From Chitinophaga sancti (GTDB taxonomy: Bacteria; Bacteroidota; Bacteroidia; Chitinophagales; Chitinophagaceae): a stretch of 64,000 bases of DNA. Every line of letters starts with the position of its first letter. Within the stretch, counting starts at the first letter, position 1. The stretch spans positions 7,342,001 through 7,406,000 of the forward strand of contig NZ_CP139247.1 of assembly GCF_034087045.1 (NCBI RefSeq), read 5' to 3'. The position numbers and the translations under genes were made by a program. This document shows positions 1-64,000 of this stretch, piece after piece. The notes under the pieces were generated by a model. That model did not search any database, had not been told where the DNA came from, and saw only the letters and a list, made by a program, of their open reading frames with translations.

Positions 1-195
1 CAGAAATAATTACCTGAGAATATGTGTCCATGTCAGGAGGACATCAAATATCTTACCCTGAAGAAATTGGGGACAAGGTGGCAGGGAGATGGGGGGTGGG
101 GCTGACAATTAGGCTAGCGGGGGGTAAATAATGGCTTTAAAACAGGTAAGGGGGGGTTAGCTTACTTAAAATGTCCAGGAAGTGTCTTATATAAC

Positions 196-249
196 TTCGG
201 TATAGATTCGGTATAGATTCGTCACTAATAGGTCACTAAAAGGTCACCT
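196..249. repeat. Two adjacent 11-bp tandem duplications
   Basis: The unit TTCGGTATAGA occurs twice in direct succession (196-217) and is followed by two copies of TCACTAAWAGG (222-243) and a partial third. This is a short, non-coding, slippage-type duplication upstream of the larger 44-bp repeat field. Apart from these repeats nothing else is recognisable in positions 1-318. Confidence 0.7.
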
Positions 250-318
250 CAATATCCCAGGGATAATGAAATGCCCTTTTGGTGACCTTAAGATAGCGAA
301 GTGATGACGAAGTTGTAT

Positions 319-484
319 CGAAGCTTTGCTGAAGAATTACTGAACGTTTGCTGAAGAATTACCGAAGCTTTGCCGAAGAATTACTGAACGTTTGCTGAAG
401 GATTACCGAAGCTTTGCCGAAGAATTACTGAACGTTTGCTGAAGGATTACCGAAGCTTTGCCGAAGAATTACTGAAGCTTTACC
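319..484. repeat. 44-bp (2 x 22 bp) tandem repeat array
   Basis: About 3.7 copies of a 44-bp unit lie at 319-362, 363-406, 407-450 and 451-484. Each unit is itself two diverged 22-bp halves, starting CGAAGCTTTGC and TGAACGTTTGC and both ending in an ATTAC-type box. Because 22 and 44 are not multiples of three, and stops occur in the frames, the array is not coding. The short reading frame that begins inside it at 436 is best read as noise. From 485 to 611 no gene is seen. Confidence 0.85.
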
Positions 485-611
485 CCAATTTTACCCAGGC
501 TTTATTTCACTCAACCCCTCATTATCGCTTCGCCAAAAAGTTTTATCGCTTCGTCAACGACTTTTTTCGCACCGCCACCACCTATCCCCTAATATTGCCC
601 AAAACAATTGT

Positions 612-1082
612 ATGGCAATAGTCAAAGACAACATCCTCCTTCAGCTCGTCAACGGTAGCCTGGGGGACATTATCACCATCTATGTCCGAAACGGACAAAT
701 CATCATGGCAAAGAAAAGAGGGCCATCCACCCTCCCTCCTTCTTCCAAACAATTATTAGCGCGCCTGAGAATGAAAATTGCCGCAGCACTGGCATTAGAA
801 ATGATCAAAGACCCAGATGTAAAAGCAGCCTTCGCGGCAAAAGCCGGCCCGGGACAAAATGCGTTTAATATGGCGGTAAAGGAAGCATATAAAATGCCCA
901 TCGTGCAGGAAACGGAGCTGCCTCCTGCTAAAAAAAATATCCCGCCTCAAAAGAAAAGAGACGGGATAAAAAATCTATTGATTCCTGAACATCTGCTGCA
1001 TCCGGAGAAATTGCTTTCTGGAAAATTATTTCCTGAAAAGATACTCCCTGAGAAAAAATGGCCTGAGAAAAAATTACCGTAG
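612..1082 (+). CDS. Uncharacterised Bacteroidota protein with C-terminal PEKLL-type repeats
   Basis: A 156-residue protein of unknown function. Residues 1 to about 98 form a basic, probably globular domain (starting MAIVKDNILLQLVNGSLGD, with a later GPGQNAFNMA motif) that looks like a small uncharacterised family common in Bacteroidota; I know no function for it. From about residue 100 it becomes Lys/Pro-rich and from residue 125 it is built of degenerate pentapeptides of the PE(K/N)LL type. The ORF stops at TAG 1080-1082, but the same 15-bp DNA repeat carries on in the same frame to 1259, so the C-terminus looks truncated by mutation or the repeat is still expanding. There is no signal peptide and no membrane segment. 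It is convergent with the antiporter gene. Confidence 0.6.
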   Translation: MAIVKDNILLQLVNGSLGDIITIYVRNGQIIMAKKRGPSTLPPSSKQLLARLRMKIAAALALEMIKDPDVKAAFAAKAGPGQNAFNMAVKEAYKMPIVQETELPPAKKNIPPQKKRDGIKNLLIPEHLLHPEKLLSGKLFPEKILPEKKWPEKKLP

Positions 1083-1259
1083 AACTAACTGCCGGAGAAT
1101 TTACTACCGGAGAACTTGCTGCCGGAGAAATTACTACCGGAGAAATTACTGCCGGAGAAATTACTGCCGGAGAACTTGCTGCCAGAGAAATTACTGCCGG
1201 AGAACTAACTGCCGGAGAATTTACTACCGGAGAACTTGCTGCCGGAGAACTCATTTCCT
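984..1259 (+). repeat. 15-bp tandem repeat, coding then interrupted
   Basis: About 18 degenerate 15-bp units (consensus CCGGAGAAATTACTG). The first seven are the C-terminus of the 612-1082 gene. The remaining units from 1077 stay in exactly the same frame and would read PENLL/PEKLL, but TAG 1080, TAA 1086 and TAA 1206 interrupt them, and a final in-frame TAG lies at 1260-1262. The array ends 4 bp before the stop codon of the convergent antiporter gene. Confidence 0.85.
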
Positions 1260-1265
1260 TAGGGC

Positions 1266-3419
1266 TTACTTCTTCCTGAAAATCTTCTTCATGAACCTAC
1301 CCAGTTTCGAGAGATTGGCTAGCTGTTCCTGAATAGGCCGTAGCGTCAGATCTTCTGGCTGAATACCTGCTTCGATATACTCAATTTCTGTCTGTTCAGG
1401 ATAAATCAGGATCACATTGTTATGCGTAAAATGCTTGCTGATGCGGGAGGGCAACCCTTCCAGCGAAGGCCTGTAAGACAATGTACCTTTGCGGGCAGAA
1501 ACGATAATGAGCAGATCATTCTTCGTGGTATCATACGCCAGCGCCGGCAGATCTACCAGGTCATGCCAGAGTTTGAAACCAATATCAACCGTCTGCTTCA
1601 GGTTTTGGATCAGGTCTTCCAGGAACCGCTGAGTGGCGCCTTCGCAATACACCATCAGCTTACCACCTAACTGCTTACTCAGCAAAAACAGTTTTTGCAT
1701 GTAATGAGCAAATCCTATTTCCAATTCGGCATTGCGTGGCAATACCAGCATGATACGGCGTGTTGTATTCAGTGGAAAAGAAAAATCGCATACATACAGG
1801 TTCTCCCATACACTCTGCATTACATTGTCCAGGGTGGTACCGAAGATAGAGCCAAAGAGTCTGTCTGTAGTACTCGTTTTATCCGTCCAGCCGATGATCA
1901 CATCTGTAATACCCAGTTCTTTAGAGGCGCGGGCAATACCATCAGAGACGTTCAGATCGATGCGCGTCACTACCTGTACTTTGCTTTCAGTAGCGGCAGC
2001 GTGTGCAATCACAGCTTCCATCATTCTGTTTGTCTGGGTCATACGGGCTTTTGCCTCTTCATCGTCCTGCACCACTGCCAGTGGGTATACCGGCGTCTTG
2101 GCATTGGGATCTTTGATCATCACGGCAAAGTCCAGCATGGCCTCCATCTTTTCTGGATTCGCAATAGGAATGAGCATGCGCTCTGTCACTTCTTCCGCTT
2201 CCGGTTGTTTATCCGATTCTATGATGGCCAGTTTACGCCCGGCACTTTCCGTCACGAAACTACCCACCAGGCAGGTGATCAGAATAAGGATAACTGTACC
2301 ATTGAGTACATTTTCATTGATAATCCCCATATTGAAACCGATGAGGATAATGGCGATCGTGGCCGCAGCATGTGCACTACTCAAACCAAAAATCACATTC
2401 CGCTGTGGTACGCTATAATTAAATACAAGCTGTGTAAAAGTCGCCGCCAGGTACTTACTCACCAACGCCATCACTGTGAGCACACCTGCAATCAGCAAAG
2501 CTTCCGGCCCCCTGAGCAATACCCGCAGATCGACTAACATCCCCACACTGATCAGGAAAAAAGGTATGAACAATGCGTTTCCGGTAAACTCAATCCTATT
2601 CATCAATGGTGAAGTATGCGGGATGAGCTGGTTCAATGCCAGTCCTGCGAGGAATGCGCCAATAATGCCCTCTACCCCGGCCATCTCAGCCAGGAAGGCG
2701 GCCAGGAATACCATGCCCAGTACAAAGATGAAATGGGAAGTCTTGTCGTCTTTGATTTTCTTAAAGAACCACCTGCCTATCATGGGGAAGATCCACAGCA
2801 CCAATACCGTAAATACGGTAAGGCTCACACTGAGTCTGATCCAGAACTGCTGATTCAGGTTACCTGCAGCAGCCCCGGTAATGATGGCCAGGATCACGAG
2901 TACGGCGGTATCCGTAATGATCGTACCTCCGACCGCGACCATCACGGCTTCATTTCTGGTAATCCCCAACCGGCTGGCCAGCGGGTAAGCTACCAGTGTA
3001 TGTGTAGAGAACATACTGGAAACCAACAGTGTAGCCATAAAGTTGAAATGCAGCAGGTAGTGACAGACCACAAACCCTAAAATCAGCGGGATAAAAAACG
3101 TAAATGCCCCAAATACAAGGCTCCTATGCTGGTTTTTACGAAACTCCGTCATATCGAGTTCCAGGCCAGCGAGGAACATAATGTATAGTAGTCCGGCCTT
3201 GCCGAACAGGTCTATACTTCCCTTCTCAATGATTTTAAATCCGTGATCACCAATAAGCATGCCTGCAATGATCAATCCGATGATGCTTGGGATCCTGAAC
3301 TTACGCAGGATAATTGGCGCCAGGAGGATAATGAACAGTACCAGGGCAAAAATCGGTACCGGATCTTTGAGTGGTAAACTGATATCAATCAATAATTTAG
3401 TGCCATTCAATCCTATCAT
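1266..3419 (-). CDS. CPA2-family cation:proton antiporter with C-terminal USP-like domains
   Basis: A 717-residue inner-membrane monovalent cation:proton antiporter of the CPA2 (KefB/NapA-like) family. Residues 10 to about 400 hold some twelve hydrophobic segments, with family signatures such as the IITDTAVL segment carrying the membrane Asp, the VEGIIGAFLAGLALNQL segment, and the following NALFIPFFLISVGM. In place of the TrkA-N domain of Kef channels, the cytoplasmic tail (about 415-700) resembles tandem universal-stress-protein folds. The cation (Na+ or K+) cannot be assigned. The start is an ATG at 3417-3419. The gene stands alone, divergent from clpS. Confidence in the family is high and in the substrate low. 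Confidence 0.85.
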   Translation of the reverse strand: MIGLNGTKLLIDISLPLKDPVPIFALVLFIILLAPIILRKFRIPSIIGLIIAGMLIGDHGFKIIEKGSIDLFGKAGLLYIMFLAGLELDMTEFRKNQHRSLVFGAFTFFIPLILGFVVCHYLLHFNFMATLLVSSMFSTHTLVAYPLASRLGITRNEAVMVAVGGTIITDTAVLVILAIITGAAAGNLNQQFWIRLSVSLTVFTVLVLWIFPMIGRWFFKKIKDDKTSHFIFVLGMVFLAAFLAEMAGVEGIIGAFLAGLALNQLIPHTSPLMNRIEFTGNALFIPFFLISVGMLVDLRVLLRGPEALLIAGVLTVMALVSKYLAATFTQLVFNYSVPQRNVIFGLSSAHAAATIAIILIGFNMGIINENVLNGTVILILITCLVGSFVTESAGRKLAIIESDKQPEAEEVTERMLIPIANPEKMEAMLDFAVMIKDPNAKTPVYPLAVVQDDEEAKARMTQTNRMMEAVIAHAAATESKVQVVTRIDLNVSDGIARASKELGITDVIIGWTDKTSTTDRLFGSIFGTTLDNVMQSVWENLYVCDFSFPLNTTRRIMLVLPRNAELEIGFAHYMQKLFLLSKQLGGKLMVYCEGATQRFLEDLIQNLKQTVDIGFKLWHDLVDLPALAYDTTKNDLLIIVSARKGTLSYRPSLEGLPSRISKHFTHNNVILIYPEQTEIEYIEAGIQPEDLTLRPIQEQLANLSKLGRFMKKIFRKK

Positions 3420-3520
3420 AGTTCCAGTTTTCGATGTTCACAATAATAATGATAATCAGTGAGATTGTCACCCCGGATAAAATGGGTGGGAGTTTAATTT
3501 AAAATCACGATTGTAAGCTG

Positions 3521-3528
3521 TATTTTTG
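3521..3528 (+). promoter_or_regulatory. Bacteroidota -7 promoter element of clpS-aat
   Basis: TATTTTTG matches the Bacteroidota -7 consensus TAnnTTTG exactly and ends 21 bp before the clpS ATG at 3550. It overlaps an upstream in-frame TTG at 3526, which argues against that TTG being the translation start. No convincing -33 TTG was found. Confidence 0.55.
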
Positions 3529-3549
3529 TGCAAATATACATTTCCGGAT

Positions 3550-3858
3550 ATGAGCCAGCGTCAGCAAACAGGCACACACACCAAAGAGTGGGAAGATGTG
3601 TTGGTAGCAGAGGATGAACAATTTCCATACAGCCTCATCGTGTGGAACGATGAAGTAAATACATTTGACTGGGTCATTCAGTCCCTGATGGAAGTATGCG
3701 GCCATTCGCAGGAACAGGCTGAGCAATGTGCCCTGATCATTCATCATAATGGCAAGTATGCTGTGAAGCAGGGTGAGTTTACCGACCTGCGTCCTATGTG
3801 CGAAGCGCTGTTGGATAGAGGAATCAGTGCAACTTTAGAAGAAGCTGTTGAAAGATAA
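3550..3858 (+). CDS. clpS: ATP-dependent Clp protease adaptor ClpS
   Basis: A 102-residue ClpS, the adaptor that binds N-degron substrates and hands them to ClpAP-type proteases in the cytoplasm. The core is visible as the [17 protein letters not shown] segment (the N-degron pocket Asn-Asp and the VI.L helix), followed by a helix with [13 protein letters not shown] and a G....L..RGISAT tail, all standard for the family. The ATG at 3550 was preferred over the upstream TTG at 3526, which lies in the promoter. The stop overlaps the aat start by one base (TAATG), so the two N-end-rule components are translationally coupled. Confidence 0.93.
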
Positions 3859-4496
3859 TGCCTGTCTTTTATCTCACAGATGAGCTAATTTTCCCTCCTG
3901 TTAATTTAGCAGATGAAGACGGTCTCCTTGCTTATGGAGGGGATCTATCTGCCGAACGATTATTATTGGCTTACCAGGAAGGGATTTTCCCCTGGTATAA
4001 TGAACCACCTATCTTATGGTGGAGTCCGGATCCCCGTTTTGTATTATTTCCTGAAGAGTTAAAGCTCAGCGCCAGTATGAAACAGGTGCTGAAAAAGGGT
4101 GTGTTTGAGATCACCTTTGATGAAGATTTTGAAGGGGTGATAGCGGGGTGTAAACAATCGCTGCGTAAGGGGCAGGATGGTACGTGGATTACAACGGAGG
4201 TGGAGGAAGCGTATGTAACATTGCATAAGATGGGGTATGCGCATTCGGTGGAGTGCTGGCAGGATGGAGAGTTGGTGGGTGGGTTTTATGGGGTGATGAT
4301 GGGGGCGTGTTTTTTTGGGGAGTCGATGTTTGCGAAGGTGAGTAATGCGTCGAAGGCGGCGTTTATAACGTTTGTGCAGAAGGCGAAGGGGATGGGGTTG
4401 AGGATCATAGATTGCCAGGTGTTTACGGAGCATTTGGCGTCGTTGGGTGCGAGGTTTATTGGGCGGGATGAGTTTTTGGAGATAATACAATCCTGA
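3858..4496 (+). CDS. aat: Leucyl/phenylalanyl-tRNA-protein transferase
   Basis: A 212-residue Aat, which moves Leu or Phe from charged tRNA to proteins with N-terminal Lys or Arg and so creates N-degrons that ClpS recognises. The family signature [17 protein letters not shown] is near residue 44, followed by the FPEELK...SMKQ segment and a GNAT-like C-terminal half containing [18 protein letters not shown]. The length is normal. It overlaps clpS by 1 bp, giving a clear two-gene N-end-rule operon. The second half of the gene uses noticeably G-rich codons (4200-4480) compared with neighbouring genes. Confidence 0.95.
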
Positions 4497-4507
4497 TTAA
4501 ATATAAC

Positions 4508-4715
4508 ACTAACGACTATTTGAACTAACGACTATTTGAAATTTAATCCCAATAAACACATTTATGAAAAAGGGAATTCACCAACAGACATAAAAAACAT
4601 TTCAATAAATACATCCATGAAAAAAGAATTCACCAACAGACATGACACCCATTTTCAATAAAAACATTCATGAAAGAGGTTATTCACCAACGGGAATGAT
4701 ACCCATTACAATAAA
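4508..4715. repeat. 16-bp duplication plus about 53-bp triplicate repeat
   Basis: ACTAACGACTATTTGA occurs twice at the left edge (about 4508-4539). Then three imperfect copies of a roughly 53-bp unit follow, each running CAATAAAxACAT.xATGAAA...TTCACCAAC..(G/A)ACAT/AATG, between about 4548 and 4710. A truncated fourth CAATAAA lies at its end. The array fills the spacer between the convergent aat and lipoprotein genes. A reading frame that opens inside it is not credible. Confidence 0.7.
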
Positions 4716-4772
4716 AAAAGGGTCGGAAGTAAATTCCAACCCTATTATTCCAATCTATTTTAATTCCAAAAA

Positions 4773-5690
4773 CTATTTCTTTTTCGTAAACCCTCCTTCA
4801 AACAAACACCTGATCCCTCTATACGCGCCACAACCTCCAATCTCCTTTATCGTTAGCTTGCCTGCAGAAAACTGAAACGCTATCCCACATTCCGTATCCC
4901 TATCCGTAAACTCTCCTTTATTCGCACCTGCAAAATGCCCCGTACCTGATATCTCTCCTTTACACCCACTCTCCTTCGCAAATGAAATAAAGAACAAAAA
5001 TGACTTCGCATCTTTTCCATCACGAATTGATACTATACTATTCTCACCTGCAGCATAATCACCACTAAATTTATTCTTCTTTGGCAGCGTATCAATCGGA
5101 TTAAATAACTGACCTGGCGCCGCTTCACCAGTAGAGTTAGTCATGATCAGCGTAGTGCTGCCATTCGCTTCTACTGAATAGAAGTTTTCAATTGTACCCG
5201 TATGACCAGGCGTTACTTCTGTCTCTGTCGTAATCTTCACCATCTCCTTACTATCGATAGAGAAGTATTCCTTTTTATTACTCTTTCCATTTAACAAAGC
5301 TACCTGCACACGACTCAGGTAATGGTCCTTCTTATCAAACACACACAGGTATGCAGCTGTCGTATTCTTGTCCTCAGCTTTGATCACAAGATAGTTGATC
5401 TGTTTGCCCGTCAGGGATACTAATGGATAATAACTCACCTTGCCGGTTGGGAAGTCAGCCTTCGCCAGCGTATCGACCAAAAACCGGCGGATAAGGGCGG
5501 TGTCGATAGCAGTGGAATCACCAGTATTGCTGGTAAGCAGCTCCGGAGTCAGCTTGTAAGGCAGTTTGCTGTCAGCAAATGACTGACGGAATTCTTTAAA
5601 AGTAATCGCATCAGCGCCTGATTTTTTACCGCCCGACTTGCAGGAGGCGAAAAGTCCAAATGCTAATGCTGCTATCAACAGCTTATTCAT
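4773..5690 (-). CDS. Putative lipoprotein, function unknown
   Basis: A 305-residue exported lipoprotein of unknown role. It begins MNKLLIAALAFGLFASC, a hydrophobic signal with an LFASC lipobox and then the Gly/Ser/Lys-rich tether CKSGGKKSG. This start (ATG 5688-5690) was chosen because the longer frame adds a non-signal extension. The middle is a mixed alpha/beta domain. The C-terminal 100 residues hold four cysteines (GCKGE, TECGI, GGCGAYRGIRC) that could form disulfides outside the inner membrane. There is no enzymatic motif. It is monocistronic and convergent with clpS-aat. Confidence 0.75.
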   Translation of the reverse strand: MNKLLIAALAFGLFASCKSGGKKSGADAITFKEFRQSFADSKLPYKLTPELLTSNTGDSTAIDTALIRRFLVDTLAKADFPTGKVSYYPLVSLTGKQINYLVIKAEDKNTTAAYLCVFDKKDHYLSRVQVALLNGKSNKKEYFSIDSKEMVKITTETEVTPGHTGTIENFYSVEANGSTTLIMTNSTGEAAPGQLFNPIDTLPKKNKFSGDYAAGENSIVSIRDGKDAKSFLFFISFAKESGCKGEISGTGHFAGANKGEFTDRDTECGIAFQFSAGKLTIKEIGGCGAYRGIRCLFEGGFTKKK

Positions 5691-5866
5691 GCGTATTTGC
5701 TTGTTTATTATGGCCGAAAAGTTAAAGAAAAAATTGATATGAACAAAAGTGAAGCGCAAAATTGGTATTTTTTATCGACTATTTAAGTAAATTTCAGACA
5801 TCCTTATGTAATATCCGGTACCAGCGGGCGGTTTGAGGGAACTACTTGCATTTCTCCAATAAATTA

Positions 5867-5883
5867 TTTAGATTTACCTAAAT
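5867..5883 (+). promoter_or_regulatory. MntR/DtxR-type operator-like palindrome
   Basis: TTTAGATTTACCTAAAT contains inverted half-sites TTTAG and CTAAA separated by 6 bp, very close to the MntR/DtxR box (TTTAGGTnnACCTAAA). It lies 15 bp before the mntR start, where it could overlap the promoter or the transcription start. This suggests metal-dependent autoregulation of mntR-mntH; binding itself is inferred. Confidence 0.6.
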
Positions 5884-5898
5884 TTTATTTTTATCAAT

Positions 5899-6558
5899 AT
5901 GAATTTGTCGATCTCAGAAGAGAACTACATCAAATCAATCTATAAATTAGAAGAAGGACAGGAACCTGTCAGCACCAATGCACTGGCCTATGAGCTGGAT
6001 ACCAAACCCGCATCGGTGACCGACATGGCAAAGAAGCTAAAAGAAAAGAAGCTCATTGCATATGAGAAATACCAGGGCATCAACCTCACCAGCGAAGGGA
6101 AAAAGGCCGCCCTGCAAATCATTCGCCGACACCGCCTCTGGGAATGTTTCCTGGTGGAAAAACTCAGTTTCAGCTGGGAAGAAGTACACGAACTGGCCGA
6201 AGAACTGGAACATGTACGCAGCGAAAAACTCACCAACCGCCTCAGCGAATTCCTCGGCAACCCGCAGATTGATCCTCACGGTGACCCCATCCCTGATGCA
6301 CAGGGCAAAATGGGTAAACCCAGGTTACATACCAGCCTCCATAAATCAAAAGCCAACCGGCTCGAAGTCATGGCAGTATCCGATAAATCGGCCGCCCTGC
6401 TGGAATTTCTGAATACTAAAGGCGTGCGGTTAGGGACACAACTGGACGTCATTGAACGATACGAATTTGACAACTCTATTGAGATAAAAATAAAGAACCA
6501 ACCTGCCTTTACCATCAGTGAACAGGTAGCGAAAAATATCATGGTAAAGCAGATTTAA
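5899..6558 (+). CDS. mntR: Metal-dependent DtxR/MntR-family transcriptional regulator
   Basis: A 219-residue cytoplasmic repressor: a winged helix (residues 1-65), the metal-binding dimerisation domain (66-140), and a C-terminal FeoA/SH3-like domain (about 150-219). Metal ligands seen by family comparison are His in RRHRLWECF and the E..EEH-type run AEELEHVRS. Where iron regulators of the DtxR type carry Cys, this protein has Glu, which favours manganese sensing. The N-terminal ligand position reads SEENYI rather than the MEDYI of Bacillus MntR. It is followed after 9 bp by the Nramp transporter gene and preceded by an MntR-box-like palindrome. The Mn assignment is inference from ligands and context. 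Confidence 0.85.
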   Translation: MNLSISEENYIKSIYKLEEGQEPVSTNALAYELDTKPASVTDMAKKLKEKKLIAYEKYQGINLTSEGKKAALQIIRRHRLWECFLVEKLSFSWEEVHELAEELEHVRSEKLTNRLSEFLGNPQIDPHGDPIPDAQGKMGKPRLHTSLHKSKANRLEVMAVSDKSAALLEFLNTKGVRLGTQLDVIERYEFDNSIEIKIKNQPAFTISEQVAKNIMVKQI

Positions 6559-6567
6559 GCTAATTTT

Positions 6568-8445
6568 ATGAACCATCAGCACACATCCCTCGGCGAAGTA
6601 CATCAAAGTGTAGACACTACTGCAGACCACCCAAACCGCTGGAAAAAAATGTTTGCCTTCTTTGGACCTGCTTACCTCGTGAGCGTAGGTTATATGGACC
6701 CGGGCAACTGGGCCACGGACCTCGCCGGCGGCAGCCAATACGGGTACACCCTGCTATGGGTACTGCTCATGAGTAACCTCATGGCACTACTACTACAATC
6801 ACTCAGCGCAAGACTAGGCATTGTTCGCGGACGTGACCTCGCTCAGGCAAACAGAGAAACATATCCTCCAGGTGTTAATTTCGTTTTGTATATACTGGCG
6901 GAAATCGCCATTGCCGCCACTGACCTGGCAGAAGTACTGGGGATGGCCATCGGTATCCAGTTACTAACTGGATTACCTTTGCAATGGGGTGTGAGCATTA
7001 CCGTTTTCGATACCTTTCTATTACTGGTGTTGCAAAAATATGGTATCCGGAAAATGGAGGCTTTCATCATCATGTTAGTGGCCATTGTAGGCATATCATT
7101 CCTGGTTGAACTGATTATGGCTAAGCCTGTGATGAGTGAAGTGATCACCGGTTTTGTACCCCGCATTCCCGATAATACTGCGCTCTATATTGCCATCGGT
7201 ATCATTGGTGCCACTGTGATGCCACATAATCTATACCTGCACTCTGCATTGGTGCAGACGCGGAAAATAAGGCAGGATGAGGCGGGCATCAGACAAGCAT
7301 TGAAATTGAATTTTATTGATAGTGCTATTGCATTGAACTTAGCGTTCTTTGTAAATGCAGCGATATTGATCCTGGCTGCTGCGGTGTTCTTTAAATCAGG
7401 GAAAACCAGTGTGGCAGAGATACAGGATGCACATCAGTTACTCGAAGGATTGTTAAGTAATAAATGGGCACCCATCCTGTTTGCTGTCGCATTGATTGCG
7501 GCAGGACAAAGTTCTACAGTGACAGGCACCTTAGCCGGACAAATTGTGATGGAAGGATACCTGAAACTACGTATCAATCCGTGGTTGAGACGATTACTGA
7601 CAAGGTTGCTGGCCATTGTACCCGCACTATTGGTCATACAAATTGCAGGTGCTGATAAGGTGGGAGACCTGTTAGTATTCAGTCAGGTGTTACTGAGTTT
7701 ACAGTTAGGTTTTGCTGTGATTCCCCTGATACATTTTGTGAGTGATAAAAAGACGATGGGGAAATTTGCAGTGAACATACCTGTGAAGATACTAAGCTGG
7801 TTAATTACGGCAGTGCTGGTGTATCTGAATACACGCATGGTGTTTACAGAAGCCATGCATTATATAGAAGGAGGCGGTTCTATCTGGATAGATATTCTTA
7901 TTTCAATACTCGCTATTGGATTTGTGGTGTTGTTGTTTATTACTGTGTTTTATCCACTGGCTACAAAGTATGCTGCAAAGAGCACGACGAATATACATCC
8001 TGCTACAGCAGTGTCTTTGGAGAATATTACCATACCTCAGTATAACAGGATTGCATTGGCACTTGATTTTAGTAAGGATGATGAGGCAATCATTGCAAAT
8101 GCGATTGCACATGGTAATGACAATACAAGATACCTGCTGATCCATATCGTGGAGAGTGCATCGGCGAAGTATTTAGGAAGAGAATCGGATGATCTTGAAA
8201 CGAGGAAAGACAAGGAGCAGATGGATACATATGTGAGGTTGCTGAAGAGTAAGAATCTGCAGGCGGAAGGGTTCCTGGGATATAGACACAGAGCGGAAGA
8301 GATCGTACGGATCGTGAAGTCAGAAAAGGCGGATTTTTTAGTGTTGGGTGGACATGGTCATACAGGGATTAAGGATTGGATTTACGGTGAGACGACTAAC
8401 CAGGTGAGACATAAGGTGAAGATACCTGTGTTGGTAGTGCAGTAA
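6568..8445 (+). CDS. mntH: Nramp-family divalent metal (Mn2+) transporter fused to a UspA domain
   Basis: A 625-residue inner-membrane proton-coupled metal transporter. The TM1 metal site DPGN (in GYMDPGNWATDLAGGSQYG) and the TM6 site MPHNLYLHSALVQTR are intact, and eleven or so membrane helices extend to about residue 465. Residues about 478-625 form a universal-stress-protein domain with the ATP-binding GGHGHTGIKDWIYG...N pattern. Typical MntH is about 400-450 residues without this tail; Nramp-USP fusions are known in Bacteroidota. It is co-transcribed with mntR (9-bp gap). The cytosolic USP domain may tune transport to nucleotide state, which is inference. Confidence 0.9.
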   Translation: MNHQHTSLGEVHQSVDTTADHPNRWKKMFAFFGPAYLVSVGYMDPGNWATDLAGGSQYGYTLLWVLLMSNLMALLLQSLSARLGIVRGRDLAQANRETYPPGVNFVLYILAEIAIAATDLAEVLGMAIGIQLLTGLPLQWGVSITVFDTFLLLVLQKYGIRKMEAFIIMLVAIVGISFLVELIMAKPVMSEVITGFVPRIPDNTALYIAIGIIGATVMPHNLYLHSALVQTRKIRQDEAGIRQALKLNFIDSAIALNLAFFVNAAILILAAAVFFKSGKTSVAEIQDAHQLLEGLLSNKWAPILFAVALIAAGQSSTVTGTLAGQIVMEGYLKLRINPWLRRLLTRLLAIVPALLVIQIAGADKVGDLLVFSQVLLSLQLGFAVIPLIHFVSDKKTMGKFAVNIPVKILSWLITAVLVYLNTRMVFTEAMHYIEGGGSIWIDILISILAIGFVVLLFITVFYPLATKYAAKSTTNIHPATAVSLENITIPQYNRIALALDFSKDDEAIIANAIAHGNDNTRYLLIHIVESASAKYLGRESDDLETRKDKEQMDTYVRLLKSKNLQAEGFLGYRHRAEEIVRIVKSEKADFLVLGGHGHTGIKDWIYGETTNQVRHKVKIPVLVVQ

Positions 8446-8453
8446 ATATAAAA

Positions 8454-8514
8454 CGGATTGCGAACTACGTACTACGATGAAAAAAGGCAATCGTAATACA
8501 TAATTCGCAATCCG
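8454..8514. terminator. Hairpin between convergent mntH and LytTR genes
   Basis: Arms CGGATTGCGAA (8454-8464) and TTCGCAATCCG (8504-8514) are perfectly complementary around a 39-nt loop. It sits 8 bp after the mntH stop and is followed by an AT-rich tract. It is probably a terminator or 3'-stabilising structure, although the long loop is unusual. Confidence 0.5.
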
Positions 8515-8631
8515 ATTAATATTTTTGGCGGACTTGCTTCGCAACCCCGTTATAGAGGCCGGCTTTAAATGCGGGTGAATTTAAAAACTAACAAATTTTA
8601 ATACTACCCGATTTTAATGCCGCTATTTTGG

Positions 8632-9378
8632 CTACAACCCCAGTGCTAATTTCAGTTTTGGATACCCCGTCTTACTCACCGGCACCTTCGCCCCACTCTT
8701 CAACATCGCCAAATGATTTTCCTTTTCATATGGCTCTATCCTCGTCACCTGGTTTACATTCAGAATATAAGAACGATGCACCCTCGCAAACTGCTGCATA
8801 TCTAAAGTCTTCTCAAAGAATGCCATTGTTTTATTTTTCAAAAACGCACCTTCCTGTGTCACTACCTTCACATAATCATCCGCTGCTTCGAGATAATGAA
8901 TATCCTGTACGGGTATTATCTTAATCTTCCCATTGATCTTCACCACTACCCTGTTACTCTGCAATGGACTCGCTGCCGCCGTTTCCAGCAATGCATCTGC
9001 CTGCAATGGCACAGGTACTATTTCCTGCCGCTTATCCAGCCATTTCTGCAATGCTTTGTCAAATCGTTCTTTAGAGAATGGCTTTAATAAATAATCAGTT
9101 GCATTCACTTCAAAAGCCCTGATCGCATGTTCTTCAAAAGCAGTCGTAAAGATTACTGCAGGCAGCTCTTCTACCAGTTCCAACATCTCAAATCCATTGA
9201 TCTTAGGCATCTGAACATCCAGGAAAATGATATCCGGCTGGTGTTGCTGTATCGCCTTTAATCCTTCAAACCCATCATTGCATTCCTGCAGAACCCGGAT
9301 CTGTGTGAAAGTTCCGAGGTATTCTTTTACGATTTCCCTGGCCAGTGGTTCATCATCAATTATTACTGCTTTTATCAT
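8632..9378 (-). CDS. LytTR-family response regulator
   Basis: A 248-residue cytoplasmic response regulator. The REC domain (1 to about 120) has the acidic pair in AVIIDDEPLA, phosphoacceptor Asp in DIIFLDVQMP, and the Lys of DYLLKPF. The LytTR DNA-binding domain (about 145-245) shows VVKINGKIKIIPVQDIHYLEA and the FARVHRSYILNVNQVTRIEPY signature. It overlaps the upstream histidine kinase gene by 23 bp, so the two are coupled. It is the last gene of a four-gene operon that starts with a LiaF-like protein at 11573. The target is unknown. Confidence 0.93.
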   Translation of the reverse strand: MIKAVIIDDEPLAREIVKEYLGTFTQIRVLQECNDGFEGLKAIQQHQPDIIFLDVQMPKINGFEMLELVEELPAVIFTTAFEEHAIRAFEVNATDYLLKPFSKERFDKALQKWLDKRQEIVPVPLQADALLETAAASPLQSNRVVVKINGKIKIIPVQDIHYLEAADDYVKVVTQEGAFLKNKTMAFFEKTLDMQQFARVHRSYILNVNQVTRIEPYEKENHLAMLKSGAKVPVSKTGYPKLKLALGL

Positions 9379-10417
9379 AGCGTTGTGGCACTTTAATCAG
9401 AGTTGTGTAAATGTTGTCTTTTGCTTCCGTTTCCAGCAGATCCTGTCTTGCAAAGAGCAGGTACAACCTTCTACGAATTGAGTTTAATCCAAAGCCTGTA
9501 CCAGTCGGCTTTTGTGACAGGTCTGCATCGTATGGATTCTGTACCTGTATGTATAGCAGATCCTCTATTGACCATGCCTGTATGGTGATCGTGATTGCTT
9601 CTGTGGTATCATACAATCCATACTTGATGGCGTTTTCTACTACGGGTTGCAATAACATAGGTGGTATCATCATCTTTTCTACTTCTCCGTCTGCTTTGAC
9701 TTCGGTTGTTAAACGATGACCAAAGCGGACTTTTTCTATATCCAGGTACCATTGAAGGTATTGCAGTTCTTCGGGGAGCAGGATCCATTGCTGGTCTTCA
9801 CGCTTCAAGGTACCTCTCAGAAAATCACTGAGCTTGAGTACCATCTCTCTTGCCTGCTGTGGGCGCAATGCAATCAATGCATTGATAGAGTTCAGACTGT
9901 TGAATAAAAAATGCGGTTGCAGCTGTTGTCTGAGTTTGTACAATTCTGCTTCGCGGGCTAATCTTTCTGTCGCCTGTTTTCTGCTCAACTCCTGCCGCTG
10001 TTCTTCCAGGTCATACCAGTAAAGGCTTTTGAACGCTATGCCTGTAATCAGTAACCATCCGAAGAGGAACCTGACCGGCATTGCCAGGTGAATCCATTCC
10101 AGGTAAGGCTGATTATTCTGAAACGTATATTGCAGTGCCCAAGTGCTCAGTGAAATCCAGATCAGGGCCTGGGAAGTGGAAAAACAGAGCACGAAAAAAG
10201 TCTTTCCTTTCTGCGGCCGGTAATAGGCCAGGCTGTAACTGATAGTCAATGCTGCCAGCGCCAGAAAACCAATGTGGATACCACTATCTACCCAGGCAAT
10301 GGAATCAGGAAAATGAAACCAGAACTGTAGCAGTACTGCCTGTACGATCAGCGATACATAACCCGTGGCAGCGAATGACCAGCGAAACGATTTATCTGAT
10401 ATGAGTTGACTTGCCAA
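9356..10417 (-). CDS. LytS-type sensor histidine kinase
   Basis: A 353-residue membrane kinase: four hydrophobic segments in residues 15-140, a linker helix, then the His_kinase/HATPase module with the phospho-His in LQPHFLFNSLNSINALI, an N-box VVENAIKYGLYD, and the GFGLNSIRRRL G-box. No ATG is available at the N-terminus. The only plausible start is TTG at 10415-10417, which puts the sensor just before the first membrane helix. It overlaps the response-regulator gene by 23 bp. The signal is unknown; the LiaF-like and DUF4288 proteins encoded upstream are candidate partners. Confidence 0.9.
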   Translation of the reverse strand: MASQLISDKSFRWSFAATGYVSLIVQAVLLQFWFHFPDSIAWVDSGIHIGFLALAALTISYSLAYYRPQKGKTFFVLCFSTSQALIWISLSTWALQYTFQNNQPYLEWIHLAMPVRFLFGWLLITGIAFKSLYWYDLEEQRQELSRKQATERLAREAELYKLRQQLQPHFLFNSLNSINALIALRPQQAREMVLKLSDFLRGTLKREDQQWILLPEELQYLQWYLDIEKVRFGHRLTTEVKADGEVEKMMIPPMLLQPVVENAIKYGLYDTTEAITITIQAWSIEDLLYIQVQNPYDADLSQKPTGTGFGLNSIRRRLYLLFARQDLLETEAKDNIYTTLIKVPQRYDKSSNN

Positions 10418-10464
10418 ATTATTGTGTTTGTTAGTAGGTACATCCTTTTTGTGAAATGTTACAT

Positions 10465-10812
10465 TCAGTTAGCATGTACATCTGTTCCATTCAACTGCGC
10501 TGCTCTTACCTGCAACCATGAGATATAAGCGTTTGGGTCTCCGGGTTCTTCTATACGTGAGTACAGTTCCATTCCATCATCCAGGGTTTCCAGGCTATTC
10601 ACTTCGGGTACGTTGATAAAGCGCCATTCTACCAGTTCCTGTTTTTGGTTTCTAAAAGAATATTGCTCCTGTTTACCCAGATCACAAGCTCTTTTCCAGG
10701 CTTCCTGTTTGCTGCCGGCACTGATCAGACGTAGCTGTTCATCGAACTGCGGTGTGTGTGCACCGGCACCACTGATGATCTGATAAACGATCTTGGCTAC
10801 AAACCATGTCAT
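10465..10812 (-). CDS. DUF4288-family protein
   Basis: A 115-residue soluble protein of the DUF4288 family: an N-terminal FVAKIVYQI strand, the FDEQLRLISAGSKQEAWKRA helix, VEWRFINV, and the GMELYSRIEEP segment typical of the domain. The function is unknown. It lies 17 bp after the LiaF-like gene and 47 bp before the histidine kinase on the same strand, so it is very likely part of that envelope-sensing operon. Confidence 0.8.
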   Translation of the reverse strand: MTWFVAKIVYQIISGAGAHTPQFDEQLRLISAGSKQEAWKRACDLGKQEQYSFRNQKQELVEWRFINVPEVNSLETLDDGMELYSRIEEPGDPNAYISWLQVRAAQLNGTDVHAN

Positions 10813-10829
10813 AATTGTAATATTTAAAA

Positions 10830-11573
10830 TCAGCTATAACTTTTAATTTCAATGCCGCCGAATACGCAGCTACCTTTGATGATAAGCACCTTGTTTGGGT
10901 TGGCGCCGATCAGTTCTATCGGGCGTTTATCTTCTACGCCACCAAATACACTGCTGGTCATGATCTTCACTTCCCAGTTTGCAGGCACCACCAGTTCTAC
11001 ACCACCAAACACACAGTCACAATTCAATACGATCGTACCATCAAAATCGGCTTGTAAAAGGTTGACATCACAACCACCAAAGACTGCCGATATACGGCCA
11101 CCTTTGAATTTCTTGGATACGATGAGCCGGTTTTCGCCACTGAATACTACTTCTGCATTGATATAATCTTCATCTGCAGGGTAAAGATCCGGGACTACTT
11201 TGGGCTCGTCTTCTACATCCAGGTATTTTTTGTGTGAGCTGGGCCGGAAAACGATAAAGAGTAAACCAATGATGATTAAAAACCCTGGCCAGATGAAACG
11301 ATCTACATCATATGGCAGGTAGAAATATTCTCTTACCATAAAAACACAACCGAGTAAGATCATAATCACCCCTCCAACGTTCCTGAACTCACTTTTAATC
11401 CAGATCATAATACCTATACCTATAATCAGCATCTGCCAGGATACAATCCATTCGGGAATATCGAGATCAAGGTTATGGAATAGGAGAAAAACACCTACCA
11501 GTAGGATGATAACACCTCTGAAAGCTCCGTTCTTTTCGTGTTTTCTTCGTCCGTATATGTCTTTATTTCGCAT
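10830..11573 (-). CDS. LiaF-like membrane protein (DUF5668 N-terminus)
   Basis: A 247-residue protein. The N-terminal part has four hydrophobic segments (residues about 18-110; the pattern of IILLVGVFLLFHNLDL resembles DUF5668). The cytoplasmic or periplasmic C-terminal part (about 150-247) repeats the motif (V/C)FGG(C/V) three or more times, as in LiaF-type beta-helical domains. In Firmicutes LiaF represses the LiaSR envelope-stress system. Here the protein heads an operon ending in a LytS/LytTR pair, so a similar modulator role is plausible but unproven. A -7 element lies 22 bp upstream of the ATG. Confidence 0.8.
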   Translation of the reverse strand: MRNKDIYGRRKHEKNGAFRGVIILLVGVFLLFHNLDLDIPEWIVSWQMLIIGIGIMIWIKSEFRNVGGVIMILLGCVFMVREYFYLPYDVDRFIWPGFLIIIGLLFIVFRPSSHKKYLDVEDEPKVVPDLYPADEDYINAEVVFSGENRLIVSKKFKGGRISAVFGGCDVNLLQADFDGTIVLNCDCVFGGVELVVPANWEVKIMTSSVFGGVEDKRPIELIGANPNKVLIIKGSCVFGGIEIKSYS

Positions 11574-11595
11574 TGTTTGTTCTCATTTAACGATA

Positions 11596-11603
11596 CAAAC
11601 TTA
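11596..11603 (-). promoter_or_regulatory. Bacteroidota -7 element for the LiaF-like/LytTR operon
   Basis: Read on the minus strand this is TAAGTTTG, a match to TAnnTTTG, 22 bp before the ATG of the LiaF-like gene. It would give a short 5' leader. Confidence 0.5.
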
Positions 11604-11711
11604 AGAAGGAGGCGTGGGTTATGGAAGGGGGTTTAGGTTAAAATTGGGGGGAGGGCGGTAAGCGGCATGAAAAGGTCGGTGAAATTTCTGGATTTTAATT
11701 ATTAGCGAAAG

Positions 11712-11748
11712 AAAGCGCTTTCACCTTCGGCGAAAGCGCTTTTTTTCG
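11712..11748. terminator. Bidirectional Rho-independent terminator
   Basis: Arms AAAGCGCTTTC (from 11712) and GAAAGCGCTTT (to 11742) surround a short loop containing TTCG, with a T run following on the plus strand. The gene to its right on the minus strand is the SGNH hydrolase. Two direct copies of TTTAGTAAGACGGC lie just beyond (about 11786 and 11829), and nothing else is recognised between 11574 and 11855. Confidence 0.7.
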
Positions 11749-11855
11749 GGTGGTGGGCCTGCGGCCGGCTTTTAAGAGGTGTCTTTAGTAAGACGGCAGG
11801 TAGGTGGCCGATTTTTAAAGACGTTCTTTTAGTAAGACGGCGGGACCTGCTTAAT

Positions 11856-12557
11856 TTAATACGCTGGTGGCGGTGCTACTATGGCTTTAAAAATAATAGA
11901 CAGCTTTGCCGCCCACATACCCATTTCCTGCCCGGAATAATGTAACCCATCGCTGGTTATTAAGCCCTTAGGGTCCTGCATTACATCGCGGGTATCGGGG
12001 GTAATATCCAGGTACTTCACTTTATGCTTCTTTGCAATCGCCTTATTCGCTTCGTTATACTGATCTATCTGCCCTGCTATGTCATCACGATCACGGCCTT
12101 CGGCATAGGGGGTCACCCCCCAGTCAGGAATGGAAATCACCACTACATGGTTGGCTTTTCCACCAGCATAACCAATAGCTCTTTCCAACAATTGAGTAAA
12201 CCAGGGTTTATAACTTTCTACCGGAAAGCCCCTATACTGATCGTTCACCCCAATCAGGAGGGTAACGATATCATACGTTTCGTTGATAGGGTTTGCATTC
12301 AGGGCATCGTTCAGTTCGATGGTGGTCCAGCCGGTTTTGGCCACTATTTTTGGGTCCGCTACTTCTATCCCACTGTTTTTCAGAATTTTAACAGTCTGAA
12401 CAGGAAAACGGTCGTTTTCTCCTACTCCTTCGCCAATGGTATAACTATCGCCCAGGGCTAAGTAAGTAAATACGGTCGTATCATTTGGAGTCGTCATGGA
12501 ATTTGCTTTAATCTGTAAGGTGAGTAACAAAAAGCAAATTAAAAATAATTTGTACAT
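11856..12557 (-). CDS. SGNH/GDSL-family hydrolase, exported
   Basis: A 233-residue predicted periplasmic SGNH esterase/lipase. Start MYKLFLICFLLLTLQ (ATG 12555-12557) gives a clean signal peptide; the longer frame upstream lacks one. The catalytic Ser is in block I YLALGDSYTIGEG, the block III Asn in VTLLIGVNDQ, and the Asp/His pair in block V SDGLHYS. The hydrolytic fold is certain; the natural ester substrate is not known. It is divergent from the isocitrate dehydrogenase gene. Confidence 0.9.
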   Translation of the reverse strand: MYKLFLICFLLLTLQIKANSMTTPNDTTVFTYLALGDSYTIGEGVGENDRFPVQTVKILKNSGIEVADPKIVAKTGWTTIELNDALNANPINETYDIVTLLIGVNDQYRGFPVESYKPWFTQLLERAIGYAGGKANHVVVISIPDWGVTPYAEGRDRDDIAGQIDQYNEANKAIAKKHKVKYLDITPDTRDVMQDPKGLITSDGLHYSGQEMGMWAAKLSIIFKAIVAPPPAY

Positions 12558-12635
12558 AGGAATAGTTTTTAAACTGTTAGGGCAGGTTACGATGAAGAAT
12601 CCCTGCTTTAACATTACGTTTCGGTCATTAATTAG

Positions 12636-12643
12636 TACCTTTG
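12636..12643 (+). promoter_or_regulatory. -7 promoter element of the first isocitrate dehydrogenase gene
   Basis: TACCTTTG matches TAnnTTTG and ends 48 bp before the ATG at 12692. Confidence 0.55.
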
Positions 12644-12691
12644 CGCTCGAATAATTTATCAAAATTACGAACACGTAAAGAAACTAGTTTT

Positions 12692-13957
12692 ATGCCGGCA
12701 GAAAAAATATCAATGACCAATGGCCAGTTATCGGTACCTAACCATCCCATTATTCCTTTTATTGAAGGTGATGGTATCGGACCGGATATCTGGGCTGCCA
12801 GCGTGCGTGTATTTGACGCCGCTGTCGAAAAGGCCTATGGTGGAAAAAGAAAGATAGAATGGAAAGAGGTACTGGCAGGAGAAAAAGCCTTCCAGCAGAC
12901 AGGTGAATGGCTGCCAAAAGCAACGCTGGACGCCTTCAAAGAATATCTGGTTTCTATCAAAGGTCCGCTGTCTACACCTGTTGGTGGTGGTATCCGTTCC
13001 CTGAACGTAGCCATGCGCCAGGAACTGGACCTGTATGCCTGCGTACGCCCTGTACGTTGGTTCGACAAGGTGCCTTCTCCTGTTAAGCACCCGGAGAAAG
13101 TAGACATGGTCATTTTCCGGGAAAACACGGAAGATATCTATGCCGGTATCGAATATATGTATGGTACGCCGGAAGCTGAAAAACTGCTCAGGTTCCTGCA
13201 GGAAGAACTGGGCGTTAAGAAAATCCGTTTCCCTGAAACTTCTTCCCTGGGTATCAAGCCAGTTTCTAAAGAAGGTACTGAGCGCCTGGTACGTGCAGCC
13301 CTTAAGTATGCACTGGAAAAGAAACTGCCTTCACTGACACTGGTTCACAAAGGTAATATCATGAAATTCACCGAAGGTGGTTTCAAAACATGGGGTTATG
13401 AACTGGCTGTGCGCGAGTTCGGCGATCAGGTGTATACCTGGGAACAGTGGGAAGCTACCAAGAAAGAGAAAGGTGAAGAGGAAGCAAATAAAGAACTGGC
13501 CGTAGCTACTGCTCTTAAAAAACTGATCGTGAAGGATGTGATCGCAGACAACTTCCTGCAGCAGATACTGCTGGCTCCACAGGATTACTCAGTTGTAGCC
13601 ACCCTGAACCTGAACGGTGACTATATTTCTGACGCCCTGGCAGCAGCTGTAGGTGGCATCGGTATCGCACCAGGTGCGAATATCAACTACCTGACAGGTC
13701 ATGCGGTGTTCGAAGCTACACACGGTACTGCTCCGCGCTTTGCCAATACCAATTCCATGAACCCAAGCTCCGTGATCCTGAGTGGTGTAATGATGCTGGA
13801 ATATATGGGTTGGACAGAGGCTGCAGACATGATCGTTCATGGTCTGAGCACAGCGATTGCACGTAAGCGTGTAACGATCGACTTCTACAAGTTGATGGAC
13901 GATGCAACCCTGGTAAAAACCAGTGAGTTTGCTGATGAAGTAATTAAGCACCTGTAA
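12692..13957 (+). CDS. icd: Isocitrate dehydrogenase, bacterial homodimeric type
   Basis: A 421-residue TCA-cycle enzyme converting isocitrate to 2-oxoglutarate and CO2. Signatures include [12 protein letters not shown], the substrate Ser/Arg region of [24 protein letters not shown], the [10 protein letters not shown] segment and the Asp-rich metal site in [14 protein letters not shown]. It belongs to the E. coli Icd subfamily. The coenzyme site differs: aligned to E. coli, Lys344-Tyr345 are Arg-Phe (HGTAPRFAN), Val351 is Met, Tyr391 is Ile and Arg395 is Lys ([10 protein letters not shown]). Positive charge is kept, so NADP use remains likely but should not be assumed. The start ATG 12692 follows a -7 element. 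A second, unrelated-subfamily isocitrate dehydrogenase follows. Confidence 0.93.
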
Positions 13958-13983
13958 CAAAGGTCTGTTTATAAGTTTTTAAG

Positions 13984-14020
13984 GGGCTGGTTAAAAAGCG
14001 CATTGCTTTTTAACCAGCCC
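13984..14020 (+). terminator. Strong hairpin after icd
   Basis: A 16-bp perfect stem (13984-13999 with 14005-14020; arm GGGCTGGTTAAAAAGC) and a 5-nt loop lie 26 bp after the stop. It has no long T run but has typical geometry for Bacteroidota terminators, and it separates the two isocitrate dehydrogenase genes. Confidence 0.7.
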
Positions 14021-14133
14021 TTGGTGACTAGATCAACCAGTAGCCCTGATTTAAAACCGAAAAACTTGTAAATTTTGCCCCATTATTGTATATTTCGCGA
14101 TTACTCGTAACTAATTAAAAATCAAACCCGAAA

Positions 14134-15366
14134 ATGGCAGAAAAAATTAAAGTCGCAAATCCTGTCGTAGAACTGGACGGAGATGAGATGACCAGGATCA
14201 TCTGGAAATTTATTAAAGACAAACTGATACTTCCTTATCTTGACGTTGATATCCAATACTTCGACCTTGGCATGGAGCACCGTGATGCTACTAACGACCA
14301 GGTTACTATAGATGCCGCGAACGCGATCAGAGCTGTTGGTGTAGGTATTAAATGTGCTACCATCACTCCTGACGAGGCTCGTGTAAAAGAGTTCAATCTG
14401 AAACAGATGTGGAAGTCACCAAACGGTACTATCCGTAACATCCTGGATGGTACAGTTTTCCGTGAGCCAATCGTTACTTCAAACGTACCTCGCCTGGTTC
14501 CAAACTGGACTGCTCCTATCTGCATAGGCCGTCACGCTTTCGGTGACCAGTACCGCGCTACTGACTTCGTAGTAAAAGGTAAAGGTAAACTGACTATCAA
14601 GTTTGAAGGTGAAAATGGTGAAGTGATCGAGCATGAAGTATACAACTTCAAAGGCGATGGCGTAGCACTGGCTATGTACAACACCGACGAATCTATCAAG
14701 GGTTTTGCACGTGCTTGTTTCAACCAGGCGCTGATCAAAAAATGGCCTTTGTACCTGAGTACCAAGAACACTATCCTGAAGAAATATGATGGTCGTTTCA
14801 AAGATATCTTTGAAGACATCTACCAGGAAGAATTCAAAGCGAAATTCGATGCTGCCGGTCTGACTTATGAGCACCGTCTGATCGATGACATGGTGGCGAG
14901 CGCACTGAAATGGAATGGTAACTTTGTATGGGCTTGTAAGAACTATGATGGTGATGTACAGTCTGATACTGTTGCACAAGGTTTTGGTTCACTGGGTCTG
15001 ATGACTTCTACCCTGGTTACACCAGATGGTAAAGTAATGGAAGCAGAAGCAGCACATGGTACTGTAACCCGTCACTATCGTGATCACCAGGCTGGTAAGC
15101 CAACATCTACTAACCCGATTGCATCTATCTTTGCGTGGACAAGAGGTCTGGAATTCAGAGGTCGTCTTGATTCTAATCAGGCGCTGATTGATTTCTGTCA
15201 TGCACTGGAGCAGGTTTGCGTAGAGGTTGTGGAGAGTGGAAAGATGACGAAAGATTTGGCTGTTTGTATTCACGGTAATAAAGTTGAACACGGAAAGCAT
15301 TATCTTTACACTGAGGAATTCCTGACGGCATTGGATGATGCACTGAAGGTGAAACTCGGTAAATAA
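14134..15366 (+). CDS. NADP-dependent isocitrate dehydrogenase, eukaryotic-like subfamily
   Basis: A 410-residue enzyme with the same reaction as the preceding gene but of the IDH1/IDH2-like subfamily: [18 protein letters not shown] at the N-terminus, [19 protein letters not shown], the [13 protein letters not shown] active-site segment, and the NADP-contacting [12 protein letters not shown] motif (Arg-His present as in human IDH1). Length and motifs are complete. A TATATTTC element about 40 bp upstream is a near match to the -7 consensus. Two subfamilies side by side suggests different coenzyme use or expression conditions, which is inference. Confidence 0.95.
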
Positions 15367-15399
15367 TTAGCCACACGTTTGCAATACTGATATGAGACG

Positions 15400-15423
15400 A
15401 CGTCCTTCCTTTTGGGAGGACGT
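15400..15423 (+). terminator. Short hairpin after the second isocitrate dehydrogenase
   Basis: ACGTCCTTCC pairs with GGGAGGACGT (9 of 10 bp) around a 4-nt loop, 33 bp after the stop codon. It is followed by a stronger terminator at 15457-15499. Confidence 0.45.
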
Positions 15424-15456
15424 TGTTACTTTAGGGAAGTTTGCTATGAATTGGGC

Positions 15457-15499
15457 AAAAAAATGAGGCTTTTCCCTTCGGAAAAAGCCTCATTTTTTT
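15457..15499. terminator. Bidirectional A/T-flanked terminator
   Basis: A 17-bp stem (A-run, ATGAGGCTTTT and its complement, ending in a T-run) with a loop containing CCTTCG. It fits a Rho-independent terminator in both directions between convergent genes. Confidence 0.75.
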
Positions 15500-15504
15500 G
15501 AGCG

Positions 15505-15538
15505 CCAATCTGCCCCAGCAAACGCTGGGGCAGATTGG
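15505..15538 (-). terminator. Perfect 15-bp hairpin downstream of the L,D-transpeptidase
   Basis: Arms CCAATCTGCCCCAGC (15505-15519) and its exact complement (15524-15538) flank an AAAC loop, 15 bp from the stop codon of the minus-strand gene. It is probably its 3' terminator together with the adjacent 15457-15499 hairpin. Confidence 0.6.
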
Positions 15539-15553
15539 AAATGCGAAAGCCAG

Positions 15554-17212
15554 TTATAATGCCATAAGTTTTTTCATGATCTTGTCTTCGCCATAGATAT
15601 CTTCGTAGAACATCATCTGGCCATCCCTGCCTTCGGCTGTGTAGTAACGTAAATAGATAGGAATGCCTTTTGACAAATCAATCTGCTTCTTCTGCCCTTT
15701 ATCTAACCAGGCACGTACACTGTCACGCTTGAAACGTTTATCATCCTTAATTAAATACATTGCCAGACTATCCCATTGCTGTATACGTACACAACCATGA
15801 CTCATAGCCCGATAGGCATTTCTGAATAAACCACGGTTGTTAGTATCGTGCAGATATACAGCGTATTTATTGAAGAAATTAAACTTCATAATCCCTAATG
15901 AGTTTTCCAGACCATCCATTTGCCTGAGTACATAAGGAAAATAATTTTTACTGAACTTTTTCCAAGGTACACTATCCGGGTTCACGGCATTACCATCTTT
16001 ATCTATTACTTCCAGGTTTTTCTTTGCTAAGTAATGCGGATCTTTCTGGATAGCAGGCAGCATTTCTTTGATAGAAATACTGAACGGTACACGCCAGTAA
16101 GGATACATTACAAAGTTCGACAACCTTGAATTCAGGAGTGGTGTACGGGTACGGGGCGCACCTACAATCACACGGGAGTCGAGGATCACCTGACCACTAT
16201 CCCACACCATCATATGATAACCCGGTATGTTTACAAAGATGTAACGGTGCGGTAATGAATCCGGCCATTTGCGCCAGCGATCCAGGTTTACAGCGGCCTG
16301 TATCATCCAGTCATGAAATGATTTATTCATTACCTGGATGGTTTTCTTACCTGCCTGTCCATCTTCAAATAAATTAAACTCATGCTGGAAAGCTTTCACA
16401 CCTTCTCTCAGTAAAGCAGTATCTGCACCATGTCCATTGGCAGTATCCACATGTCCTGTCTGTACCAACCGGTTCAACACCAGTTGTTTGAATGCAGGTG
16501 TATCTACATAGGCTGTAGGCAGTGAATCCCAATGTAAGGACTGATACTTTGCTTTGAAATTCAGCAAGGCGGCTTTCAACGAATGATAACCTTCGTAAGC
16601 TGGTTCCAGCTGATGAAAGGTGCCGGAGATGTTGTTGTCTTTTAACGCGGTGGTGAGTAGCTGAACCAGTGTGGTATCTGTCATTACAGAATCAGGACGA
16701 AGCGTGATGCTGTCACGGGGAGCAATACCATAACGGAGATGGGTAGCCATTTTCATAAATGCATCGGTCATCATAACGTCTACCTCCGCAAGCAGCGCGG
16801 CATCCCTGCCGGAACCGGTGGCAGCATGGAGTTGCTGCATAGCAGAATCCAGTGCACTACGGTGGTAAATACCTGCTGGTAAACCGACTTCGTCAGCGTG
16901 GTCAATGAAATACAACATGGAATCTGCAGCCGGCAGCAATTGCCCGTCTACAGACCATTTGGCCTGGTTGGCTGCGAGCTGATAAAAGTACTGTAACGCA
17001 GATACGCTGTGCACCGGTACTTTATCCTCAAGGGCTTTGTTATCAGCCGTGTAGCTGAGTCGCTCACCTATTTGTTCCGGAATCACTTCACCCAGTTGCT
17101 TTACGTCCCTCACTATTTCTCTTTTCCGGAGTTCCCGTTTCTGATGACAGGAGAACAATGCAAACGATGCTACAAGACATAGCACGATGTCCCTTACAAA
17201 CTTATACTTCAT
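15554..17212 (-). CDS. Murein L,D-transpeptidase (YcbB/LdtD-like), lipoprotein
   Basis: A 552-residue envelope enzyme forming 3-3 peptidoglycan cross-links. The ATG at 17210-17212 (MKYKFVRDIVLC...) was preferred over an upstream TTG. The signal peptide ends in ALFSC, a lipobox. A large scaffold domain (to about residue 260) is followed by a peptidoglycan-binding-like segment (LREGVKAFQHEF...GKKTIQVMN) and a YkuD catalytic domain with the HDTNN...AMSHGCVRI active-site motif (catalytic His and Cys intact). A TACCTTTG -7 element on the minus strand at 17454-17461 would give a leader of about 240 nt containing no ORF. Confidence 0.92.
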   Translation of the reverse strand: MKYKFVRDIVLCLVASFALFSCHQKRELRKREIVRDVKQLGEVIPEQIGERLSYTADNKALEDKVPVHSVSALQYFYQLAANQAKWSVDGQLLPAADSMLYFIDHADEVGLPAGIYHRSALDSAMQQLHAATGSGRDAALLAEVDVMMTDAFMKMATHLRYGIAPRDSITLRPDSVMTDTTLVQLLTTALKDNNISGTFHQLEPAYEGYHSLKAALLNFKAKYQSLHWDSLPTAYVDTPAFKQLVLNRLVQTGHVDTANGHGADTALLREGVKAFQHEFNLFEDGQAGKKTIQVMNKSFHDWMIQAAVNLDRWRKWPDSLPHRYIFVNIPGYHMMVWDSGQVILDSRVIVGAPRTRTPLLNSRLSNFVMYPYWRVPFSISIKEMLPAIQKDPHYLAKKNLEVIDKDGNAVNPDSVPWKKFSKNYFPYVLRQMDGLENSLGIMKFNFFNKYAVYLHDTNNRGLFRNAYRAMSHGCVRIQQWDSLAMYLIKDDKRFKRDSVRAWLDKGQKKQIDLSKGIPIYLRYYTAEGRDGQMMFYEDIYGEDKIMKKLMAL

Positions 17213-17453
17213 TGGCGTTTGAAACAATTAATTAAAGGTACGTATTTGAAAATATTTTCATAGAAGATATTGCCGGGGTCGTAATTATTCTACAAAATTA
17301 GTGCTAACATATTCCAGGGTTAATTTTAAAAATGCAGAATTATTTGCAACAGTTTTTCTTCACAAACAAAGACTGTATGAATTTTAATATTGACACGACT
17401 ACTTTCATCTTTTCTTCTTTATTGCATTCAAAAAATGAATTCGAACTTCGTTG

Positions 17454-17461
17454 CAAAGGTA
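17454..17461 (-). promoter_or_regulatory. Possible -7 element for the L,D-transpeptidase gene
   Basis: The minus strand reads TACCTTTG. The distance to the ATG (about 240 bp) implies a long untranslated leader, so the assignment is tentative. Confidence 0.35.
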
Positions 17462-17478
17462 TTACTTTAAAATAAAAA

Positions 17479-17560
17479 CCTTGTTTGATTTTTAGTCCAA
17501 GTCAAACAAGGATCCGAAAGCAAATAATGTAACGATAAACCTTGTACAAACGACAAGGTT
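17479..17560. other. Two consecutive hairpins sharing an ACCTTG core, unassigned
   Basis: Hairpin 1: CCTTGTTTGA (17479-17488) with TCAAACAAGG (17502-17511). Hairpin 2: AACCTTG (17538-17544) with CAAGGTT (17554-17560), extended by AATGT...ACATT flanks. They occupy an AT-rich 470-bp region (17213-17683) without a credible gene. They could be a small RNA, an attenuator in the L,D-transpeptidase leader, or terminators. Confidence 0.4.
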
Positions 17561-17683
17561 ACCACATTACTGCTTTTCAAAAAGTCAATAACAAGTTAAC
17601 GCGGAAATCGAGGATCTATTTATTTCATAGGAGATGGTATGGGGCAAAAAGGGTCAGGATTCATCTTCTAATGGTGGCAATGA

Positions 17684-17899
17684 CTATTTCTCTTCGTGGT
17701 TCTCTTCGATCTGATCGGCGATAGCTAATAACAGAGACATACTGGCTACTTTAGTAGCTTCTGCACGTACATGGCCATCGAGATCGTGTTCAAAAAATAC
17801 ATCACTACCATTGAGATTCACCTTAAAGCGCGGGGAATGACCATTAATGGGCTGAACGGAATATCTGTTCCTATTGTAAACTACGGTAAATGCCTTCAT
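17684..17899 (-). CDS. Small conserved-looking hypothetical protein
   Basis: A 71-residue soluble acidic protein (MKAFTVVYNRNRYSVQPING...) with no signal, membrane segment or known motif. Short beta strands alternate in the first half and a helix rich in Ala/Leu/Glu ends it. A perfect palindrome GTAAAC-AAA-GTTTAC (17923-17937) lies 24 bp upstream of the ATG and could be an operator. Function unknown. I accept it as a gene because of its own start, composition and clear spacing. Confidence 0.55.
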   Translation of the reverse strand: MKAFTVVYNRNRYSVQPINGHSPRFKVNLNGSDVFFEHDLDGHVRAEATKVASMSLLLAIADQIEENHEEK

Positions 17900-17963
17900 A
17901 ATCTCTTCATTTTGCTATTAAGGTAAACAAAGTTTACGCCAGATGATCACAGTCAGGCAAAAA

Positions 17964-18004
17964 AATAAGGGCCTAAACACGCTAAAACGGTTTAGGCCCT
18001 TATT
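17964..18004. terminator. Bidirectional terminator
   Basis: A 15-bp stem with arms AATAAGGGCCTAAAC (17964-17978) and GTTTAGGCCCTTATT (17990-18004), flanked by A and T runs, upstream of the small gene and downstream of the porin gene on the minus strand. Confidence 0.75.
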
Positions 18005-18047
18005 TTAGTAATATATTAATTATCAACCTATTACATTATTACTAATT

Positions 18048-20015
18048 TTAGTTAACGAACCACCAACGTAATCCCAGTCTGAATTGGAAGTTATTGTAAG
18101 GATAGTGCGGTCCGGCGAAATTATTCGTTGCAAAAAACGTATTCAGGTTCTCTGTTCTGATAAATGCATTGAATGATTTGATACGGAAATGCAGGAAAGC
18201 GGCCAGGTCCGGTGCATGATATTGAACTTTTTGGGTAGTCTGATACACAAATTGACCGACTACCGGAGAATAATCGTCTGCATAGTAAGATGTCATGTAT
18301 TTCGCTTCCACCCCTACCATCAGGTTCAGGTTGTTAAACAGCCTGTTTTCGTAAGCAATACGGTGACGGGTCCAAAATGCCGGAATATTCACCGGGGCCG
18401 TACCATGTATCTGCTGGAAGGTGAAATCAGCGTACCAGTTCCAGTGTTTCCAGGTGAACTTTTTGCTGAACATGATTTCCAGCATATTGAATATTGCCTC
18501 TGCCTGTGCACTTGTATAGTAATTACTCATATAGGTATAGTTGCCTATGATGTAGTAATTCACGGTCAGGTTGTACTTCAGCTTCTGATTGTCTGCAGTG
18601 AACTGTACTTTGGATATATTCTCCTTTGCCAGCGAATTGTTATACCAGCTATCGTAGTTACTTGCAAAGTACTTGTACACATACGACGGTTCCCGGTTCA
18701 CATTCGAAAACGCCACTCTTACATTTCCTAATGTAGGATTCAGGTACCTGCTCAGCATACCACTCACGCTATAATCCCCGCTGTTCTGACCCGCCATATA
18801 CAATTCTCCTATGGCCTGGAAGTCCCATTTCTGGTTCCGGGTCTTATTGCGGTATTCCCCGTGCAGGGCCAGGTTGCTAAACTTGATGTCCGCATCCAGG
18901 AAGGTACCAGTGGTATTTTCGATCCTCGCTCCTGCTGTGATAAAGTGTGCCTGGTTACCCCTGATAGGGAACTGCACCAGCGAGATATCGTTGGAGATCG
19001 TTTTAAAATTGTGCTGTGCCTTGATGGTATCGCCGGAATATGCCCAGTTATAATGCGTGGTATAATAGAAGGTATCCGGTGTTGGATCCAGGTACCCTAC
19101 CTGGTCTGTATTCAGTTTGAATGTGTATTGCACCCTGAATACCGGATCGAATTTATATACATCTGTCGTATCGTTTACATGGATCGTATCTCCTTTTCCC
19201 CAGTCGTAGGACTGCATAAAGAGGAAGCCTGCCTGGTCGACCGAACTCTTTACCGGGATGGTGGAGTTAAAAAGACTGCTGGTAGTGCTGGCATCGTTAC
19301 CCAGGTTTACATCGATGGTTTTACGCTGGCTGTAACGGGGATTATCCAGGTCGTCATCGTTCCTGATACCACCGTTTTCACCATTCGCATACTTGTTATA
19401 GAAGTAACTGAGGGTGGCATTGTACCGCTTATCCTTAGAGTTGTATCGTCCTGTCAGGCGGTAAATGTTATGATTCGTGGTCTGCGCGCGGAAGAAGCCA
19501 GGGGCATAGATCTTCTGGTATTCAAATCCGAAATTGAACTTGTCAGTACGGTTCTGGGTATGCAGTACGCCCAGCTGTTGTTCCTGCTGACTACCAATCA
19601 TATAATTCAGTTCCGTATATGGGCGGTTCGAATAGTAGATCCTGGCGTTATCGTGATTGAACCCGTAGGCATCAAAGCTATGAAACCCTGCGTCGAAACC
19701 TGCCGTCATACGGGGGGTGAAGGCCACCGGGCGTGCCGGAGAGCCATTGTTACCCAGGTAGATGTAGTTCGCGGGCACTCTGAGGAAAGGGCCATTGAAA
19801 TCGGAGATCGAGGAGTCTATTCTATAATCAGTAGGTTCTCCCAATCTCCGGTAAGTGATGGTCAGTGTGTCCGGTACCTGATGAGTAGAGCCGGAATCCT
19901 TTGTCGTCTTGGAGGAACTACCACCGCTGCCCAGGTTACTGAAACGGCTGGAGGACTGCGCCTTTACCTGCGACATTATGACCAACAATAAAAACGTAAT
20001 AATTAATGACCGCAT
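18048..20015 (-). CDS. Putative outer-membrane porin (Porin_10 type)
   Basis: A 655-residue outer-membrane beta-barrel. The N-terminus MRSLIITFLLLVIMSQVKAQ is a signal peptide, then a Ser/Gly-rich linker. From about residue 100 the protein is a series of amphipathic strands with aromatic girdles (for example KFNFGFEYQKIY, YNATLSYFYNKYANGENGG), ending in a C-terminal strand FRLGLRWWFVN with terminal aromatic/Asn as in outer-membrane proteins. It matches the Bacteroidota putative-porin family. It lies 62 bp downstream of the purine nucleoside phosphorylase gene, and the pair could be one operon for nucleoside uptake and salvage, which is inference. Confidence 0.85.
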   Translation of the reverse strand: MRSLIITFLLLVIMSQVKAQSSSRFSNLGSGGSSSKTTKDSGSTHQVPDTLTITYRRLGEPTDYRIDSSISDFNGPFLRVPANYIYLGNNGSPARPVAFTPRMTAGFDAGFHSFDAYGFNHDNARIYYSNRPYTELNYMIGSQQEQQLGVLHTQNRTDKFNFGFEYQKIYAPGFFRAQTTNHNIYRLTGRYNSKDKRYNATLSYFYNKYANGENGGIRNDDDLDNPRYSQRKTIDVNLGNDASTTSSLFNSTIPVKSSVDQAGFLFMQSYDWGKGDTIHVNDTTDVYKFDPVFRVQYTFKLNTDQVGYLDPTPDTFYYTTHYNWAYSGDTIKAQHNFKTISNDISLVQFPIRGNQAHFITAGARIENTTGTFLDADIKFSNLALHGEYRNKTRNQKWDFQAIGELYMAGQNSGDYSVSGMLSRYLNPTLGNVRVAFSNVNREPSYVYKYFASNYDSWYNNSLAKENISKVQFTADNQKLKYNLTVNYYIIGNYTYMSNYYTSAQAEAIFNMLEIMFSKKFTWKHWNWYADFTFQQIHGTAPVNIPAFWTRHRIAYENRLFNNLNLMVGVEAKYMTSYYADDYSPVVGQFVYQTTQKVQYHAPDLAAFLHFRIKSFNAFIRTENLNTFFATNNFAGPHYPYNNFQFRLGLRWWFVN

Positions 20016-20077
20016 TCTATGATTTGTTTCCTGCTTCTTTTTGTGCTAGCTGAAAAGTGTGCAATTTATGTAAAACC

Positions 20078-20899
20078 TTATAACACGCTGATCAGTTCTC
20101 TGAAAATAAGTGTTAATTTCGGTTCTGCTGCATTTGCAGCTTCCAGCACTTCTTCGTGAGTGATCACATTTTCCTCTTCGCGGATACCTATATCAGTGAT
20201 CACGCTCATAGCAAATACCTTCATCCCACTGTGCATGGCCACGATCACTTCGGGTACTGTGCTCATGCCTACAGCATCGCCACCGATGGTGTGCATATAT
20301 TTGTATTCAGCCCTGGTTTCAAAGGTAGGGCCTTGTACACCTACGTATACACCTGTGTGTACAGGAATGTTATTGTTTGCAGCAATTTCCTTTGCCCTGG
20401 CGATCAATGTTTTGGAATATGGCTCGCTCATATCGGGGAAACGGGGACCTAATTCAGCAATATTTGGGCCACGCAGGGGATGTTCAGGTTGCAGGTTGAT
20501 ATGATCACGGATGATCATGAGGTCACCTACGTTGAAGGCGCGGTTCATACCACCAGCGGCATTGGATACCAGCAGGGTATGCACACCCAATGCCTTGAAA
20601 ACCCGTACCGGAAAGGTCACCTGCTGCATAGAGAAACCTTCATAATAATGAAAACGACCTGCCATAGCTACCACGGGACGACCATTCATTTTGCCTAAAA
20701 CCAGGCGGCCACGATGCCCTTCGACAGTAGAGGTAGGGAAATGCGGAATGGATTCGTAAGGAATTTCGATGGCTTCCGAGATTTCGCCTGCCAGGTTACC
20801 CAATCCACTTCCCAGAATAATACCTACTTCAGGTGTCAGGGACCATATTCTCTTAATATAGTCCGAAGCAGCAGCTATTTGTTGTAACAGATCACTCAT
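20078..20899 (-). CDS. punA: Purine-nucleoside phosphorylase, trimeric class
   Basis: A 273-residue cytoplasmic salvage enzyme cleaving purine nucleosides with phosphate. Phosphate-loop GIILGSGLGNLAGEI, GRFHYYEG, VSNAAGGMN and the base-site Glu in GPTFETRAEY are present. The residue corresponding to Asn243 of human PNP appears to be Asp (AMSVITDIGIREE), as in MTA phosphorylase, which may broaden use to 6-aminopurines. A minus-strand TAACTTTG element lies at 21102-21109, giving a leader of about 200 nt. The porin gene follows after 62 bp. Confidence 0.92.
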   Translation of the reverse strand: MSDLLQQIAAASDYIKRIWSLTPEVGIILGSGLGNLAGEISEAIEIPYESIPHFPTSTVEGHRGRLVLGKMNGRPVVAMAGRFHYYEGFSMQQVTFPVRVFKALGVHTLLVSNAAGGMNRAFNVGDLMIIRDHINLQPEHPLRGPNIAELGPRFPDMSEPYSKTLIARAKEIAANNNIPVHTGVYVGVQGPTFETRAEYKYMHTIGGDAVGMSTVPEVIVAMHSGMKVFAMSVITDIGIREEENVITHEEVLEAANAAEPKLTLIFRELISVL

Positions 20900-21101
20900 T
20901 TTTTAAAAATAATTATAGTTTTATGGTGCTGATCCCTATCATGTTTTTTAAAAGGTTACGATCATTTTGAAACTGGGCCACATAGTAATTAACTGTATGA
21001 TATCCAATGATTCGCACTCAATCGGCTGACGGCTGTCAGAAACGGCTGTCAGGCCCACTGCGGTGTTTTATGCTGATGGTTACCTTTTCGACAGGGTTGC
21101 G

Positions 21102-21109
21102 CAAAGTTA
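21102..21109 (-). promoter_or_regulatory. Possible -7 element for punA
   Basis: The minus strand reads TAACTTTG, a match to TAnnTTTG. It sits in the 284-bp divergent spacer with sucC. Direct repeats GGCTGTCAG at 21031-21039 and 21044-21052 lie within the predicted leader. Confidence 0.4.
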
Positions 21110-21183
21110 TTTTTAAATTCACAAAACGCTAGGGTTTTATATTTAAATCATAATGCCCTATTTTAGCGGCAAATTTTTATCAG

Positions 21184-22395
21184 ATGAACTTACATGAATA
21201 CCAGGCTAAAGAACTGTTGAAGAAATACAATGTTCCGGTACAGGAAGGGATTCCGGTTGATACTCCGGAAGCGGCGGCTGAAGCGTACAAACAATTGAAG
21301 GTACAGTATGGTAATGAGTTTGCAGTGGTGAAGGCACAGATACATGCCGGTGGACGCGGTAAAGGAACCATTCGTGGTAAAGACCAGCGTGGTGTTGCTG
21401 TTGGTAAAAATGCGGAAGACGTAAAAACAATTGCCGGAAATATCCTTGGCGGCACCCTGGTAACCATCCAGACCGGTGAGGCCGGCAAACTGGTAAATAA
21501 AGTATTGGTGGCACAGGACGTTTATTATCCTGGTCCTAACCCAATTAAAGAATTATACCTCTCTATCCTGCTGGATCGTGCAAAAGGTAAGAACGTGATC
21601 ATGTACTCCACTGAAGGTGGTATGGACATTGAAGAGGTTGCTCACAAGACGCCTGAAAAGATCTTTAAAGAACTGGTTGAGCCTAACACAACGCTGCAGC
21701 CTTTCCAGGCAAGAAAGATCGCTTTCAACTTCGGTCTGAGCGGTGAAGCTTTCAAAAATATGGTGAAGTTTGTAACCAACCTGTACAATGCGTATGTAGG
21801 TCTGGATGCAGCTATGCTGGAAATCAACCCACTGTTCAAAACCAGCGATGAAAAGATCATTGCAGTTGACTGTAAATTAGGCCTGGATGACAACGCACTG
21901 ATGCGTCATGCTGACCTGGAAGCACTCCGTGATATTTCTGAAGAAGATCCTACAGAAGTAGAAGCAGGTAAGTACAACCTGAACTTCGTGAAACTGGATG
22001 GTAACGTAGGTTGTATGGTGAATGGTGCTGGTCTGGCTATGGCGACTATGGATATGATCAAGCTGAGTGGTGGTGAGCCTGCAAACTTCCTGGACGTAGG
22101 GGGTACTGCAAATGCAACTACTGTAGAAGCTGGTTTCCGTATCATCCTGAAAGATCCAAAGGTAAAAGCGATCCTGATCAATATCTTCGGTGGTATCGTT
22201 CGTTGTGATCGTGTTGCACAGGGTGTAATCGATGCATACAAATCAATTGGTAACATCACAGTTCCTATCATTGTACGTTTACAGGGTACAAACGCTGAAG
22301 AAGCGAAGAAACTGATTGAAGAGAGTGGTTTGACAGTACAGTCTGCTATTTTGCTGAGCGAAGCAGCTGCGCTGGTGAATAAGGCGGTGAGTTAA
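21184..22395 (+). CDS. sucC: Succinate-CoA ligase (ADP-forming), beta subunit
   Basis: A 403-residue ATP-grasp subunit of succinyl-CoA synthetase (TCA-cycle substrate-level phosphorylation; partner SucD). N-terminus MNLHEYQAKELLKKYNVPV, the ATP-grasp region with HAGGRGKGTIRGKDQRGV, the metal/nucleotide LEINPLFK motif, and the CoA-ligase half with FLDVGGTAN and ILINIFGGIVRCDRVAQG are all present. sucD is not adjacent in this window; a terminator pair follows directly. Split sucC and sucD genes are usual in Bacteroidota. Confidence 0.95.
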   Translation: MNLHEYQAKELLKKYNVPVQEGIPVDTPEAAAEAYKQLKVQYGNEFAVVKAQIHAGGRGKGTIRGKDQRGVAVGKNAEDVKTIAGNILGGTLVTIQTGEAGKLVNKVLVAQDVYYPGPNPIKELYLSILLDRAKGKNVIMYSTEGGMDIEEVAHKTPEKIFKELVEPNTTLQPFQARKIAFNFGLSGEAFKNMVKFVTNLYNAYVGLDAAMLEINPLFKTSDEKIIAVDCKLGLDDNALMRHADLEALRDISEEDPTEVEAGKYNLNFVKLDGNVGCMVNGAGLAMATMDMIKLSGGEPANFLDVGGTANATTVEAGFRIILKDPKVKAILINIFGGIVRCDRVAQGVIDAYKSIGNITVPIIVRLQGTNAEEAKKLIEESGLTVQSAILLSEAAALVNKAVS

Positions 22396-22414
22396 TAAAA
22401 ATGACTAAATAGCA

Positions 22415-22502
22415 ATAGTGAAGAAAGCCCCTGGTGAAAACCTGGGGCTTTCTTCACTATACCAAATATAAAGCTCGTCCCTTCAGGACGAGCTTTATAT
22501 TT
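22415..22502 (+). terminator. Double hairpin terminator after sucC
   Basis: Two successive perfect 17-bp stems: 22415-22431 with 22444-22460 (core GAAAGCCCC), and 22464-22480 with 22486-22502 (core AAGCTCGTCC, loop CTTCA). The first follows the sucC stop after 19 bp. Confidence 0.8.
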
Positions 22503-22525
22503 GATAGCATGGTCGCGTGGGGGAG

Positions 22526-22680
22526 CCTACCACTCTACGTAATTCCATTCCTACCACTCTACGTAATCCTATTCCTACCACTCTACGTAATCCCATTCCT
22601 ACCACTCTACGTAATCCCATTCCTACCACTCTACGTAATCCCATTCCTACCACTCTACGTAATCCCATTCCTACCACTCC
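22526..22680. repeat. 24-bp tandem repeat, about 6.5 copies
   Basis: Six full copies of CCTACCACTCTACGTAATCC(C/T)ATT and a partial seventh. The first two copies carry single substitutions and the last four are identical. Each contains the palindrome TACGTA. The array abuts the sucC terminator. 24 bp keeps all frames open, which explains the spurious repetitive reading frames on both strands. There are no spacers, so it is not a CRISPR. From 22681 to 22841 nothing else is recognised. Confidence 0.9.
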
Positions 22681-22841
22681 CTCTAACCACACTCCTTACT
22701 CCACCTGATCACATTTTTGCAGGGTCCCATCACATTTCCAATTTACCTTCCCCAAAATTCCCTACCTTTATTATCCATCCTCATATTACCTGAAACCCGC
22801 AGGTACACATCTTTTATTACCTATTAAATTCAGTCAAAACA

Positions 22842-23840
22842 ATGAAACGCATTGGCGATTTCTTCCTGTTCTGTTCCGGTGCACACGTGCCTTTACTTCG
22901 GCATGCACCTACGGAAACCAACAAATATGGAGGCATTGGGGCAACTATTTTCTTTACAGGTTTGCTGGCGGCCTTTTCCGGAGGCTATGCACTATGGAGT
23001 GTATTTGGTCAGCTTTGGTCTACCTTATTGTTCGGACTGATCTGGGGCCTGATGATCTTTAACTTAGACCGTTACATTGTATCGGGTATGAAAAAGCGTA
23101 ATAAATTCAGCAGTGAGTTTTTAATGGCATTACCTCGTATTGTATTGGCTATCCTAATTGCGATCGTGATTTCAAAACCGCTGGAACTACAGGTCTTTGG
23201 CAAAGAAATCAGGCAGGAACTCATCATCATGGAACAACAGGTGTTCAAAACCCAGGAGGACAATGTGCTTGCCCGCTACAAACAACGCATGACTGAGCTA
23301 AATGGGGAAATCGCTCTTTTGGAACACGGCATTCAAACACAGGCTCTCCGCAGGGATACCCTGCAAAAAATTGCCCAGGAAGAAGCAGATGGCACCGGTG
23401 GCTCACGTGTTAAAAACCTTGGCCCTATCTACAAAGCCAAGAAAGCAGATGCTGACAGCGCAGGCATGGCCCTGCAAAAGATCACCGCTGAAAACGGTGC
23501 GCTCATTGCCAGCAAAAGACGGGAACTGGCAGGTATCGATTCTACTTTCAAAGCAACAGTCGCACAACTGGACCGCACACACATCGATGGTCTCGCTTCT
23601 CAGCTGGATGCACTTGGGCATCTCACAGAAAGGAGTACCCCTGTCAGGTGGGCGAACTGGTTTATCACCTTACTGTTCATTACCATCGAAACAGCACCGG
23701 TATTTGTAAAACTGATCTCTCCTCGCGGACCATACGATGATCTGCTGGAGGCACATGAACATGCGTTCATCATACACAGAAAAGAGAAAATTGAAAAGAG
23801 AGAAAGAGAGTATGAAAACAGGATGATGGTGGTACGCTAA
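22842..23840 (+). CDS. DUF4407-family membrane protein
   Basis: A 332-residue integral membrane protein of unknown function matching the DUF4407 pattern: an N-terminal MKRIGDFFLFCSGA, three hydrophobic segments (about 30-55, 60-80, 95-120, with the conserved FNLDRYIV between them), a long coiled-coil/helical region (about 130-255), a fourth membrane helix (about 270-290) with IETAPVFVKL, and a charged C-terminal helix. The topology suggests an extracytoplasmic coiled coil between TM3 and TM4. Its last 4 bp overlap the stop of the convergent SprT-like gene. Confidence 0.85.
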   Translation: MKRIGDFFLFCSGAHVPLLRHAPTETNKYGGIGATIFFTGLLAAFSGGYALWSVFGQLWSTLLFGLIWGLMIFNLDRYIVSGMKKRNKFSSEFLMALPRIVLAILIAIVISKPLELQVFGKEIRQELIIMEQQVFKTQEDNVLARYKQRMTELNGEIALLEHGIQTQALRRDTLQKIAQEEADGTGGSRVKNLGPIYKAKKADADSAGMALQKITAENGALIASKRRELAGIDSTFKATVAQLDRTHIDGLASQLDALGHLTERSTPVRWANWFITLLFITIETAPVFVKLISPRGPYDDLLEAHEHAFIIHRKEKIEKREREYENRMMVVR

Positions 23841-24457
23841 GCAGCGATGATCTCCACCTCGTAAACAGGGCTGAACAAATACATTCTTTTAGTCGCTACT
23901 TCTTCACAACGATAGCGTTTTCGGACTTTTTCACCTTTTCGGAATATCCTTCCATCCTTTGTTTTGAACAATTGATCCAGCGGCAACTGCTCCACCAGGT
24001 AATGATTCTCCTTCCGGCGATCATACCTGGTCAGCACCCGCATTAAGTCATCATCCGCACACGAGCTGGCAGCAGGATTCTGCATACTCTGCCTCAGGGC
24101 TCCCTCCACATCAGGTGGCAGATACCCTTTTCCCACAAATTGCCTGAGAATATTTGAAAACTGGTGTTTCCACTCCTTTCCATGCGAAGACACCCGGTTA
24201 CCATACAAATTGAAGGTAGTGAGGTGTGCCATTTCATGCAATAAAGTAATAAGAAATGCGTATTTATTCAGGTTGCCGTTGACACTGATGCGGTGCCCGC
24301 CCCGGGAATCGGGATGCCGGTAGTCGCCAAGTATACTGGCCCTTTCGCGGGTAATAGTCAGGTGTACCTTAAATTCCTGGATATAAGTCAGCACCTGCTC
24401 AAAGGTTCCTTCGGGCAGGTAAGCCGATAATGCTTGCAGGGGATGTTCGTGCTTCAC
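23837..24457 (-). CDS. SprT-like zinc metallopeptidase domain protein
   Basis: A 206-residue protein with a SprT-like domain. The zinc site HEMAH (HExxH) is within LITLLHEMAHLTTFN, followed by a third ligand candidate in SSHGKEWKHQF. The C-terminal half is basic, contains a single-Cys RCEEVATKRM stretch rather than a full zinc ribbon, and ends VYEVEIIAA. In other bacteria the family is a putative protease with poorly known substrates. It is the last gene of an operon with bactofilin, AtpZ and a membrane protein (6-bp gap). Confidence 0.85.
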   Translation of the reverse strand: MKHEHPLQALSAYLPEGTFEQVLTYIQEFKVHLTITRERASILGDYRHPDSRGGHRISVNGNLNKYAFLITLLHEMAHLTTFNLYGNRVSSHGKEWKHQFSNILRQFVGKGYLPPDVEGALRQSMQNPAASSCADDDLMRVLTRYDRRKENHYLVEQLPLDQLFKTKDGRIFRKGEKVRKRYRCEEVATKRMYLFSPVYEVEIIAA

Positions 24458-24463
24458 GACCGC

Positions 24464-24850
24464 TTACTTTTTCCTTTTCGTCAGCTGTTGCAGGCTTAAG
24501 GTCTCTATGACCGTATACACCACATACAGGAACATGAGTATGAAAATAGTCTCTTTGCTGGTATGAGCACGGTTCAATACTACATAAACTGTAATACCCA
24601 CCAGGCATAGCATCATTTTGCTTAGCGTAGAAGCATACACCCTGCGCACGAATGCATTGTTGTCGGCAGATGTAATGCCTTTGCGATTCATGCTGTAAGA
24701 GAGTCCGGTAATAGCGGCTAACGCCAGGTTGCCAATGAGTATTACATTTATATGTAACCCTTTTTCCAGCAACCGGGCATTGAAATAAATAAGCGCGCCA
24801 TTCAATATGATAAAGAGGCCTATGAGCCTATAATAAAACCTGTCAGTCAT
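24464..24850 (-). CDS. Small four-helix membrane protein downstream of AtpZ
   Basis: A 128-residue protein with four hydrophobic segments (about 8-25, 34-50, 76-92, 100-118) and a basic tail LTKRKK. It resembles no enzyme family I can name. Its place after the AtpZ-like gene (8-bp overlap) mirrors Bacteroidota ATP-synthase operons, where an AtpI-like small membrane protein precedes atpB. I suggest an AtpI-like role only tentatively. Confidence 0.6.
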   Translation of the reverse strand: MTDRFYYRLIGLFIILNGALIYFNARLLEKGLHINVILIGNLALAAITGLSYSMNRKGITSADNNAFVRRVYASTLSKMMLCLVGITVYVVLNRAHTSKETIFILMFLYVVYTVIETLSLQQLTKRKK

Positions 24851-25085
24851 TCCTGCGGGTATCTTTGATGATTTGCCACAAAATTACCGCTAAAGCCAGT
24901 AAAGAAAAAATGATCATGAAAACAGGAATACGCCATCCCGTTCGCTGGTCAAGTTTATAACCGGCAAATACGGCCAATCCAAGGGAGGCCATCATCTGAA
25001 ATGCAAGTCCAGCATACCGATAGAGTTGATTAGGCTTTTTCGGAAGCTTTTTCGGAAGCTTTTTCTGTGACAACGGATTTTCCAT
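24843..25085 (-). CDS. AtpZ/AtpI-family protein
   Basis: An 80-residue protein with a Lys/Pro-rich N-terminus (QKKLPKKLPKKPNQ) and two membrane helices: YAGLAFQMMASLGLAVFAGYKLD and the IPVFMIIFSLLALAVILWQI segment, the usual AtpZ pattern (AGLAFQM...G..LD). In many bacteria AtpZ/AtpI assist F1Fo assembly or Mg/Ca transport. Here it overlaps the bactofilin gene by 56 bp and the next gene by 8 bp. No other internal start is reasonable, since the next Met is inside TM1. The atp structural genes are not in the window. Confidence 0.75.
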   Translation of the reverse strand: MENPLSQKKLPKKLPKKPNQLYRYAGLAFQMMASLGLAVFAGYKLDQRTGWRIPVFMIIFSLLALAVILWQIIKDTRRND

Positions 25086-25491
25086 GCTTTTCTTTCTGGT
25101 TAGCTACTGCTGCTACGTCTTCTGGCTCCATATAGCAACGGCCATTGAACTTAGCAGTTGGTTCCATTTCAAAATGGGCAGTGTATAAATCTCCTTTTAC
25201 CAGTGCATTACCTTTCAGGAACAGCAGGTCTTCTACCTTGACGATACCTGTTACCTTTCCGAGAATGTCTGCACTGTTACAAATGAGATCACCGGTGATT
25301 TCACCTTCTGGTCCTACGACAATCTTAGCTTTTGTAGAAACCAGACCGTTTACCTGGCCGTCAATACGAATGTCCCCTTCGCATACGATATCTCCCTGAA
25401 TAGAAGTACCACTACCAATAATGTTTACATTGGAAGTAGGCATTACTGTTTTGCTCTCGCTTCTTGTGTTGCGGTTGTTGTTGCTAAACAT
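25030..25491 (-). CDS. Bactofilin (polymer-forming cytoskeletal protein)
   Basis: A 153-residue bactofilin. The central beta-helix (about residues 20-125) is seen as repeating short strands with Gly/Ile/Val ladder positions (GSGTSIQGDIVCEGDIRIDGQVNG...). It forms nucleotide-free membrane-associated filaments that organise cell-wall enzymes. The C-terminal tail ends in a SEKA repeat (KASEKASEKA) encoded by a 12-bp tandem repeat, which in the other frame encodes the LPKK repeat of the overlapping AtpZ N-terminus. An M23-type membrane stub is encoded just upstream. Confidence 0.88.
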   Translation of the reverse strand: MFSNNNRNTRSESKTVMPTSNVNIIGSGTSIQGDIVCEGDIRIDGQVNGLVSTKAKIVVGPEGEITGDLICNSADILGKVTGIVKVEDLLFLKGNALVKGDLYTAHFEMEPTAKFNGRCYMEPEDVAAVANQKEKHGKSVVTEKASEKASEKA

Positions 25492-25657
25492 AGGATTTAA
25501 GGTTTGTCAGCTTTTAACTGATTGTAAGATAGTTTTATTTATTTACGTATTATTAGTGCCTGCAAATCACCTCGTATAAGAAGTTATTCACATTTTCTCC
25601 TAACGGTTGTAGTGTCCCATAGCGTATAAGGATGCTCTAATTTTTTAGTCTTCTACT

Positions 25658-26062
25658 TTAATAAGTACTGTTATCTACTTTTGGCACTTTCAAGGTGGTG
25701 GTGTCCAGCTTGCTGGTTGAAAAATCGCCACCGATTACCTGTTTGATATCGTCCAGATATTTGTCACGCGCGTTGATAGCAGTTTCCAGAGAGTCTGTGC
25801 GCATCTTGAGCCGAATAAACTCACGACGTTGTTTCAAATCTCCATAACCTGGAATATAGTAACGTAAAGGTGTAAATACAACGGTGGCTACGGTAATGGT
25901 TACCAGTAATACGAATAATGTGCTTAACGCAACGTATACACTCATCCGGGAGAGTTTGAAAGAGGTTACCTCTTCATAGGTATTGTCGTTCATAATCACC
26001 AGGCGGTATTTGTTGCCGACCCGTCCCACATTTCTGCCTTTTTTATCGCGCTTGTTAGCCAT
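25658..26062 (-). CDS. Membrane protein resembling the N-terminus of bactofilin-associated M23 peptidases
   Basis: A 134-residue protein: a basic cytoplasmic start (MANKRDKKGRNVGRV), a short domain with YRLVIMNDNTYEEVTSFKLS, one membrane helix (about 44-66), the TPLRYYIPGYGD segment, and a coiled coil (about 80-112). This layout is what I associate with the N-terminal part of Bacteroidota M23 peptidases encoded near bactofilins. The catalytic M23 domain is absent, and the 166 bp downstream cannot hold it. It is either a naturally short family member or a truncated one. Confidence 0.6.
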   Translation of the reverse strand: MANKRDKKGRNVGRVGNKYRLVIMNDNTYEEVTSFKLSRMSVYVALSTLFVLLVTITVATVVFTPLRYYIPGYGDLKQRREFIRLKMRTDSLETAINARDKYLDDIKQVIGGDFSTSKLDTTTLKVPKVDNSTY

Positions 26063-26328
26063 ATCCGCAATAGAACTTGATATAATTTCTGATAATCAAC
26101 CGGCTAAAGTTAAACATTTATATTATTTACTATGCAAAAAAATGCAATTTGCCTGAAAACAGGGAGAAAAGGTAATTGTGGTGGACGGGAGGGAATCGTT
26201 TGTATTCCGAACTATTACCAATCCTGCCTTCCAGTGAAAATCCTTATGAAAAATAATTATCCTATCTTTAAAAATAAAATTCCTAACATCTTAGTTATAT
26301 ATAGTTCAGCCTATACACCCTGGCATCC

Positions 26329-29300
26329 ATGAATATTTGCAGATCATTTTATAAACATATATCATACACCGGCCTGGTATTATTTCTCTTATGCGTATCC
26401 AGTGTGCAAAAGGCACAGGCCCAGCGTAAGGACAGCATTAATGTGAATTCGCGCGGTACCACCCGGAATCCCCAGTCCCAGGCCCAGACAAAAACGATTC
26501 AAAGGCCCATAGGCCCGAAGGCAGATGACAGGCATCCACCCTCAGAAGACCTGGCAAAGAAGAAATGGACAATTAAGCGGAAACTGGTGCAAAATACCGT
26601 TTCGCGTTACAACTACTATTTCAATGCGAAGAAGAAACTGCGCCTGGTCACACACAATGTAAGCCGTACCGGCCAGGACAACTATAACTACCTACTCCCC
26701 TTCTACCCTTACAGTGCAGCAAACCAGGGCCTCAGCAAAGGAGACCTCGACTCTGTCATTGAAAAGGCTTCTATCAATATCCAGATCCATGACCCACGTA
26801 GTAAATGGATGGATGATAGTTACCTGCTGATCGGTAAAGCCTACTTCTTCCAGGGAGAATGGGATAAGGCTAACCGTACTTTCAACTTTATCAATACCAA
26901 CTACCTTCCTAAAAAGAAGAATGAATATAAATCTGTCGTAGGCTCTGTCGAGAAAGATCAGATCTCCATCGCCAGCCGAGAAAAGCGGAAACCTCCTATC
27001 GGCTGGTTCAAGCACACCTTTGCCAGAAATGATGCCTTTGTATGGAATGCGAAAACCAAGATCGAAGAAAATAATTATGACGAAGCCCGCTCTATCATCA
27101 ACGTGCTCGATCAGGATCCTTACTTCCCAAAACGACTGGATGGTGAACTGGCAGAAGTAAAAGCATACAGCCTGTACAAACAGGGAAAATTCCAGGAAGC
27201 CATCGAACCCCTGCAAATTGCAGAACACAAAAAGGTAAACAGGGATGAAAAAGCACGTATGGCCTACATCCTGGGTCAGTTGTACACTAACTACAACAAG
27301 CCGGATTCTGCCATCGCCATGTATTACCATGTGATCAAAACCAAGCCTGACCAGATGATGGAATTCCAGGCAAGGATTGCGATCAATAAGCTGAAAGCTA
27401 CCATGCCAGGCGGTTCGCTGGAACAAAGCCTTGCTACCCTGGCCAAGATGGCGAAGAAAGAAAAATACCAGAACTTCCGCGATGCTATTTATTATACCAT
27501 GGCACAGCTGGTGCTGCCTACCGACAAGGAAGCAGCCCTCGGTTACCTGCGTCAGTCACTGAAAGCAAGCGCTCAAAGTCTGACGCCCAACCCCATGCAA
27601 AAGGCACTCACTTACAAACTGATTGCCGACATCTATTATGATCAGCGTACATATCGCTCAGCCAAGAGCTTCTATGACAGCACCGCTTCGGTGATGCCAC
27701 TGGAATTCCAGGACTCTGCAGTAGTGAATAAACGTAAGAAAGTATTAACAGATGTAGCGATGAGAATAGAGGCCATTCAGTTGCAGGACAGCTTACAACG
27801 CATTGCTGCCATGCCGGAAAGTGACCGGAAAATATTCTTAACGAAACTGTCGGTACAAATCCGTAAAGACGCCGAAGAAAACGCAAAGAAAGCGAGGGCT
27901 GATTCCGCTGCCGCCCTTGCCGAAGCCATGGCCAGTGCCAATACCAACAACCCGTTCAGCAACAATGGCATGAATACTAAAACCGGGCAGAAAGCAGAGG
28001 CGGGTGACTGGTACTTCTATAATACTGCCAGCAAAGCATCAGGTTTCCAGGAGTTTAAGCGTAAATGGGGCAACCGTGGTAATAACGATAACTGGCGTCG
28101 TAGCCAGAACGGTGTCGTTGCCGTAAAAGAAAACCTGGAACCAGTGGATGAAAATGGCAATCCTATAGGCGCTGATGGTCAGGCGAAAAAGAAAGCCATA
28201 CCAGCAGACAGCACCACTGCCGAAACCCTGGCGGCCAACCTGCCACTGACACCGGACGAATTATTGAAATCCAACATCATCGCAGAAGAAGCCTTCTATG
28301 ACCTGGGTAAACTATACAGCGACGGCCTGGATAATTTAGACCTGGGTATTGAAACTTACGATACATTATTGAACAGATATCCACATCACCCGAACAAAAC
28401 GGAGGTGATCTACTCCCTGTATATCTGGCACAATAAACTGAACCATACTGCTTTGGCCAACAGCTTCCGCCAGCAGATCATGAGCAACTACGGAGATTCC
28501 AAGTTTGCCAGCATTATCCGTTTCGGTGGTCTGAAGGATGAGAATATCGGTAAGAAAAAAGAGATCTCTTCCGCCTACGAGCATGTATATGGCGCATACC
28601 TGGATTGTAACTACGAAACGGCTTTGCGGATGAAGAAGGAAGCAGATTCCACTTTTGGGCTCAACTTTATGCAGCCGAAATTTGACCTGCTGGAAGCCAT
28701 GATCATTGCGAAAATGGATACCTGTGAGTTTGGTAAACAACCACTTACAGCGGTGATGAACAAATACCAGAATGACGACCAGGTCTATGCGAGGTCCAAA
28801 GAACTGCTGGATGCGCTGGATAACCGCTCTGCGCTGGTTGTATACCTCTCTATGCTTGAAATAGAAAGGAAACCGGAGGCACCACTGCTGGATGAAGACA
28901 TCACCATGATCTATCCATGGCAGCGACCTCACCCGGAACTGAACAATGCTGAGTTAAAAACAGCCACGGCAGATTCAATCAAACTGGCGGCAGACAATGC
29001 AAAACTGAAAATTGCACCACTGCCACCACCCATGAAACCGAAGGTGATCTACAAACTGGTAGCAGACGCTCCTCACTTTGTCGTGATGTCATTTAATAAA
29101 CTGACGAAGAAAGCAGTGGATGAATCGGTAGAAATCTTTACCAAATACAACAAGGAACATCATCCTGACCAGAAGATCCAGGTGGGTAGTTATGTCATGA
29201 GTCAAACAGAAGTATTGTTGATATTCAGGCTGTTCGACAATGAAGACAGGGCGCTGGACTATTTTGATGAGATCAGGCTGGGGGCAGGAAAGATCCTTCC

Positions 29301-29427
29301 GCAGATGCGACCTTCCGATTACACCATGTTCATCATTTCCAGGGACAACTTCATCCTGATGAATACCAGGAGAGACCTGGATGGATATAAAAAGTTCTTC
29401 GGAGACAATTATATAATAGAACAATAA
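26329..29427 (+). CDS. PorW/SprE-type TPR protein of gliding/type IX secretion
   Basis: A 1032-residue exported protein. The signal peptide is residues 1-32 (…SSVQKAQAQ, with no lipobox Cys). The early segment NYYFNAKKKLRLV and SKWMDDSYLLIGKAYFFQGEWDKA are characteristic of PorW/SprE, a periplasmic/outer-membrane-associated factor needed for type IX secretion and gliding. Several TPR-like helical repeats occupy 150-480, then an Ala/Lys-rich coiled stretch (500-540), more TPRs (650-760), and a C-terminal domain with DAPHFVVMSFN and FRLFDNEDRALDYFDEIR. P. gingivalis PorW is a lipoprotein, so the missing lipobox is a difference. It is monocistronic, followed by a terminator. Confidence 0.85.
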   Translation: MNICRSFYKHISYTGLVLFLLCVSSVQKAQAQRKDSINVNSRGTTRNPQSQAQTKTIQRPIGPKADDRHPPSEDLAKKKWTIKRKLVQNTVSRYNYYFNAKKKLRLVTHNVSRTGQDNYNYLLPFYPYSAANQGLSKGDLDSVIEKASINIQIHDPRSKWMDDSYLLIGKAYFFQGEWDKANRTFNFINTNYLPKKKNEYKSVVGSVEKDQISIASREKRKPPIGWFKHTFARNDAFVWNAKTKIEENNYDEARSIINVLDQDPYFPKRLDGELAEVKAYSLYKQGKFQEAIEPLQIAEHKKVNRDEKARMAYILGQLYTNYNKPDSAIAMYYHVIKTKPDQMMEFQARIAINKLKATMPGGSLEQSLATLAKMAKKEKYQNFRDAIYYTMAQLVLPTDKEAALGYLRQSLKASAQSLTPNPMQKALTYKLIADIYYDQRTYRSAKSFYDSTASVMPLEFQDSAVVNKRKKVLTDVAMRIEAIQLQDSLQRIAAMPESDRKIFLTKLSVQIRKDAEENAKKARADSAAALAEAMASANTNNPFSNNGMNTKTGQKAEAGDWYFYNTASKASGFQEFKRKWGNRGNNDNWRRSQNGVVAVKENLEPVDENGNPIGADGQAKKKAIPADSTTAETLAANLPLTPDELLKSNIIAEEAFYDLGKLYSDGLDNLDLGIETYDTLLNRYPHHPNKTEVIYSLYIWHNKLNHTALANSFRQQIMSNYGDSKFASIIRFGGLKDENIGKKKEISSAYEHVYGAYLDCNYETALRMKKEADSTFGLNFMQPKFDLLEAMIIAKMDTCEFGKQPLTAVMNKYQNDDQVYARSKELLDALDNRSALVVYLSMLEIERKPEAPLLDEDITMIYPWQRPHPELNNAELKTATADSIKLAADNAKLKIAPLPPPMKPKVIYKLVADAPHFVVMSFNKLTKKAVDESVEIFTKYNKEHHPDQKIQVGSYVMSQTEVLLIFRLFDNEDRALDYFDEIRLGAGKILPQMRPSDYTMFIISRDNFILMNTRRDLDGYKKFFGDNYIIEQ

Positions 29428-29451
29428 GGGACATAAACTCAATGACGCTGG

Positions 29452-29483
29452 AAATCGCTTTTGCCGCTGGCAAAGGCGATTTT
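29452..29483 (+). terminator. Terminator after the PorW/SprE gene
   Basis: A stem of AAATCGC.TTTGCC with GGCAAA.GCGATTT, 14 bp arms and a 3-nt loop, 24 bp after the stop. Confidence 0.65.
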
Positions 29484-29617
29484 GCTAATGGGGAGGTAAT
29501 AAAATTTTTTTTAATAGTTTTGTCTTGCTGTTACACCTGATTCCGGCAAAAAAGGCCCGTAAATTGCTATTACAGACGAGCAATGCGGGCTGACGCATTT
29601 ATAATTCAAAATCTTGT

Positions 29618-31996
29618 ATGAAAAAATCAGTTAAAATATTGTGGCTGACTGTGTTATCGCTGACGGGAGTGTTCATTTTGCTTTTATTGCTGATCAATTT
29701 CCGTATCATCGGCAACATGCCATCCATGGAGACCCTGGAAAACCCCAGGGCAGCCCTTGCCTCTGAAGTAATTGGGGATGACGGTACTATACTTGGTAAA
29801 TATTACCAGGTAGACCGGTCCAGCTCTGATTATGATGAAATTTCCAAAAATGTGCTCAATGCACTGGTAGCTACCGAAGATGTACGCTTTTATGATCACT
29901 CTGGTATCGACCCATATGGTACGATGGCCATCCCTTTTTACCTCGCAATCGGTAAAAAGAGAGGTTCGAGTACGATCACCCAGCAGTTAGCGCTGAACCT
30001 GCAGGCGGATAATTCCGGTGTACAGCGTTCTAAAAATATAATTGAAAGAGGTTTCCAGAAAATGCAGGAATGGCTGATTGCCGTAAAGCTGGAAAGAAAC
30101 TTCACGAAAGAGGAAATCATTACCCTGTACCTGAACACCGTACCTTTCGGTGATAACGTATATGGCATTGAAAATGGCGCCCGCACATTCTTTAGTAAAG
30201 ATGCCGGTCACCTTTCCATCGAAGAGGCTGCCACCCTGATCGGTATGCTGAAGGGTACCAATTTGTACAATCCCCGCAGAAACCCGAAAACAGCGCTGGA
30301 TCGCCGCAACACGGTGATTGAGCTGATGGCGAAAAATAAATTCATTTCCAGTGCAGAAGAAGCGGCGGCGAAGAGCAAGCCAATCGTACTGCGCTATAAT
30401 AAGATAGACCATAACAAAGGTCTTGCTCCTTACTTTCGTGAAGTACTGAGAGATGAACTGAAACAATGGTGTAAAGAGCATAAGAAATCAGACGGTTCTG
30501 AATATAACCTGTACCGTGATGGTCTGAGGATTTATACAACCATCAACCCACGTATGCAGTTATATGCTGAGGAAGCAGTAGATCATCACCTGAAAGACCT
30601 GCAAAAGGTATTTGCCCAACAGGCAAATATTAAGTCTGGTGCTGCATGGAAAGGTCATGAAAACTTCCTGGAGCGGTATATGAAAGAATCTGACCGCTAT
30701 CAGAGCATGGTGGCTTCAGAAATTCCAGAAGACGAAATTAAGAAGTCATTCAATACCCCTACCAAAATGAAAGTATTCTCCTGGAGGAGCTATACTGAGC
30801 CTGAGCTGAATGAGATCGATACGGTAATGACACCAATGGATTCTATCCGCTACATGCGTGCAATTTTGCAGGCAGGTTTCATGGCGATGGACCCTGAGAG
30901 TGGTGAGGTGAAGGCATGGGTAGGCGGACCTGATTTCCGTTATTTCAAGAATGATCACGTATTAAAGAGCAAGCGCCAGGTAGGTTCTACATTCAAGCCA
31001 TTCCTGTATTGCTATGCGATCATGAACGGCATGTCTCCGGCTACATCATTACCGAATGAGCCAGTGACCTTCCCTAAATATAACTATACCCTGAGTCGTA
31101 ACTCAGAAGGTAGTGTGGGTGGTATGATCTCTATGGCAGGTGCGCTGGCCAAGTCACTGAACCTGGTGTCAGCATACCTGATCAAGCAGTTAGGCCCGGC
31201 GGCAGTAGCGGACTTTGCGAATGAAAAGATCGGGTTCTCTGTGAAGATTCCTCCTTATCCTTCTATTTGTCTGGGTACACCGGAGATCCCGCTGTATGAT
31301 ATGTTGCAGGCGTATACCATGTTTGCGGCACGCGGTATCATCACCAAACCGATTTACATTACCCGTATAGAAGATAGAAATGGGAACATCCTGGAAACGA
31401 CCGCACCGGTAAAACGGGAGGTGATCAGTGAGAATGAGTCGTATGTAATGACCAAGATGATGGAAGGAGTGACTGGTCCGGGAGGTACATCCGCACGTTT
31501 ACGTTTCCGTTATGGTATAAAAGGACAGGTAGCTGGAAAGACAGGTACTACGAATGATAATACTGATGGTTGGTTTATGGGCTTTACACCACAATTGCTG
31601 GCAGGTGCATGGGTAGGTTGTGAGAACAACTTCCTGCATTTCAGTACCACGGCGAATGGTCAGGGTGCGAATACGGGGTTACCGATCTGGGCATATTTCT
31701 TCCAGAAATTATATGCAGATCCTACCTTGAAGATAGATCCGAATGCGACGTTTGCGATTCCGGCGTCAATAGATAGCCAGGATTATACGAATACGGATAA
31801 GAGTTTGCCTCCGGGTGCAGAAGCGCAGGATCAGGGCAATGGTTCTGCAAGTGATTATGGGGGTGATGAACCAGCAATTGATGTGAGTAAATATGGAGAG
31901 AAGCCGGCTGAGAAACCTGCTGAGAAACCGAAGGAAGAGCCGAAGAAAGAGAATAATCAACCGGCGCCGAAAGCGGTGTTTCCGAAAAATAATTAA
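29618..31996 (+). CDS. Penicillin-binding protein 1A, bifunctional glycosyltransferase/transpeptidase
   Basis: A 792-residue class A PBP polymerising and cross-linking peptidoglycan. One N-terminal membrane anchor (8-30). The GT51 domain (about 55-250) has the catalytic Glu in ATEDVRFYDHSGID and the SSTITQQLA segment. The transpeptidase domain (about 380-700) has SxxK in GSTFKPF, the SxN motif in SLNLVSA and the KTG motif in GKTGTTNDNTDGWF. The C-terminal tail is a low-complexity Lys/Glu/Pro repeat (EKPAEKPAEKPKEEP). Standalone gene with its own terminator. Confidence 0.95.
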   Translation: MKKSVKILWLTVLSLTGVFILLLLLINFRIIGNMPSMETLENPRAALASEVIGDDGTILGKYYQVDRSSSDYDEISKNVLNALVATEDVRFYDHSGIDPYGTMAIPFYLAIGKKRGSSTITQQLALNLQADNSGVQRSKNIIERGFQKMQEWLIAVKLERNFTKEEIITLYLNTVPFGDNVYGIENGARTFFSKDAGHLSIEEAATLIGMLKGTNLYNPRRNPKTALDRRNTVIELMAKNKFISSAEEAAAKSKPIVLRYNKIDHNKGLAPYFREVLRDELKQWCKEHKKSDGSEYNLYRDGLRIYTTINPRMQLYAEEAVDHHLKDLQKVFAQQANIKSGAAWKGHENFLERYMKESDRYQSMVASEIPEDEIKKSFNTPTKMKVFSWRSYTEPELNEIDTVMTPMDSIRYMRAILQAGFMAMDPESGEVKAWVGGPDFRYFKNDHVLKSKRQVGSTFKPFLYCYAIMNGMSPATSLPNEPVTFPKYNYTLSRNSEGSVGGMISMAGALAKSLNLVSAYLIKQLGPAAVADFANEKIGFSVKIPPYPSICLGTPEIPLYDMLQAYTMFAARGIITKPIYITRIEDRNGNILETTAPVKREVISENESYVMTKMMEGVTGPGGTSARLRFRYGIKGQVAGKTGTTNDNTDGWFMGFTPQLLAGAWVGCENNFLHFSTTANGQGANTGLPIWAYFFQKLYADPTLKIDPNATFAIPASIDSQDYTNTDKSLPPGAEAQDQGNGSASDYGGDEPAIDVSKYGEKPAEKPAEKPKEEPKKENNQPAPKAVFPKNN

Positions 31997-31998
31997 AT

Positions 31999-32038
31999 AA
32001 AAAAACGCTTTTGTCTTTCGGCAAAAGCGTTTTTTTTT
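31999..32038 (+). terminator. Rho-independent terminator after PBP1A
   Basis: A stem AAAAACGCTTTTG with CAAAAGCGTTTTT, loop TCTTTCGG, followed by a T run. It starts 3 bp after the stop codon. Confidence 0.85.
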
Positions 32039-32130
32039 GAGTTTGGTTTTATTTGAGCTTGTTCTAATTTGAGTTTGGTTTTATTTGAGCTGGCTATTAT
32101 TTGAGTTTGCTATTATTTGGCCTTCGTTTT
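32035..32130. repeat. 16-bp degenerate tandem repeat, six units
   Basis: Six head-to-tail units of consensus ATTTGAG(T/C)TTG(G/C)T(T/A)TT at 32035, 32051, 32067, 32083, 32099 and 32115. The array begins in the PBP1A terminator T-tract and ends at the M28 peptidase stop codon, filling the whole convergent spacer. It is non-coding. Confidence 0.85.
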
Positions 32131-33056
32131 TATTTGTCAGCTACGTAATGCAGCTCTTTGTACTTCATGGCATTATTGATCAACTGAATGGCCAGTTTAA
32201 GCACATCTGACTCCTCTTTAGCCTCTACTTTCTTTGCGGTATCAGTTGGTTTGTGGTAGTCGTCATGTGGCCCTGTATGGAGGAAAATAACAGGTACTCC
32301 ACTGATATAGAAATTATGGTGATCAGAAGGCCCTTTGCCTGCCCCATCAGTGAAGAACTTAATACCTGGTTGCGCAACACCTTTGAATACATCCGGCCAT
32401 TCTTCCGCACTAGCATAACCGCCGATACCTAAACCGCGTTCTGCATTGTAACGGCCAATCATATCCATATTCAGCATAAAATGTACTTTTTCCAGTGGAA
32501 ATACCGGATGAGCTACATAGTACTTAGAACCTTGTAATCCCATCTCTTCACCACCAAAAGCGATGAACAGGAAATTGAATTGTTCCTTCAGTCCGTTCTT
32601 CGCGAAATACCGGATAAATTCCAGTAAGCCAGCGATGCCGGAGGCATTGTCATCGGCTCCATAATGGATCTGTCCTTCCGGGTACTTTCCATCAAACAAA
32701 AGTGCAGTACCGATATGGTCATAGTGAGCGCCGATGATAATCGTACGGGGGGCTCCGTTATCCAGGTATCCAATCACATTTCTGCTTGGAATATCATGAT
32801 GTTCTTTACGATCAAAAGTAAAATCCTGAAAATAGCTGGTCCCGTTTGCTGGTTGCAAGCCCAACTTTTTAAACTGTTTCTCCACCCATGCAGCCGCCTT
32901 TCTACCACCTTTTTCATCGGTACCACGGCCTTTTAACTTATCGGATGCCAGGTAGTTGACAGTGCTACGGATACGTGCTTCAGAAGGCATGTAATCCTGT
33001 GCAAAAGCATTCACAAAACAAGAGGTGCTGAACACCAACAATAACAATCGCTTCAT
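32130..33056 (-). CDS. M28-family zinc metallopeptidase, exported
   Basis: A 308-residue predicted periplasmic aminopeptidase. The signal peptide is MKRLLLLVFSTSCFVNAFAQ. Two-zinc ligands in family order: His/Asp in IIIGAHYDHIGT and YGADDNASGIAGLLE, the catalytic Glu pair in AFGGEEMGLQGSKYY, Asp in LNMDMIG, and His in FLHTGPHDDYHKPTDTAKK. All are present, so the enzyme should be active. A PA insert is missing, as in short bacterial members. It is the only gene in its transcription unit. Confidence 0.92.
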   Translation of the reverse strand: MKRLLLLVFSTSCFVNAFAQDYMPSEARIRSTVNYLASDKLKGRGTDEKGGRKAAAWVEKQFKKLGLQPANGTSYFQDFTFDRKEHHDIPSRNVIGYLDNGAPRTIIIGAHYDHIGTALLFDGKYPEGQIHYGADDNASGIAGLLEFIRYFAKNGLKEQFNFLFIAFGGEEMGLQGSKYYVAHPVFPLEKVHFMLNMDMIGRYNAERGLGIGGYASAEEWPDVFKGVAQPGIKFFTDGAGKGPSDHHNFYISGVPVIFLHTGPHDDYHKPTDTAKKVEAKEESDVLKLAIQLINNAMKYKELHYVADK

Positions 33057-33088
33057 TTAGGATATGATATATGATGAGACCAAAAAAA

Positions 33089-33121
33089 AACAGCCCTTAC
33101 TTTTGCAAGCGGAGGGCTGTT
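33089..33121 (-). terminator. Distal terminator of the C39-like/LanC-like unit
   Basis: AACAGCCCT and AGGGCTGTT arms. On the minus strand the stem is followed by a run of nine T, so it works for transcription coming from the C39-like gene. Confidence 0.7.
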
Positions 33122-33223
33122 TCCAATAATATAAGGTCAAAACTACGTGATAACATTTACATGGGCATATCACAAATGTGCCATTTATAAGGTTAAATAT
33201 GTATCACTATGAGGTTAATAAAA

Positions 33224-33245
33224 GCCCCCTCGCGCAGGAGGGGGC
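33224..33245 (-). terminator. GC-rich hairpin directly after the C39-like gene
   Basis: GCCCCCT (33224-33230) pairs with AGGGGGC (33239-33245). On the minus strand a T-rich tract follows. It lies 28 bp from the C39-like stop. Confidence 0.7.
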
Positions 33246-33272
33246 AATTGTACAATGTACAGCATATAGGGG

Positions 33273-33728
33273 TTAAAAATCAGGTGGAGAGGGATCCAGG
33301 TACAGCATAATACCATGCTCGCCGTCCTGTGTCCATCCTCTCAGAAAATCTAATTTGTCTAATGTGATCAGTCCAGCCGTAGGGTCGGATATATAAACTT
33401 TGTCCCCCCTTATTTTATACATGACAATAAAACGGCGCTGATACCAGTACCCGATACAGGGTAACAGGTCGAGTGATAGAATGTCAGCCAGAGAAACTTT
33501 TGCCCCCAAAGTACCAAAACCAATTTTTCCGGCGGCATCGCCGAGGTCCTGCAGCGGGCTGCCACTTTCAGCAGTCGCCCACAGAGACCTTACATATTCA
33601 TGTGTAAGATTCTTTCCAAAGTGTGTACTTAATATGTGCAAACAGGCAGGACCATCGTCCGTTTTGCCCTGCTGTTTACAGTGGGGAAATGGATGTTTTT
33701 TGCGCTGCGGAATCAGACTGTTGATCAT
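33273..33728 (-). CDS. C39-peptidase-like protein lacking catalytic residues
   Basis: A 151-residue stand-alone C39 (bacteriocin-processing peptidase) fold. The framework is clear: PHCKQQ...DGPACLHILSTHFGKN, GISDAA-like DLGDAAGKIGF, a PCIGYW strand, FIVMYKI, VYISDPTAGL. However the catalytic Cys of the DCGP motif is Asp25 (DDGP) and the catalytic His before F.V.Y is Arg99 (YQRRFIVMYKI). Only the Asp of SDP (115) remains. No ABC-transporter membrane or ATPase domain follows, unlike normal leader-peptidase exporters. It is therefore probably a binding-only C39-like domain, as in the C39-like domain of HlyB. It is encoded downstream of the LanC-like gene (128-bp gap). Confidence 0.75.
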   Translation of the reverse strand: MINSLIPQRKKHPFPHCKQQGKTDDGPACLHILSTHFGKNLTHEYVRSLWATAESGSPLQDLGDAAGKIGFGTLGAKVSLADILSLDLLPCIGYWYQRRFIVMYKIRGDKVYISDPTAGLITLDKLDFLRGWTQDGEHGIMLYLDPSPPDF

Positions 33729-33800
33729 ATCCGGAAGTCTTTTGCAGGTGATTGGGTTATTATCTCACAACGATGAAAGGCCGGCTATTTGTTTGTGTGT

Positions 33801-33818
33801 TCAGGTGCATGCACCTGA
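33801..33818. promoter_or_regulatory. Perfect 18-bp palindrome between LanC-like and C39-like genes
   Basis: TCAGGTGCATGCACCTGA is fully self-complementary, with no loop, in the 128-bp spacer upstream of the C39-like gene. It is more like a protein-binding site than a terminator. What binds it, if anything, is unknown. Confidence 0.45.
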
Positions 33819-33856
33819 GGTCGAAAATAGTCTCCATTCGATTTTAGTTTTAGTTA

Positions 33857-35035
33857 TTATAAAAGCAACAGATCAGTCCATGGAAGTTCTTCATTGATCA
33901 GGTGCCCCAACAGAACCAGTGCCACGCCTGTCAAGCCTTCCAGCATGAGGGTTTCGCGGCCTTTGAAGCTTTCTTCGTTCAGCACTACTTCCAATCTTTT
34001 TATTGTTTCATTGATCCAGTAATGCCATCCTTCAAGATAACTTTCTTCATTACTATAACGGTACAACGAATAATAATACTGAGCTAACCCGGCGGTGCCA
34101 TTCAGAAAGTAAATATCATCGACCTGGGTAGCTTCGCAGGTTTTGCGCATCAGTGAGCTACCGCCCACGAGATCCGCCATCTGCTTAAGGTTTTCGTCTT
34201 GTAATACAAAGGATGCTTTGTAAAAAAGAGATACCTGGTTCAGATCTCCATAACACCATCCGAGACGGTTATTATAGTTTTTTTCATCTTCTGCTTCACT
34301 GGTAGTGAGTGGGAAGAATGACCAGTCCTGTCCGATCAGGTCCACTTCGCGCAGTTGGTGTCGTACAAAGCGGATGCCTTGCTGTAGCAGGTATCCAGTC
34401 TTTAATGCGTCTATCTCTGCTTCATGCAATGCAGTAAGTACGGAGAAAAATCCTGCCTGTCCCTGCGATAAGCTAAAGTTGATCTGTCCAGTACCAAATA
34501 AAAAGATATTCTTGAACCAGACGCCATGTTTGGTCACTACACATTTATCGTACAACACACGGATGATCTCCCTGAGGTATATCGCTATTTTAGGCTGTGG
34601 CAGCCTGTCTGTAAAGTACTTGATGATGCCAAACGCACCGTGCAGATAATCCTGTTTATCATCTTTGATCAGTTGTAAAGCCTGATGGTAGAGATAGTCG
34701 TCATATCCGGCCAGTTCCTTATCTATGTCTATATTCAAAAGGCCGTCTTTGTACAGGAGGTTGATCACACTGGTAAGGCCGCAGATACCGGTTGCCAGGG
34801 AAGGCCCATCCAGTTCCAGGGTTCCTTTATTCATATGATCCAATACCTCGTCGAGCAGCGCATACGTCTTATCTAAATAAGTATTGTCCCTGTACCCCTG
34901 CCATAGGGAATGATAGTACACGATCAGGCCCAGCTTACCTCCGCTCATCAGGGTGTCATTATCAACGGTGTGCTGATCTATGAGCTGATGAAGCTGTGCG
35001 AGGAGGCTCTCCACTTTTACCGGTTCCTTTACCAT
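33857..35035 (-). CDS. LanC-like protein with degenerate zinc site
   Basis: A 392-residue alpha/alpha-barrel protein of the lanthionine-synthetase-C family. Gly-rich barrel motifs recur (SGGKLGLIVYY 31-41, DYLHGAFGIIKYF 129-141, LSQGQAGFFSVL 189-200, GWCYGDLNQV 259-268, FLNGTAGLAQYY 310-321, LEGLTGVALVLLGHL 365-379). Of the zinc ligands known from NisC (Cys, Cys-His), only the first is kept (Cys261 in WCYGD). The CHG pair reads LNG (311-313), and the acid/base His of the AHG motif is Gln191. Cyclase activity is therefore unlikely. There is a minus-strand -7 element 16 bp before the ATG. It is divergent from a lanthipeptide-like precursor gene. Confidence 0.8.
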   Translation of the reverse strand: MVKEPVKVESLLAQLHQLIDQHTVDNDTLMSGGKLGLIVYYHSLWQGYRDNTYLDKTYALLDEVLDHMNKGTLELDGPSLATGICGLTSVINLLYKDGLLNIDIDKELAGYDDYLYHQALQLIKDDKQDYLHGAFGIIKYFTDRLPQPKIAIYLREIIRVLYDKCVVTKHGVWFKNIFLFGTGQINFSLSQGQAGFFSVLTALHEAEIDALKTGYLLQQGIRFVRHQLREVDLIGQDWSFFPLTTSEAEDEKNYNNRLGWCYGDLNQVSLFYKASFVLQDENLKQMADLVGGSSLMRKTCEATQVDDIYFLNGTAGLAQYYYSLYRYSNEESYLEGWHYWINETIKRLEVVLNEESFKGRETLMLEGLTGVALVLLGHLINEELPWTDLLLL

Positions 35036-35051
35036 TCCTGAATGCTTTTAA

Positions 35052-35059
35052 CAAACTTA
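35052..35059 (-). promoter_or_regulatory. -7 element of the LanC-like gene
   Basis: The minus strand reads TAAGTTTG, a match to TAnnTTTG, 16 bp before the ATG. Confidence 0.55.
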
Positions 35060-35226
35060 TAAAGTATGTGGGGGGTGGGGAAAAAAGATACACGGATTTA
35101 GGTTTTAGAAGGACGGATTTGGTGTTTTTATAGGGTTACCTTTTTGCCATTTCCGTATACGCGGTTGCGATAGAAAAAATCTTTTGAAATCCACGTCCTG
35201 CGTAGATTCCCTGCGCAGTTACCCTC

Positions 35227-35234
35227 TAATTTTG
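35227..35234 (+). promoter_or_regulatory. -7 element of the precursor-like peptide gene
   Basis: TAATTTTG matches TAnnTTTG and ends 28 bp before the ATG of the 56-residue peptide, supporting that this short ORF is expressed. Confidence 0.5.
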
Positions 35235-35262
35235 TCACTGTAATCCCTAATAATTGTGAAAT

Positions 35263-35433
35263 ATGAAACAGACCCAAAAGAACACCCCAAAAAAGACGTT
35301 GACCCTGAATAAGGTGACAGTATCTATGTTTAATAACAACGTTTTTAACCCAAAAAATGGAAATAAATTCCATTTTACATCCGTGATCGATACAACCACT
35401 TCTGTTAACTGCCCCCTGACAGTAACAAAGTAA
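35263..35433 (+). CDS. Lanthipeptide-precursor-like small peptide
   Basis: A 56-residue ORF. Residues 11-20 KTLTLNKVTV plus SMFNNN match the leader pattern of Bacteroidota class I lanthipeptides (K-x-L-x-L-N-K-x-T-[VI]-S-x-[LF]-N). The C-terminal stretch from residue 39 is rich in Ser/Thr (TSVIDTTTSVN) and has a single Cys50 near the end (NCPLTVTK), so at most one thioether ring could form. There is no double-Gly cleavage motif. A -7 element precedes it and the LanC-like gene is divergent. No dehydratase (LanB or LanM) is visible in 64 kb. It could be a degenerate or non-lanthionine peptide ligand instead. Confidence 0.6.
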   Translation: MKQTQKNTPKKTLTLNKVTVSMFNNNVFNPKNGNKFHFTSVIDTTTSVNCPLTVTK

Positions 35434-35552
35434 TTACAAGGGGGGACGAGGACAATAAAAAAACGGTTTTGTAATTCCGGATTTTGATTAATTTTCAAGG
35501 CTGAACTAAAACTCCTTCTGGTCGAAGGTTATTTTAGGACAGCCTTTTTTTT

Positions 35553-35560
35553 TATTTTTG
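35553..35560 (+). promoter_or_regulatory. -7 element of the S41-kinase-regulator operon
   Basis: TATTTTTG matches TAnnTTTG and ends 32 bp before the S41 peptidase ATG. Confidence 0.5.
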
Positions 35561-35592
35561 TACCTGTGCTATAATAAACCATTAAATAATAC

Positions 35593-37050
35593 ATGTTTTA
35601 TTACCTTACGTTAATCCGCTTGTTTGGTCTATATCTTTTATTGAACCTGTTTTGTCTTCCGCTTGCCCACGCACAAATCAAGTCCTGTAATTGCAGGAGT
35701 AACTTTAACGAAGTGGTTGCTAAAGTAGAGCATAACTATCCGGGATATTCTATCAAGATCACTTCAGCTAATGAAGCTGCTTACAGACTATTTACTGACA
35801 GTCTCAGAAACGTGGCTGATACAGCCAATTCCGTTACCTGCTTTTCTATTTTGCAAACCTGGACAGGCTATTTTAAAGACAGACATCTTGCACTCGTATT
35901 TAAAGACATTCCAGAAAATAAGGAACTTATCGACGAAATATTTTCCAATAGCAAAAGCTTTCCTTTGTCTAAAGACTCTCTGCTAAAGAAATGGGCTACC
36001 GCTCCTGACTACCCGCTGGAAGGAATATGGACCCTGAGTGGAATGTATGAAGTGGCCGTTATTAAAAAGGATAGTGGTTACCAGGGCGTCATATTGAAGG
36101 GAGATGGTAAATACTGGAAAGCAGGACAGGTTAAATTTGAATTACAGCCTTATAAAATTGGTTACTGGAAAGCAGCCCAGTATAACCAGTATCATATGAA
36201 GGATACCTTCACTGCATACGTCGATGAACAGTCCTTTATTATGGATCTCAAGAGCTATAAATGGGAGAAAACTTTCCCGGGCCAGACCAGTCAAAAATCT
36301 ATCCCCGCAGATAGCTTCTATTTTTCAAAAACTGATAGTAATAATGCCATATTAAGGTTACCTAGCTTTGAATTACCTTATAAATCGCTCATTGACAGCC
36401 TGATAACAAAAAATTTTCATACAATCACTCATACTGCCAACCTCATTGTGGACATACGCGGAAATTATGGAGGATTCAACATTTGCTTCGAAAAACTAAT
36501 CCCCCTGCTTTATACGGATCCAATAATAACACAGGGACCAGTCGTAAAGGCAACAGATGAAAATATCCGTTTGTATGAGCAGATGCTTAAAAGTTCACTC
36601 TTTCCTGAGGACAAAAAACCCCCTTTTATCAGGATGGTCAAAAATCTTAAAAAGCATAAGGGCGGCTATTTCCAGCCTCCGGCGGACACAACCACTTTTC
36701 CAAAGGTGTATGCACAACCTGAAAAAGTAGGTTTCCTGATGGATGAAGGCTGCGCCAGTGCCACAGAATTATTAATTTTGGACGCAAAACAAAGTAAAAA
36801 AGTAACTTTGTTTGGAAAGCGGTCAGCTGGCGTAGTGGATTACTTAAACCTGGTAGCACCGAGACCTTTGTCCTGCTCCCGTTTTTTACTCTGGATACCC
36901 ACTGCCAGATTAGCCAGCCTGCCACAACATCCTATTGATAACATTGGTATTTTGCCAGACGTTGAAATCCCTCATCATGAGAACTGGATCAACTATGCGC
37001 AGCAATACCTGGAAAACCTGGAGATTAAAATTGCCAATTCTTCAAAATAG
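35593..37050 (+). CDS. S41-family serine peptidase, exported
   Basis: A 485-residue protein with signal peptide MFYYLTLIRLFGLYLLLNLF...AHAQ and a Cys-rich start of the mature chain (KSCNCRSNF). The tail-specific-protease-like core (about 250-460) has LIVDIRGNYGGFN, the nucleophile region in EGCASATELLIL (Ser before Ala-Thr-Glu) and GKRSAGVVDYLN. No PDZ domain is apparent. It resembles S41 peptidases of Bacteroidota with unknown substrates. It is translationally coupled to the downstream kinase gene, whose start lies inside its 3' end. A role in processing an exported peptide near the LanC-like locus is speculation. Confidence 0.82.
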   Translation: MFYYLTLIRLFGLYLLLNLFCLPLAHAQIKSCNCRSNFNEVVAKVEHNYPGYSIKITSANEAAYRLFTDSLRNVADTANSVTCFSILQTWTGYFKDRHLALVFKDIPENKELIDEIFSNSKSFPLSKDSLLKKWATAPDYPLEGIWTLSGMYEVAVIKKDSGYQGVILKGDGKYWKAGQVKFELQPYKIGYWKAAQYNQYHMKDTFTAYVDEQSFIMDLKSYKWEKTFPGQTSQKSIPADSFYFSKTDSNNAILRLPSFELPYKSLIDSLITKNFHTITHTANLIVDIRGNYGGFNICFEKLIPLLYTDPIITQGPVVKATDENIRLYEQMLKSSLFPEDKKPPFIRMVKNLKKHKGGYFQPPADTTTFPKVYAQPEKVGFLMDEGCASATELLILDAKQSKKVTLFGKRSAGVVDYLNLVAPRPLSCSRFLLWIPTARLASLPQHPIDNIGILPDVEIPHHENWINYAQQYLENLEIKIANSSK

Positions 37051-38152
37051 AAAAATTTCATTCAGACAAAAGCTATCTACTGTACTGACACATGTAGGGC
37101 TCTGGATACTGTACGCACTGGTGCAGGTAAGTGGATCTGCTATTCAGATACCGAACCCGTGGCCTGTCATAATTATCACCAGTATAGTATTTGCATTTCT
37201 ATCTGTCATTTTTTATGTGAATGCAGAGTGGCTTTTACCTCGAACACTGGAAAAAGGTAAAAAGGCCCTCTGGCTGGTAGGGTTAGCAGTTTTCTTTGTC
37301 TATAATATACTTAACAGATATTTTATTTTATACATAATTTATCCTGTTGTGGTTCATCTTCCAACTCCTAAGGTTGAATGGCGCATACTGATCAACATAT
37401 CGATCTGGTATTGGTTTAATGCTGTTGCACTTTCTACCGCATACTGGTTTTACAAATTATCCATTAAAAGAGAACGAAAAACCAGCTTACAAAGAGAAGA
37501 AATCAACCGTAAGGAAAGAGAACAACTGCAGCTCAAACAGGAAAAACTGGAACTCGAAGTCGCCTACCTGCGCGCCCAGATCAATCCACACTTCCTCTTC
37601 AACACCCTTGGATATTTCTACAATAAAACCGCCAACTCCCACCCGGATGTGGCCGAAGGCATCGCCGCCCTCACCAATATCATGCGCTCTTCCCTGAAGA
37701 AAAAAGGCCCCGATGGCATGGTTTCATTAGAAGAAGAAATCGAACACATCGAAAGCCTGATCAGCATCTACTACATGCGTTTCAATAACAATATCCATAT
37801 TGAATACAGCAGACCTGACAACCTGCACGGCCAACGAATCCTACCACACATACTCATCACACTGGTAGAAAACGCTTTCAAACATGGTGAACTGCACAAT
37901 GCCGCTTACCCGCTGAAAATAAAGCTCACTTTAGATGATAATGGCCTCTATTTCTGTATCAACAACAAAAAACGGATAGGTCCAAAAGAAATATCCAACG
38001 GCATCGGCATGGAATACGTGCAGCGCCAGCTGGACAACACCTATCCTAAAAAATATTCCTTTGATATAAAAGAGACGGACCTGTTTTATAGCCTGTCTTT
38101 ACATATTGCTACCACCGAAATTACCCTACATGATCAACTGTTATATAATTGA
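36995..38152 (+). CDS. LytS-type sensor histidine kinase
   Basis: A membrane kinase (385 residues from the ATG at 36995; the frame is open further upstream to a TTG at 36935, and an ATG at 36977 is also possible). Four hydrophobic segments are followed by a coiled coil (REEINRKEREQLQLKQ) and the kinase core with phospho-His in AQINPHFLFNTLGYFYN, N-box VENAFKHGEL and GIGMEYVQRQL. It overlaps the S41 peptidase gene by 56 bp and the response regulator by 23 bp. The signal is unknown. Confidence 0.9.
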   Translation: MRSNTWKTWRLKLPILQNRKISFRQKLSTVLTHVGLWILYALVQVSGSAIQIPNPWPVIIITSIVFAFLSVIFYVNAEWLLPRTLEKGKKALWLVGLAVFFVYNILNRYFILYIIYPVVVHLPTPKVEWRILINISIWYWFNAVALSTAYWFYKLSIKRERKTSLQREEINRKEREQLQLKQEKLELEVAYLRAQINPHFLFNTLGYFYNKTANSHPDVAEGIAALTNIMRSSLKKKGPDGMVSLEEEIEHIESLISIYYMRFNNNIHIEYSRPDNLHGQRILPHILITLVENAFKHGELHNAAYPLKIKLTLDDNGLYFCINNKKRIGPKEISNGIGMEYVQRQLDNTYPKKYSFDIKETDLFYSLSLHIATTEITLHDQLLYN

Positions 38153-38867
38153 CGACGAACAACACGCCATAGACCTGCTAACGGGTTATGTACAACGTAC
38201 CCCCTTCCTGAAACTGGTAGGTAGTACCACCGAAGCCCTCGATGCAATCAAAGTGATCAGTAATGAAAAAGTAGACCTGGTATTCCTGGATATTCACATG
38301 CCCAGCATCTCGGGTATCGACCTGCTCAAGATCTTTAACAACCAGACCAAAGTCGTTCTCACTACCGCCTACAGCGAATACGCCATGGACGGTTATGAAC
38401 ACGATGTAGTCGACTACCTGCTCAAACCCATCACCTACCAGCGCTTTCTGAAAGCCGCGCAGAAAACACTGAACATGTTCCAAACCATGTATGTGAGCAA
38501 AGGTGAAAACAATGAAAAGGTAGAACCCGAAGTAGACTACCTGTTTGTAAAATCAGAACATAAGGGTAAACAGATCAAAGTCAATTTCAACGATATCGAT
38601 TATATAGAAGGACTGAAAAACTATGTCGCTTTTCATTGTGATAAGGAAAAGATTCTGGCCTTGCTCAAGATGAAAGACCTGGAGCAAACCCTGCCCCCAC
38701 GGCAGTTCGCCAGGATTCACAACTCCTTCATCATCTCCCTGAACAGGATCGTTTCTGTAGATGGCAACCAGGTCATTCTACGCAAACCAGATCAGCAAAC
38801 GGTGGCCCTGCCAATCGGCATTACGTTCAAGCAACCTTTCTTTGATATGATCAAACTCAATAAGTAA
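38130..38867 (+). CDS. LytTR-family response regulator
   Basis: A 245-residue regulator. REC: CYIIDDEQHAI, phospho-Asp in LVFLDIHMPSISG, Lys in DYLLKPIT. LytTR domain (about 140-240): VKSEHKGKQIKVNFNDIDYIEG and RQFARIHNSFIISLNRIVSV. The ATG at 38130 was chosen over an upstream candidate because it starts the REC beta strand. It is coupled to the kinase (23-bp overlap, the same length as in the 9.4-kb pair). A probable target is the convergent outer-membrane receptor, by proximity only. Confidence 0.93.
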   Translation: MINCYIIDDEQHAIDLLTGYVQRTPFLKLVGSTTEALDAIKVISNEKVDLVFLDIHMPSISGIDLLKIFNNQTKVVLTTAYSEYAMDGYEHDVVDYLLKPITYQRFLKAAQKTLNMFQTMYVSKGENNEKVEPEVDYLFVKSEHKGKQIKVNFNDIDYIEGLKNYVAFHCDKEKILALLKMKDLEQTLPPRQFARIHNSFIISLNRIVSVDGNQVILRKPDQQTVALPIGITFKQPFFDMIKLNK

Positions 38868-38973
38868 GCGGGTATTTTACTTTAAAAACGCCCCTTCACT
38901 AAATATGATACGGGGTAAAGTAAAATCGCTCAAAAAGAATAAATGGAATCTACTTCCATCAGATATCCAAATG

Positions 38974-39007
38974 AAAAGGGTGCATCAAAAGTTTGATACA
39001 CCCTTTT
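38974..39007. terminator. Terminator between the response regulator and the receptor
   Basis: AAAAGGGTG.ATCAAA pairs with TTTGAT.CACCCTTTT, with a 2-nt loop and one mismatch, flanked by A and T runs. It serves convergent genes. Confidence 0.7.
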
Positions 39008-39049
39008 CGGTACTTAATTGACGACCTCCTCAAAACGGATCGTCCCCCA

Positions 39050-41449
39050 TTAATTTGATTGAATCCGTTTCTTTTCTTTTTCAATACCCGTTTGTCTTTC
39101 CGTTCTTGGCTTTATCTTACTATTACCGAACCGGTATGTAAAACTCAGCATCGCAAAGCGGGAGTCAAATAAAAAATGCTGGCGGATATTTACCTGCTGG
39201 TAATCCGACGCTAATGTAAATTGCTGTCCCCTGAAAATATCGTTCACACTCAGCTTGAGCGTTCCTTTGTTCTTCAATACATTTCTTTGTATCCCTGTAT
39301 TCAACACAAAATAACTGGTCAGCGCACCCAGGCCCGTATTAGATCTGGATGAATAAATCGCATTCAGCTCCAGCGTAAAAAGACGGGGAATACTAAAGGT
39401 ATTATTTGAAATCACATATGCTCCGGGTTTTGACTTTGGCAATGTGATGTCGTTGTAATCGTAGTGCATGTAGTAGACCTGAACAGAGTTCATCGTATTC
39501 CACCACTTCGTCAAAGCAGTCGAATATGTAACGCTCAGATTGTAGTTATCAAAACGAGTCACGTTTTGATAAGTGGTAATCAGCACCTTGTTAGGCCCCG
39601 CTTCGTACACACCGGCAATCACATCGTTGGTACGGGAGATGCTAAGTGTTGTAAATAACCGCTGTTTCCAGGAATGTGATAACTCTACAGAAGTGCTATT
39701 CTGTGGATTCAGGGCCGGGTTGCCCTGGAAGTAATAATACTTGCTCCGGAAGAACAGGAACGGATTTACATATTCATACTGGGGCCTGTCAATACTCCTT
39801 CTTACAGACAGACCAAACCGCTGCGATGCAGACGCTTTGTATTGCAGGGTAAAACCGGGGTAAACCCCGGTATAGTCCTTTGTGAACACACTTGAATTCG
39901 TAATACTGTTTCCCTTTACATGGGTGTTCTCGACCCGCACACCTGCCTGCAACACCCATTTCTTAAATTGGTTATGATAATTGATGTACCCTGCATTGAC
40001 ATTTTCATCGTAAATGAAATGGTTGGTCTTGGTGGCATCGTTCACCCAGGTATCATTATCCAGCACTTCCCAACGGATGTCGCTGTCTGTTTTTACAAAG
40101 ACGGTTTTCAAACCGGCATCGAAGACGCCTATTTTAGTAGGTCGGGTAAAATCAGCCGATACGGAACGGATGGCCACAGATACGGGAGAACTGTTGCGAA
40201 TCACATAAGGCATCTGATATACCTTCATCTCGGTATCCAGGTAGGCGGTGTTGAAATTGTCATTCCAGCGCTGATCGTAATAAGCATAGTCACCATTGAT
40301 GGAGAGCTGGGTGCCGGTACTGTCAAAGTTATGCTGGTAAAACAGGTTGGCTGAATAGTTATTGATATTGGCATGCCCGAGGGTATGCATATTCAGCAGG
40401 GAATCAAAAGGGGCTGACTGACTGGCGCGGAACATGGTCTGGTCCATGCCATCTCTTTCACGGCCCAGGAAGTTCCCCTTCAGATCCAGGCCTATATTGT
40501 TCTTTTTATCGATTGTATAGCTAATGCCCGCATTGACATTATGGATGTCCTTTTTGCGCACTTCGTAATTTCCCTCATCTATGTATTCTGCATCCAGGAT
40601 ACGGGCCGTATGAACGTCGTAGAACTGTTCGTTTCGCTGGTAATTGTAGTTTCCGTAAATGTTCACCTTATCATTGCGGTAGTTCAGGTCTCCACCAGCG
40701 GTGTAACGACCGTAACGACCTCCCCCTCCTCCTACACTCAGGCTACCGTTGGTACCGGATTTACCTGACTTTTTCAACTTTATGTTGATGATGGCCGAAG
40801 CGGCGGCATCGTATTTTACAGAAGGGTTAGCGATCAGTTCTATTTTGTCAACCGCGTTGGAAGCAGTGGAGAGCAATAGATTTTTGAGCATAGCAGCGGT
40901 AAAATAAGACGGACGATCGTTGACGTAAACCATCACCTTCTTTCCGTTGAGGGTAATGGAACCATCATCGTCCAGTCTCACACCTGGCGATCGGCGGAGG
41001 AGTTCCTCCAATGTATTGCCGGTAGCGAGTGGGCTCTCGGCTACATTGATGATCATTTTGTCGGCTGTCTGCTCAATGAGTGGCTTCAGGGCCGTCACCT
41101 GGTGGGTATTCAGATCGTAAGAGACCGATAGCATGCCAATAGCAGGCAGCACCAGGGATTGGGTACTCAGTTGAAACGGGCCGGTCGTTTTGTCGCGATA
41201 GCCGAGGTATTTCACCTGGAGGCTATAGCTACCCGGTTTCAGGTTTTCGAAATTGAAATTACCCTCTTTGTCAGTCTGGGTAGCTTGCCTGATGGTATCC
41301 GTGAGTAATAACACCATGGCAAATGGCAGATTTTGGTTGCTGAGGGTATCGGTTATTTTGCCTGAAACGGATAGTCTGAGTGACTGTGCAGGCAAACGGA
41401 CAGTGCTGCACAGACAAAAGAATAGTACACTCAGTTGTATCGGCTTCAT
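39050..41449 (-). CDS. Outer-membrane beta-barrel protein, TonB-dependent receptor-like
   Basis: A 799-residue outer-membrane protein: signal peptide MKPIQLSVLFFCLCSTVRLPAQ, a carboxypeptidase-regulatory-like domain (about 28-115; GKITDTLSNQNLPFAMV...), a plug-like domain (about 120-220, with TLEELLRRSPGVRLDDDGSITLNGK), and a large OMP_b-brl_3-type barrel to the end. No SusD partner follows, so it is not a polysaccharide-utilisation locus; siderophore, peptide or other ligands are possible. The -7 element TATGTTTG (minus strand) lies 21 bp upstream. It is convergent with the S41-kinase-LytTR operon. Confidence 0.88.
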   Translation of the reverse strand: MKPIQLSVLFFCLCSTVRLPAQSLRLSVSGKITDTLSNQNLPFAMVLLLTDTIRQATQTDKEGNFNFENLKPGSYSLQVKYLGYRDKTTGPFQLSTQSLVLPAIGMLSVSYDLNTHQVTALKPLIEQTADKMIINVAESPLATGNTLEELLRRSPGVRLDDDGSITLNGKKVMVYVNDRPSYFTAAMLKNLLLSTASNAVDKIELIANPSVKYDAAASAIINIKLKKSGKSGTNGSLSVGGGGGRYGRYTAGGDLNYRNDKVNIYGNYNYQRNEQFYDVHTARILDAEYIDEGNYEVRKKDIHNVNAGISYTIDKKNNIGLDLKGNFLGRERDGMDQTMFRASQSAPFDSLLNMHTLGHANINNYSANLFYQHNFDSTGTQLSINGDYAYYDQRWNDNFNTAYLDTEMKVYQMPYVIRNSSPVSVAIRSVSADFTRPTKIGVFDAGLKTVFVKTDSDIRWEVLDNDTWVNDATKTNHFIYDENVNAGYINYHNQFKKWVLQAGVRVENTHVKGNSITNSSVFTKDYTGVYPGFTLQYKASASQRFGLSVRRSIDRPQYEYVNPFLFFRSKYYYFQGNPALNPQNSTSVELSHSWKQRLFTTLSISRTNDVIAGVYEAGPNKVLITTYQNVTRFDNYNLSVTYSTALTKWWNTMNSVQVYYMHYDYNDITLPKSKPGAYVISNNTFSIPRLFTLELNAIYSSRSNTGLGALTSYFVLNTGIQRNVLKNKGTLKLSVNDIFRGQQFTLASDYQQVNIRQHFLFDSRFAMLSFTYRFGNSKIKPRTERQTGIEKEKKRIQSN

Positions 41450-41470
41450 ATAGGGTTATTTATCACTTTA

Positions 41471-41478
41471 CAAACATA
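41471..41478 (-). promoter_or_regulatory. -7 element of the outer-membrane receptor gene
   Basis: The minus strand reads TATGTTTG, a match to TAnnTTTG, 21 bp before the ATG. Confidence 0.55.
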
Positions 41479-41533
41479 AGGTTCAGGTTTGATGATTAAA
41501 AAATTATTACATCGATTCTTTGATTCTGGGGAC

Positions 41534-41560
41534 AGATTACATGAAAAAAACATGTAATCT
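41534..41560. other. 10-bp perfect inverted repeat with A7 loop
   Basis: AGATTACATG and CATGTAATCT flank seven A residues. It lies between the yidC terminator and the receptor promoter, so it may be an operator upstream of the receptor gene or part of the terminator cluster. Confidence 0.4.
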
Positions 41561-41579
41561 GGATGGGTAAAAAGCATAA

Positions 41580-41611
41580 AAAAAGGGCCTTCCAAATGGA
41601 AGGCCCTTTTT
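41580..41611 (-). terminator. Terminator after yidC
   Basis: A stem AAAAGGGCCTTCC with GGAAGGCCCTTTT and a short AAAT loop, flanked by A and T runs. It is 14 bp from the yidC stop on the minus strand. Confidence 0.85.
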
Positions 41612-41624
41612 TTATATCAATTCG

Positions 41625-43457
41625 TTATTTTCCTTTTCTGCCTTGCTGCTGCTTCTGCATATCCTCCAGTCGTTCCTGCCACTTACTCTTCGAAGCCGGC
41701 TTCTTCTTATTCTCCTGGATCTGTGCGTGAATCTTATCATGATTGATGATAAACTTCTGTATCACCCACTGCAGGAGGATACTGATCACGTTTGACAGGA
41801 AATAATAGAATGTCAGTGCGGATGCCAGTTTGTTAAAGATACCCAACAGCATGATCGGGAAGATATAAGGCATATACTTCATCACCGGATTGCTTTGATC
41901 AGCCATACCACGGTTATTGAACGCCAGCATCAAACTCGTAGCCGTCATCAGCAGGGTGAACAAGCTGATATGGTTACCATAAAACGGAATATTGAACGGC
42001 AGATTCAGTATAGAATCGTACGTTGACAAGTCTTTCGCCCACAGGAAGCTCTCCTGTCTCAACTCGATGGAAGACGGGAAGAAGCTATACATCGCTACCA
42101 GGATCGGCAACTGCATCACTGCAGGTAAACAACCTCCTAAAGGATTCACACCTGCACTCTTGAACAGTTTCATCTGATCTATACCGAATGCCTGCTGGTC
42201 GTCGCCATGCTTCTTACGCAGTTCGTCGATCTCAGGTTTCAGTACCTTCATCTTCGCCGAAGATACATAGCTCTGGTAAGTGAACGGTGCTATCAGCAAA
42301 CGAATGAAGAGGGTGAGCAGAATGATGATCACACCATAGTTATGAATAAATCCGCTCAGGAAGTTGAACACAGGGATAATCACCCACTTATTCACATATT
42401 TTACGAAAGCGAAGATACCTGTACCCAATGGGATGATATTTTCCAGGCCGATATCATAAGATTTTAAGGTCTTATAATGGTTAGGACCATAATAGATTTC
42501 AATCGGGAAGCTAAAGTCATGTGCTCTGTCGTAAGGGATCTGCAAAGTAGCGAAAGTCTGGCCTACGATGTTGCCGCTTTCAGGTACTTTGGTATTTACA
42601 TCCACATTCTCGAAGCTCTTATCTTTTTTAGCAATGAAAGTCGTGTTGAAGAACTGTTGCTTTACGCTCAACCACTGGATTTTGCTTTCCAGGTCTTGAT
42701 GAGCGGTACGCTGCAGGGTGAAGTAATCATGCTTACCATCAGCCGTTTTGTAGTGTACCTGGTTGTTCATGCGCTCGTTCGTCATATCCTGCTCCTGCTT
42801 GTCATTTTCATTATCCCACTGGAGGGCCAATGTTTTCTGACCAGCTGGAATCACACTTTCCAGACCTACTGCGTGAATATCGAAATCAACTGCGTAACTA
42901 TCCTGCTTCAGGGTATACACAAATTCCAGGTACTGACCAGGATTGCTGGTCGCCAGGCGGTATACCACTGACTGGCTACCATCAGCCAGCTGTTGTACAT
43001 TGCCACCGGTGAAGAAGAGGTCCGCAGTATTTAATAATGTATTGTTACTAGCCGGCACCTGCATAGAGATGCGGTTAAAAGAACTGTTTGCCAGTAATAA
43101 AGGAGTGCCTGCAAATGTTTTGAAAGCTTTCAGTTCTACAGTTTCAGGCTGTCCACCCTGGCTGGAGAATGTGATTTTCAGCACTTTGTTTTCCAAAACG
43201 GCTTTTTGTGCAGTACCGGTAGCAGCACCAGCAAAGGCGCCGTATTGGCCTGCCAGCCTGGTGGAATCAGGCGCACCTGCGTTGGTGGCATAGGAGGCAG
43301 TGGTATCTGTGTTTACCTTAGGTTTGTTCGCTTCAGCGATAGAATCCTGACGAGCTTTCTCTAACTCTGCTGCATGCTGCTGTCTGGTATTGAAAAAGAT
43401 GTACCCTACCAGCAACAAACCCAGTAAGCTAAAACCAATGACCGAATTTCTGTCCAT
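41625..43457 (-). CDS. yidC: Membrane protein insertase YidC
   Basis: A 610-residue inner-membrane insertase. One N-terminal helix (MDRNSVIGFSLLGLLLVGYIFF), a large periplasmic beta domain (about 60-340) and the five-helix insertase core (about 350-570), with the conserved-basic region PFTYQSYVSSAKMKVLKPEIDELRKK and GGCLPAVMQLPILVAMYSFF. The C-terminal tail is Lys/Gln-rich (KWQERLEDMQKQQQGRKGK), typical for Bacteroidota and possibly ribosome-contacting. It follows pyrG on the same strand, separated by a strong hairpin. Confidence 0.95.
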   Translation of the reverse strand: MDRNSVIGFSLLGLLLVGYIFFNTRQQHAAELEKARQDSIAEANKPKVNTDTTASYATNAGAPDSTRLAGQYGAFAGAATGTAQKAVLENKVLKITFSSQGGQPETVELKAFKTFAGTPLLLANSSFNRISMQVPASNNTLLNTADLFFTGGNVQQLADGSQSVVYRLATSNPGQYLEFVYTLKQDSYAVDFDIHAVGLESVIPAGQKTLALQWDNENDKQEQDMTNERMNNQVHYKTADGKHDYFTLQRTAHQDLESKIQWLSVKQQFFNTTFIAKKDKSFENVDVNTKVPESGNIVGQTFATLQIPYDRAHDFSFPIEIYYGPNHYKTLKSYDIGLENIIPLGTGIFAFVKYVNKWVIIPVFNFLSGFIHNYGVIIILLTLFIRLLIAPFTYQSYVSSAKMKVLKPEIDELRKKHGDDQQAFGIDQMKLFKSAGVNPLGGCLPAVMQLPILVAMYSFFPSSIELRQESFLWAKDLSTYDSILNLPFNIPFYGNHISLFTLLMTATSLMLAFNNRGMADQSNPVMKYMPYIFPIMLLGIFNKLASALTFYYFLSNVISILLQWVIQKFIINHDKIHAQIQENKKKPASKSKWQERLEDMQKQQQGRKGK

Positions 43458-43514
43458 TGAAATTACAATTAAAATTTAGGCAGCGAAGGTAAGCAAAATA
43501 AGGGGGTATAAATG

Positions 43515-43573
43515 CCAAAAGGACTATTTTTTAGGTCATTGTGGTGCAATGACCTAAAAAATAGTCCTTTTGG
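43515..43573. terminator. Perfect 27-bp inverted repeat between pyrG and yidC
   Basis: Positions 43515-43541 and 43547-43573 are exact reverse complements around a TGGTG loop; the stem includes an internal TATTTTTTA/TAAAAAATA tract. It sits 22 bp after the pyrG stop and before yidC on the minus strand. It is most likely a terminator, but the length is exceptional for this window. Confidence 0.75.
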
Positions 43574-43595
43574 TGGGCTTTTGCCCTTAATATTA

Positions 43596-45311
<1,716 letters not shown>

Positions 45312-45340
45312 TCAAGTAAATGTAACTTCCGAAGGTCATG

Positions 45341-45358
45341 CAAAGTTACACAAATTTA
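45341..45358 (-). promoter_or_regulatory. Tandem -7 elements of pyrG
   Basis: On the minus strand TAAATTTG (45358-45351) and TAACTTTG (45348-45341) both match TAnnTTTG and are spaced by 2 bp. The leader to the pyrG ATG is about 95 nt. Confidence 0.5.
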
Positions 45359-45484
45359 ATGCGCACCCAAAACGGATTTTCACATTTTACTGAGTGCATA
45401 CATGTAATAGTATGTTTATAAATCAATTAAGCCATATAAAAGGCTTATAAATTTAATCACTGCGGCAGGCCGCTGATTTATTTG

Positions 45485-45492
45485 TAAATTTG
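45485..45492 (+). promoter_or_regulatory. -7 element of the thioesterase gene
   Basis: TAAATTTG matches TAnnTTTG and ends 22 bp before the ATG. A GCGG-CAG-GCCGC-type palindrome lies just upstream (about 45462-45473). Confidence 0.55.
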
Positions 45493-45514
45493 CGATCCGA
45501 AATAATTATCAAAC

Positions 45515-46030
45515 ATGACTCTAACGCCAAAGCGTGCACAGGAATCTCTGATCCAGATGACTGAGCTGGTATTGCCCAATGATACCAACGTATATACCAA
45601 CCTTATGGGAGGTCGCCTGATGTACTGGATGGATATCGCCGCTGCCCTTGCCAGCATGAAACATTGCGCTGCCCCCACTGTTACAGCCTCGGTAGACAAC
45701 ATTTCATTTGAAAATCCCATCCGTCTTGGCAATGCCGTTCACATCGAAGCGAAGGTGAGCCGTGCATTCAACTCAAGTATGGAAGTGCACCTGAAAGTAT
45801 GGGGCGAGGATCCTGTACAGCAGTACCGATACAAATCCAACGAAGCTTTTATGACATTCGTTGCCCTGGATCCAAACGGTAATCCCCGCCCGGTGCCTCC
45901 TATTATTGCTGAAACTGAAGAGGAAAAAACCTTGTACGAGGGTGCACTGCGCCGCAGACAGCTCCGTCTGATCCTGGGTGGAAAAATGAAGCCGCAGGAT
46001 GCTGAAGAGCTGAAAGCGTTATTCGTTTAA
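45515..46030 (+). CDS. Hotdog-fold acyl-CoA thioesterase
   Basis: A 171-residue cytoplasmic thioesterase of the YciA/ACOT-type hotdog family. It shows LPNDTNVYTNLMGGRLMYWMDIAAALAS (the N/D..GG..M.W.D active-site helix), then ASVDNISFENPIRLGNAVHIEAKVSRAFNSSMEV and a final Arg-rich tail RRRQLRLILGG. Only one hotdog domain is present. The acyl chain preference is not predictable. It is convergent with the HD hydrolase gene and overlaps it by 4 bp. Confidence 0.88.
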   Translation: MTLTPKRAQESLIQMTELVLPNDTNVYTNLMGGRLMYWMDIAAALASMKHCAAPTVTASVDNISFENPIRLGNAVHIEAKVSRAFNSSMEVHLKVWGEDPVQQYRYKSNEAFMTFVALDPNGNPRPVPPIIAETEEEKTLYEGALRRRQLRLILGGKMKPQDAEELKALFV

Positions 46031-46671
46031 TGCCATTCTTTATAGAATTGTTCGAGGAAAGTCTCCATAAAGGCATGCCGTTCGGCTGCCAGTGCCCTTC
46101 CGGTAGTGGTGTTCATCTTATCCTTTAATAAGAGCAGTTTTTCATAAAAATGATTAATAGTAGGGGCAGTGCTGTTCTTGTACTGTTCCCTGCTCATTTG
46201 CAGGTCTGGTGGTATAGCCGGATCGTACAACTGCCTGTTTTTAAACCCACCATAATTAAAGGCGCGGGCGATGCCAATGGCCCCGATAGCATCCAGTCTG
46301 TCTGCATCCTGTACTACTGCCAGCTCCGGCGAGGTAAATTTTCCTTCATTATGCCCTCCTTTGAAAGAGATATTTTCGACAATGGCGATCACATGTGTGA
46401 TCACGTCCTCCTCCACTCCCTGAGATTCCAGGAACTGACGGGCTTTGGCAGGGCCGATCGTCTCGTCGCCGCCATGGAACTTGGCGTCGGCAATGTCATG
46501 GAGCAGGGCTCCCAGTGATACGATTAATGGATTGACAGGTTCTTTGGCAGCAATTTCGCCGGCAGTATGCCAAACCCGGTGAATATGCCACCAGTCATGG
46601 CCTCCTTCGGCATGGGCTAATTCCTGTTTTACATAGGCAACGGTATTGTCTATCAGTTGATCTTGCGTCAT
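46027..46671 (-). CDS. HD-domain phosphohydrolase
   Basis: A 214-residue metal-dependent phosphohydrolase of the YedJ/HD type. The signature is HDWWHIHRVWHTA, the HD pair in LGALLHDIADAKFHGG, and Asp in VQDADRLDAIGAIGI. The substrate is unknown (nucleotide or small phosphate ester). On the minus strand TATATTTG (46684-46677) ends just 5 bp before the ATG, so the mRNA may be nearly leaderless. Confidence 0.85.
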   Translation of the reverse strand: MTQDQLIDNTVAYVKQELAHAEGGHDWWHIHRVWHTAGEIAAKEPVNPLIVSLGALLHDIADAKFHGGDETIGPAKARQFLESQGVEEDVITHVIAIVENISFKGGHNEGKFTSPELAVVQDADRLDAIGAIGIARAFNYGGFKNRQLYDPAIPPDLQMSREQYKNSTAPTINHFYEKLLLLKDKMNTTTGRALAAERHAFMETFLEQFYKEWH

Positions 46672-46676
46672 AAGAT

Positions 46677-46684
46677 CAAATATA
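46677..46684 (-). promoter_or_regulatory. -7 element abutting the HD hydrolase start
   Basis: The minus strand reads TATATTTG, a match to TAnnTTTG, 5 bp before the ATG, which predicts a leaderless or near-leaderless transcript. Confidence 0.45.
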
Positions 46685-47720
46685 AGCAGGGGAATGGGGC
46701 TAAAAAAATAGGAAAAACGAAGAAAAAGAGAAACGGAAAAGGCATCTCAAAAGTGTAAAATGGGTTTAGAGAAGAATGCTTGTGTAACCTCCTTTCCATT
46801 TTCCATCTCTCCTCCCTGGTATTCAGGCATGCAATTAGAATAGTCAACAGGGATCTTGCTTCACTAAGATATTCTTCGTTTTTCCTTTTTTCCTTTCAAT
46901 GTTTGAATCTTCGACAGACTAGTTGGTGTTCCGGCCTTAGGTGTTGTGTCTAATGGTTAAATGCAGGTATGCCGGCCGGCGATCTTAAATTTTGGTTGAT
47001 AAAATGTACATCTCTTAGCTACATCCGGATTGATACCTTAGTGAGGCCCCTTTTGGGCCTCTCTGATAAGGTATATACTTCAGGGAAGCGGGAATAATCT
47101 CTTCAAAAAATTGGCGCGGCTGAAGGCGGGAAAACCTTGATACCGGACTTCGAGGTCAATAGCTTTGCTGACCTTTGCTGACCCTAGCCTCGGCAGCCCC
47201 CCCGCCTTTTACCGCTACTAATTTTTAGGTGGCAAACATGCCCTTTCGGCATATTGCAATATCTTACAACGCAGAACCGGCTACTATTTTCCTGTCATAG
47301 ACAGATACGGTTCCTTTGGTTGGTGATTGATTTTTTGACTGGTCTATTCTTGAAGTGGAAGTGTCTATCTTTAATATGGTACCCAGGTTAGCAAAAGGCG
47401 CCTTCCTGATGATAACTCTACTAAATCTATTCTTTGACGTGATTCGCATACTTAGGGAATGATCACATTATAAATAACTACATTTTCACAAACCATCTAT
47501 CTAACTGACTATATCTCCTTATCACTTTCGATTTCTAACATAAAAATAATAATCATTATCTAATTTTTAGCTACTATTCGTGTTAAATGTACATATATTT
47601 ATATTTACAATATAATAGAGAAAACAGACAAGTATACTGATATCTAATTAGTTAGATAAAAAATACCATTTAAAAGGACGAAATGCCCTCCTAAATAAGA
47701 TCATATGCAAAAAATATTAA
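46685..47720. other. 1-kb region without a credible gene, with structured segments
   Basis: No convincing coding sequence. Visible items: inverted copies of GGAAAAACGAAGAA (46711-46724) and TTCTTCGTTTTTCC (46872-46885); an extended hairpin at 47033-47074 (ATACCTTA...TAAGGTAT enclosing GAGGCCC/GGGCCTC); a G+C-rich stretch 47090-47250 with short CTTTGCTGACC duplications (about 47163-47184) and a CATGCCCTTTCGGCAT stem near 47238; then 250 bp of very AT-rich sequence (47450-47700). The 61-residue minus-strand frame at 47264-47449 has no recognisable family. A structured RNA or a remnant of a mobile element are both possible. Confidence 0.5.
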
Positions 47721-48302
47721 TTAGTCTTTTTTAACCAAAACATCTGTTATCTGGTTAAGTTGTTTCACTTTTTCCGAGAAATCACCCTTAATCCTGTCAC
47801 GGATCAACTGGAGTTTATCTAAAATTTCATTCAACGACTCTGGTAATGCTTCCTGCAATACCTCTTTGAGTCTTTTGGCAATGGTGGGAGATTTGCCGTT
47901 GGTGGAGATGGCTATCTTGAGGTTACCTTTCCGAACTACTGAACCCAGGTAAAAATCACACAGTTCCGGGGTATCAGCCACATTAATTAATATTTTGCTG
48001 CACTTTGCCTTTTCCCAGACAAAATAATTGAACTCATGGTCGCTAGTAGCGGCTATGGCCAGGTCTTTTCCAAACATATCGCCACAGGAAAATTCCTTTT
48101 GCACCAGCGTTACATTGGGTGCTGTTCTGACTAATGCTTCCAGCTCCGGTAAAAACCAGGTGGCTACGACAGTGAGATTTGCCTCCGGACAATTATCCAG
48201 GAGGGCACTTACCTTTTCAAGTCCGATACCACCACCGCCTACCACTAAAATCTGGAGACGATGCACTTTGAAGAATACGGGAAACAAATGATTCTCTTCC
48301 AT
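47721..48302 (-). CDS. Precorrin-2 dehydrogenase/sirohydrochlorin ferrochelatase (CysG N-domain type)
   Basis: A 193-residue enzyme of siroheme synthesis, comparable to yeast Met8 or the CysG N-terminus. A Rossmann motif ILVVGGGGIGLEKV starts at residue 18. Further signatures are AATSDHEFN, INVADTPELCDFYLGSVVRKGNLKIAISTNGKSPTIAKRL. Length is that of the stand-alone bifunctional form. It lies 21 bp after the uroporphyrinogen-III methyltransferase gene in an operon headed by sulfite reductase, whose cofactor is siroheme. Confidence 0.92.
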   Translation of the reverse strand: MEENHLFPVFFKVHRLQILVVGGGGIGLEKVSALLDNCPEANLTVVATWFLPELEALVRTAPNVTLVQKEFSCGDMFGKDLAIAATSDHEFNYFVWEKAKCSKILINVADTPELCDFYLGSVVRKGNLKIAISTNGKSPTIAKRLKEVLQEALPESLNEILDKLQLIRDRIKGDFSEKVKQLNQITDVLVKKD

Positions 48303-48323
48303 ACGAACCGCTTTAATATAAAT

Positions 48324-49100
48324 TTACACAGCTATTTTCAATTCTTCTGCTATTCTATCCTGCACTGCTATGAACGTTTCATGGAAGCGTACTACCTCCC
48401 CCACTATTATGATGGCCGGGTTTTTCAGCTCTTCCCGACGAGCAATGTTTGCAAGATCGGAAACAGTGCCAATCCCTATCTTCTGTGAGGGTAATGTACC
48501 ATTCTGAATGATAGCCGCGGGTACATTTCCTTTCCCCTGAGCGACATAGGCTGCAGATATTTCGTCTAATTTACTCATTCCCATCAGAATTACCACTGTT
48601 GTATCTGCATGAATGGCATGTACCAGGTCGCGTGACAGATCACCATCCTGTGTGGTACCCGCTACTACCCAAAAACCTTCGCTTACATTTCGGGCTGTAA
48701 CCGGAATGCTGTTGAAACCAGGTACGGAGATGGCACTGGTCACTCCAGGTACTACTTCTGTATCGATATTAAACTGACGGGCAAAAGTCAATTCCTCCTG
48801 TCCACGGCCGAATACAAATGAATCGCCACCTTTCAGTCTTACCACACTGCCATAAGTAAGGGCATACTTCACGATCATGCGATTGATCTCATCCTGTGAG
48901 TACACGTGCATACCCGCTCTCTTGCCTACGAAACGTTTCAGGCAGTTGCAGGGTGCATGTTCCAGCAGTTCATTGTTTGACAATGCATCGTAGAGGATGA
49001 CCCTTGCCTGCTGTATGGCCTTCAGACCTTTTACAGTAATCAGCTCAGGATCTCCGGGGCCCGCGCCCACCAGGGTTAATTTTGGAGTAATCTGCTGCAT
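48324..49100 (-). CDS. cobA: Uroporphyrinogen-III C-methyltransferase
   Basis: A 258-residue SAM-dependent methyltransferase making precorrin-2. All family blocks are seen: LVGAGPGDPELITVKGL, VRLKGGDSFVFGRGQEE, VVPGVTSAISVPG, PVTARNVSEGF and VILMGMSKL. It sits between the sulfite reductase gene and the Met8-like gene on the same strand, providing precorrin-2 for siroheme. Confidence 0.94.
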   Translation of the reverse strand: MQQITPKLTLVGAGPGDPELITVKGLKAIQQARVILYDALSNNELLEHAPCNCLKRFVGKRAGMHVYSQDEINRMIVKYALTYGSVVRLKGGDSFVFGRGQEELTFARQFNIDTEVVPGVTSAISVPGFNSIPVTARNVSEGFWVVAGTTQDGDLSRDLVHAIHADTTVVILMGMSKLDEISAAYVAQGKGNVPAAIIQNGTLPSQKIGIGTVSDLANIARREELKNPAIIIVGEVVRFHETFIAVQDRIAEELKIAV

Positions 49101-49183
49101 AGTGTACTATTTTAAAATGTGATCGTTGTCGCACAACCGTTATATCAACAGGCCCCTTTTGCACAGGGACCTGTCGATATCCT

Positions 49184-51301
49184 TTATTCAGCAGCAATAG
49201 CTACAGCTTCTTTTTGTCTTAAAGCCTGTGCCTGCTGATAGAATTCAGTTGCCTGTTTATAATATGCTTTTGCAAATGCTTCAGATGGCTCGTTCTTGTT
49301 GATCTGTAATACCAGCTCATTGAAAGTACCTTCCAGCGCCCATTTGCCTGTTTGTACGAAATGTTTGTCGAAGTCGTTGATCACCCCTGTCTGTGTGTTA
49401 CAAGCCACACCCTCACCCAGCAGCAGCGCTTTGGCTGTCTGTACAAAAGTGGAATAAGAATGGTAAATGCTGTCAGCATACTGGTTTGCATCCAGTGCTA
49501 CTTTACCCCATTCCAGTTTCTCTTCACCTTCGAACAGCAGGGTTTGTACCAGGTCAATCACTACGCTCGCACACTCACCTACACCGATAGCAGTTGCGAA
49601 CTTGTCGCCCTGTCCCCAGTCAATGAAGTCTTCATCTACCAGAGAAGCCAGGTCTGTCAATGGTTTCAGCAAGTCGTAGAAGTAACGTTCGCCCTGACGA
49701 TCGTAATAATCATTGAACTTTTCATTCTCCTGTGCATTCTCTGCATAGTTCTGGAGCAGGGTACGCAGTACTTCAGGACCACGCTTACTTGGCACCTTGA
49801 TCACCTTGTCTGCCACACGACCTACGCCGTTACCTACGATACCACCACCCAGCAATACCTGAAGGGCAGGGAGTACTTTACCACCGTTCTTCATAGAACT
49901 ACCATGGAAACCAATACTCGCAATACCGTGCTGACCACAGCTGTTCATACAACCACTAATCTTGATCTTGATATCTTTATTATATACCAGCGCAGGAAAT
50001 TCTTCCTGGATCACCAGTTCCAGTGCGGTAGAGATACCGGTGCTGCTGGAGATCGCCAGATTACAGGTATCAGTACCAGGGCAGGCAGTGATATCGGCGA
50101 TACTGTTGAAACCTGGTTCTGCAAAACCTGCTGCTTCCAGTGCACTGAATACATATGGCAGGTGAGCAGGCAGTATATATTTGAGCAGCAAACCCTGGTT
50201 TGCCGTCACACGTACATCGTTGGCTATTACCGGGCGCAGTGCTTCCACCAGCTGGCGGGAGATCACTGAACTGATATTACCCAATGGTACACGTACGTAA
50301 GCACCATAGTAACCAGCCTGCTTCTGTTCGAAGGTGTTGGTTGCTTTCCAGGCTTCGTATTTCTGAGGATCTTTGATGGTGTAAGCAGGCACTACTGCAT
50401 TGGCAGGAGCCGGTGCTGTTTCTGGCCATGCTGCTGCATCTACTTCATAGACCTTGTTCCTGATTGCTGTAAATTCTTCTGTGACCAGGCGGGTGAATTC
50501 TTCAAAACCAAGCTTGGCAATGAGGAACTTCATACGTGCCTTATGACGGCTGGCTCTTTCACCATGACGGTCAAATACGCGCAATACCGCTTCTATATAT
50601 GGTATAAGCTTTTCAGCTTCCAGAAATTCATATGCTACATGGGCAAGGATAGGCTGCGCACCGAGGCCACCACCTACCAGCACCTTAAAACCACGCACTT
50701 CTTTTCCATCTACAATACGCACTTTAGGAATTGCCCCCATATCGTGCATGAAAGACCAGGCAGTGTCTTTGTCGCTGCTGGAAAAAGACATTTTGATCTT
50801 ACGACCCATATCCTGACAGATAGGATTACGCAGGAAGTAGCGGAAAGCTGCATCAGCATAAGGCGTAACATCAAATGGTTCATCAGGATCTATACCCGCT
50901 ATATCAGAAGCGGTAATATTTCTTACCGTATTACCACAGGCTTCACGAATGGTGATATCATCAGCATCCAGTTTGGCCCACAGTTCAGGGGTTTTTTCAA
51001 GGCTTACGAAGTGGATCTGAACATCCTGGCGGGTAGTCAGGTGCAGGTTACCAGTAGAATATTCGTCTGAAACATCGGAAATTCTCTTCCATTGTTCCAG
51101 CGTCATTTTACCATAAGGCAATTTGATACGAATCATCTGTACACCAGCCTGACGTTGTCCGTAAATGCCCCTTGCCAGTCGGAGACTACGGAATTTTTCT
51201 TCCGGAATCTGTCCTTCGCGGAACAGACGGATCTTTTTCTCCAGTTCTATTATATCCTTCTCTACGACGGGATTTTCAAGTTCTGTTCTAAATCCTTGCA
51301 T
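49184..51301 (-). CDS. Siroheme-dependent sulfite (or nitrite) reductase with C-terminal HEPN-like domain
   Basis: A 705-residue ferredoxin-type reductase. Two half-domain repeats of the NiR/SiR family (1 to about 540) with the siroheme/Fe4S4 cysteines in TACPGTDTCNLA and SGCMNSCGQHG. The tail from about 555 (YYDRQGERYFYDLLKPL...AKALLLGEGVAC...AYYKQATEFYQQAQAL) is helical and resembles a HEPN domain, an add-on absent from the standard enzyme. Sulfite is favoured over nitrite by the siroheme operon context only. A -7 element lies 138 bp upstream. Confidence 0.88.
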   Translation of the reverse strand: MQGFRTELENPVVEKDIIELEKKIRLFREGQIPEEKFRSLRLARGIYGQRQAGVQMIRIKLPYGKMTLEQWKRISDVSDEYSTGNLHLTTRQDVQIHFVSLEKTPELWAKLDADDITIREACGNTVRNITASDIAGIDPDEPFDVTPYADAAFRYFLRNPICQDMGRKIKMSFSSSDKDTAWSFMHDMGAIPKVRIVDGKEVRGFKVLVGGGLGAQPILAHVAYEFLEAEKLIPYIEAVLRVFDRHGERASRHKARMKFLIAKLGFEEFTRLVTEEFTAIRNKVYEVDAAAWPETAPAPANAVVPAYTIKDPQKYEAWKATNTFEQKQAGYYGAYVRVPLGNISSVISRQLVEALRPVIANDVRVTANQGLLLKYILPAHLPYVFSALEAAGFAEPGFNSIADITACPGTDTCNLAISSSTGISTALELVIQEEFPALVYNKDIKIKISGCMNSCGQHGIASIGFHGSSMKNGGKVLPALQVLLGGGIVGNGVGRVADKVIKVPSKRGPEVLRTLLQNYAENAQENEKFNDYYDRQGERYFYDLLKPLTDLASLVDEDFIDWGQGDKFATAIGVGECASVVIDLVQTLLFEGEEKLEWGKVALDANQYADSIYHSYSTFVQTAKALLLGEGVACNTQTGVINDFDKHFVQTGKWALEGTFNELVLQINKNEPSEAFAKAYYKQATEFYQQAQALRQKEAVAIAAE

Positions 51302-51438
51302 ATAATGAATTTTCTTGGTGGTAAATTATTAAGTGAATATTTCCTTATCAGATCAGCGTTAAAAAGGCGAGCTCCATTTAATTGGCGCAATATTTAGCTT
51401 CCCTACCCTATATTTCCTACCACTTTAGTAGACTATAA

Positions 51439-51446
51439 CAAAGTTA
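51439..51446 (-). promoter_or_regulatory. -7 element of the sulfite reductase/siroheme operon
   Basis: The minus strand reads TAACTTTG, a match to TAnnTTTG. The leader to the ATG is about 130 nt, long enough for regulation, but no known riboswitch is recognised. Confidence 0.45.
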
Positions 51447-51565
51447 TCCATTCACAGCAGAAAACCAAAAGATTTTTGCATAAAATAAAGTTATGGGTCA
51501 TAATGAAAAGTTATAATGGGGGGTATTTTGCACGGAGAAATTAGAAAAGAACTCACTCCCTGTAT

Positions 51566-51573
51566 TATCTTTG
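51566..51573 (+). promoter_or_regulatory. -7 element of the HAD phosphatase gene
   Basis: TATCTTTG matches TAnnTTTG and ends 26 bp before the ATG. Confidence 0.5.
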
Positions 51574-51599
51574 CGCCGGCAATCTGACAAAAATAAGAT

Positions 51600-52253
51600 A
51601 TGATCGATACGGTAATATTTGACATGGATGGGTTATTGATTGACTCAGAGCCACTATGGGGGCTGGCAATGCGAGAGGTATTTGCAAGTGTCGGAGTGGA
51701 ATTATCTATGGAATTAGCCAGCCACACTACAGGGCTGCGTACGGCAGAGGTGGTTGATTACTGGCATAACTATTTTAAATGGAAGGGAAAATCGACGGAA
51801 CAGGTAACGAACGAGATTATTGATTCGGTGACTGAAAAGATTATTAAAAAAGGAAAGCCCATGAAAGGGCTGGAATATATCCTGGATTTTTTTGAGAAGC
51901 GGAAATTCAAGATGGGGCTGGCATCGTCTTCCCCTTTACGGTTGATTGACGCAGCTACTACCCATTTTGGCATTAAACACCGTTTCCAGGTGATCTCTTC
52001 TGCAGAGTTTGAATCACATGGCAAACCGCACCCGGCTGTATACCTGGCATGCGCCAAAGCACTGGGTAGTAATGCATTGGACTGCATTGCATTTGAAGAT
52101 TCTGTAACGGGTATGACGGCGGCAAAAGCAGCCAGAATGAAGGTGGTAGCAGTACCTGAAGGGCATAACAGGCATAACAAACGTTATGCACTGGCAGATG
52201 TAACGCTGAACAGCCTGAAGGATTTCAACGATGATATCTTAGGAAAGTTATAA
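51600..52253 (+). CDS. HAD-IA phosphatase, hexitol-phosphatase (HxpB/YniC)-like
   Basis: A 217-residue cytoplasmic phosphatase. The nucleophile motif is DMDGLLIDSEPLW, motif II lies in GLASSSPLRLID, the Lys in SHGKPHPAVYLACA, and motif IV is FEDSVTGMTAAKAA. The sequence order matches sugar-phosphate phosphatases such as E. coli HxpB (2-deoxyglucose-6-P/hexitol-P). Substrate assignment is by resemblance. A terminator hairpin follows the stop. Confidence 0.88.
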   Translation: MIDTVIFDMDGLLIDSEPLWGLAMREVFASVGVELSMELASHTTGLRTAEVVDYWHNYFKWKGKSTEQVTNEIIDSVTEKIIKKGKPMKGLEYILDFFEKRKFKMGLASSSPLRLIDAATTHFGIKHRFQVISSAEFESHGKPHPAVYLACAKALGSNALDCIAFEDSVTGMTAAKAARMKVVAVPEGHNRHNKRYALADVTLNSLKDFNDDILGKL

Positions 52254-52274
52254 TAAAGACGGCGAAAGCAAGAT

Positions 52275-52310
52275 AAAACCCGGTTTGCCCTGATGGCAAA
52301 ACCGGGTTTT
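52275..52310. terminator. Terminator after the HAD phosphatase
   Basis: AAAACCCGGTTTGCC pairs with GGCAAAACCGGGTTTT (one bulged base), loop CTGAT. A and T flanks make it bidirectional between convergent genes. Confidence 0.8.
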
Positions 52311-52317
52311 CCTGTTT

Positions 52318-52635
52318 TTACTTTTCTTTTGCCTGTTCCAGCTTAGCCTGGACCAATAAAGCATGCAGTACTTCTGTCGAAAACCCATGCAGCAATAACC
52401 TGAAGGCAGCCCCGGCCATAGGTAGGGGTATCATAGGGTGCTTATTATTTAATGCTGTCAGCTTCTCCGGACAATCCATAATAGTAGCGGCATAGATTCC
52501 ATTTTTGCGGAGAAAGATGTCTTTCACCCGGGATGGGGTGTTGTTGATGCTACCGGGGTACAATTCCATTTCATCGTTGGCTACCGGGGTGTTGGGAAGG
52601 TATTGTCCCGTGGCAGTGATATAAACTTTATTCAT
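52318..52635 (-). pseudogene. N-terminal remnant of a 3-oxoacyl-ACP synthase III-like gene
   Basis: A 105-residue ORF. Residues 1-47 (MNKVYITATGQYLPNTPVAND.. then PSRVKDIFLRKNGI) match the opening of FabH-like ketosynthases of the DarB/StlD type. After KNGI the similarity moves to another frame (CRYYYGLSG..., compare the family's TRYYALDxxG), which ends at two stops. The thiolase-fold body and the catalytic Cys-His-Asn are missing. The remaining 55 residues are unlike the family. I interpret it as a frameshifted, decayed fragment; an independently evolved small gene is possible. It lies between the HAD phosphatase and rpsA. Confidence 0.55.
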
Positions 52636-52654
52636 AGGTGAAAAATAAAAAAAA

Positions 52655-52680
52655 GAGGCTGTTTCCTTCGAAACAGCCTC
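52655..52680 (-). terminator. Terminator after rpsA
   Basis: GAGGCTGTTT pairs with AAACAGCCTC, loop CCTTCG. On the minus strand a T run follows. It is 28 bp from the rpsA stop. Confidence 0.85.
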
Positions 52681-52707
52681 CTATTATTTCAACAACCTAA
52701 AAAATGA

Positions 52708-54603
52708 TTATTCACCATCTTTCTTGTCGCCTTCATCTTTCTTCAGCTTCTCACGCAGTTCAGCCAGTGCACCCAGATCACCAAGTGTAGCTTTTTCTAC
52801 CTTGCTCTGGATATTTTTCACAGCCTTACGGGTTTTGTCAGCATCAGCTCTCTTCTCTTTAGCGACAGCTTCTTTCTCTTCGTTCTTAGCTTGTTCCCAA
52901 ACTCTGGTGTGAGATACCAGGATACGTTTTTCGCTACGATCGAATTCAATGATCATGAATTCTTTCACATCTTCAACGCTGATTGGTTTCTCATCTTCAG
53001 TGCGCAGGTGACGGGCAGGAGCGTAAGCTTCCAGGCCGTATTGCAGCTGAACGGTAGCACCTTTATCATCTTTCTTCACTACAGTACCTTCGTGTACGGA
53101 ACCGATTGGGAAGATAGTTTCGAAAGTGTTCCAAGGATCTTCTTCGATCTGCTTGTGGCCAAGGCTCAGTTTACGGTTTTCTTTATCGATACCCAGTATA
53201 ACTACCTCGATTTCGCTACCTACCTTAGTGTACTCACTTGGGTGGTTGAAACGTTTGATCCAGGACAGGTCGGAGATGTGGATCATACCACCGATACCAG
53301 TTTCCAGCTCAACGAATACGCCATAAGGAGTGATGTTTTTCACAATACCTTTGTGACGGCTGTCCAGCGGGAATTTAGTTTCGATAGTAGCCCAAGGATC
53401 TTCAGTCAGTTGCTTGATAGACAGAGACATTTTACGCTCATCCTTGCTCAGGGTAACTACCACTGCTTCGTATTCTTCACCTAATTTGAAGAATTCTTTA
53501 GCGTTGATTGGAGTAGAAGCCCATGAGATTTCAGATACGTGTACCAGACCTTCTACACCAGGCAGAATTTCCAGGAATGCACCGTAATCTTCAATGTTCA
53601 CAACTTTACCTTTCACGCGCGCACCTTCAGTGATGTGAGCTGGTAAGGTATCCCATGGATGGGGAGTAAGTTGTTTGTAACCGAGGCTGATACGTTTTTT
53701 CTCGTCGTCGAAGTCCAGTACAACCACATTGATCTTCTGATCCATCTGGAGTACTTCGCTTGGATGAGAGATACGGCCCCAGCTGATGTCGGTGATGTAC
53801 AGCAGACCATCCAGACCACCCAGGTCGATGAATGCGCCGAAATCGGTGATATTTTTGATGGTACCTTCCAGGACCTGGCCTTTCTCCAGTTTGCTGATGA
53901 TATCCACTCTCTGCTGCTCGATATCGCTTTCGATAAGTGCTTTGTGAGAAACAACTGCATTTCTGATGGCTTCGTTAACCTTAACCACTTTGAATTCCAT
54001 TGTTTTGCTAACAAACTGGTCGTAATCGGTAACTGGTTTCACATCGATCTGTGAACCTGGCAGGAACGTTTCCATACCATAAACGTCTACGATCAAGCCG
54101 CCTTTGGTCTTGCTGGTAACAGTACCAGTAACAACTTCGCCGGTTTTGTACACTTCCACGATCTTTTCCCATGCACGTTGTTGACGAGCTTGTTTACGGC
54201 TCAGGTGCAGGTTACCATCGCGGTCTTCTTTTTCTACTACTAATACTTCAACATCATCACCTACCTTCAAACCCTGAATATCACGGAATTCGTTCAGGGA
54301 AATCAGACCGTCAGATTTGAAGCCAATGTTGATAACAGCATCGGTCTTGGTTAAACCAACGATGGTACCAGTGAGCAGACCATTTTCTTCGATCACCTTG
54401 AAGGTGCTTTCGTAAGTCTGGTCGTACTTAGCTTTTTCTTCTTTACTGTAAGAAGAAACGTTACGTTTGTCTACGCTCCAGTCAAAATCGTCGTGAGCGG
54501 TTTCTACAACAGGTGCATTTGTTGTCGCTGTTACTTCTACAGCCTGTGCTGCCGGAGCCTGTTGTTCAGCGTTTTGTTCGTTAGGAATGTTGTTTTCTGC
54601 CAA
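52708..54603 (-). CDS. rpsA: 30S ribosomal protein S1
   Basis: A 631-residue S1 with six S1/OB domains, recognisable by repeating (G/V)xVxxI.xyGaFvel..gveGLvHiSeisW segments (for example FLEILPGVEGLVHVSEISW, VELETGIGGMIHISDLSW), plus an acidic N-terminal extension and a Lys/Glu C-terminal tail. It delivers mRNA to the 30S subunit. No ATG is available. The likely start is TTG at 54601-54603, giving MAENNIPNEQN, with AGGTGG 10 nt upstream. The alternative GTG at 54642 would add 13 residues. Confidence 0.93.
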   Translation of the reverse strand: MAENNIPNEQNAEQQAPAAQAVEVTATTNAPVVETAHDDFDWSVDKRNVSSYSKEEKAKYDQTYESTFKVIEENGLLTGTIVGLTKTDAVINIGFKSDGLISLNEFRDIQGLKVGDDVEVLVVEKEDRDGNLHLSRKQARQQRAWEKIVEVYKTGEVVTGTVTSKTKGGLIVDVYGMETFLPGSQIDVKPVTDYDQFVSKTMEFKVVKVNEAIRNAVVSHKALIESDIEQQRVDIISKLEKGQVLEGTIKNITDFGAFIDLGGLDGLLYITDISWGRISHPSEVLQMDQKINVVVLDFDDEKKRISLGYKQLTPHPWDTLPAHITEGARVKGKVVNIEDYGAFLEILPGVEGLVHVSEISWASTPINAKEFFKLGEEYEAVVVTLSKDERKMSLSIKQLTEDPWATIETKFPLDSRHKGIVKNITPYGVFVELETGIGGMIHISDLSWIKRFNHPSEYTKVGSEIEVVILGIDKENRKLSLGHKQIEEDPWNTFETIFPIGSVHEGTVVKKDDKGATVQLQYGLEAYAPARHLRTEDEKPISVEDVKEFMIIEFDRSEKRILVSHTRVWEQAKNEEKEAVAKEKRADADKTRKAVKNIQSKVEKATLGDLGALAELREKLKKDEGDKKDGE

Positions 54604-54664
54604 AACTTTAATTCCACCTAAGTTTTTTGCCCGGAATTCCACACCCCGAGGTTTAAGTGGACGG

Positions 54665-54672
54665 CAAAGATA
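54665..54672 (-). promoter_or_regulatory. -7 element of rpsA
   Basis: The minus strand reads TATCTTTG, a match to TAnnTTTG, about 60 bp before the TTG start and 22 bp before the alternative GTG. Confidence 0.5.
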
Positions 54673-54858
54673 CTACAATCTTCAAAAAAAAAGCGTTAAA
54701 ATTCAATTCTTAACAGCCTGGAGCGTATTTTGAGATACTCCTACCTCCGGAAACTATGACAGTACACGATTATAACCCCACAGACTGCTAATTCCGGCAC
54801 AATTTTTTAGGCTAAAATTGTTGACTAACGAATGCGGATTTTGTACTAATTTTCATGT

Positions 54859-55743
54859 ATGAACGGAACTTCTTTCAGATCAGATATACGATATTGGCTT
54901 AGACAGGGAAACACGATTAACCATTTACTTTTCTGGAACATTGTTGTTTTCCTTGTACTGAATATACCCCGGTTGATTGCTAACTTTTCACCCGCTGCAG
55001 CCGGCGTCTACAATATGATATTTGACGAAGCATCTCTACACTCCTTTCTCCCTGTGTTTATTACCAAACCGTGGGGCCTGGTGACCTATATGTTCTCACA
55101 TGTTGAAATATTTCATATATTCTTCAACATGCTGAACCTGTATTACTTTGGCAACTTATTCCGCTCCTTCCTGGGCAATCACCGGATTTTTCCACTTTAT
55201 CTGCTGGGTGGCCTGATGGGTGGTCTTGCTTACCTGCTGGTATTTAATATTATTAAGACGACTGACTATCCCCTGATGGGTGCCTCTGCCTCTGTCATGG
55301 CCTTACTGATCGCCTGTGCTACCAAGATACCCAACTATGAGGTAGGCCTCATGTTCCTCGGCGCCGTTCGCCTTAAATGGCTGGCACTCGCCGTACTGGT
55401 TCTGGATATTCTCGCTATAGGCCAGGGTAATACCGGCGGCATAGTGGCACACCTGGGTGGTGCGCTCATTGGATTCCTTTATATTAAACTGCTGGATAAC
55501 GGAACCGACCTTTGCCAGCCACTCATCTGGTTGTTTAACCGCAGGGTCAGGGTCGAGGCGATGCAAAGCCGCAACCGCCGCTCTTTCAAACCGAAGAAGT
55601 CTCCACTCAAGGTAGTAAAGAATTACCCGGAGGAAAATAAACAGCTCAGACTCGACCAACTACTTGACAAAATCAATGACAAGGGCCTTGAAAGCCTGAG
55701 TCCTGAAGAGAAAGCCTGGCTGAATAAAATGAGCGAGGAGTAA
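54859..55743 (+). CDS. Rhomboid-family intramembrane serine protease
   Basis: A 294-residue inner-membrane protease. Six hydrophobic segments between residues 20 and 215. Conserved features: VTYMFSHVEIFHIFFNMLNLYYFG (H/N region of TM2), the nucleophile Ser in MGASASVMALL (GxSx), and the catalytic His in VAHLGGALIGFLY. A cytosolic C-terminal tail of about 75 residues is charged (SRNRRSFKPKK...). The substrate is unknown. A separate promoter precedes ispH downstream. Confidence 0.9.
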   Translation: MNGTSFRSDIRYWLRQGNTINHLLFWNIVVFLVLNIPRLIANFSPAAAGVYNMIFDEASLHSFLPVFITKPWGLVTYMFSHVEIFHIFFNMLNLYYFGNLFRSFLGNHRIFPLYLLGGLMGGLAYLLVFNIIKTTDYPLMGASASVMALLIACATKIPNYEVGLMFLGAVRLKWLALAVLVLDILAIGQGNTGGIVAHLGGALIGFLYIKLLDNGTDLCQPLIWLFNRRVRVEAMQSRNRRSFKPKKSPLKVVKNYPEENKQLRLDQLLDKINDKGLESLSPEEKAWLNKMSEE

Positions 55744-55765
55744 AACGGAAACTACCCGCATGTAA

Positions 55766-55804
55766 ACACATTTTGGCCTCTCCACATCAAAATGTGTAAC
55801 TTTG
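55766..55804 (+). promoter_or_regulatory. ispH promoter with overlapping inverted repeat
   Basis: TAACTTTG (55797-55804) matches TAnnTTTG. A perfect 10-bp inverted repeat, ACACATTTTG (55766-55775) and CAAAATGTGT (55788-55797), spans the region just upstream and touches the -7 element, as expected for an operator. It could also serve as the rhomboid terminator, but no T run follows. Confidence 0.5.
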
Positions 55805-55812
55805 TCGACAAC

Positions 55813-57039
55813 ATGAAAACGTTCAACGTACCTATCATCTACCGGAGTCCGCTCATTACAGCTATTAAAAACAGCCGTAAGAAACAGGATCGCATGAAAA
55901 AAGATTTCACGCCTACTGTTCTTGACTTTGGTCCATTAAAGATATTACTGGCCCGTCACTTTGGCTTTTGCTACGGTGTGGAAAATGCTATCGAGATAGC
56001 ATTCAAAACTGTGGAAGAAAATCCAGGTAAACGGATTTTCCTGCTCAGTGAAATGATCCATAACCCACATGTTAACAACGACCTGCTGGCCAAAGGCGTA
56101 CAGTTCATGATGGATACCACCGGCCGTCAGCTAGTGCCATGGGAAACACTCACTCCCGAAGACATTGTTATCATTCCAGCCTTTGGTACGACGCTTGAAA
56201 TTGAAGCAAAACTGAGTTCCCTGGGTATTGCACCATTACAATATAATACCACCTGCCCGTTTGTGGAAAGGGTATGGAACAAAGCCGAGCAGATTGGCCA
56301 ACAATCATATACCGTGATTGTACATGGTAAACCAGGTCATGAAGAAACCCGTGCCACCTTCTCCCACAGCCGGAGCAATACCCCGACTGTAGTAGTAAAA
56401 GATATGCAGGAAGCCCAGATACTGGCTACCTTCATTACCGGCGAACGACCTGCTGCTGAATTCTATGAGCGATTCAAAGGACAATACTCCGAAGGATTTG
56501 ATGTGGTAAAAGACCTGCAGCGCGTAGGCGTGGTCAACCAAACGACCATGCTGGCTACAGAAACCCAGGGAATCGCCGATTATATTAAGAACGTGATTAT
56601 GGACAGGTACGCCCTGACCCCTGAAAATGTGGGAGAACGCTTTGCCGATACAAGGGATACCCTCTGCTATGCGACCAACGATAACCAGAGTGCTGTAACC
56701 GGGTTACTGGAAGAACAGGCAGACCTGGCAATCGTAGTGGGTGGCTATAACAGTTCAAATACCTCTCACCTGGTAGAATTGTGCGAAGAAAAACTGCCTA
56801 CTTACTTTATAGCTGCTGACGATCAGATGATTTCGAGGAATAAAATCAGACATTATGACTTCCATCATAAGCAGGAATTAAACAGTGATGTATTTTTGCC
56901 TGAGAAAGATGTGGTGACAGTGATGATGACAAGTGGAGCAAGTTGTCCCGATGCCCTGGTCGAAGCAGTAATAAGGAGGTTATTATCGTTTTACGGACTG
57001 GAGCAACAAATAGAGAAGGTGATTGAAAATTACAAATAA
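55813..57039 (+). CDS. ispH: 4-hydroxy-3-methylbut-2-enyl diphosphate reductase
   Basis: A 408-residue Fe-S enzyme, the last step of the MEP isoprenoid pathway. Three cluster cysteines are present: HFGFCYGVENAI, YNTTCPFVERVW, and SGASCPDALVE. The substrate His residues are in EMIHNPHVNN and VHGKPGHEE. The longer Bacteroidota form with about 40 extra N-terminal residues is seen. The start ATG at 55813 lies only 8 bp after the -7 element, so the leader is very short. A next in-frame ATG at 55894 (MKKDFTPT) is the alternative. Confidence 0.94.
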   Translation: MKTFNVPIIYRSPLITAIKNSRKKQDRMKKDFTPTVLDFGPLKILLARHFGFCYGVENAIEIAFKTVEENPGKRIFLLSEMIHNPHVNNDLLAKGVQFMMDTTGRQLVPWETLTPEDIVIIPAFGTTLEIEAKLSSLGIAPLQYNTTCPFVERVWNKAEQIGQQSYTVIVHGKPGHEETRATFSHSRSNTPTVVVKDMQEAQILATFITGERPAAEFYERFKGQYSEGFDVVKDLQRVGVVNQTTMLATETQGIADYIKNVIMDRYALTPENVGERFADTRDTLCYATNDNQSAVTGLLEEQADLAIVVGGYNSSNTSHLVELCEEKLPTYFIAADDQMISRNKIRHYDFHHKQELNSDVFLPEKDVVTVMMTSGASCPDALVEAVIRRLLSFYGLEQQIEKVIENYK

Positions 57040-57040
57040 T

Positions 57041-57068
57041 AAAAAAGACACCTGACGGTGTCTTTTTT
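57041..57068 (+). terminator. Terminator after ispH
   Basis: AAAAAAGACACC pairs with GGTGTCTTTTTT, loop TGAC, directly after the stop. Confidence 0.85.
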
Positions 57069-57230
57069 CTTTGGGGCTAATCAATGCTAGTAATGCAGAG
57101 AAAAAAAGTTTTATATCGTAATTAGTTTAAACCTGAATCAAAAGTAATCTCTTCCACCCCTGCTGACAAATCACATTTATTATCCGGTATGCAATTCGGG
57201 GTAAGTGGCGTAAAACGCATTAAATCTGGT

Positions 57231-57995
57231 TTAGAATTGCATCGCTTTTTTCAAAAAATCTGCTTTTCGCCTTCTTGAAACTTCCACTTGTGTACCGTCA
57301 CTCATCAGCGCAAAACCACCTTCACCCTGTATATACGATTGCATCTGCTGCAAATTGATCAGGTGAGAATTATGTACCCTGAAAAAGTCTACATCCGTCA
57401 GCAATTCTTCAAACTCTTTCAGCGGTCTCGACACCATCAGGTTCTTTTTGTCTGTAAAAAAGATCCTTGTATAGTTTCCGGTGGACTCACACCGTACGAT
57501 GTTTTGTACCGGCATAAAAACTAATCCGTTAAGAGTCGGAAGAGCGATTTTTTTATGCGTCTGGTGCAAGGTTTTCATGTTCTGCAGGAACACATCCAGC
57601 GGAGAATTGCCGGGTTCCGATTGCTGCATGCTTTTCCTGCTTATACATTTATGAACGGCGTCCTGCAGCTCCTTCACACTAAATGGTTTGAGCAGGTAAT
57701 CAAGTGCATTGAACTTGATTGCCTTCAGGGCATACTGCTCGTAAGCGGTGGTGAATATGATGTCGAAATTGATTTTGTCAAAGAGTTTCAGTAGTTCAAA
57801 CCCATTCTGGTGAGGCATCTCTACATCCAGGAACACAACATCGGGATGTACTTCGTCAATCAGTTCCTTCGCCGCTTTTACGCTATTGACACCACCCAGC
57901 ACTGTTACTTCCGGGCATTTTTTGGCCAGCATGGTTTGCAGGGCATCTATACAATGCTGTTCATCGTCTACGATAATCGCTTTAATTTCGCTCAT
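57231..57995 (-). CDS. LytTR-family response regulator
   Basis: A 254-residue regulator, third of its type in the window. REC: AIIVDDEQHCIDAL, phospho-Asp in VVFLDVEMPHQNG, Lys in DYLLKPFS. LytTR domain (about 150-250): IALPTLNGLVFMPVQNIVRCES and DFFRVHNSHLINLQQMQSY. It follows the TPR-containing kinase gene after 18 bp on the same strand. Confidence 0.93.
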   Translation of the reverse strand: MSEIKAIIVDDEQHCIDALQTMLAKKCPEVTVLGGVNSVKAAKELIDEVHPDVVFLDVEMPHQNGFELLKLFDKINFDIIFTTAYEQYALKAIKFNALDYLLKPFSVKELQDAVHKCISRKSMQQSEPGNSPLDVFLQNMKTLHQTHKKIALPTLNGLVFMPVQNIVRCESTGNYTRIFFTDKKNLMVSRPLKEFEELLTDVDFFRVHNSHLINLQQMQSYIQGEGGFALMSDGTQVEVSRRRKADFLKKAMQF

Positions 57996-58013
57996 GCTTT
58001 AAAAATCCAGGGT

Positions 58014-59966
58014 TTAAAATATAAATTCTACAGGCAGCACAAGTGTGACCATTGTTCCTGTTGCTTTGCCTTCGTGGTCTGCAAGGTCTGTAATCCTTAC
58101 AGTGGCTTCTTTGGTATTATTGATTTTACGGATCAGGTCTATCCTGCCGGCTGTTACTTTCATCCCCATGCTACGGTGTGTCTGTCCTTTCTTTTCTTTG
58201 ATCTCCATTGCTTTTTTACGGCCTATCCCATTGTCAGTGACCAGGCAGGTCAGGGTACGTTCATTCACGGATACAGCTATTTCAAGTAAGCCTTTCCCGG
58301 ATTTATGTACCAGTCCATGCCAGATCGCATTTTCGACATAGGGCTGAATGATCATAGGAGGAATCATTACCTCTTCTTCATTAATGTCGTCGGACACTAT
58401 GATTTTGTACTCAAAGATATTATTACAACGTAATTGTTCCAGGTCCAGGTATAACCGCAGGGACTCCAGTTCCTTGTTGAGTGAAATGAAGGTATACTGC
58501 GTATTGTCAAGGATCATGCGCATCAGCCGGGAGAACTTGGTCAGGTAGTCGGACGCCTCCTCCTGGTTATTGCTCCAGATGAAACGGTGAATGGAACTGA
58601 GTGAGTTAAAGATAAAGTGAGGGTTCATCTGGGCACGCAGGGAACGGAGTTCCAGTTGTAAGGTCTGTTTCTTCGTTTCCAGGTTACGGTGCCGGATATA
58701 AAAGAACCCGCCAATGGCCAGCATGATCAGGAAACCACCGATAGACAACATGTACACGACATTGCGACGGGTACGGAGTTCATTCAGTTGCTTATCATGT
58801 TCCAGCATTTTGATCTGGTTATCCTTGCGGTCTACTTCGTAAATAGCCTGCATCTGGGCAAGTTCAAGGGCTGCCTTTTCGTCCAGGATACTGTCTTTGT
58901 ATACCAGTGATTTATCAGCGCATTCAAGAGAGCGACGAAAATCGCCACTGGCTTTATAGTCTGCCGCCAGGGCTTTGTAAGCCTCCTGCAGCATGTAATT
59001 GAAGCGCCAGTGCTGGCTCAGGTCTATACATTCCTGAAAGTATTTGCGGGCCTCGTCATGTTTGCCCATTAGGCTAAAGCACTTACCAATATGTAAGTAG
59101 CTCTCAGCAATATGTATTTTATCGTCCACCCCCACTTCTACTTCCAGTGCTTTGTTCAGGGCATCGAGCGCCTGGGCGTATTCTTTCTTTTCCTTGTAGG
59201 CGTCGCCGAGGGCATTGTAGCAAATGGCTTTGCCCATGGCATTGTCCAGTTGCATGTTCACCGCGAGCGACTTTTTATAATAATCGATGGCGAGGTCCAG
59301 TTTACCAAGGTACTGGTAAGCGTATCCCAGGTTGCCCAGGTTAATGGCGACACCAAGGTCATTTTTGTTTTCTTTTTCCAGGACCAGGGCTTTATTAAAA
59401 TGACTGATGGCATCTTCGTATTTGCCGGTGGAGAGGTTGATATTACCAATACTATTAATTGCAACACAAATGTTGCGTACATCATTCACTTTTTCAGCCA
59501 GTTGGAGGGCCTTGAAGTGATATTCAAATGCCTTCAGGGGTTTTTCCATGCGCCGGTAATCCACGCCGGTATTGTTGCGGGCGATGGCGCGCAGATGATC
59601 GTCTTTGGTATCATCTGCATATTTGATAGCCTTCTCGTGGTAATCCGCAGCCAGGATATATTCAGAGATATTCCTTTTTGCGGTACCAATTTCATTATAA
59701 ACATTAAACAGGGCCCTTGCAAATTTCAGGTGTTGAGCAAGGGTAACAGCTTCCTGGAAAAAGGGGTTTTCAATTTTGCGTTTGTCAAAAAAACGACTGA
59801 AGGTTTTCCCTTTATCTAACAGCCAGTTGACCTTAGTGGTATCTCCTCGGAGATTCCGGGCAGAATCAAGTGTTCTGTAAATGAAGGAAGAATCCTGTGC
59901 AAATGAAATGTCCACTTTAAACCCCAGGAACAAAAAGAGTAAAACGTAAGGTACTTGTTTCGCCAT
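58014..59966 (-). CDS. TPR-containing LytS-type sensor histidine kinase
   Basis: A 650-residue membrane kinase. Start MAKQVPYVLLFLFLGF (ATG 59964-59966), giving a signal peptide ending near SFAQ; the longer frame is discarded. An extracytoplasmic region (about 60-395) holds about eight TPR repeats (for example AINLGNLGYAYQYLGKLDLAIDYY). Then comes a coiled coil, one membrane helix (about 420-440, VVYMLSIGGFLIMLAIGGFFYI) and the kinase core with phospho-His in AQMNPHFIFNSLSSIH and the YVENAIWHGLVHKSGKG N-box. The TPR region is a probable ligand or partner sensor. It pairs with the LytTR regulator downstream. Confidence 0.92.
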   Translation of the reverse strand: MAKQVPYVLLFLFLGFKVDISFAQDSSFIYRTLDSARNLRGDTTKVNWLLDKGKTFSRFFDKRKIENPFFQEAVTLAQHLKFARALFNVYNEIGTAKRNISEYILAADYHEKAIKYADDTKDDHLRAIARNNTGVDYRRMEKPLKAFEYHFKALQLAEKVNDVRNICVAINSIGNINLSTGKYEDAISHFNKALVLEKENKNDLGVAINLGNLGYAYQYLGKLDLAIDYYKKSLAVNMQLDNAMGKAICYNALGDAYKEKKEYAQALDALNKALEVEVGVDDKIHIAESYLHIGKCFSLMGKHDEARKYFQECIDLSQHWRFNYMLQEAYKALAADYKASGDFRRSLECADKSLVYKDSILDEKAALELAQMQAIYEVDRKDNQIKMLEHDKQLNELRTRRNVVYMLSIGGFLIMLAIGGFFYIRHRNLETKKQTLQLELRSLRAQMNPHFIFNSLSSIHRFIWSNNQEEASDYLTKFSRLMRMILDNTQYTFISLNKELESLRLYLDLEQLRCNNIFEYKIIVSDDINEEEVMIPPMIIQPYVENAIWHGLVHKSGKGLLEIAVSVNERTLTCLVTDNGIGRKKAMEIKEKKGQTHRSMGMKVTAGRIDLIRKINNTKEATVRITDLADHEGKATGTMVTLVLPVEFIF

Positions 59967-60248
59967 GCAACAGCCAGGGTAATAGGCACAAGTTAAAAAC
60001 AAAAAGCGAAAGGGCGAAAGAATTCGCCCCTTCTTCCTATTAACCGAATACACCTACTGAAAACATGGGACCTGACAGGCAATGCTGCCCGCCCCACATT
60101 AAGTTTTTAATAATACCGGTACACCAAAAAAATGCCCGGGGGTATTAATATATATAGTATTGAGTGTTCTATACGGCTAATAGTAACAGGTCCCTGGATA
60201 TAGTTATAGAAAGATCGTCCAAAAGATCTCTTATGACTTCTCTTGACC

Positions 60249-60359
60249 ATGTATGGAAATATCGTTCGACGGCATATGTTAAATGACCGGGTACAACATT
60301 ATAACAACAATAAAATGCAGGAAATTCTAAAGGATGTGGAAAAACTATTGAAGGATTAA
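60249..60359 (+). CDS. Possible 36-residue small ORF
   Basis: An ATG-started frame coding 36 residues with a hydrophilic, Lys/Asp-rich helical C-terminus (KMQEILKDVEKLLKD). It sits in the 589-bp spacer between the TPR-kinase and cmk (59967-60555), which otherwise shows only AT-rich sequence around 60146-60160. I cannot assign a family. It may be noise or the end of a decayed gene. Confidence 0.2.
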   Translation: MYGNIVRRHMLNDRVQHYNNNKMQEILKDVEKLLKD

Positions 60360-60555
60360 CCGGAATTACTCACCGGAATGAAACAAATTTAACAAAGGTT
60401 TTTCTAATATTAAAATAAATTCAGGAAGAATATTCTATTTGGCAGGAGGGCCTCTCTGGCAGCAGGTATCAGGATGATCACCTGCTGTCAGGATGCTTGG
60501 TACTCAATTATTTTTTGCTTAGAACGTTGCTATTAAAGGATTTGTGGCTTTTTGC

Positions 60556-61242
60556 TCAGGACTTCACCATCACGGCATCGTCTACCCATTGTAATACTAA
60601 CTTCAGTTGCTCGTTTGGCGATAACTGGCTGTTATCCAATATAATAGCATCTTCTGCTTTACGGAGGGGGCTGATTTCGCGGTTGGTGTCGATGTAATCG
60701 CGTAGTTCCAGGTTTTCTTTTACTTCGTGGAGGGTGATGCTTTTGTTTTTAGCATAGAGTTCCTTAAATCGGCGTTCTACCCGGATAGCTGCTTCAGCAG
60801 TCATAAAGATCTTGAGTTCTGCATGGGGAAATACAGTGGTACCGATGTCGCGACCATCCATTACAATGCCTTTCTGCTTACCCATTTCCTGTTGCTGGGC
60901 GACGGCGAACTCCCTGACAGCCCCAACGGCGGCCACCTCACTTACTTTTTCAGCTACCAGCATTTCTCGGATCAGTTGTTCTACATTTTCGCCATTCAGG
61001 TTCATTTCGGATAAACCGGTGAGTGGGTTGTAGACGAATTCCAGCTGGATGTTTTTCAATGCCTGGGCTACCTCTTCAGGGTTGTTCCAGTCTATACGGT
61101 TCTGAATAAAATACAACGTGATAGCACGATACATGGCGCCGCTGTCGATGTATACATAATCCAGCTCCGCAGCTAACTGTTTGGCTAGCGTACTCTTCCC
61201 ACAGGAAGAATATCCATCTAAGGTGATGATAATCTTTTTCAA
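60556..61242 (-). CDS. cmk: Cytidylate kinase
   Basis: A 228-residue nucleotide kinase (CMP/dCMP to the diphosphate). The P-loop is in IIITLDGYSSCGKSTLAKQ, followed by YIDSGAMYRAITLY, the NMP-binding GIVMDGRDIGTTVFP and a LID region RVERRFKEL...LRDYIDTNREISPL. The start is TTG at 61240-61242, immediately before KKIIITLDG. The longer frame to 61341 would translate the upstream gene's terminator hairpin, so it is rejected. Confidence 0.92.
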   Translation of the reverse strand: MKKIIITLDGYSSCGKSTLAKQLAAELDYVYIDSGAMYRAITLYFIQNRIDWNNPEEVAQALKNIQLEFVYNPLTGLSEMNLNGENVEQLIREMLVAEKVSEVAAVGAVREFAVAQQQEMGKQKGIVMDGRDIGTTVFPHAELKIFMTAEAAIRVERRFKELYAKNKSITLHEVKENLELRDYIDTNREISPLRKAEDAIILDNSQLSPNEQLKLVLQWVDDAVMVKS

Positions 61243-61275
61243 AACTGTATGAATTAAACGGTGTAAAGGTAAAAC

Positions 61276-61311
61276 AAAAAAACGCTTCTGCCGGGACAGA
61301 AGCGTTTTTTT
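61276..61311 (-). terminator. Terminator after the repetitive surface protein gene
   Basis: A-run plus ACGCTTCTG pairs with CAGAAGCGT plus T-run, loop CCGGGA. It lies between the repeat-protein stop (61331) and the cmk start. Confidence 0.85.
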
Positions 61312-61330
61312 GTGATGTATCCGGGTATGA

Positions 61331-64000
61331 TTAGTTGACAACTGTTACGATAAAAGTAATGTTAGCACCTGTAGTCCCAAGATTCTTGGTAGAAGGACTT
61401 GTAAATACCACATTGACTGTATTACTAGTGCCATATGCATAGGCAATGGAAACACCGGTATTCAGTGCGGAGGCCGGATTGACTGTTATGGCAGAAGTAT
61501 TGCTTACACCTGATAAAGTGTATGTTATAGTAGTAGAACCAGAGCCGGTAATACTGGTATTACCAGCTATAGTAAAAGTAGACTTAATGATGTTCGTCAA
61601 TGCAGTACCTGCACTACCTACTTTCACTGTTCCATTCATTGTAGTATTACCTGTTACGGCCAATGTAGAGTTCAGTGCAGTTGCACCAGTTACTCTTGTT
61701 GTCCCACTCACATCCAGGTTATAAGCAGGAGAAGCAGTACCTATACCCAACCTGTCATTTGTTTCATCCCATACAAAGCTGGTACTATCTGATGCAGCTT
61801 CTGCAGATGCATCGTAGGTACGTTTACCATACACGATCGCACCTACACCGATTTTATTATCACCATTCGTCAGGATAGCCTTGTACCAACCGTTACCGGC
61901 ATTCGTAGTAAGAGGAGCTGTAACACCCCCCCACTCTTTAATGGCCATCGTATTTTTATCGAAGTATAACTGTGTGGTATAGTTTGTACCATTGAATGCC
62001 ATCACACTCCATGCATAAGCATTGGTATATTTAGGACCGTTAGTCACTGCTCCGGTTACCGCACTTTGCCAGATCTTCATCACAGTAGTAGAACCGTCAG
62101 CCGTTGCGTAAGAAGCATCATTGGTAGTCGCCTTCCCATAAGTCGCACCACCGTCATTATCTGTATTAGGTTCCCATATACCAGTAGTACTATTATACTT
62201 TAATACCTGTCCGCTGGTTGGGGTAGCTGCTGATACCTTGACTCCCTGTACTTTACTCGCATTCCATATAGCCAGAGAGCTATCAGCATACAATGTACCT
62301 GCGGTAGTCAGCTTGAGGGTATTATCTAAAGTCACTTCCTGTGCAGCACCGGAGCCGGTTGAATACCTACCCAGCAATTTCTGAGTTGTTACATTCTGGA
62401 TATCGCTGATACCTAAAGCCCTGAAAGTAGGTGTAGCAGCCGCCCCTGAAGATGGACCTGCAAAAACAGTATTCGCCGTCTGTGTGTTGAATGAAGCAGT
62501 CAACGTACCATTTGCAGTTAATGGTGAATTGGTGACTGTGAAGATCGAAGGCATAGATAAACCTACAGATGTAAGACCTGAGGCAGAAGCACTTGGTGTA
62601 GCCCATGACAACGTCGTACCATTAGATGTCAATACCTGTCCGGATGTACCAACCGTTGTCAACCCGGTACCACCCTGCGATACAGGCACTGTACCTGTAA
62701 TCTGTGAAAAAGGTAAGGCAGGAATATCTGCTGTTACCAAACTACGGAAAGTTGGTGTTCCTGCAGACCCGTTTGGCGCAGCAAAAACTGTATTCCCTGA
62801 TTGAGATGCCAGCGTCGCTGTAATTGTTCCATTTGCGGTAAGCGGTGAACCCGTTACAGAAAACAAAGAAGGTAAAGTCAATCCTACTGATGTCAAACCA
62901 TTATCAGTAGCTGGTGACCAGTTCGTACCATCATATTTTAATACCTGACTGGTAGCCGGTGCCGTAAATGCGACTCTTACACCTTGCAGCTTGCTGGCAT
63001 TCCATACTGATAATGCGCTATCTGCATACAGGTTACCACCGGTTGTAAATTTCAAAGTATTGTCTAGGGAGATTTCCTGTGCACTACCTGCTGTAGTGGC
63101 ATATCTACCTAACAATTTAGAAGCGCTGACATTCTGGATCTTAGCATATGTCACTGACTGGTTCGCAATAGTGGTTGCTATCGTACCAGATGAACCTGTG
63201 CCAGTCACATCCCCTGTCAGGGTAATTGTAGGAGTTGCATATGACAGGTTTGTTCCATCAGACATCAGTACCTGTCCCGCTGTTCCTACTGTTGTTAATC
63301 CTGTACCACCCTGAGATACAGGCACTGTACCTGTAATTTGAGAGAAGGGTAATGAAGGAATATCACTAGCTACCAGGGAACGGAACGAGGGCGTACCTGC
63401 AGCTCCGTTGGGTGCACCTAAAAATGTATTTGCTGTCTGTGAGCTCAATGAACCCGTCAGTGTACCATTCGCTGTCAGCGGGGAATTCGAAAATGTATAC
63501 AGTGGTAATGTTATTCCAACAGAAGTCAGACCCGCATTATCATCAGCAGCCGGTGTCCAGCTTGTACCATTATATTTTAATACCTGTCCGGTAGTAGGTG
63601 TTGCAAGGGATACTGCTATACTCTGGATTTTGCTCGCATTGTAAACAGCCAGTGTAGTATCTACGTATATATAACCACCGGTAGTCATTTTCAATGTTCT
63701 GTCCATTGATACAGACTGCCCTGTACCTGTACCATTTGAATAACGGCCTACAAGACGCTGTGTGCCCAATGTCATATCAGTAGGAACCAGTGAGCGGAAG
63801 GTAGGTGTACCTGCACTTGCATCAGGAGCAGCAAATACCGTATTCGCAGTCTGACTGCTTGTACCAATTGTAAATGTTCCATTAGCAGTTAACGTGGCCG
63901 GAGATACTGTCAGAAAAGAAGGTACTACTAAACCAATAGAGGAAATAGAACCACTGTTATCATCAGCAGCAGGTGACCAGGTGGTACCATTCCATTTCAG
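61331..64000 (-). CDS. Large repetitive tail-fibre/adhesin-like protein (3' part; 5' end outside window)
   Basis: 889 residues are visible and the frame is open to the right edge, so the start is missing. The sequence is Thr/Ser/Gly/Asn-rich with long repeats: marker L(V/L)GRY recurs every 214 then 246 residues, SQGGTGLTTVGT every 212, and SPLTANGT at 212 and 107. Within them are phrases such as GQVLKYNGTSWTPA and TPTFRSLV.DIP. Nearer the C-terminus is DRLGIGTASPAYNLDVSGTT, typical of phage tail-fibre-like and Bacteroidota surface proteins, then a final all-beta domain ending NITFIVTVVN. There is no obvious T9SS C-terminal sorting domain. It is probably secreted or surface-exposed; the role is unknown. 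Confidence 0.75.
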   Translation of the reverse strand: MKWNGTTWSPAADDNSGSISSIGLVVPSFLTVSPATLTANGTFTIGTSSQTANTVFAAPDASAGTPTFRSLVPTDMTLGTQRLVGRYSNGTGTGQSVSMDRTLKMTTGGYIYVDTTLAVYNASKIQSIAVSLATPTTGQVLKYNGTSWTPAADDNAGLTSVGITLPLYTFSNSPLTANGTLTGSLSSQTANTFLGAPNGAAGTPSFRSLVASDIPSLPFSQITGTVPVSQGGTGLTTVGTAGQVLMSDGTNLSYATPTITLTGDVTGTGSSGTIATTIANQSVTYAKIQNVSASKLLGRYATTAGSAQEISLDNTLKFTTGGNLYADSALSVWNASKLQGVRVAFTAPATSQVLKYDGTNWSPATDNGLTSVGLTLPSLFSVTGSPLTANGTITATLASQSGNTVFAAPNGSAGTPTFRSLVTADIPALPFSQITGTVPVSQGGTGLTTVGTSGQVLTSNGTTLSWATPSASASGLTSVGLSMPSIFTVTNSPLTANGTLTASFNTQTANTVFAGPSSGAAATPTFRALGISDIQNVTTQKLLGRYSTGSGAAQEVTLDNTLKLTTAGTLYADSSLAIWNASKVQGVKVSAATPTSGQVLKYNSTTGIWEPNTDNDGGATYGKATTNDASYATADGSTTVMKIWQSAVTGAVTNGPKYTNAYAWSVMAFNGTNYTTQLYFDKNTMAIKEWGGVTAPLTTNAGNGWYKAILTNGDNKIGVGAIVYGKRTYDASAEAASDSTSFVWDETNDRLGIGTASPAYNLDVSGTTRVTGATALNSTLAVTGNTTMNGTVKVGSAGTALTNIIKSTFTIAGNTSITGSGSTTITYTLSGVSNTSAITVNPASALNTGVSIAYAYGTSNTVNVVFTSPSTKNLGTTGANITFIVTVVN

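Follow-up and report, generated by a model that had tools for sequence, protein, structure and literature searches.

The window analyzed here is a 64,000-nucleotide stretch of DNA, bases 7,342,001 to 7,406,000 of the 8.32-Mb single-contig genome of Chitinophaga sancti. It carries a locus in which a C39-like protein, a LanC-like protein, and a short precursor-like peptide stand beside an S41 peptidase-like protein, a histidine kinase (HK), a LytTR response regulator (RR), and an outer-membrane protein (Table 1). All genes were called as longest open reading frames; the HK entry is such a mechanical frame, and the true start of this gene probably lies downstream of the S41 stop codon. HK and RR retain the NPHF and FLDI motifs, including their His and Asp.

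Table 1. Features of the locus, numbered by position within the window
Feature	Position	Strand	Details
C39-like protein, free-standing, 151 aa	33273..33728	-	Pfam Peptidase_C39, E=2.3e-21
LanC-like protein, 392 aa	33857..35035	-	LANC_like, E=3.2e-17
Direct repeat ACGGATTTA-N12-ACGGATTTG	35092..35121	+	21-base period; candidate RR site
Upstream stretch of the peptide gene, ~110 bases	35153..35262	+	Contains TAATTTTG at 35227-35234
Precursor-like peptide, 56 aa	35263..35433	+	Conserved leader; Ser47-x-x-Cys50
S41 peptidase-like protein	35593..37050	+	N terminus resembling a signal peptide
Histidine kinase (HK), mechanical ORF	36935..38152	+	
LytTR response regulator (RR)	38130..38867	+	
OMP_b-brl_3 outer-membrane protein	39050..41449	-	

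The LanC-like protein has the sequence and fold of the LANC_like family (PF05147) but not its catalytic His and Cys/Cys-His zinc site. Gln191 stands at the position of the catalytic His and Leu311-Asn312 at that of the zinc Cys-His pair, while the remaining zinc ligand, Cys261, is kept. The C39-like protein consists of the C39 domain only, with no fusion to an ABC exporter. In the alignment, its catalytic Cys is replaced by Asp (DDG instead of DCG) and its catalytic His by Arg (RRF versus RHF, NHF, or similar in relatives); Gln19 and Asp115 are retained.

No LanB is encoded in the window, as all four PF04738 matches in the 8.32-Mb genome lie outside it, the nearest at 7.55 Mb. The window also contains no C39-ABC exporter; of the five C39 matches genome-wide, the other four lie outside, in frames of 732 to 753 codons. 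HlyD and the ABC part of an exporter are absent from the locus. A single match to a known RNA element was obtained in 33000-39100, to an lncRNA family and below the gathering score, and was taken as chance. A sequence-only reading of this DNA had proposed a lanthipeptide-type module of C39-like protein, LanC-like protein, and 56-residue peptide, with catalytic residues lost from both enzyme-like members and neither LanB nor a C39 ABC exporter nearby. Domain matches, peptide homologs, alignments, and the genome searches bear out all of these points. The three-gene arrangement is real, but the unit is larger, since the genes at 35593-41449 (S41, HK, RR, and the outer-membrane protein), left out of that reading, form part of it. 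The omitted HK-RR-S41 part is probably the key to function. No published description of this module was found in the open-access literature.

Among the 79 Chitinophaga genomes searched, 54 gave a LanC match at E<=0.001. The best match was 89 to 97% identical in four genomes besides the window's own (G052, G053, G048, and G045) and 45% identical in the next. All four share the gene order of the window from TPR-PBP-M28 to the outer-membrane protein, so that the arrangement which the earlier reading had proposed seeking in relatives does recur, with a C39 remnant in one. In that genome (G045), the C39 gene is frameshifted, with DNA still reading DDG in one frame; the C39-like protein is dispensable there. 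More distant relatives within the genus (34 to 45% identity; L086-L095) were read as 20-kb stretches. All 10 of these loci have RR and HK within 5 kb, and 8 have LanB within 10 kb; S41 occurs in 6 and C39-ABC in 3. Precursors of the relatives' clusters next to S41 carry a KLxLNK-type leader and Cys in the core, with GG in five of the eight rows aligned, and relatives of the window's outer-membrane protein (30 to 35% identity) adjoin LanB in other clusters. Outside the clade, the best three C39 matches were the exporters of the clusters in G030, G024, and G044 (47, 46, and 42%). Because the nearest outside relatives include clusters with LanB, C39-ABC, and HlyD, and because it is to the exporters of these that the C39-like protein is most similar, the window locus evidently descends from a fuller class I lanthipeptide cluster. 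In the course of this descent LanB and HlyD disappeared, as did the exporter's ABC and transmembrane parts. The view that the locus stands apart from normal lantibiotic clusters is thus not supported.

Such a cluster might simply be dying, its dN/dS values being low because function was lost recently next to an HK-RR pair that is still of use. The loss of the local LanB and exporter, the C39 remnant in G045, and the erosion of GG in 14 of 24 peptides (see below) would fit slow decay, as would the zinc ligands, which are eroded differently among sub-lineages. However, several observations on the LanC family argue against it. The clade in which the catalytic His is changed to Gln comprises the five genome loci and P0001-P0007 (from 75 database homologs; n=12) and has a single origin in the LanC tree (support 98/100). 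All 12 members have Gln at this position and an unbroken frame of 391 to 392 aa, and 240 of the 392 columns are invariant among them. Change is concentrated at the zinc site: column 311, Cys in all 68 other database homologs, is Leu, Ser, Gly, or Cys within the clade, and only 4 of the 392 columns, itself included, are equally variable. Column 312 is Asn in 10 members and His in the other 2; one of the 12 lacks Cys261, and the tyrosine following that position is also variable (among the top 23 columns). P0006 has Gln at the catalytic position yet all zinc ligands present, and a C39-like protein with DDG (P0077) lies on a contig of equal length. The order of loss inferred from these patterns is that the catalytic His and the C39 Cys would have gone first and the zinc site been freed later, with the remainder of the protein constrained.

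Between the window and G048, dS is ~0.6 for the LanC-like and C39-like proteins and dN ~0.05. The dN/dS ratios are 0.08 for the LanC-like protein, 0.09 for the C39-like protein, 0.10 for S41, 0.12 for HK, 0.01 for RR, and 0.08 for the outer-membrane protein. The catalytic His and C39 Cys were lost before this divergence, and the peptide leader and upstream DNA are constrained as well. On these grounds slow decay is improbable; LanB and the exporter are gone from the locus in the window clade, but judging from these substitution patterns it has not simply decayed. Because the LanC-like and C39-like proteins are under purifying selection though their catalytic residues are lost, a non-catalytic function is likely. 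The sequence-only reading had envisaged a non-catalytic pair distinct from lantibiotic clusters, and had allowed that intact homologous loci in close relatives might mark it as only a decaying cluster. The retained folds and the selection on them favor the former idea, without its separateness from lantibiotic clusters; intact homologous clusters do exist, but mere decay fits poorly, save for the frameshifted C39 in G045.

The peptide scored 12.4 bits against the class I lanthipeptide leader model NF038153, for which the cut-off is 22. A profile search with it returned 19 database proteins, any with a name being called hypothetical. Ten positions (M1, K2, K10, K11, T14, L15, K17, F23, S47, and C50) are invariant in all 24 aligned peptides, and the remaining core is variable. 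The leader LTLNK-x5-F and a Ser-x-x-Cys are thus common to all 24; the class I leader motif is LxLxKx5L (PMC7268733), and its last Leu is Phe in every member. These homologs and invariant positions rule out a chance ORF, and the lack of conservation of the peptide ORF that the earlier reading had held possible was not observed. The peptide is, on this comparative evidence, a real, diversifying, precursor-like gene. Its pairwise dN/dS is 0.11 to 0.47 across the five genomes, a weaker constraint than that on the proteins. A GG dipeptide is present in 10 of the 24 members, including that of G048, and absent from the window, G052, G045, and all three G053 copies. Where present, it follows polar residues, whereas in the relatives' precursors the residue before GG is hydrophobic in four of the five GG rows (eight aligned). 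The pairing of a GG leader site with a catalytic C39, which is common but not universal in the Bacteroidota type, is absent from the window. In G053, three neighboring peptide genes have different cores (L083:10155-11104).

Over the 110 bases preceding the peptide, identity to the window is 98% in G052, 95% in G053, 96% in G048, and 93% in G045, whereas the other spacers of the locus are only 26 to 85% identical in G048 and G045. This stretch is nearly unchanged in five genomes, perhaps beyond the needs of a promoter alone; TAATTTTG within it resembles a Bacteroidota -7 box. LytTR regulators prefer direct repeats of the kind found here. A direct repeat of 21-base period precedes both the LanC and the peptide starts in G053, G048, and G045 (three of five genomes) and occurs once in the window and G052, whose spacer is shorter. 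Since the consensus was derived from the window, only the second copies in those three genomes are informative. As a regulon marker the repeat was rejected, the genome having the window site and one other place, and in 22 relatives' loci it gave five weak matches, in five loci. The element CTGCGTAG-ATTCC-CTGCGCAG was likewise rejected, with one genomic site at up to 3 mismatches.

The main and serious rival is a split cluster, in which the peptide would be dehydrated and cyclized in trans by LanB and LanC from the 2.02-Mb locus of this genome, with the local LanC-like and C39-like proteins as escorts or relics; an unlinked C39-ABC may then cut and export the product. All five clade genomes have a LanB elsewhere, and in G045 and G048, which have just one, it adjoins a 2.02-Mb-type LanC. 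In the window genome itself, the LanC at 2.02 Mb has all four residues, and the leaders of the precursors there resemble that of the window peptide, with GG absent in the three genomes read. The invariant Ser-x-x-Cys, a leader close to the class I motif (PMC7268733), the GG kept in 10 peptides, and the varied cores of the three G053 precursors would also suit modification. On the other hand, the five genomes form one clade, so common presence of LanB says little; the leader motif ends in Phe rather than Leu throughout; and this scenario does not account for why the dead LanC-like and C39-like proteins are constrained. Modification in trans by the distant LanB is thus a rival to be taken seriously, although we consider it unlikely.

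Other lanthipeptide loci differ in their equipment. No exporter was found in the 20 kb read around 2.02-Mb-type LanB/LanC loci (L100, L170, and L171), and at the homologous loci of G044 and G061 (L105 and L106) the precursors have GG and a free-standing C39 protein retains DCG. The 8.23-Mb cluster of the window genome (L099, G000:C1:8217001-8237000) is of class I, with two Cys-rich precursors, LanB, a C39-ABC with intact DCG, and an outer-membrane protein; its LanC reads Ile-Tyr where the zinc Cys-His pair would stand. At L101 (G000:C1:7541001-7561000), there are a LanB-like gene in two ORFs, a C39-ABC, and a long ORF containing LanC, near ORFs that are presumably a transposase and a reverse transcriptase.

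The explanation that we tentatively prefer, and regard as close to an even call, is that the locus represents a class I lanthipeptide cluster without local chemistry that is nevertheless maintained, its pseudoenzymes binding the peptide and serving its sensor system in a role functionally like that of CA_C0082 (discussed below). Constraint is seen on the LanC-like and C39-like proteins, the peptide leader, the upstream DNA, and the HK-RR pair. Conservation of the leader implies that it is still read by something, and among the locally encoded proteins the C39-like and LanC-like ones are candidates with suitable folds. In the proposed mechanism, both would bind the precursor, the free C39-like domain reading the leader and the LanC-like protein holding the Ser-x-x-Cys part, and would serve as its escort or antagonist, or else as an output of the neighboring HK-RR system. 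RR may regulate the two divergently transcribed units by way of the 21-base direct repeats. For the peptide, trimming might fall to S41 or to an unlinked protease and export to an exporter encoded elsewhere; it might then function as a signal or effector. Given the adjacency of HK and RR, the pattern of losses, and the example of CA_C0082, we consider a signaling role more likely than local biosynthesis.

Several findings weigh against this preferred explanation. C39 is frameshifted in one of the five genomes, and loss of the C39 site is incomplete, with GG still in the 10 peptides mentioned above. The invariant Ser-x-x-Cys is what a thioether ring requires, and the 8.23-Mb LanC lacks the Cys-His pair despite its LanB and intact-DCG C39-ABC. 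Zinc loss alone is no proof of inactivity, because class III cyclase domains are described as cyclizing without zinc ligands (PMC7268733; PMC10301443). For NisC, secretion required function and not mere presence in one study, which mentions an earlier contrary result (PMC7378552). The LanC-like protein could still be an enzyme, working without zinc or with changed chemistry. However, the catalytic His is also lost in all 12 clade members and the zinc column varies freely, which makes this very improbable.

Across the wider family, 30 LanC rows were compared (17 from the genus, 12 from a family search with matches at E<=1e-40 in 21 of 394 genomes, and 1 named contig), picked by similarity to the window LanC and not independent of each other. 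RR lay within 5 kb of LanC in 25 rows, and in 17, counted from gene tables, it lay on the LanC strand and ended 6 to 111 bases ahead of the LanC start. Loss of the His or of a zinc ligand was seen in 8 of the 12 rows without LanB within 10 kb, compared with 1 of the 18 rows having it (Fisher p=0.0006; 0.012 after collapsing kin, and 0.035 with L095 also left out). For L095, LanB was not found in a further 15 kb followed. Against the pattern, four rows without LanB (L155-L158) have an intact LanC; at most ~10 kb of each was read, and LanB is encoded elsewhere in these genomes. G050 has its own defect (Ser for Cys, Gly-Tyr for Cys-His), whereas its 84%-identical kin G030 is intact. The LanCs of L099, L098a, and L101 lack the Cys-His pair. 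Second LanC-like genes without this pair occur at L096:1036-2166 and L098:9193-10365, in clusters having an intact LanC and LanB.

In another genus, G190 and G260 have a separate dead LanC whose gene immediately follows HK and RR. Its His position is occupied by Asn or Glu, the zinc Cys position by Asn, and the pair by Tyr-Tyr or Tyr-Ala. A Cys-less peptide lies upstream, and nonsynonymous change is low (pN 0.20, pS 0.82, the latter saturated). No LanB was present in the 20-kb stretches read, and each genome has one elsewhere. The LanC tree does not place these two firmly among other LanCs, and several origins of the other defects are not established. At L163 and L164 (~5-12 kb), a Cys-less peptide of 57 or 45 aa ending near TGD[TS]TVIR precedes HK, RR, and a dead LanC, with a weak M50-like protein (below cut-off) and a lipid A acyltransferase match just above cut-off; this is possibly another peptide system. 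A broader proposal, doubtful but worth stating, is that LanC beside a LytTR two-component system in Chitinophagaceae may have a second, non-catalytic role in signaling or peptide binding, which alone would keep the protein after LanB is lost. Pseudo-LanCs would then have arisen more than once as peptide receptors or effectors, accompanied in the window clade by a free pseudo-C39.

These results suggest that two disarmed enzyme-like proteins of this soil bacterium and its kin no longer modify a peptide but now bind or sense it. A natural series leads from an intact lanthipeptide cluster to a selected non-catalytic one, running from relatives whose LanC has all four residues through P0006, with the His lost and the zinc ligands kept, to the drifting zinc site, and these intermediates make the pseudoenzyme transition testable. 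In addition, genome mining that equates a LanC gene with lantibiotic production would misread such loci.

Among known systems, the class I HK-RR-LanC clusters of C. japonensis (G024), C. nivalis (G030), and C. rupis (G044) have homologous LanC, HK, and RR and, where present, share with the window the outer-membrane protein, the precursor leader, and often S41. Unlike the window, they have LanB, C39-ABC, HlyD, and a LanC with all four residues. The C39-like domain of HlyB is described as a dead C39 fold that tethers cargo (PMC8277102). The window protein is similarly a C39 fold without the catalytic Cys, and tethering instead of cutting is the feature reported for HlyB; however, that domain is the N terminus of an exporter, whereas the window protein is free-standing and its cargo binding putative (PMC8277102). 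Bacteroidales LanC-like proteins, likened here by description only, are also reported without zinc motif and LanB, one cluster having HK and RR; they differ in their radical SAM genes, and the authors place them nearer endoglucanases (PMC10352776).

The closest functional parallel is CA_C0082 of Clostridium acetobutylicum, described as a degenerate LanM-like protein and effector of Agr quorum sensing whose gene lies 88 bp downstream of agrA (PMC10301443). As that report presents it, both cases involve a degenerate lanthionine-synthetase-like protein without zinc-site residues, near a peptide-responsive two-component system and with no biosynthesis partners nearby. In the window, such a gene lies beside a LytTR two-component system, with the peptide, S41, and HK between RR and the LanC-like gene. 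CA_C0082 differs in being of the LanM type (dehydratase plus cyclase) and in its Agr peptides (PMC10301443). The window has a stand-alone class I LanC-like protein (a LanC domain only), a lanthipeptide-type precursor, a C39-like protein, and S41, and it belongs to Bacteroidota. Taken together, the two suggest that lanthionine-synthetase folds have repeatedly been recruited to peptide signaling. The window locus is thus of a known kind, in which a degenerate lanthionine-synthetase-like protein is linked with a LytTR two-component system, and is distinctive for its unusually complete series of intermediates.
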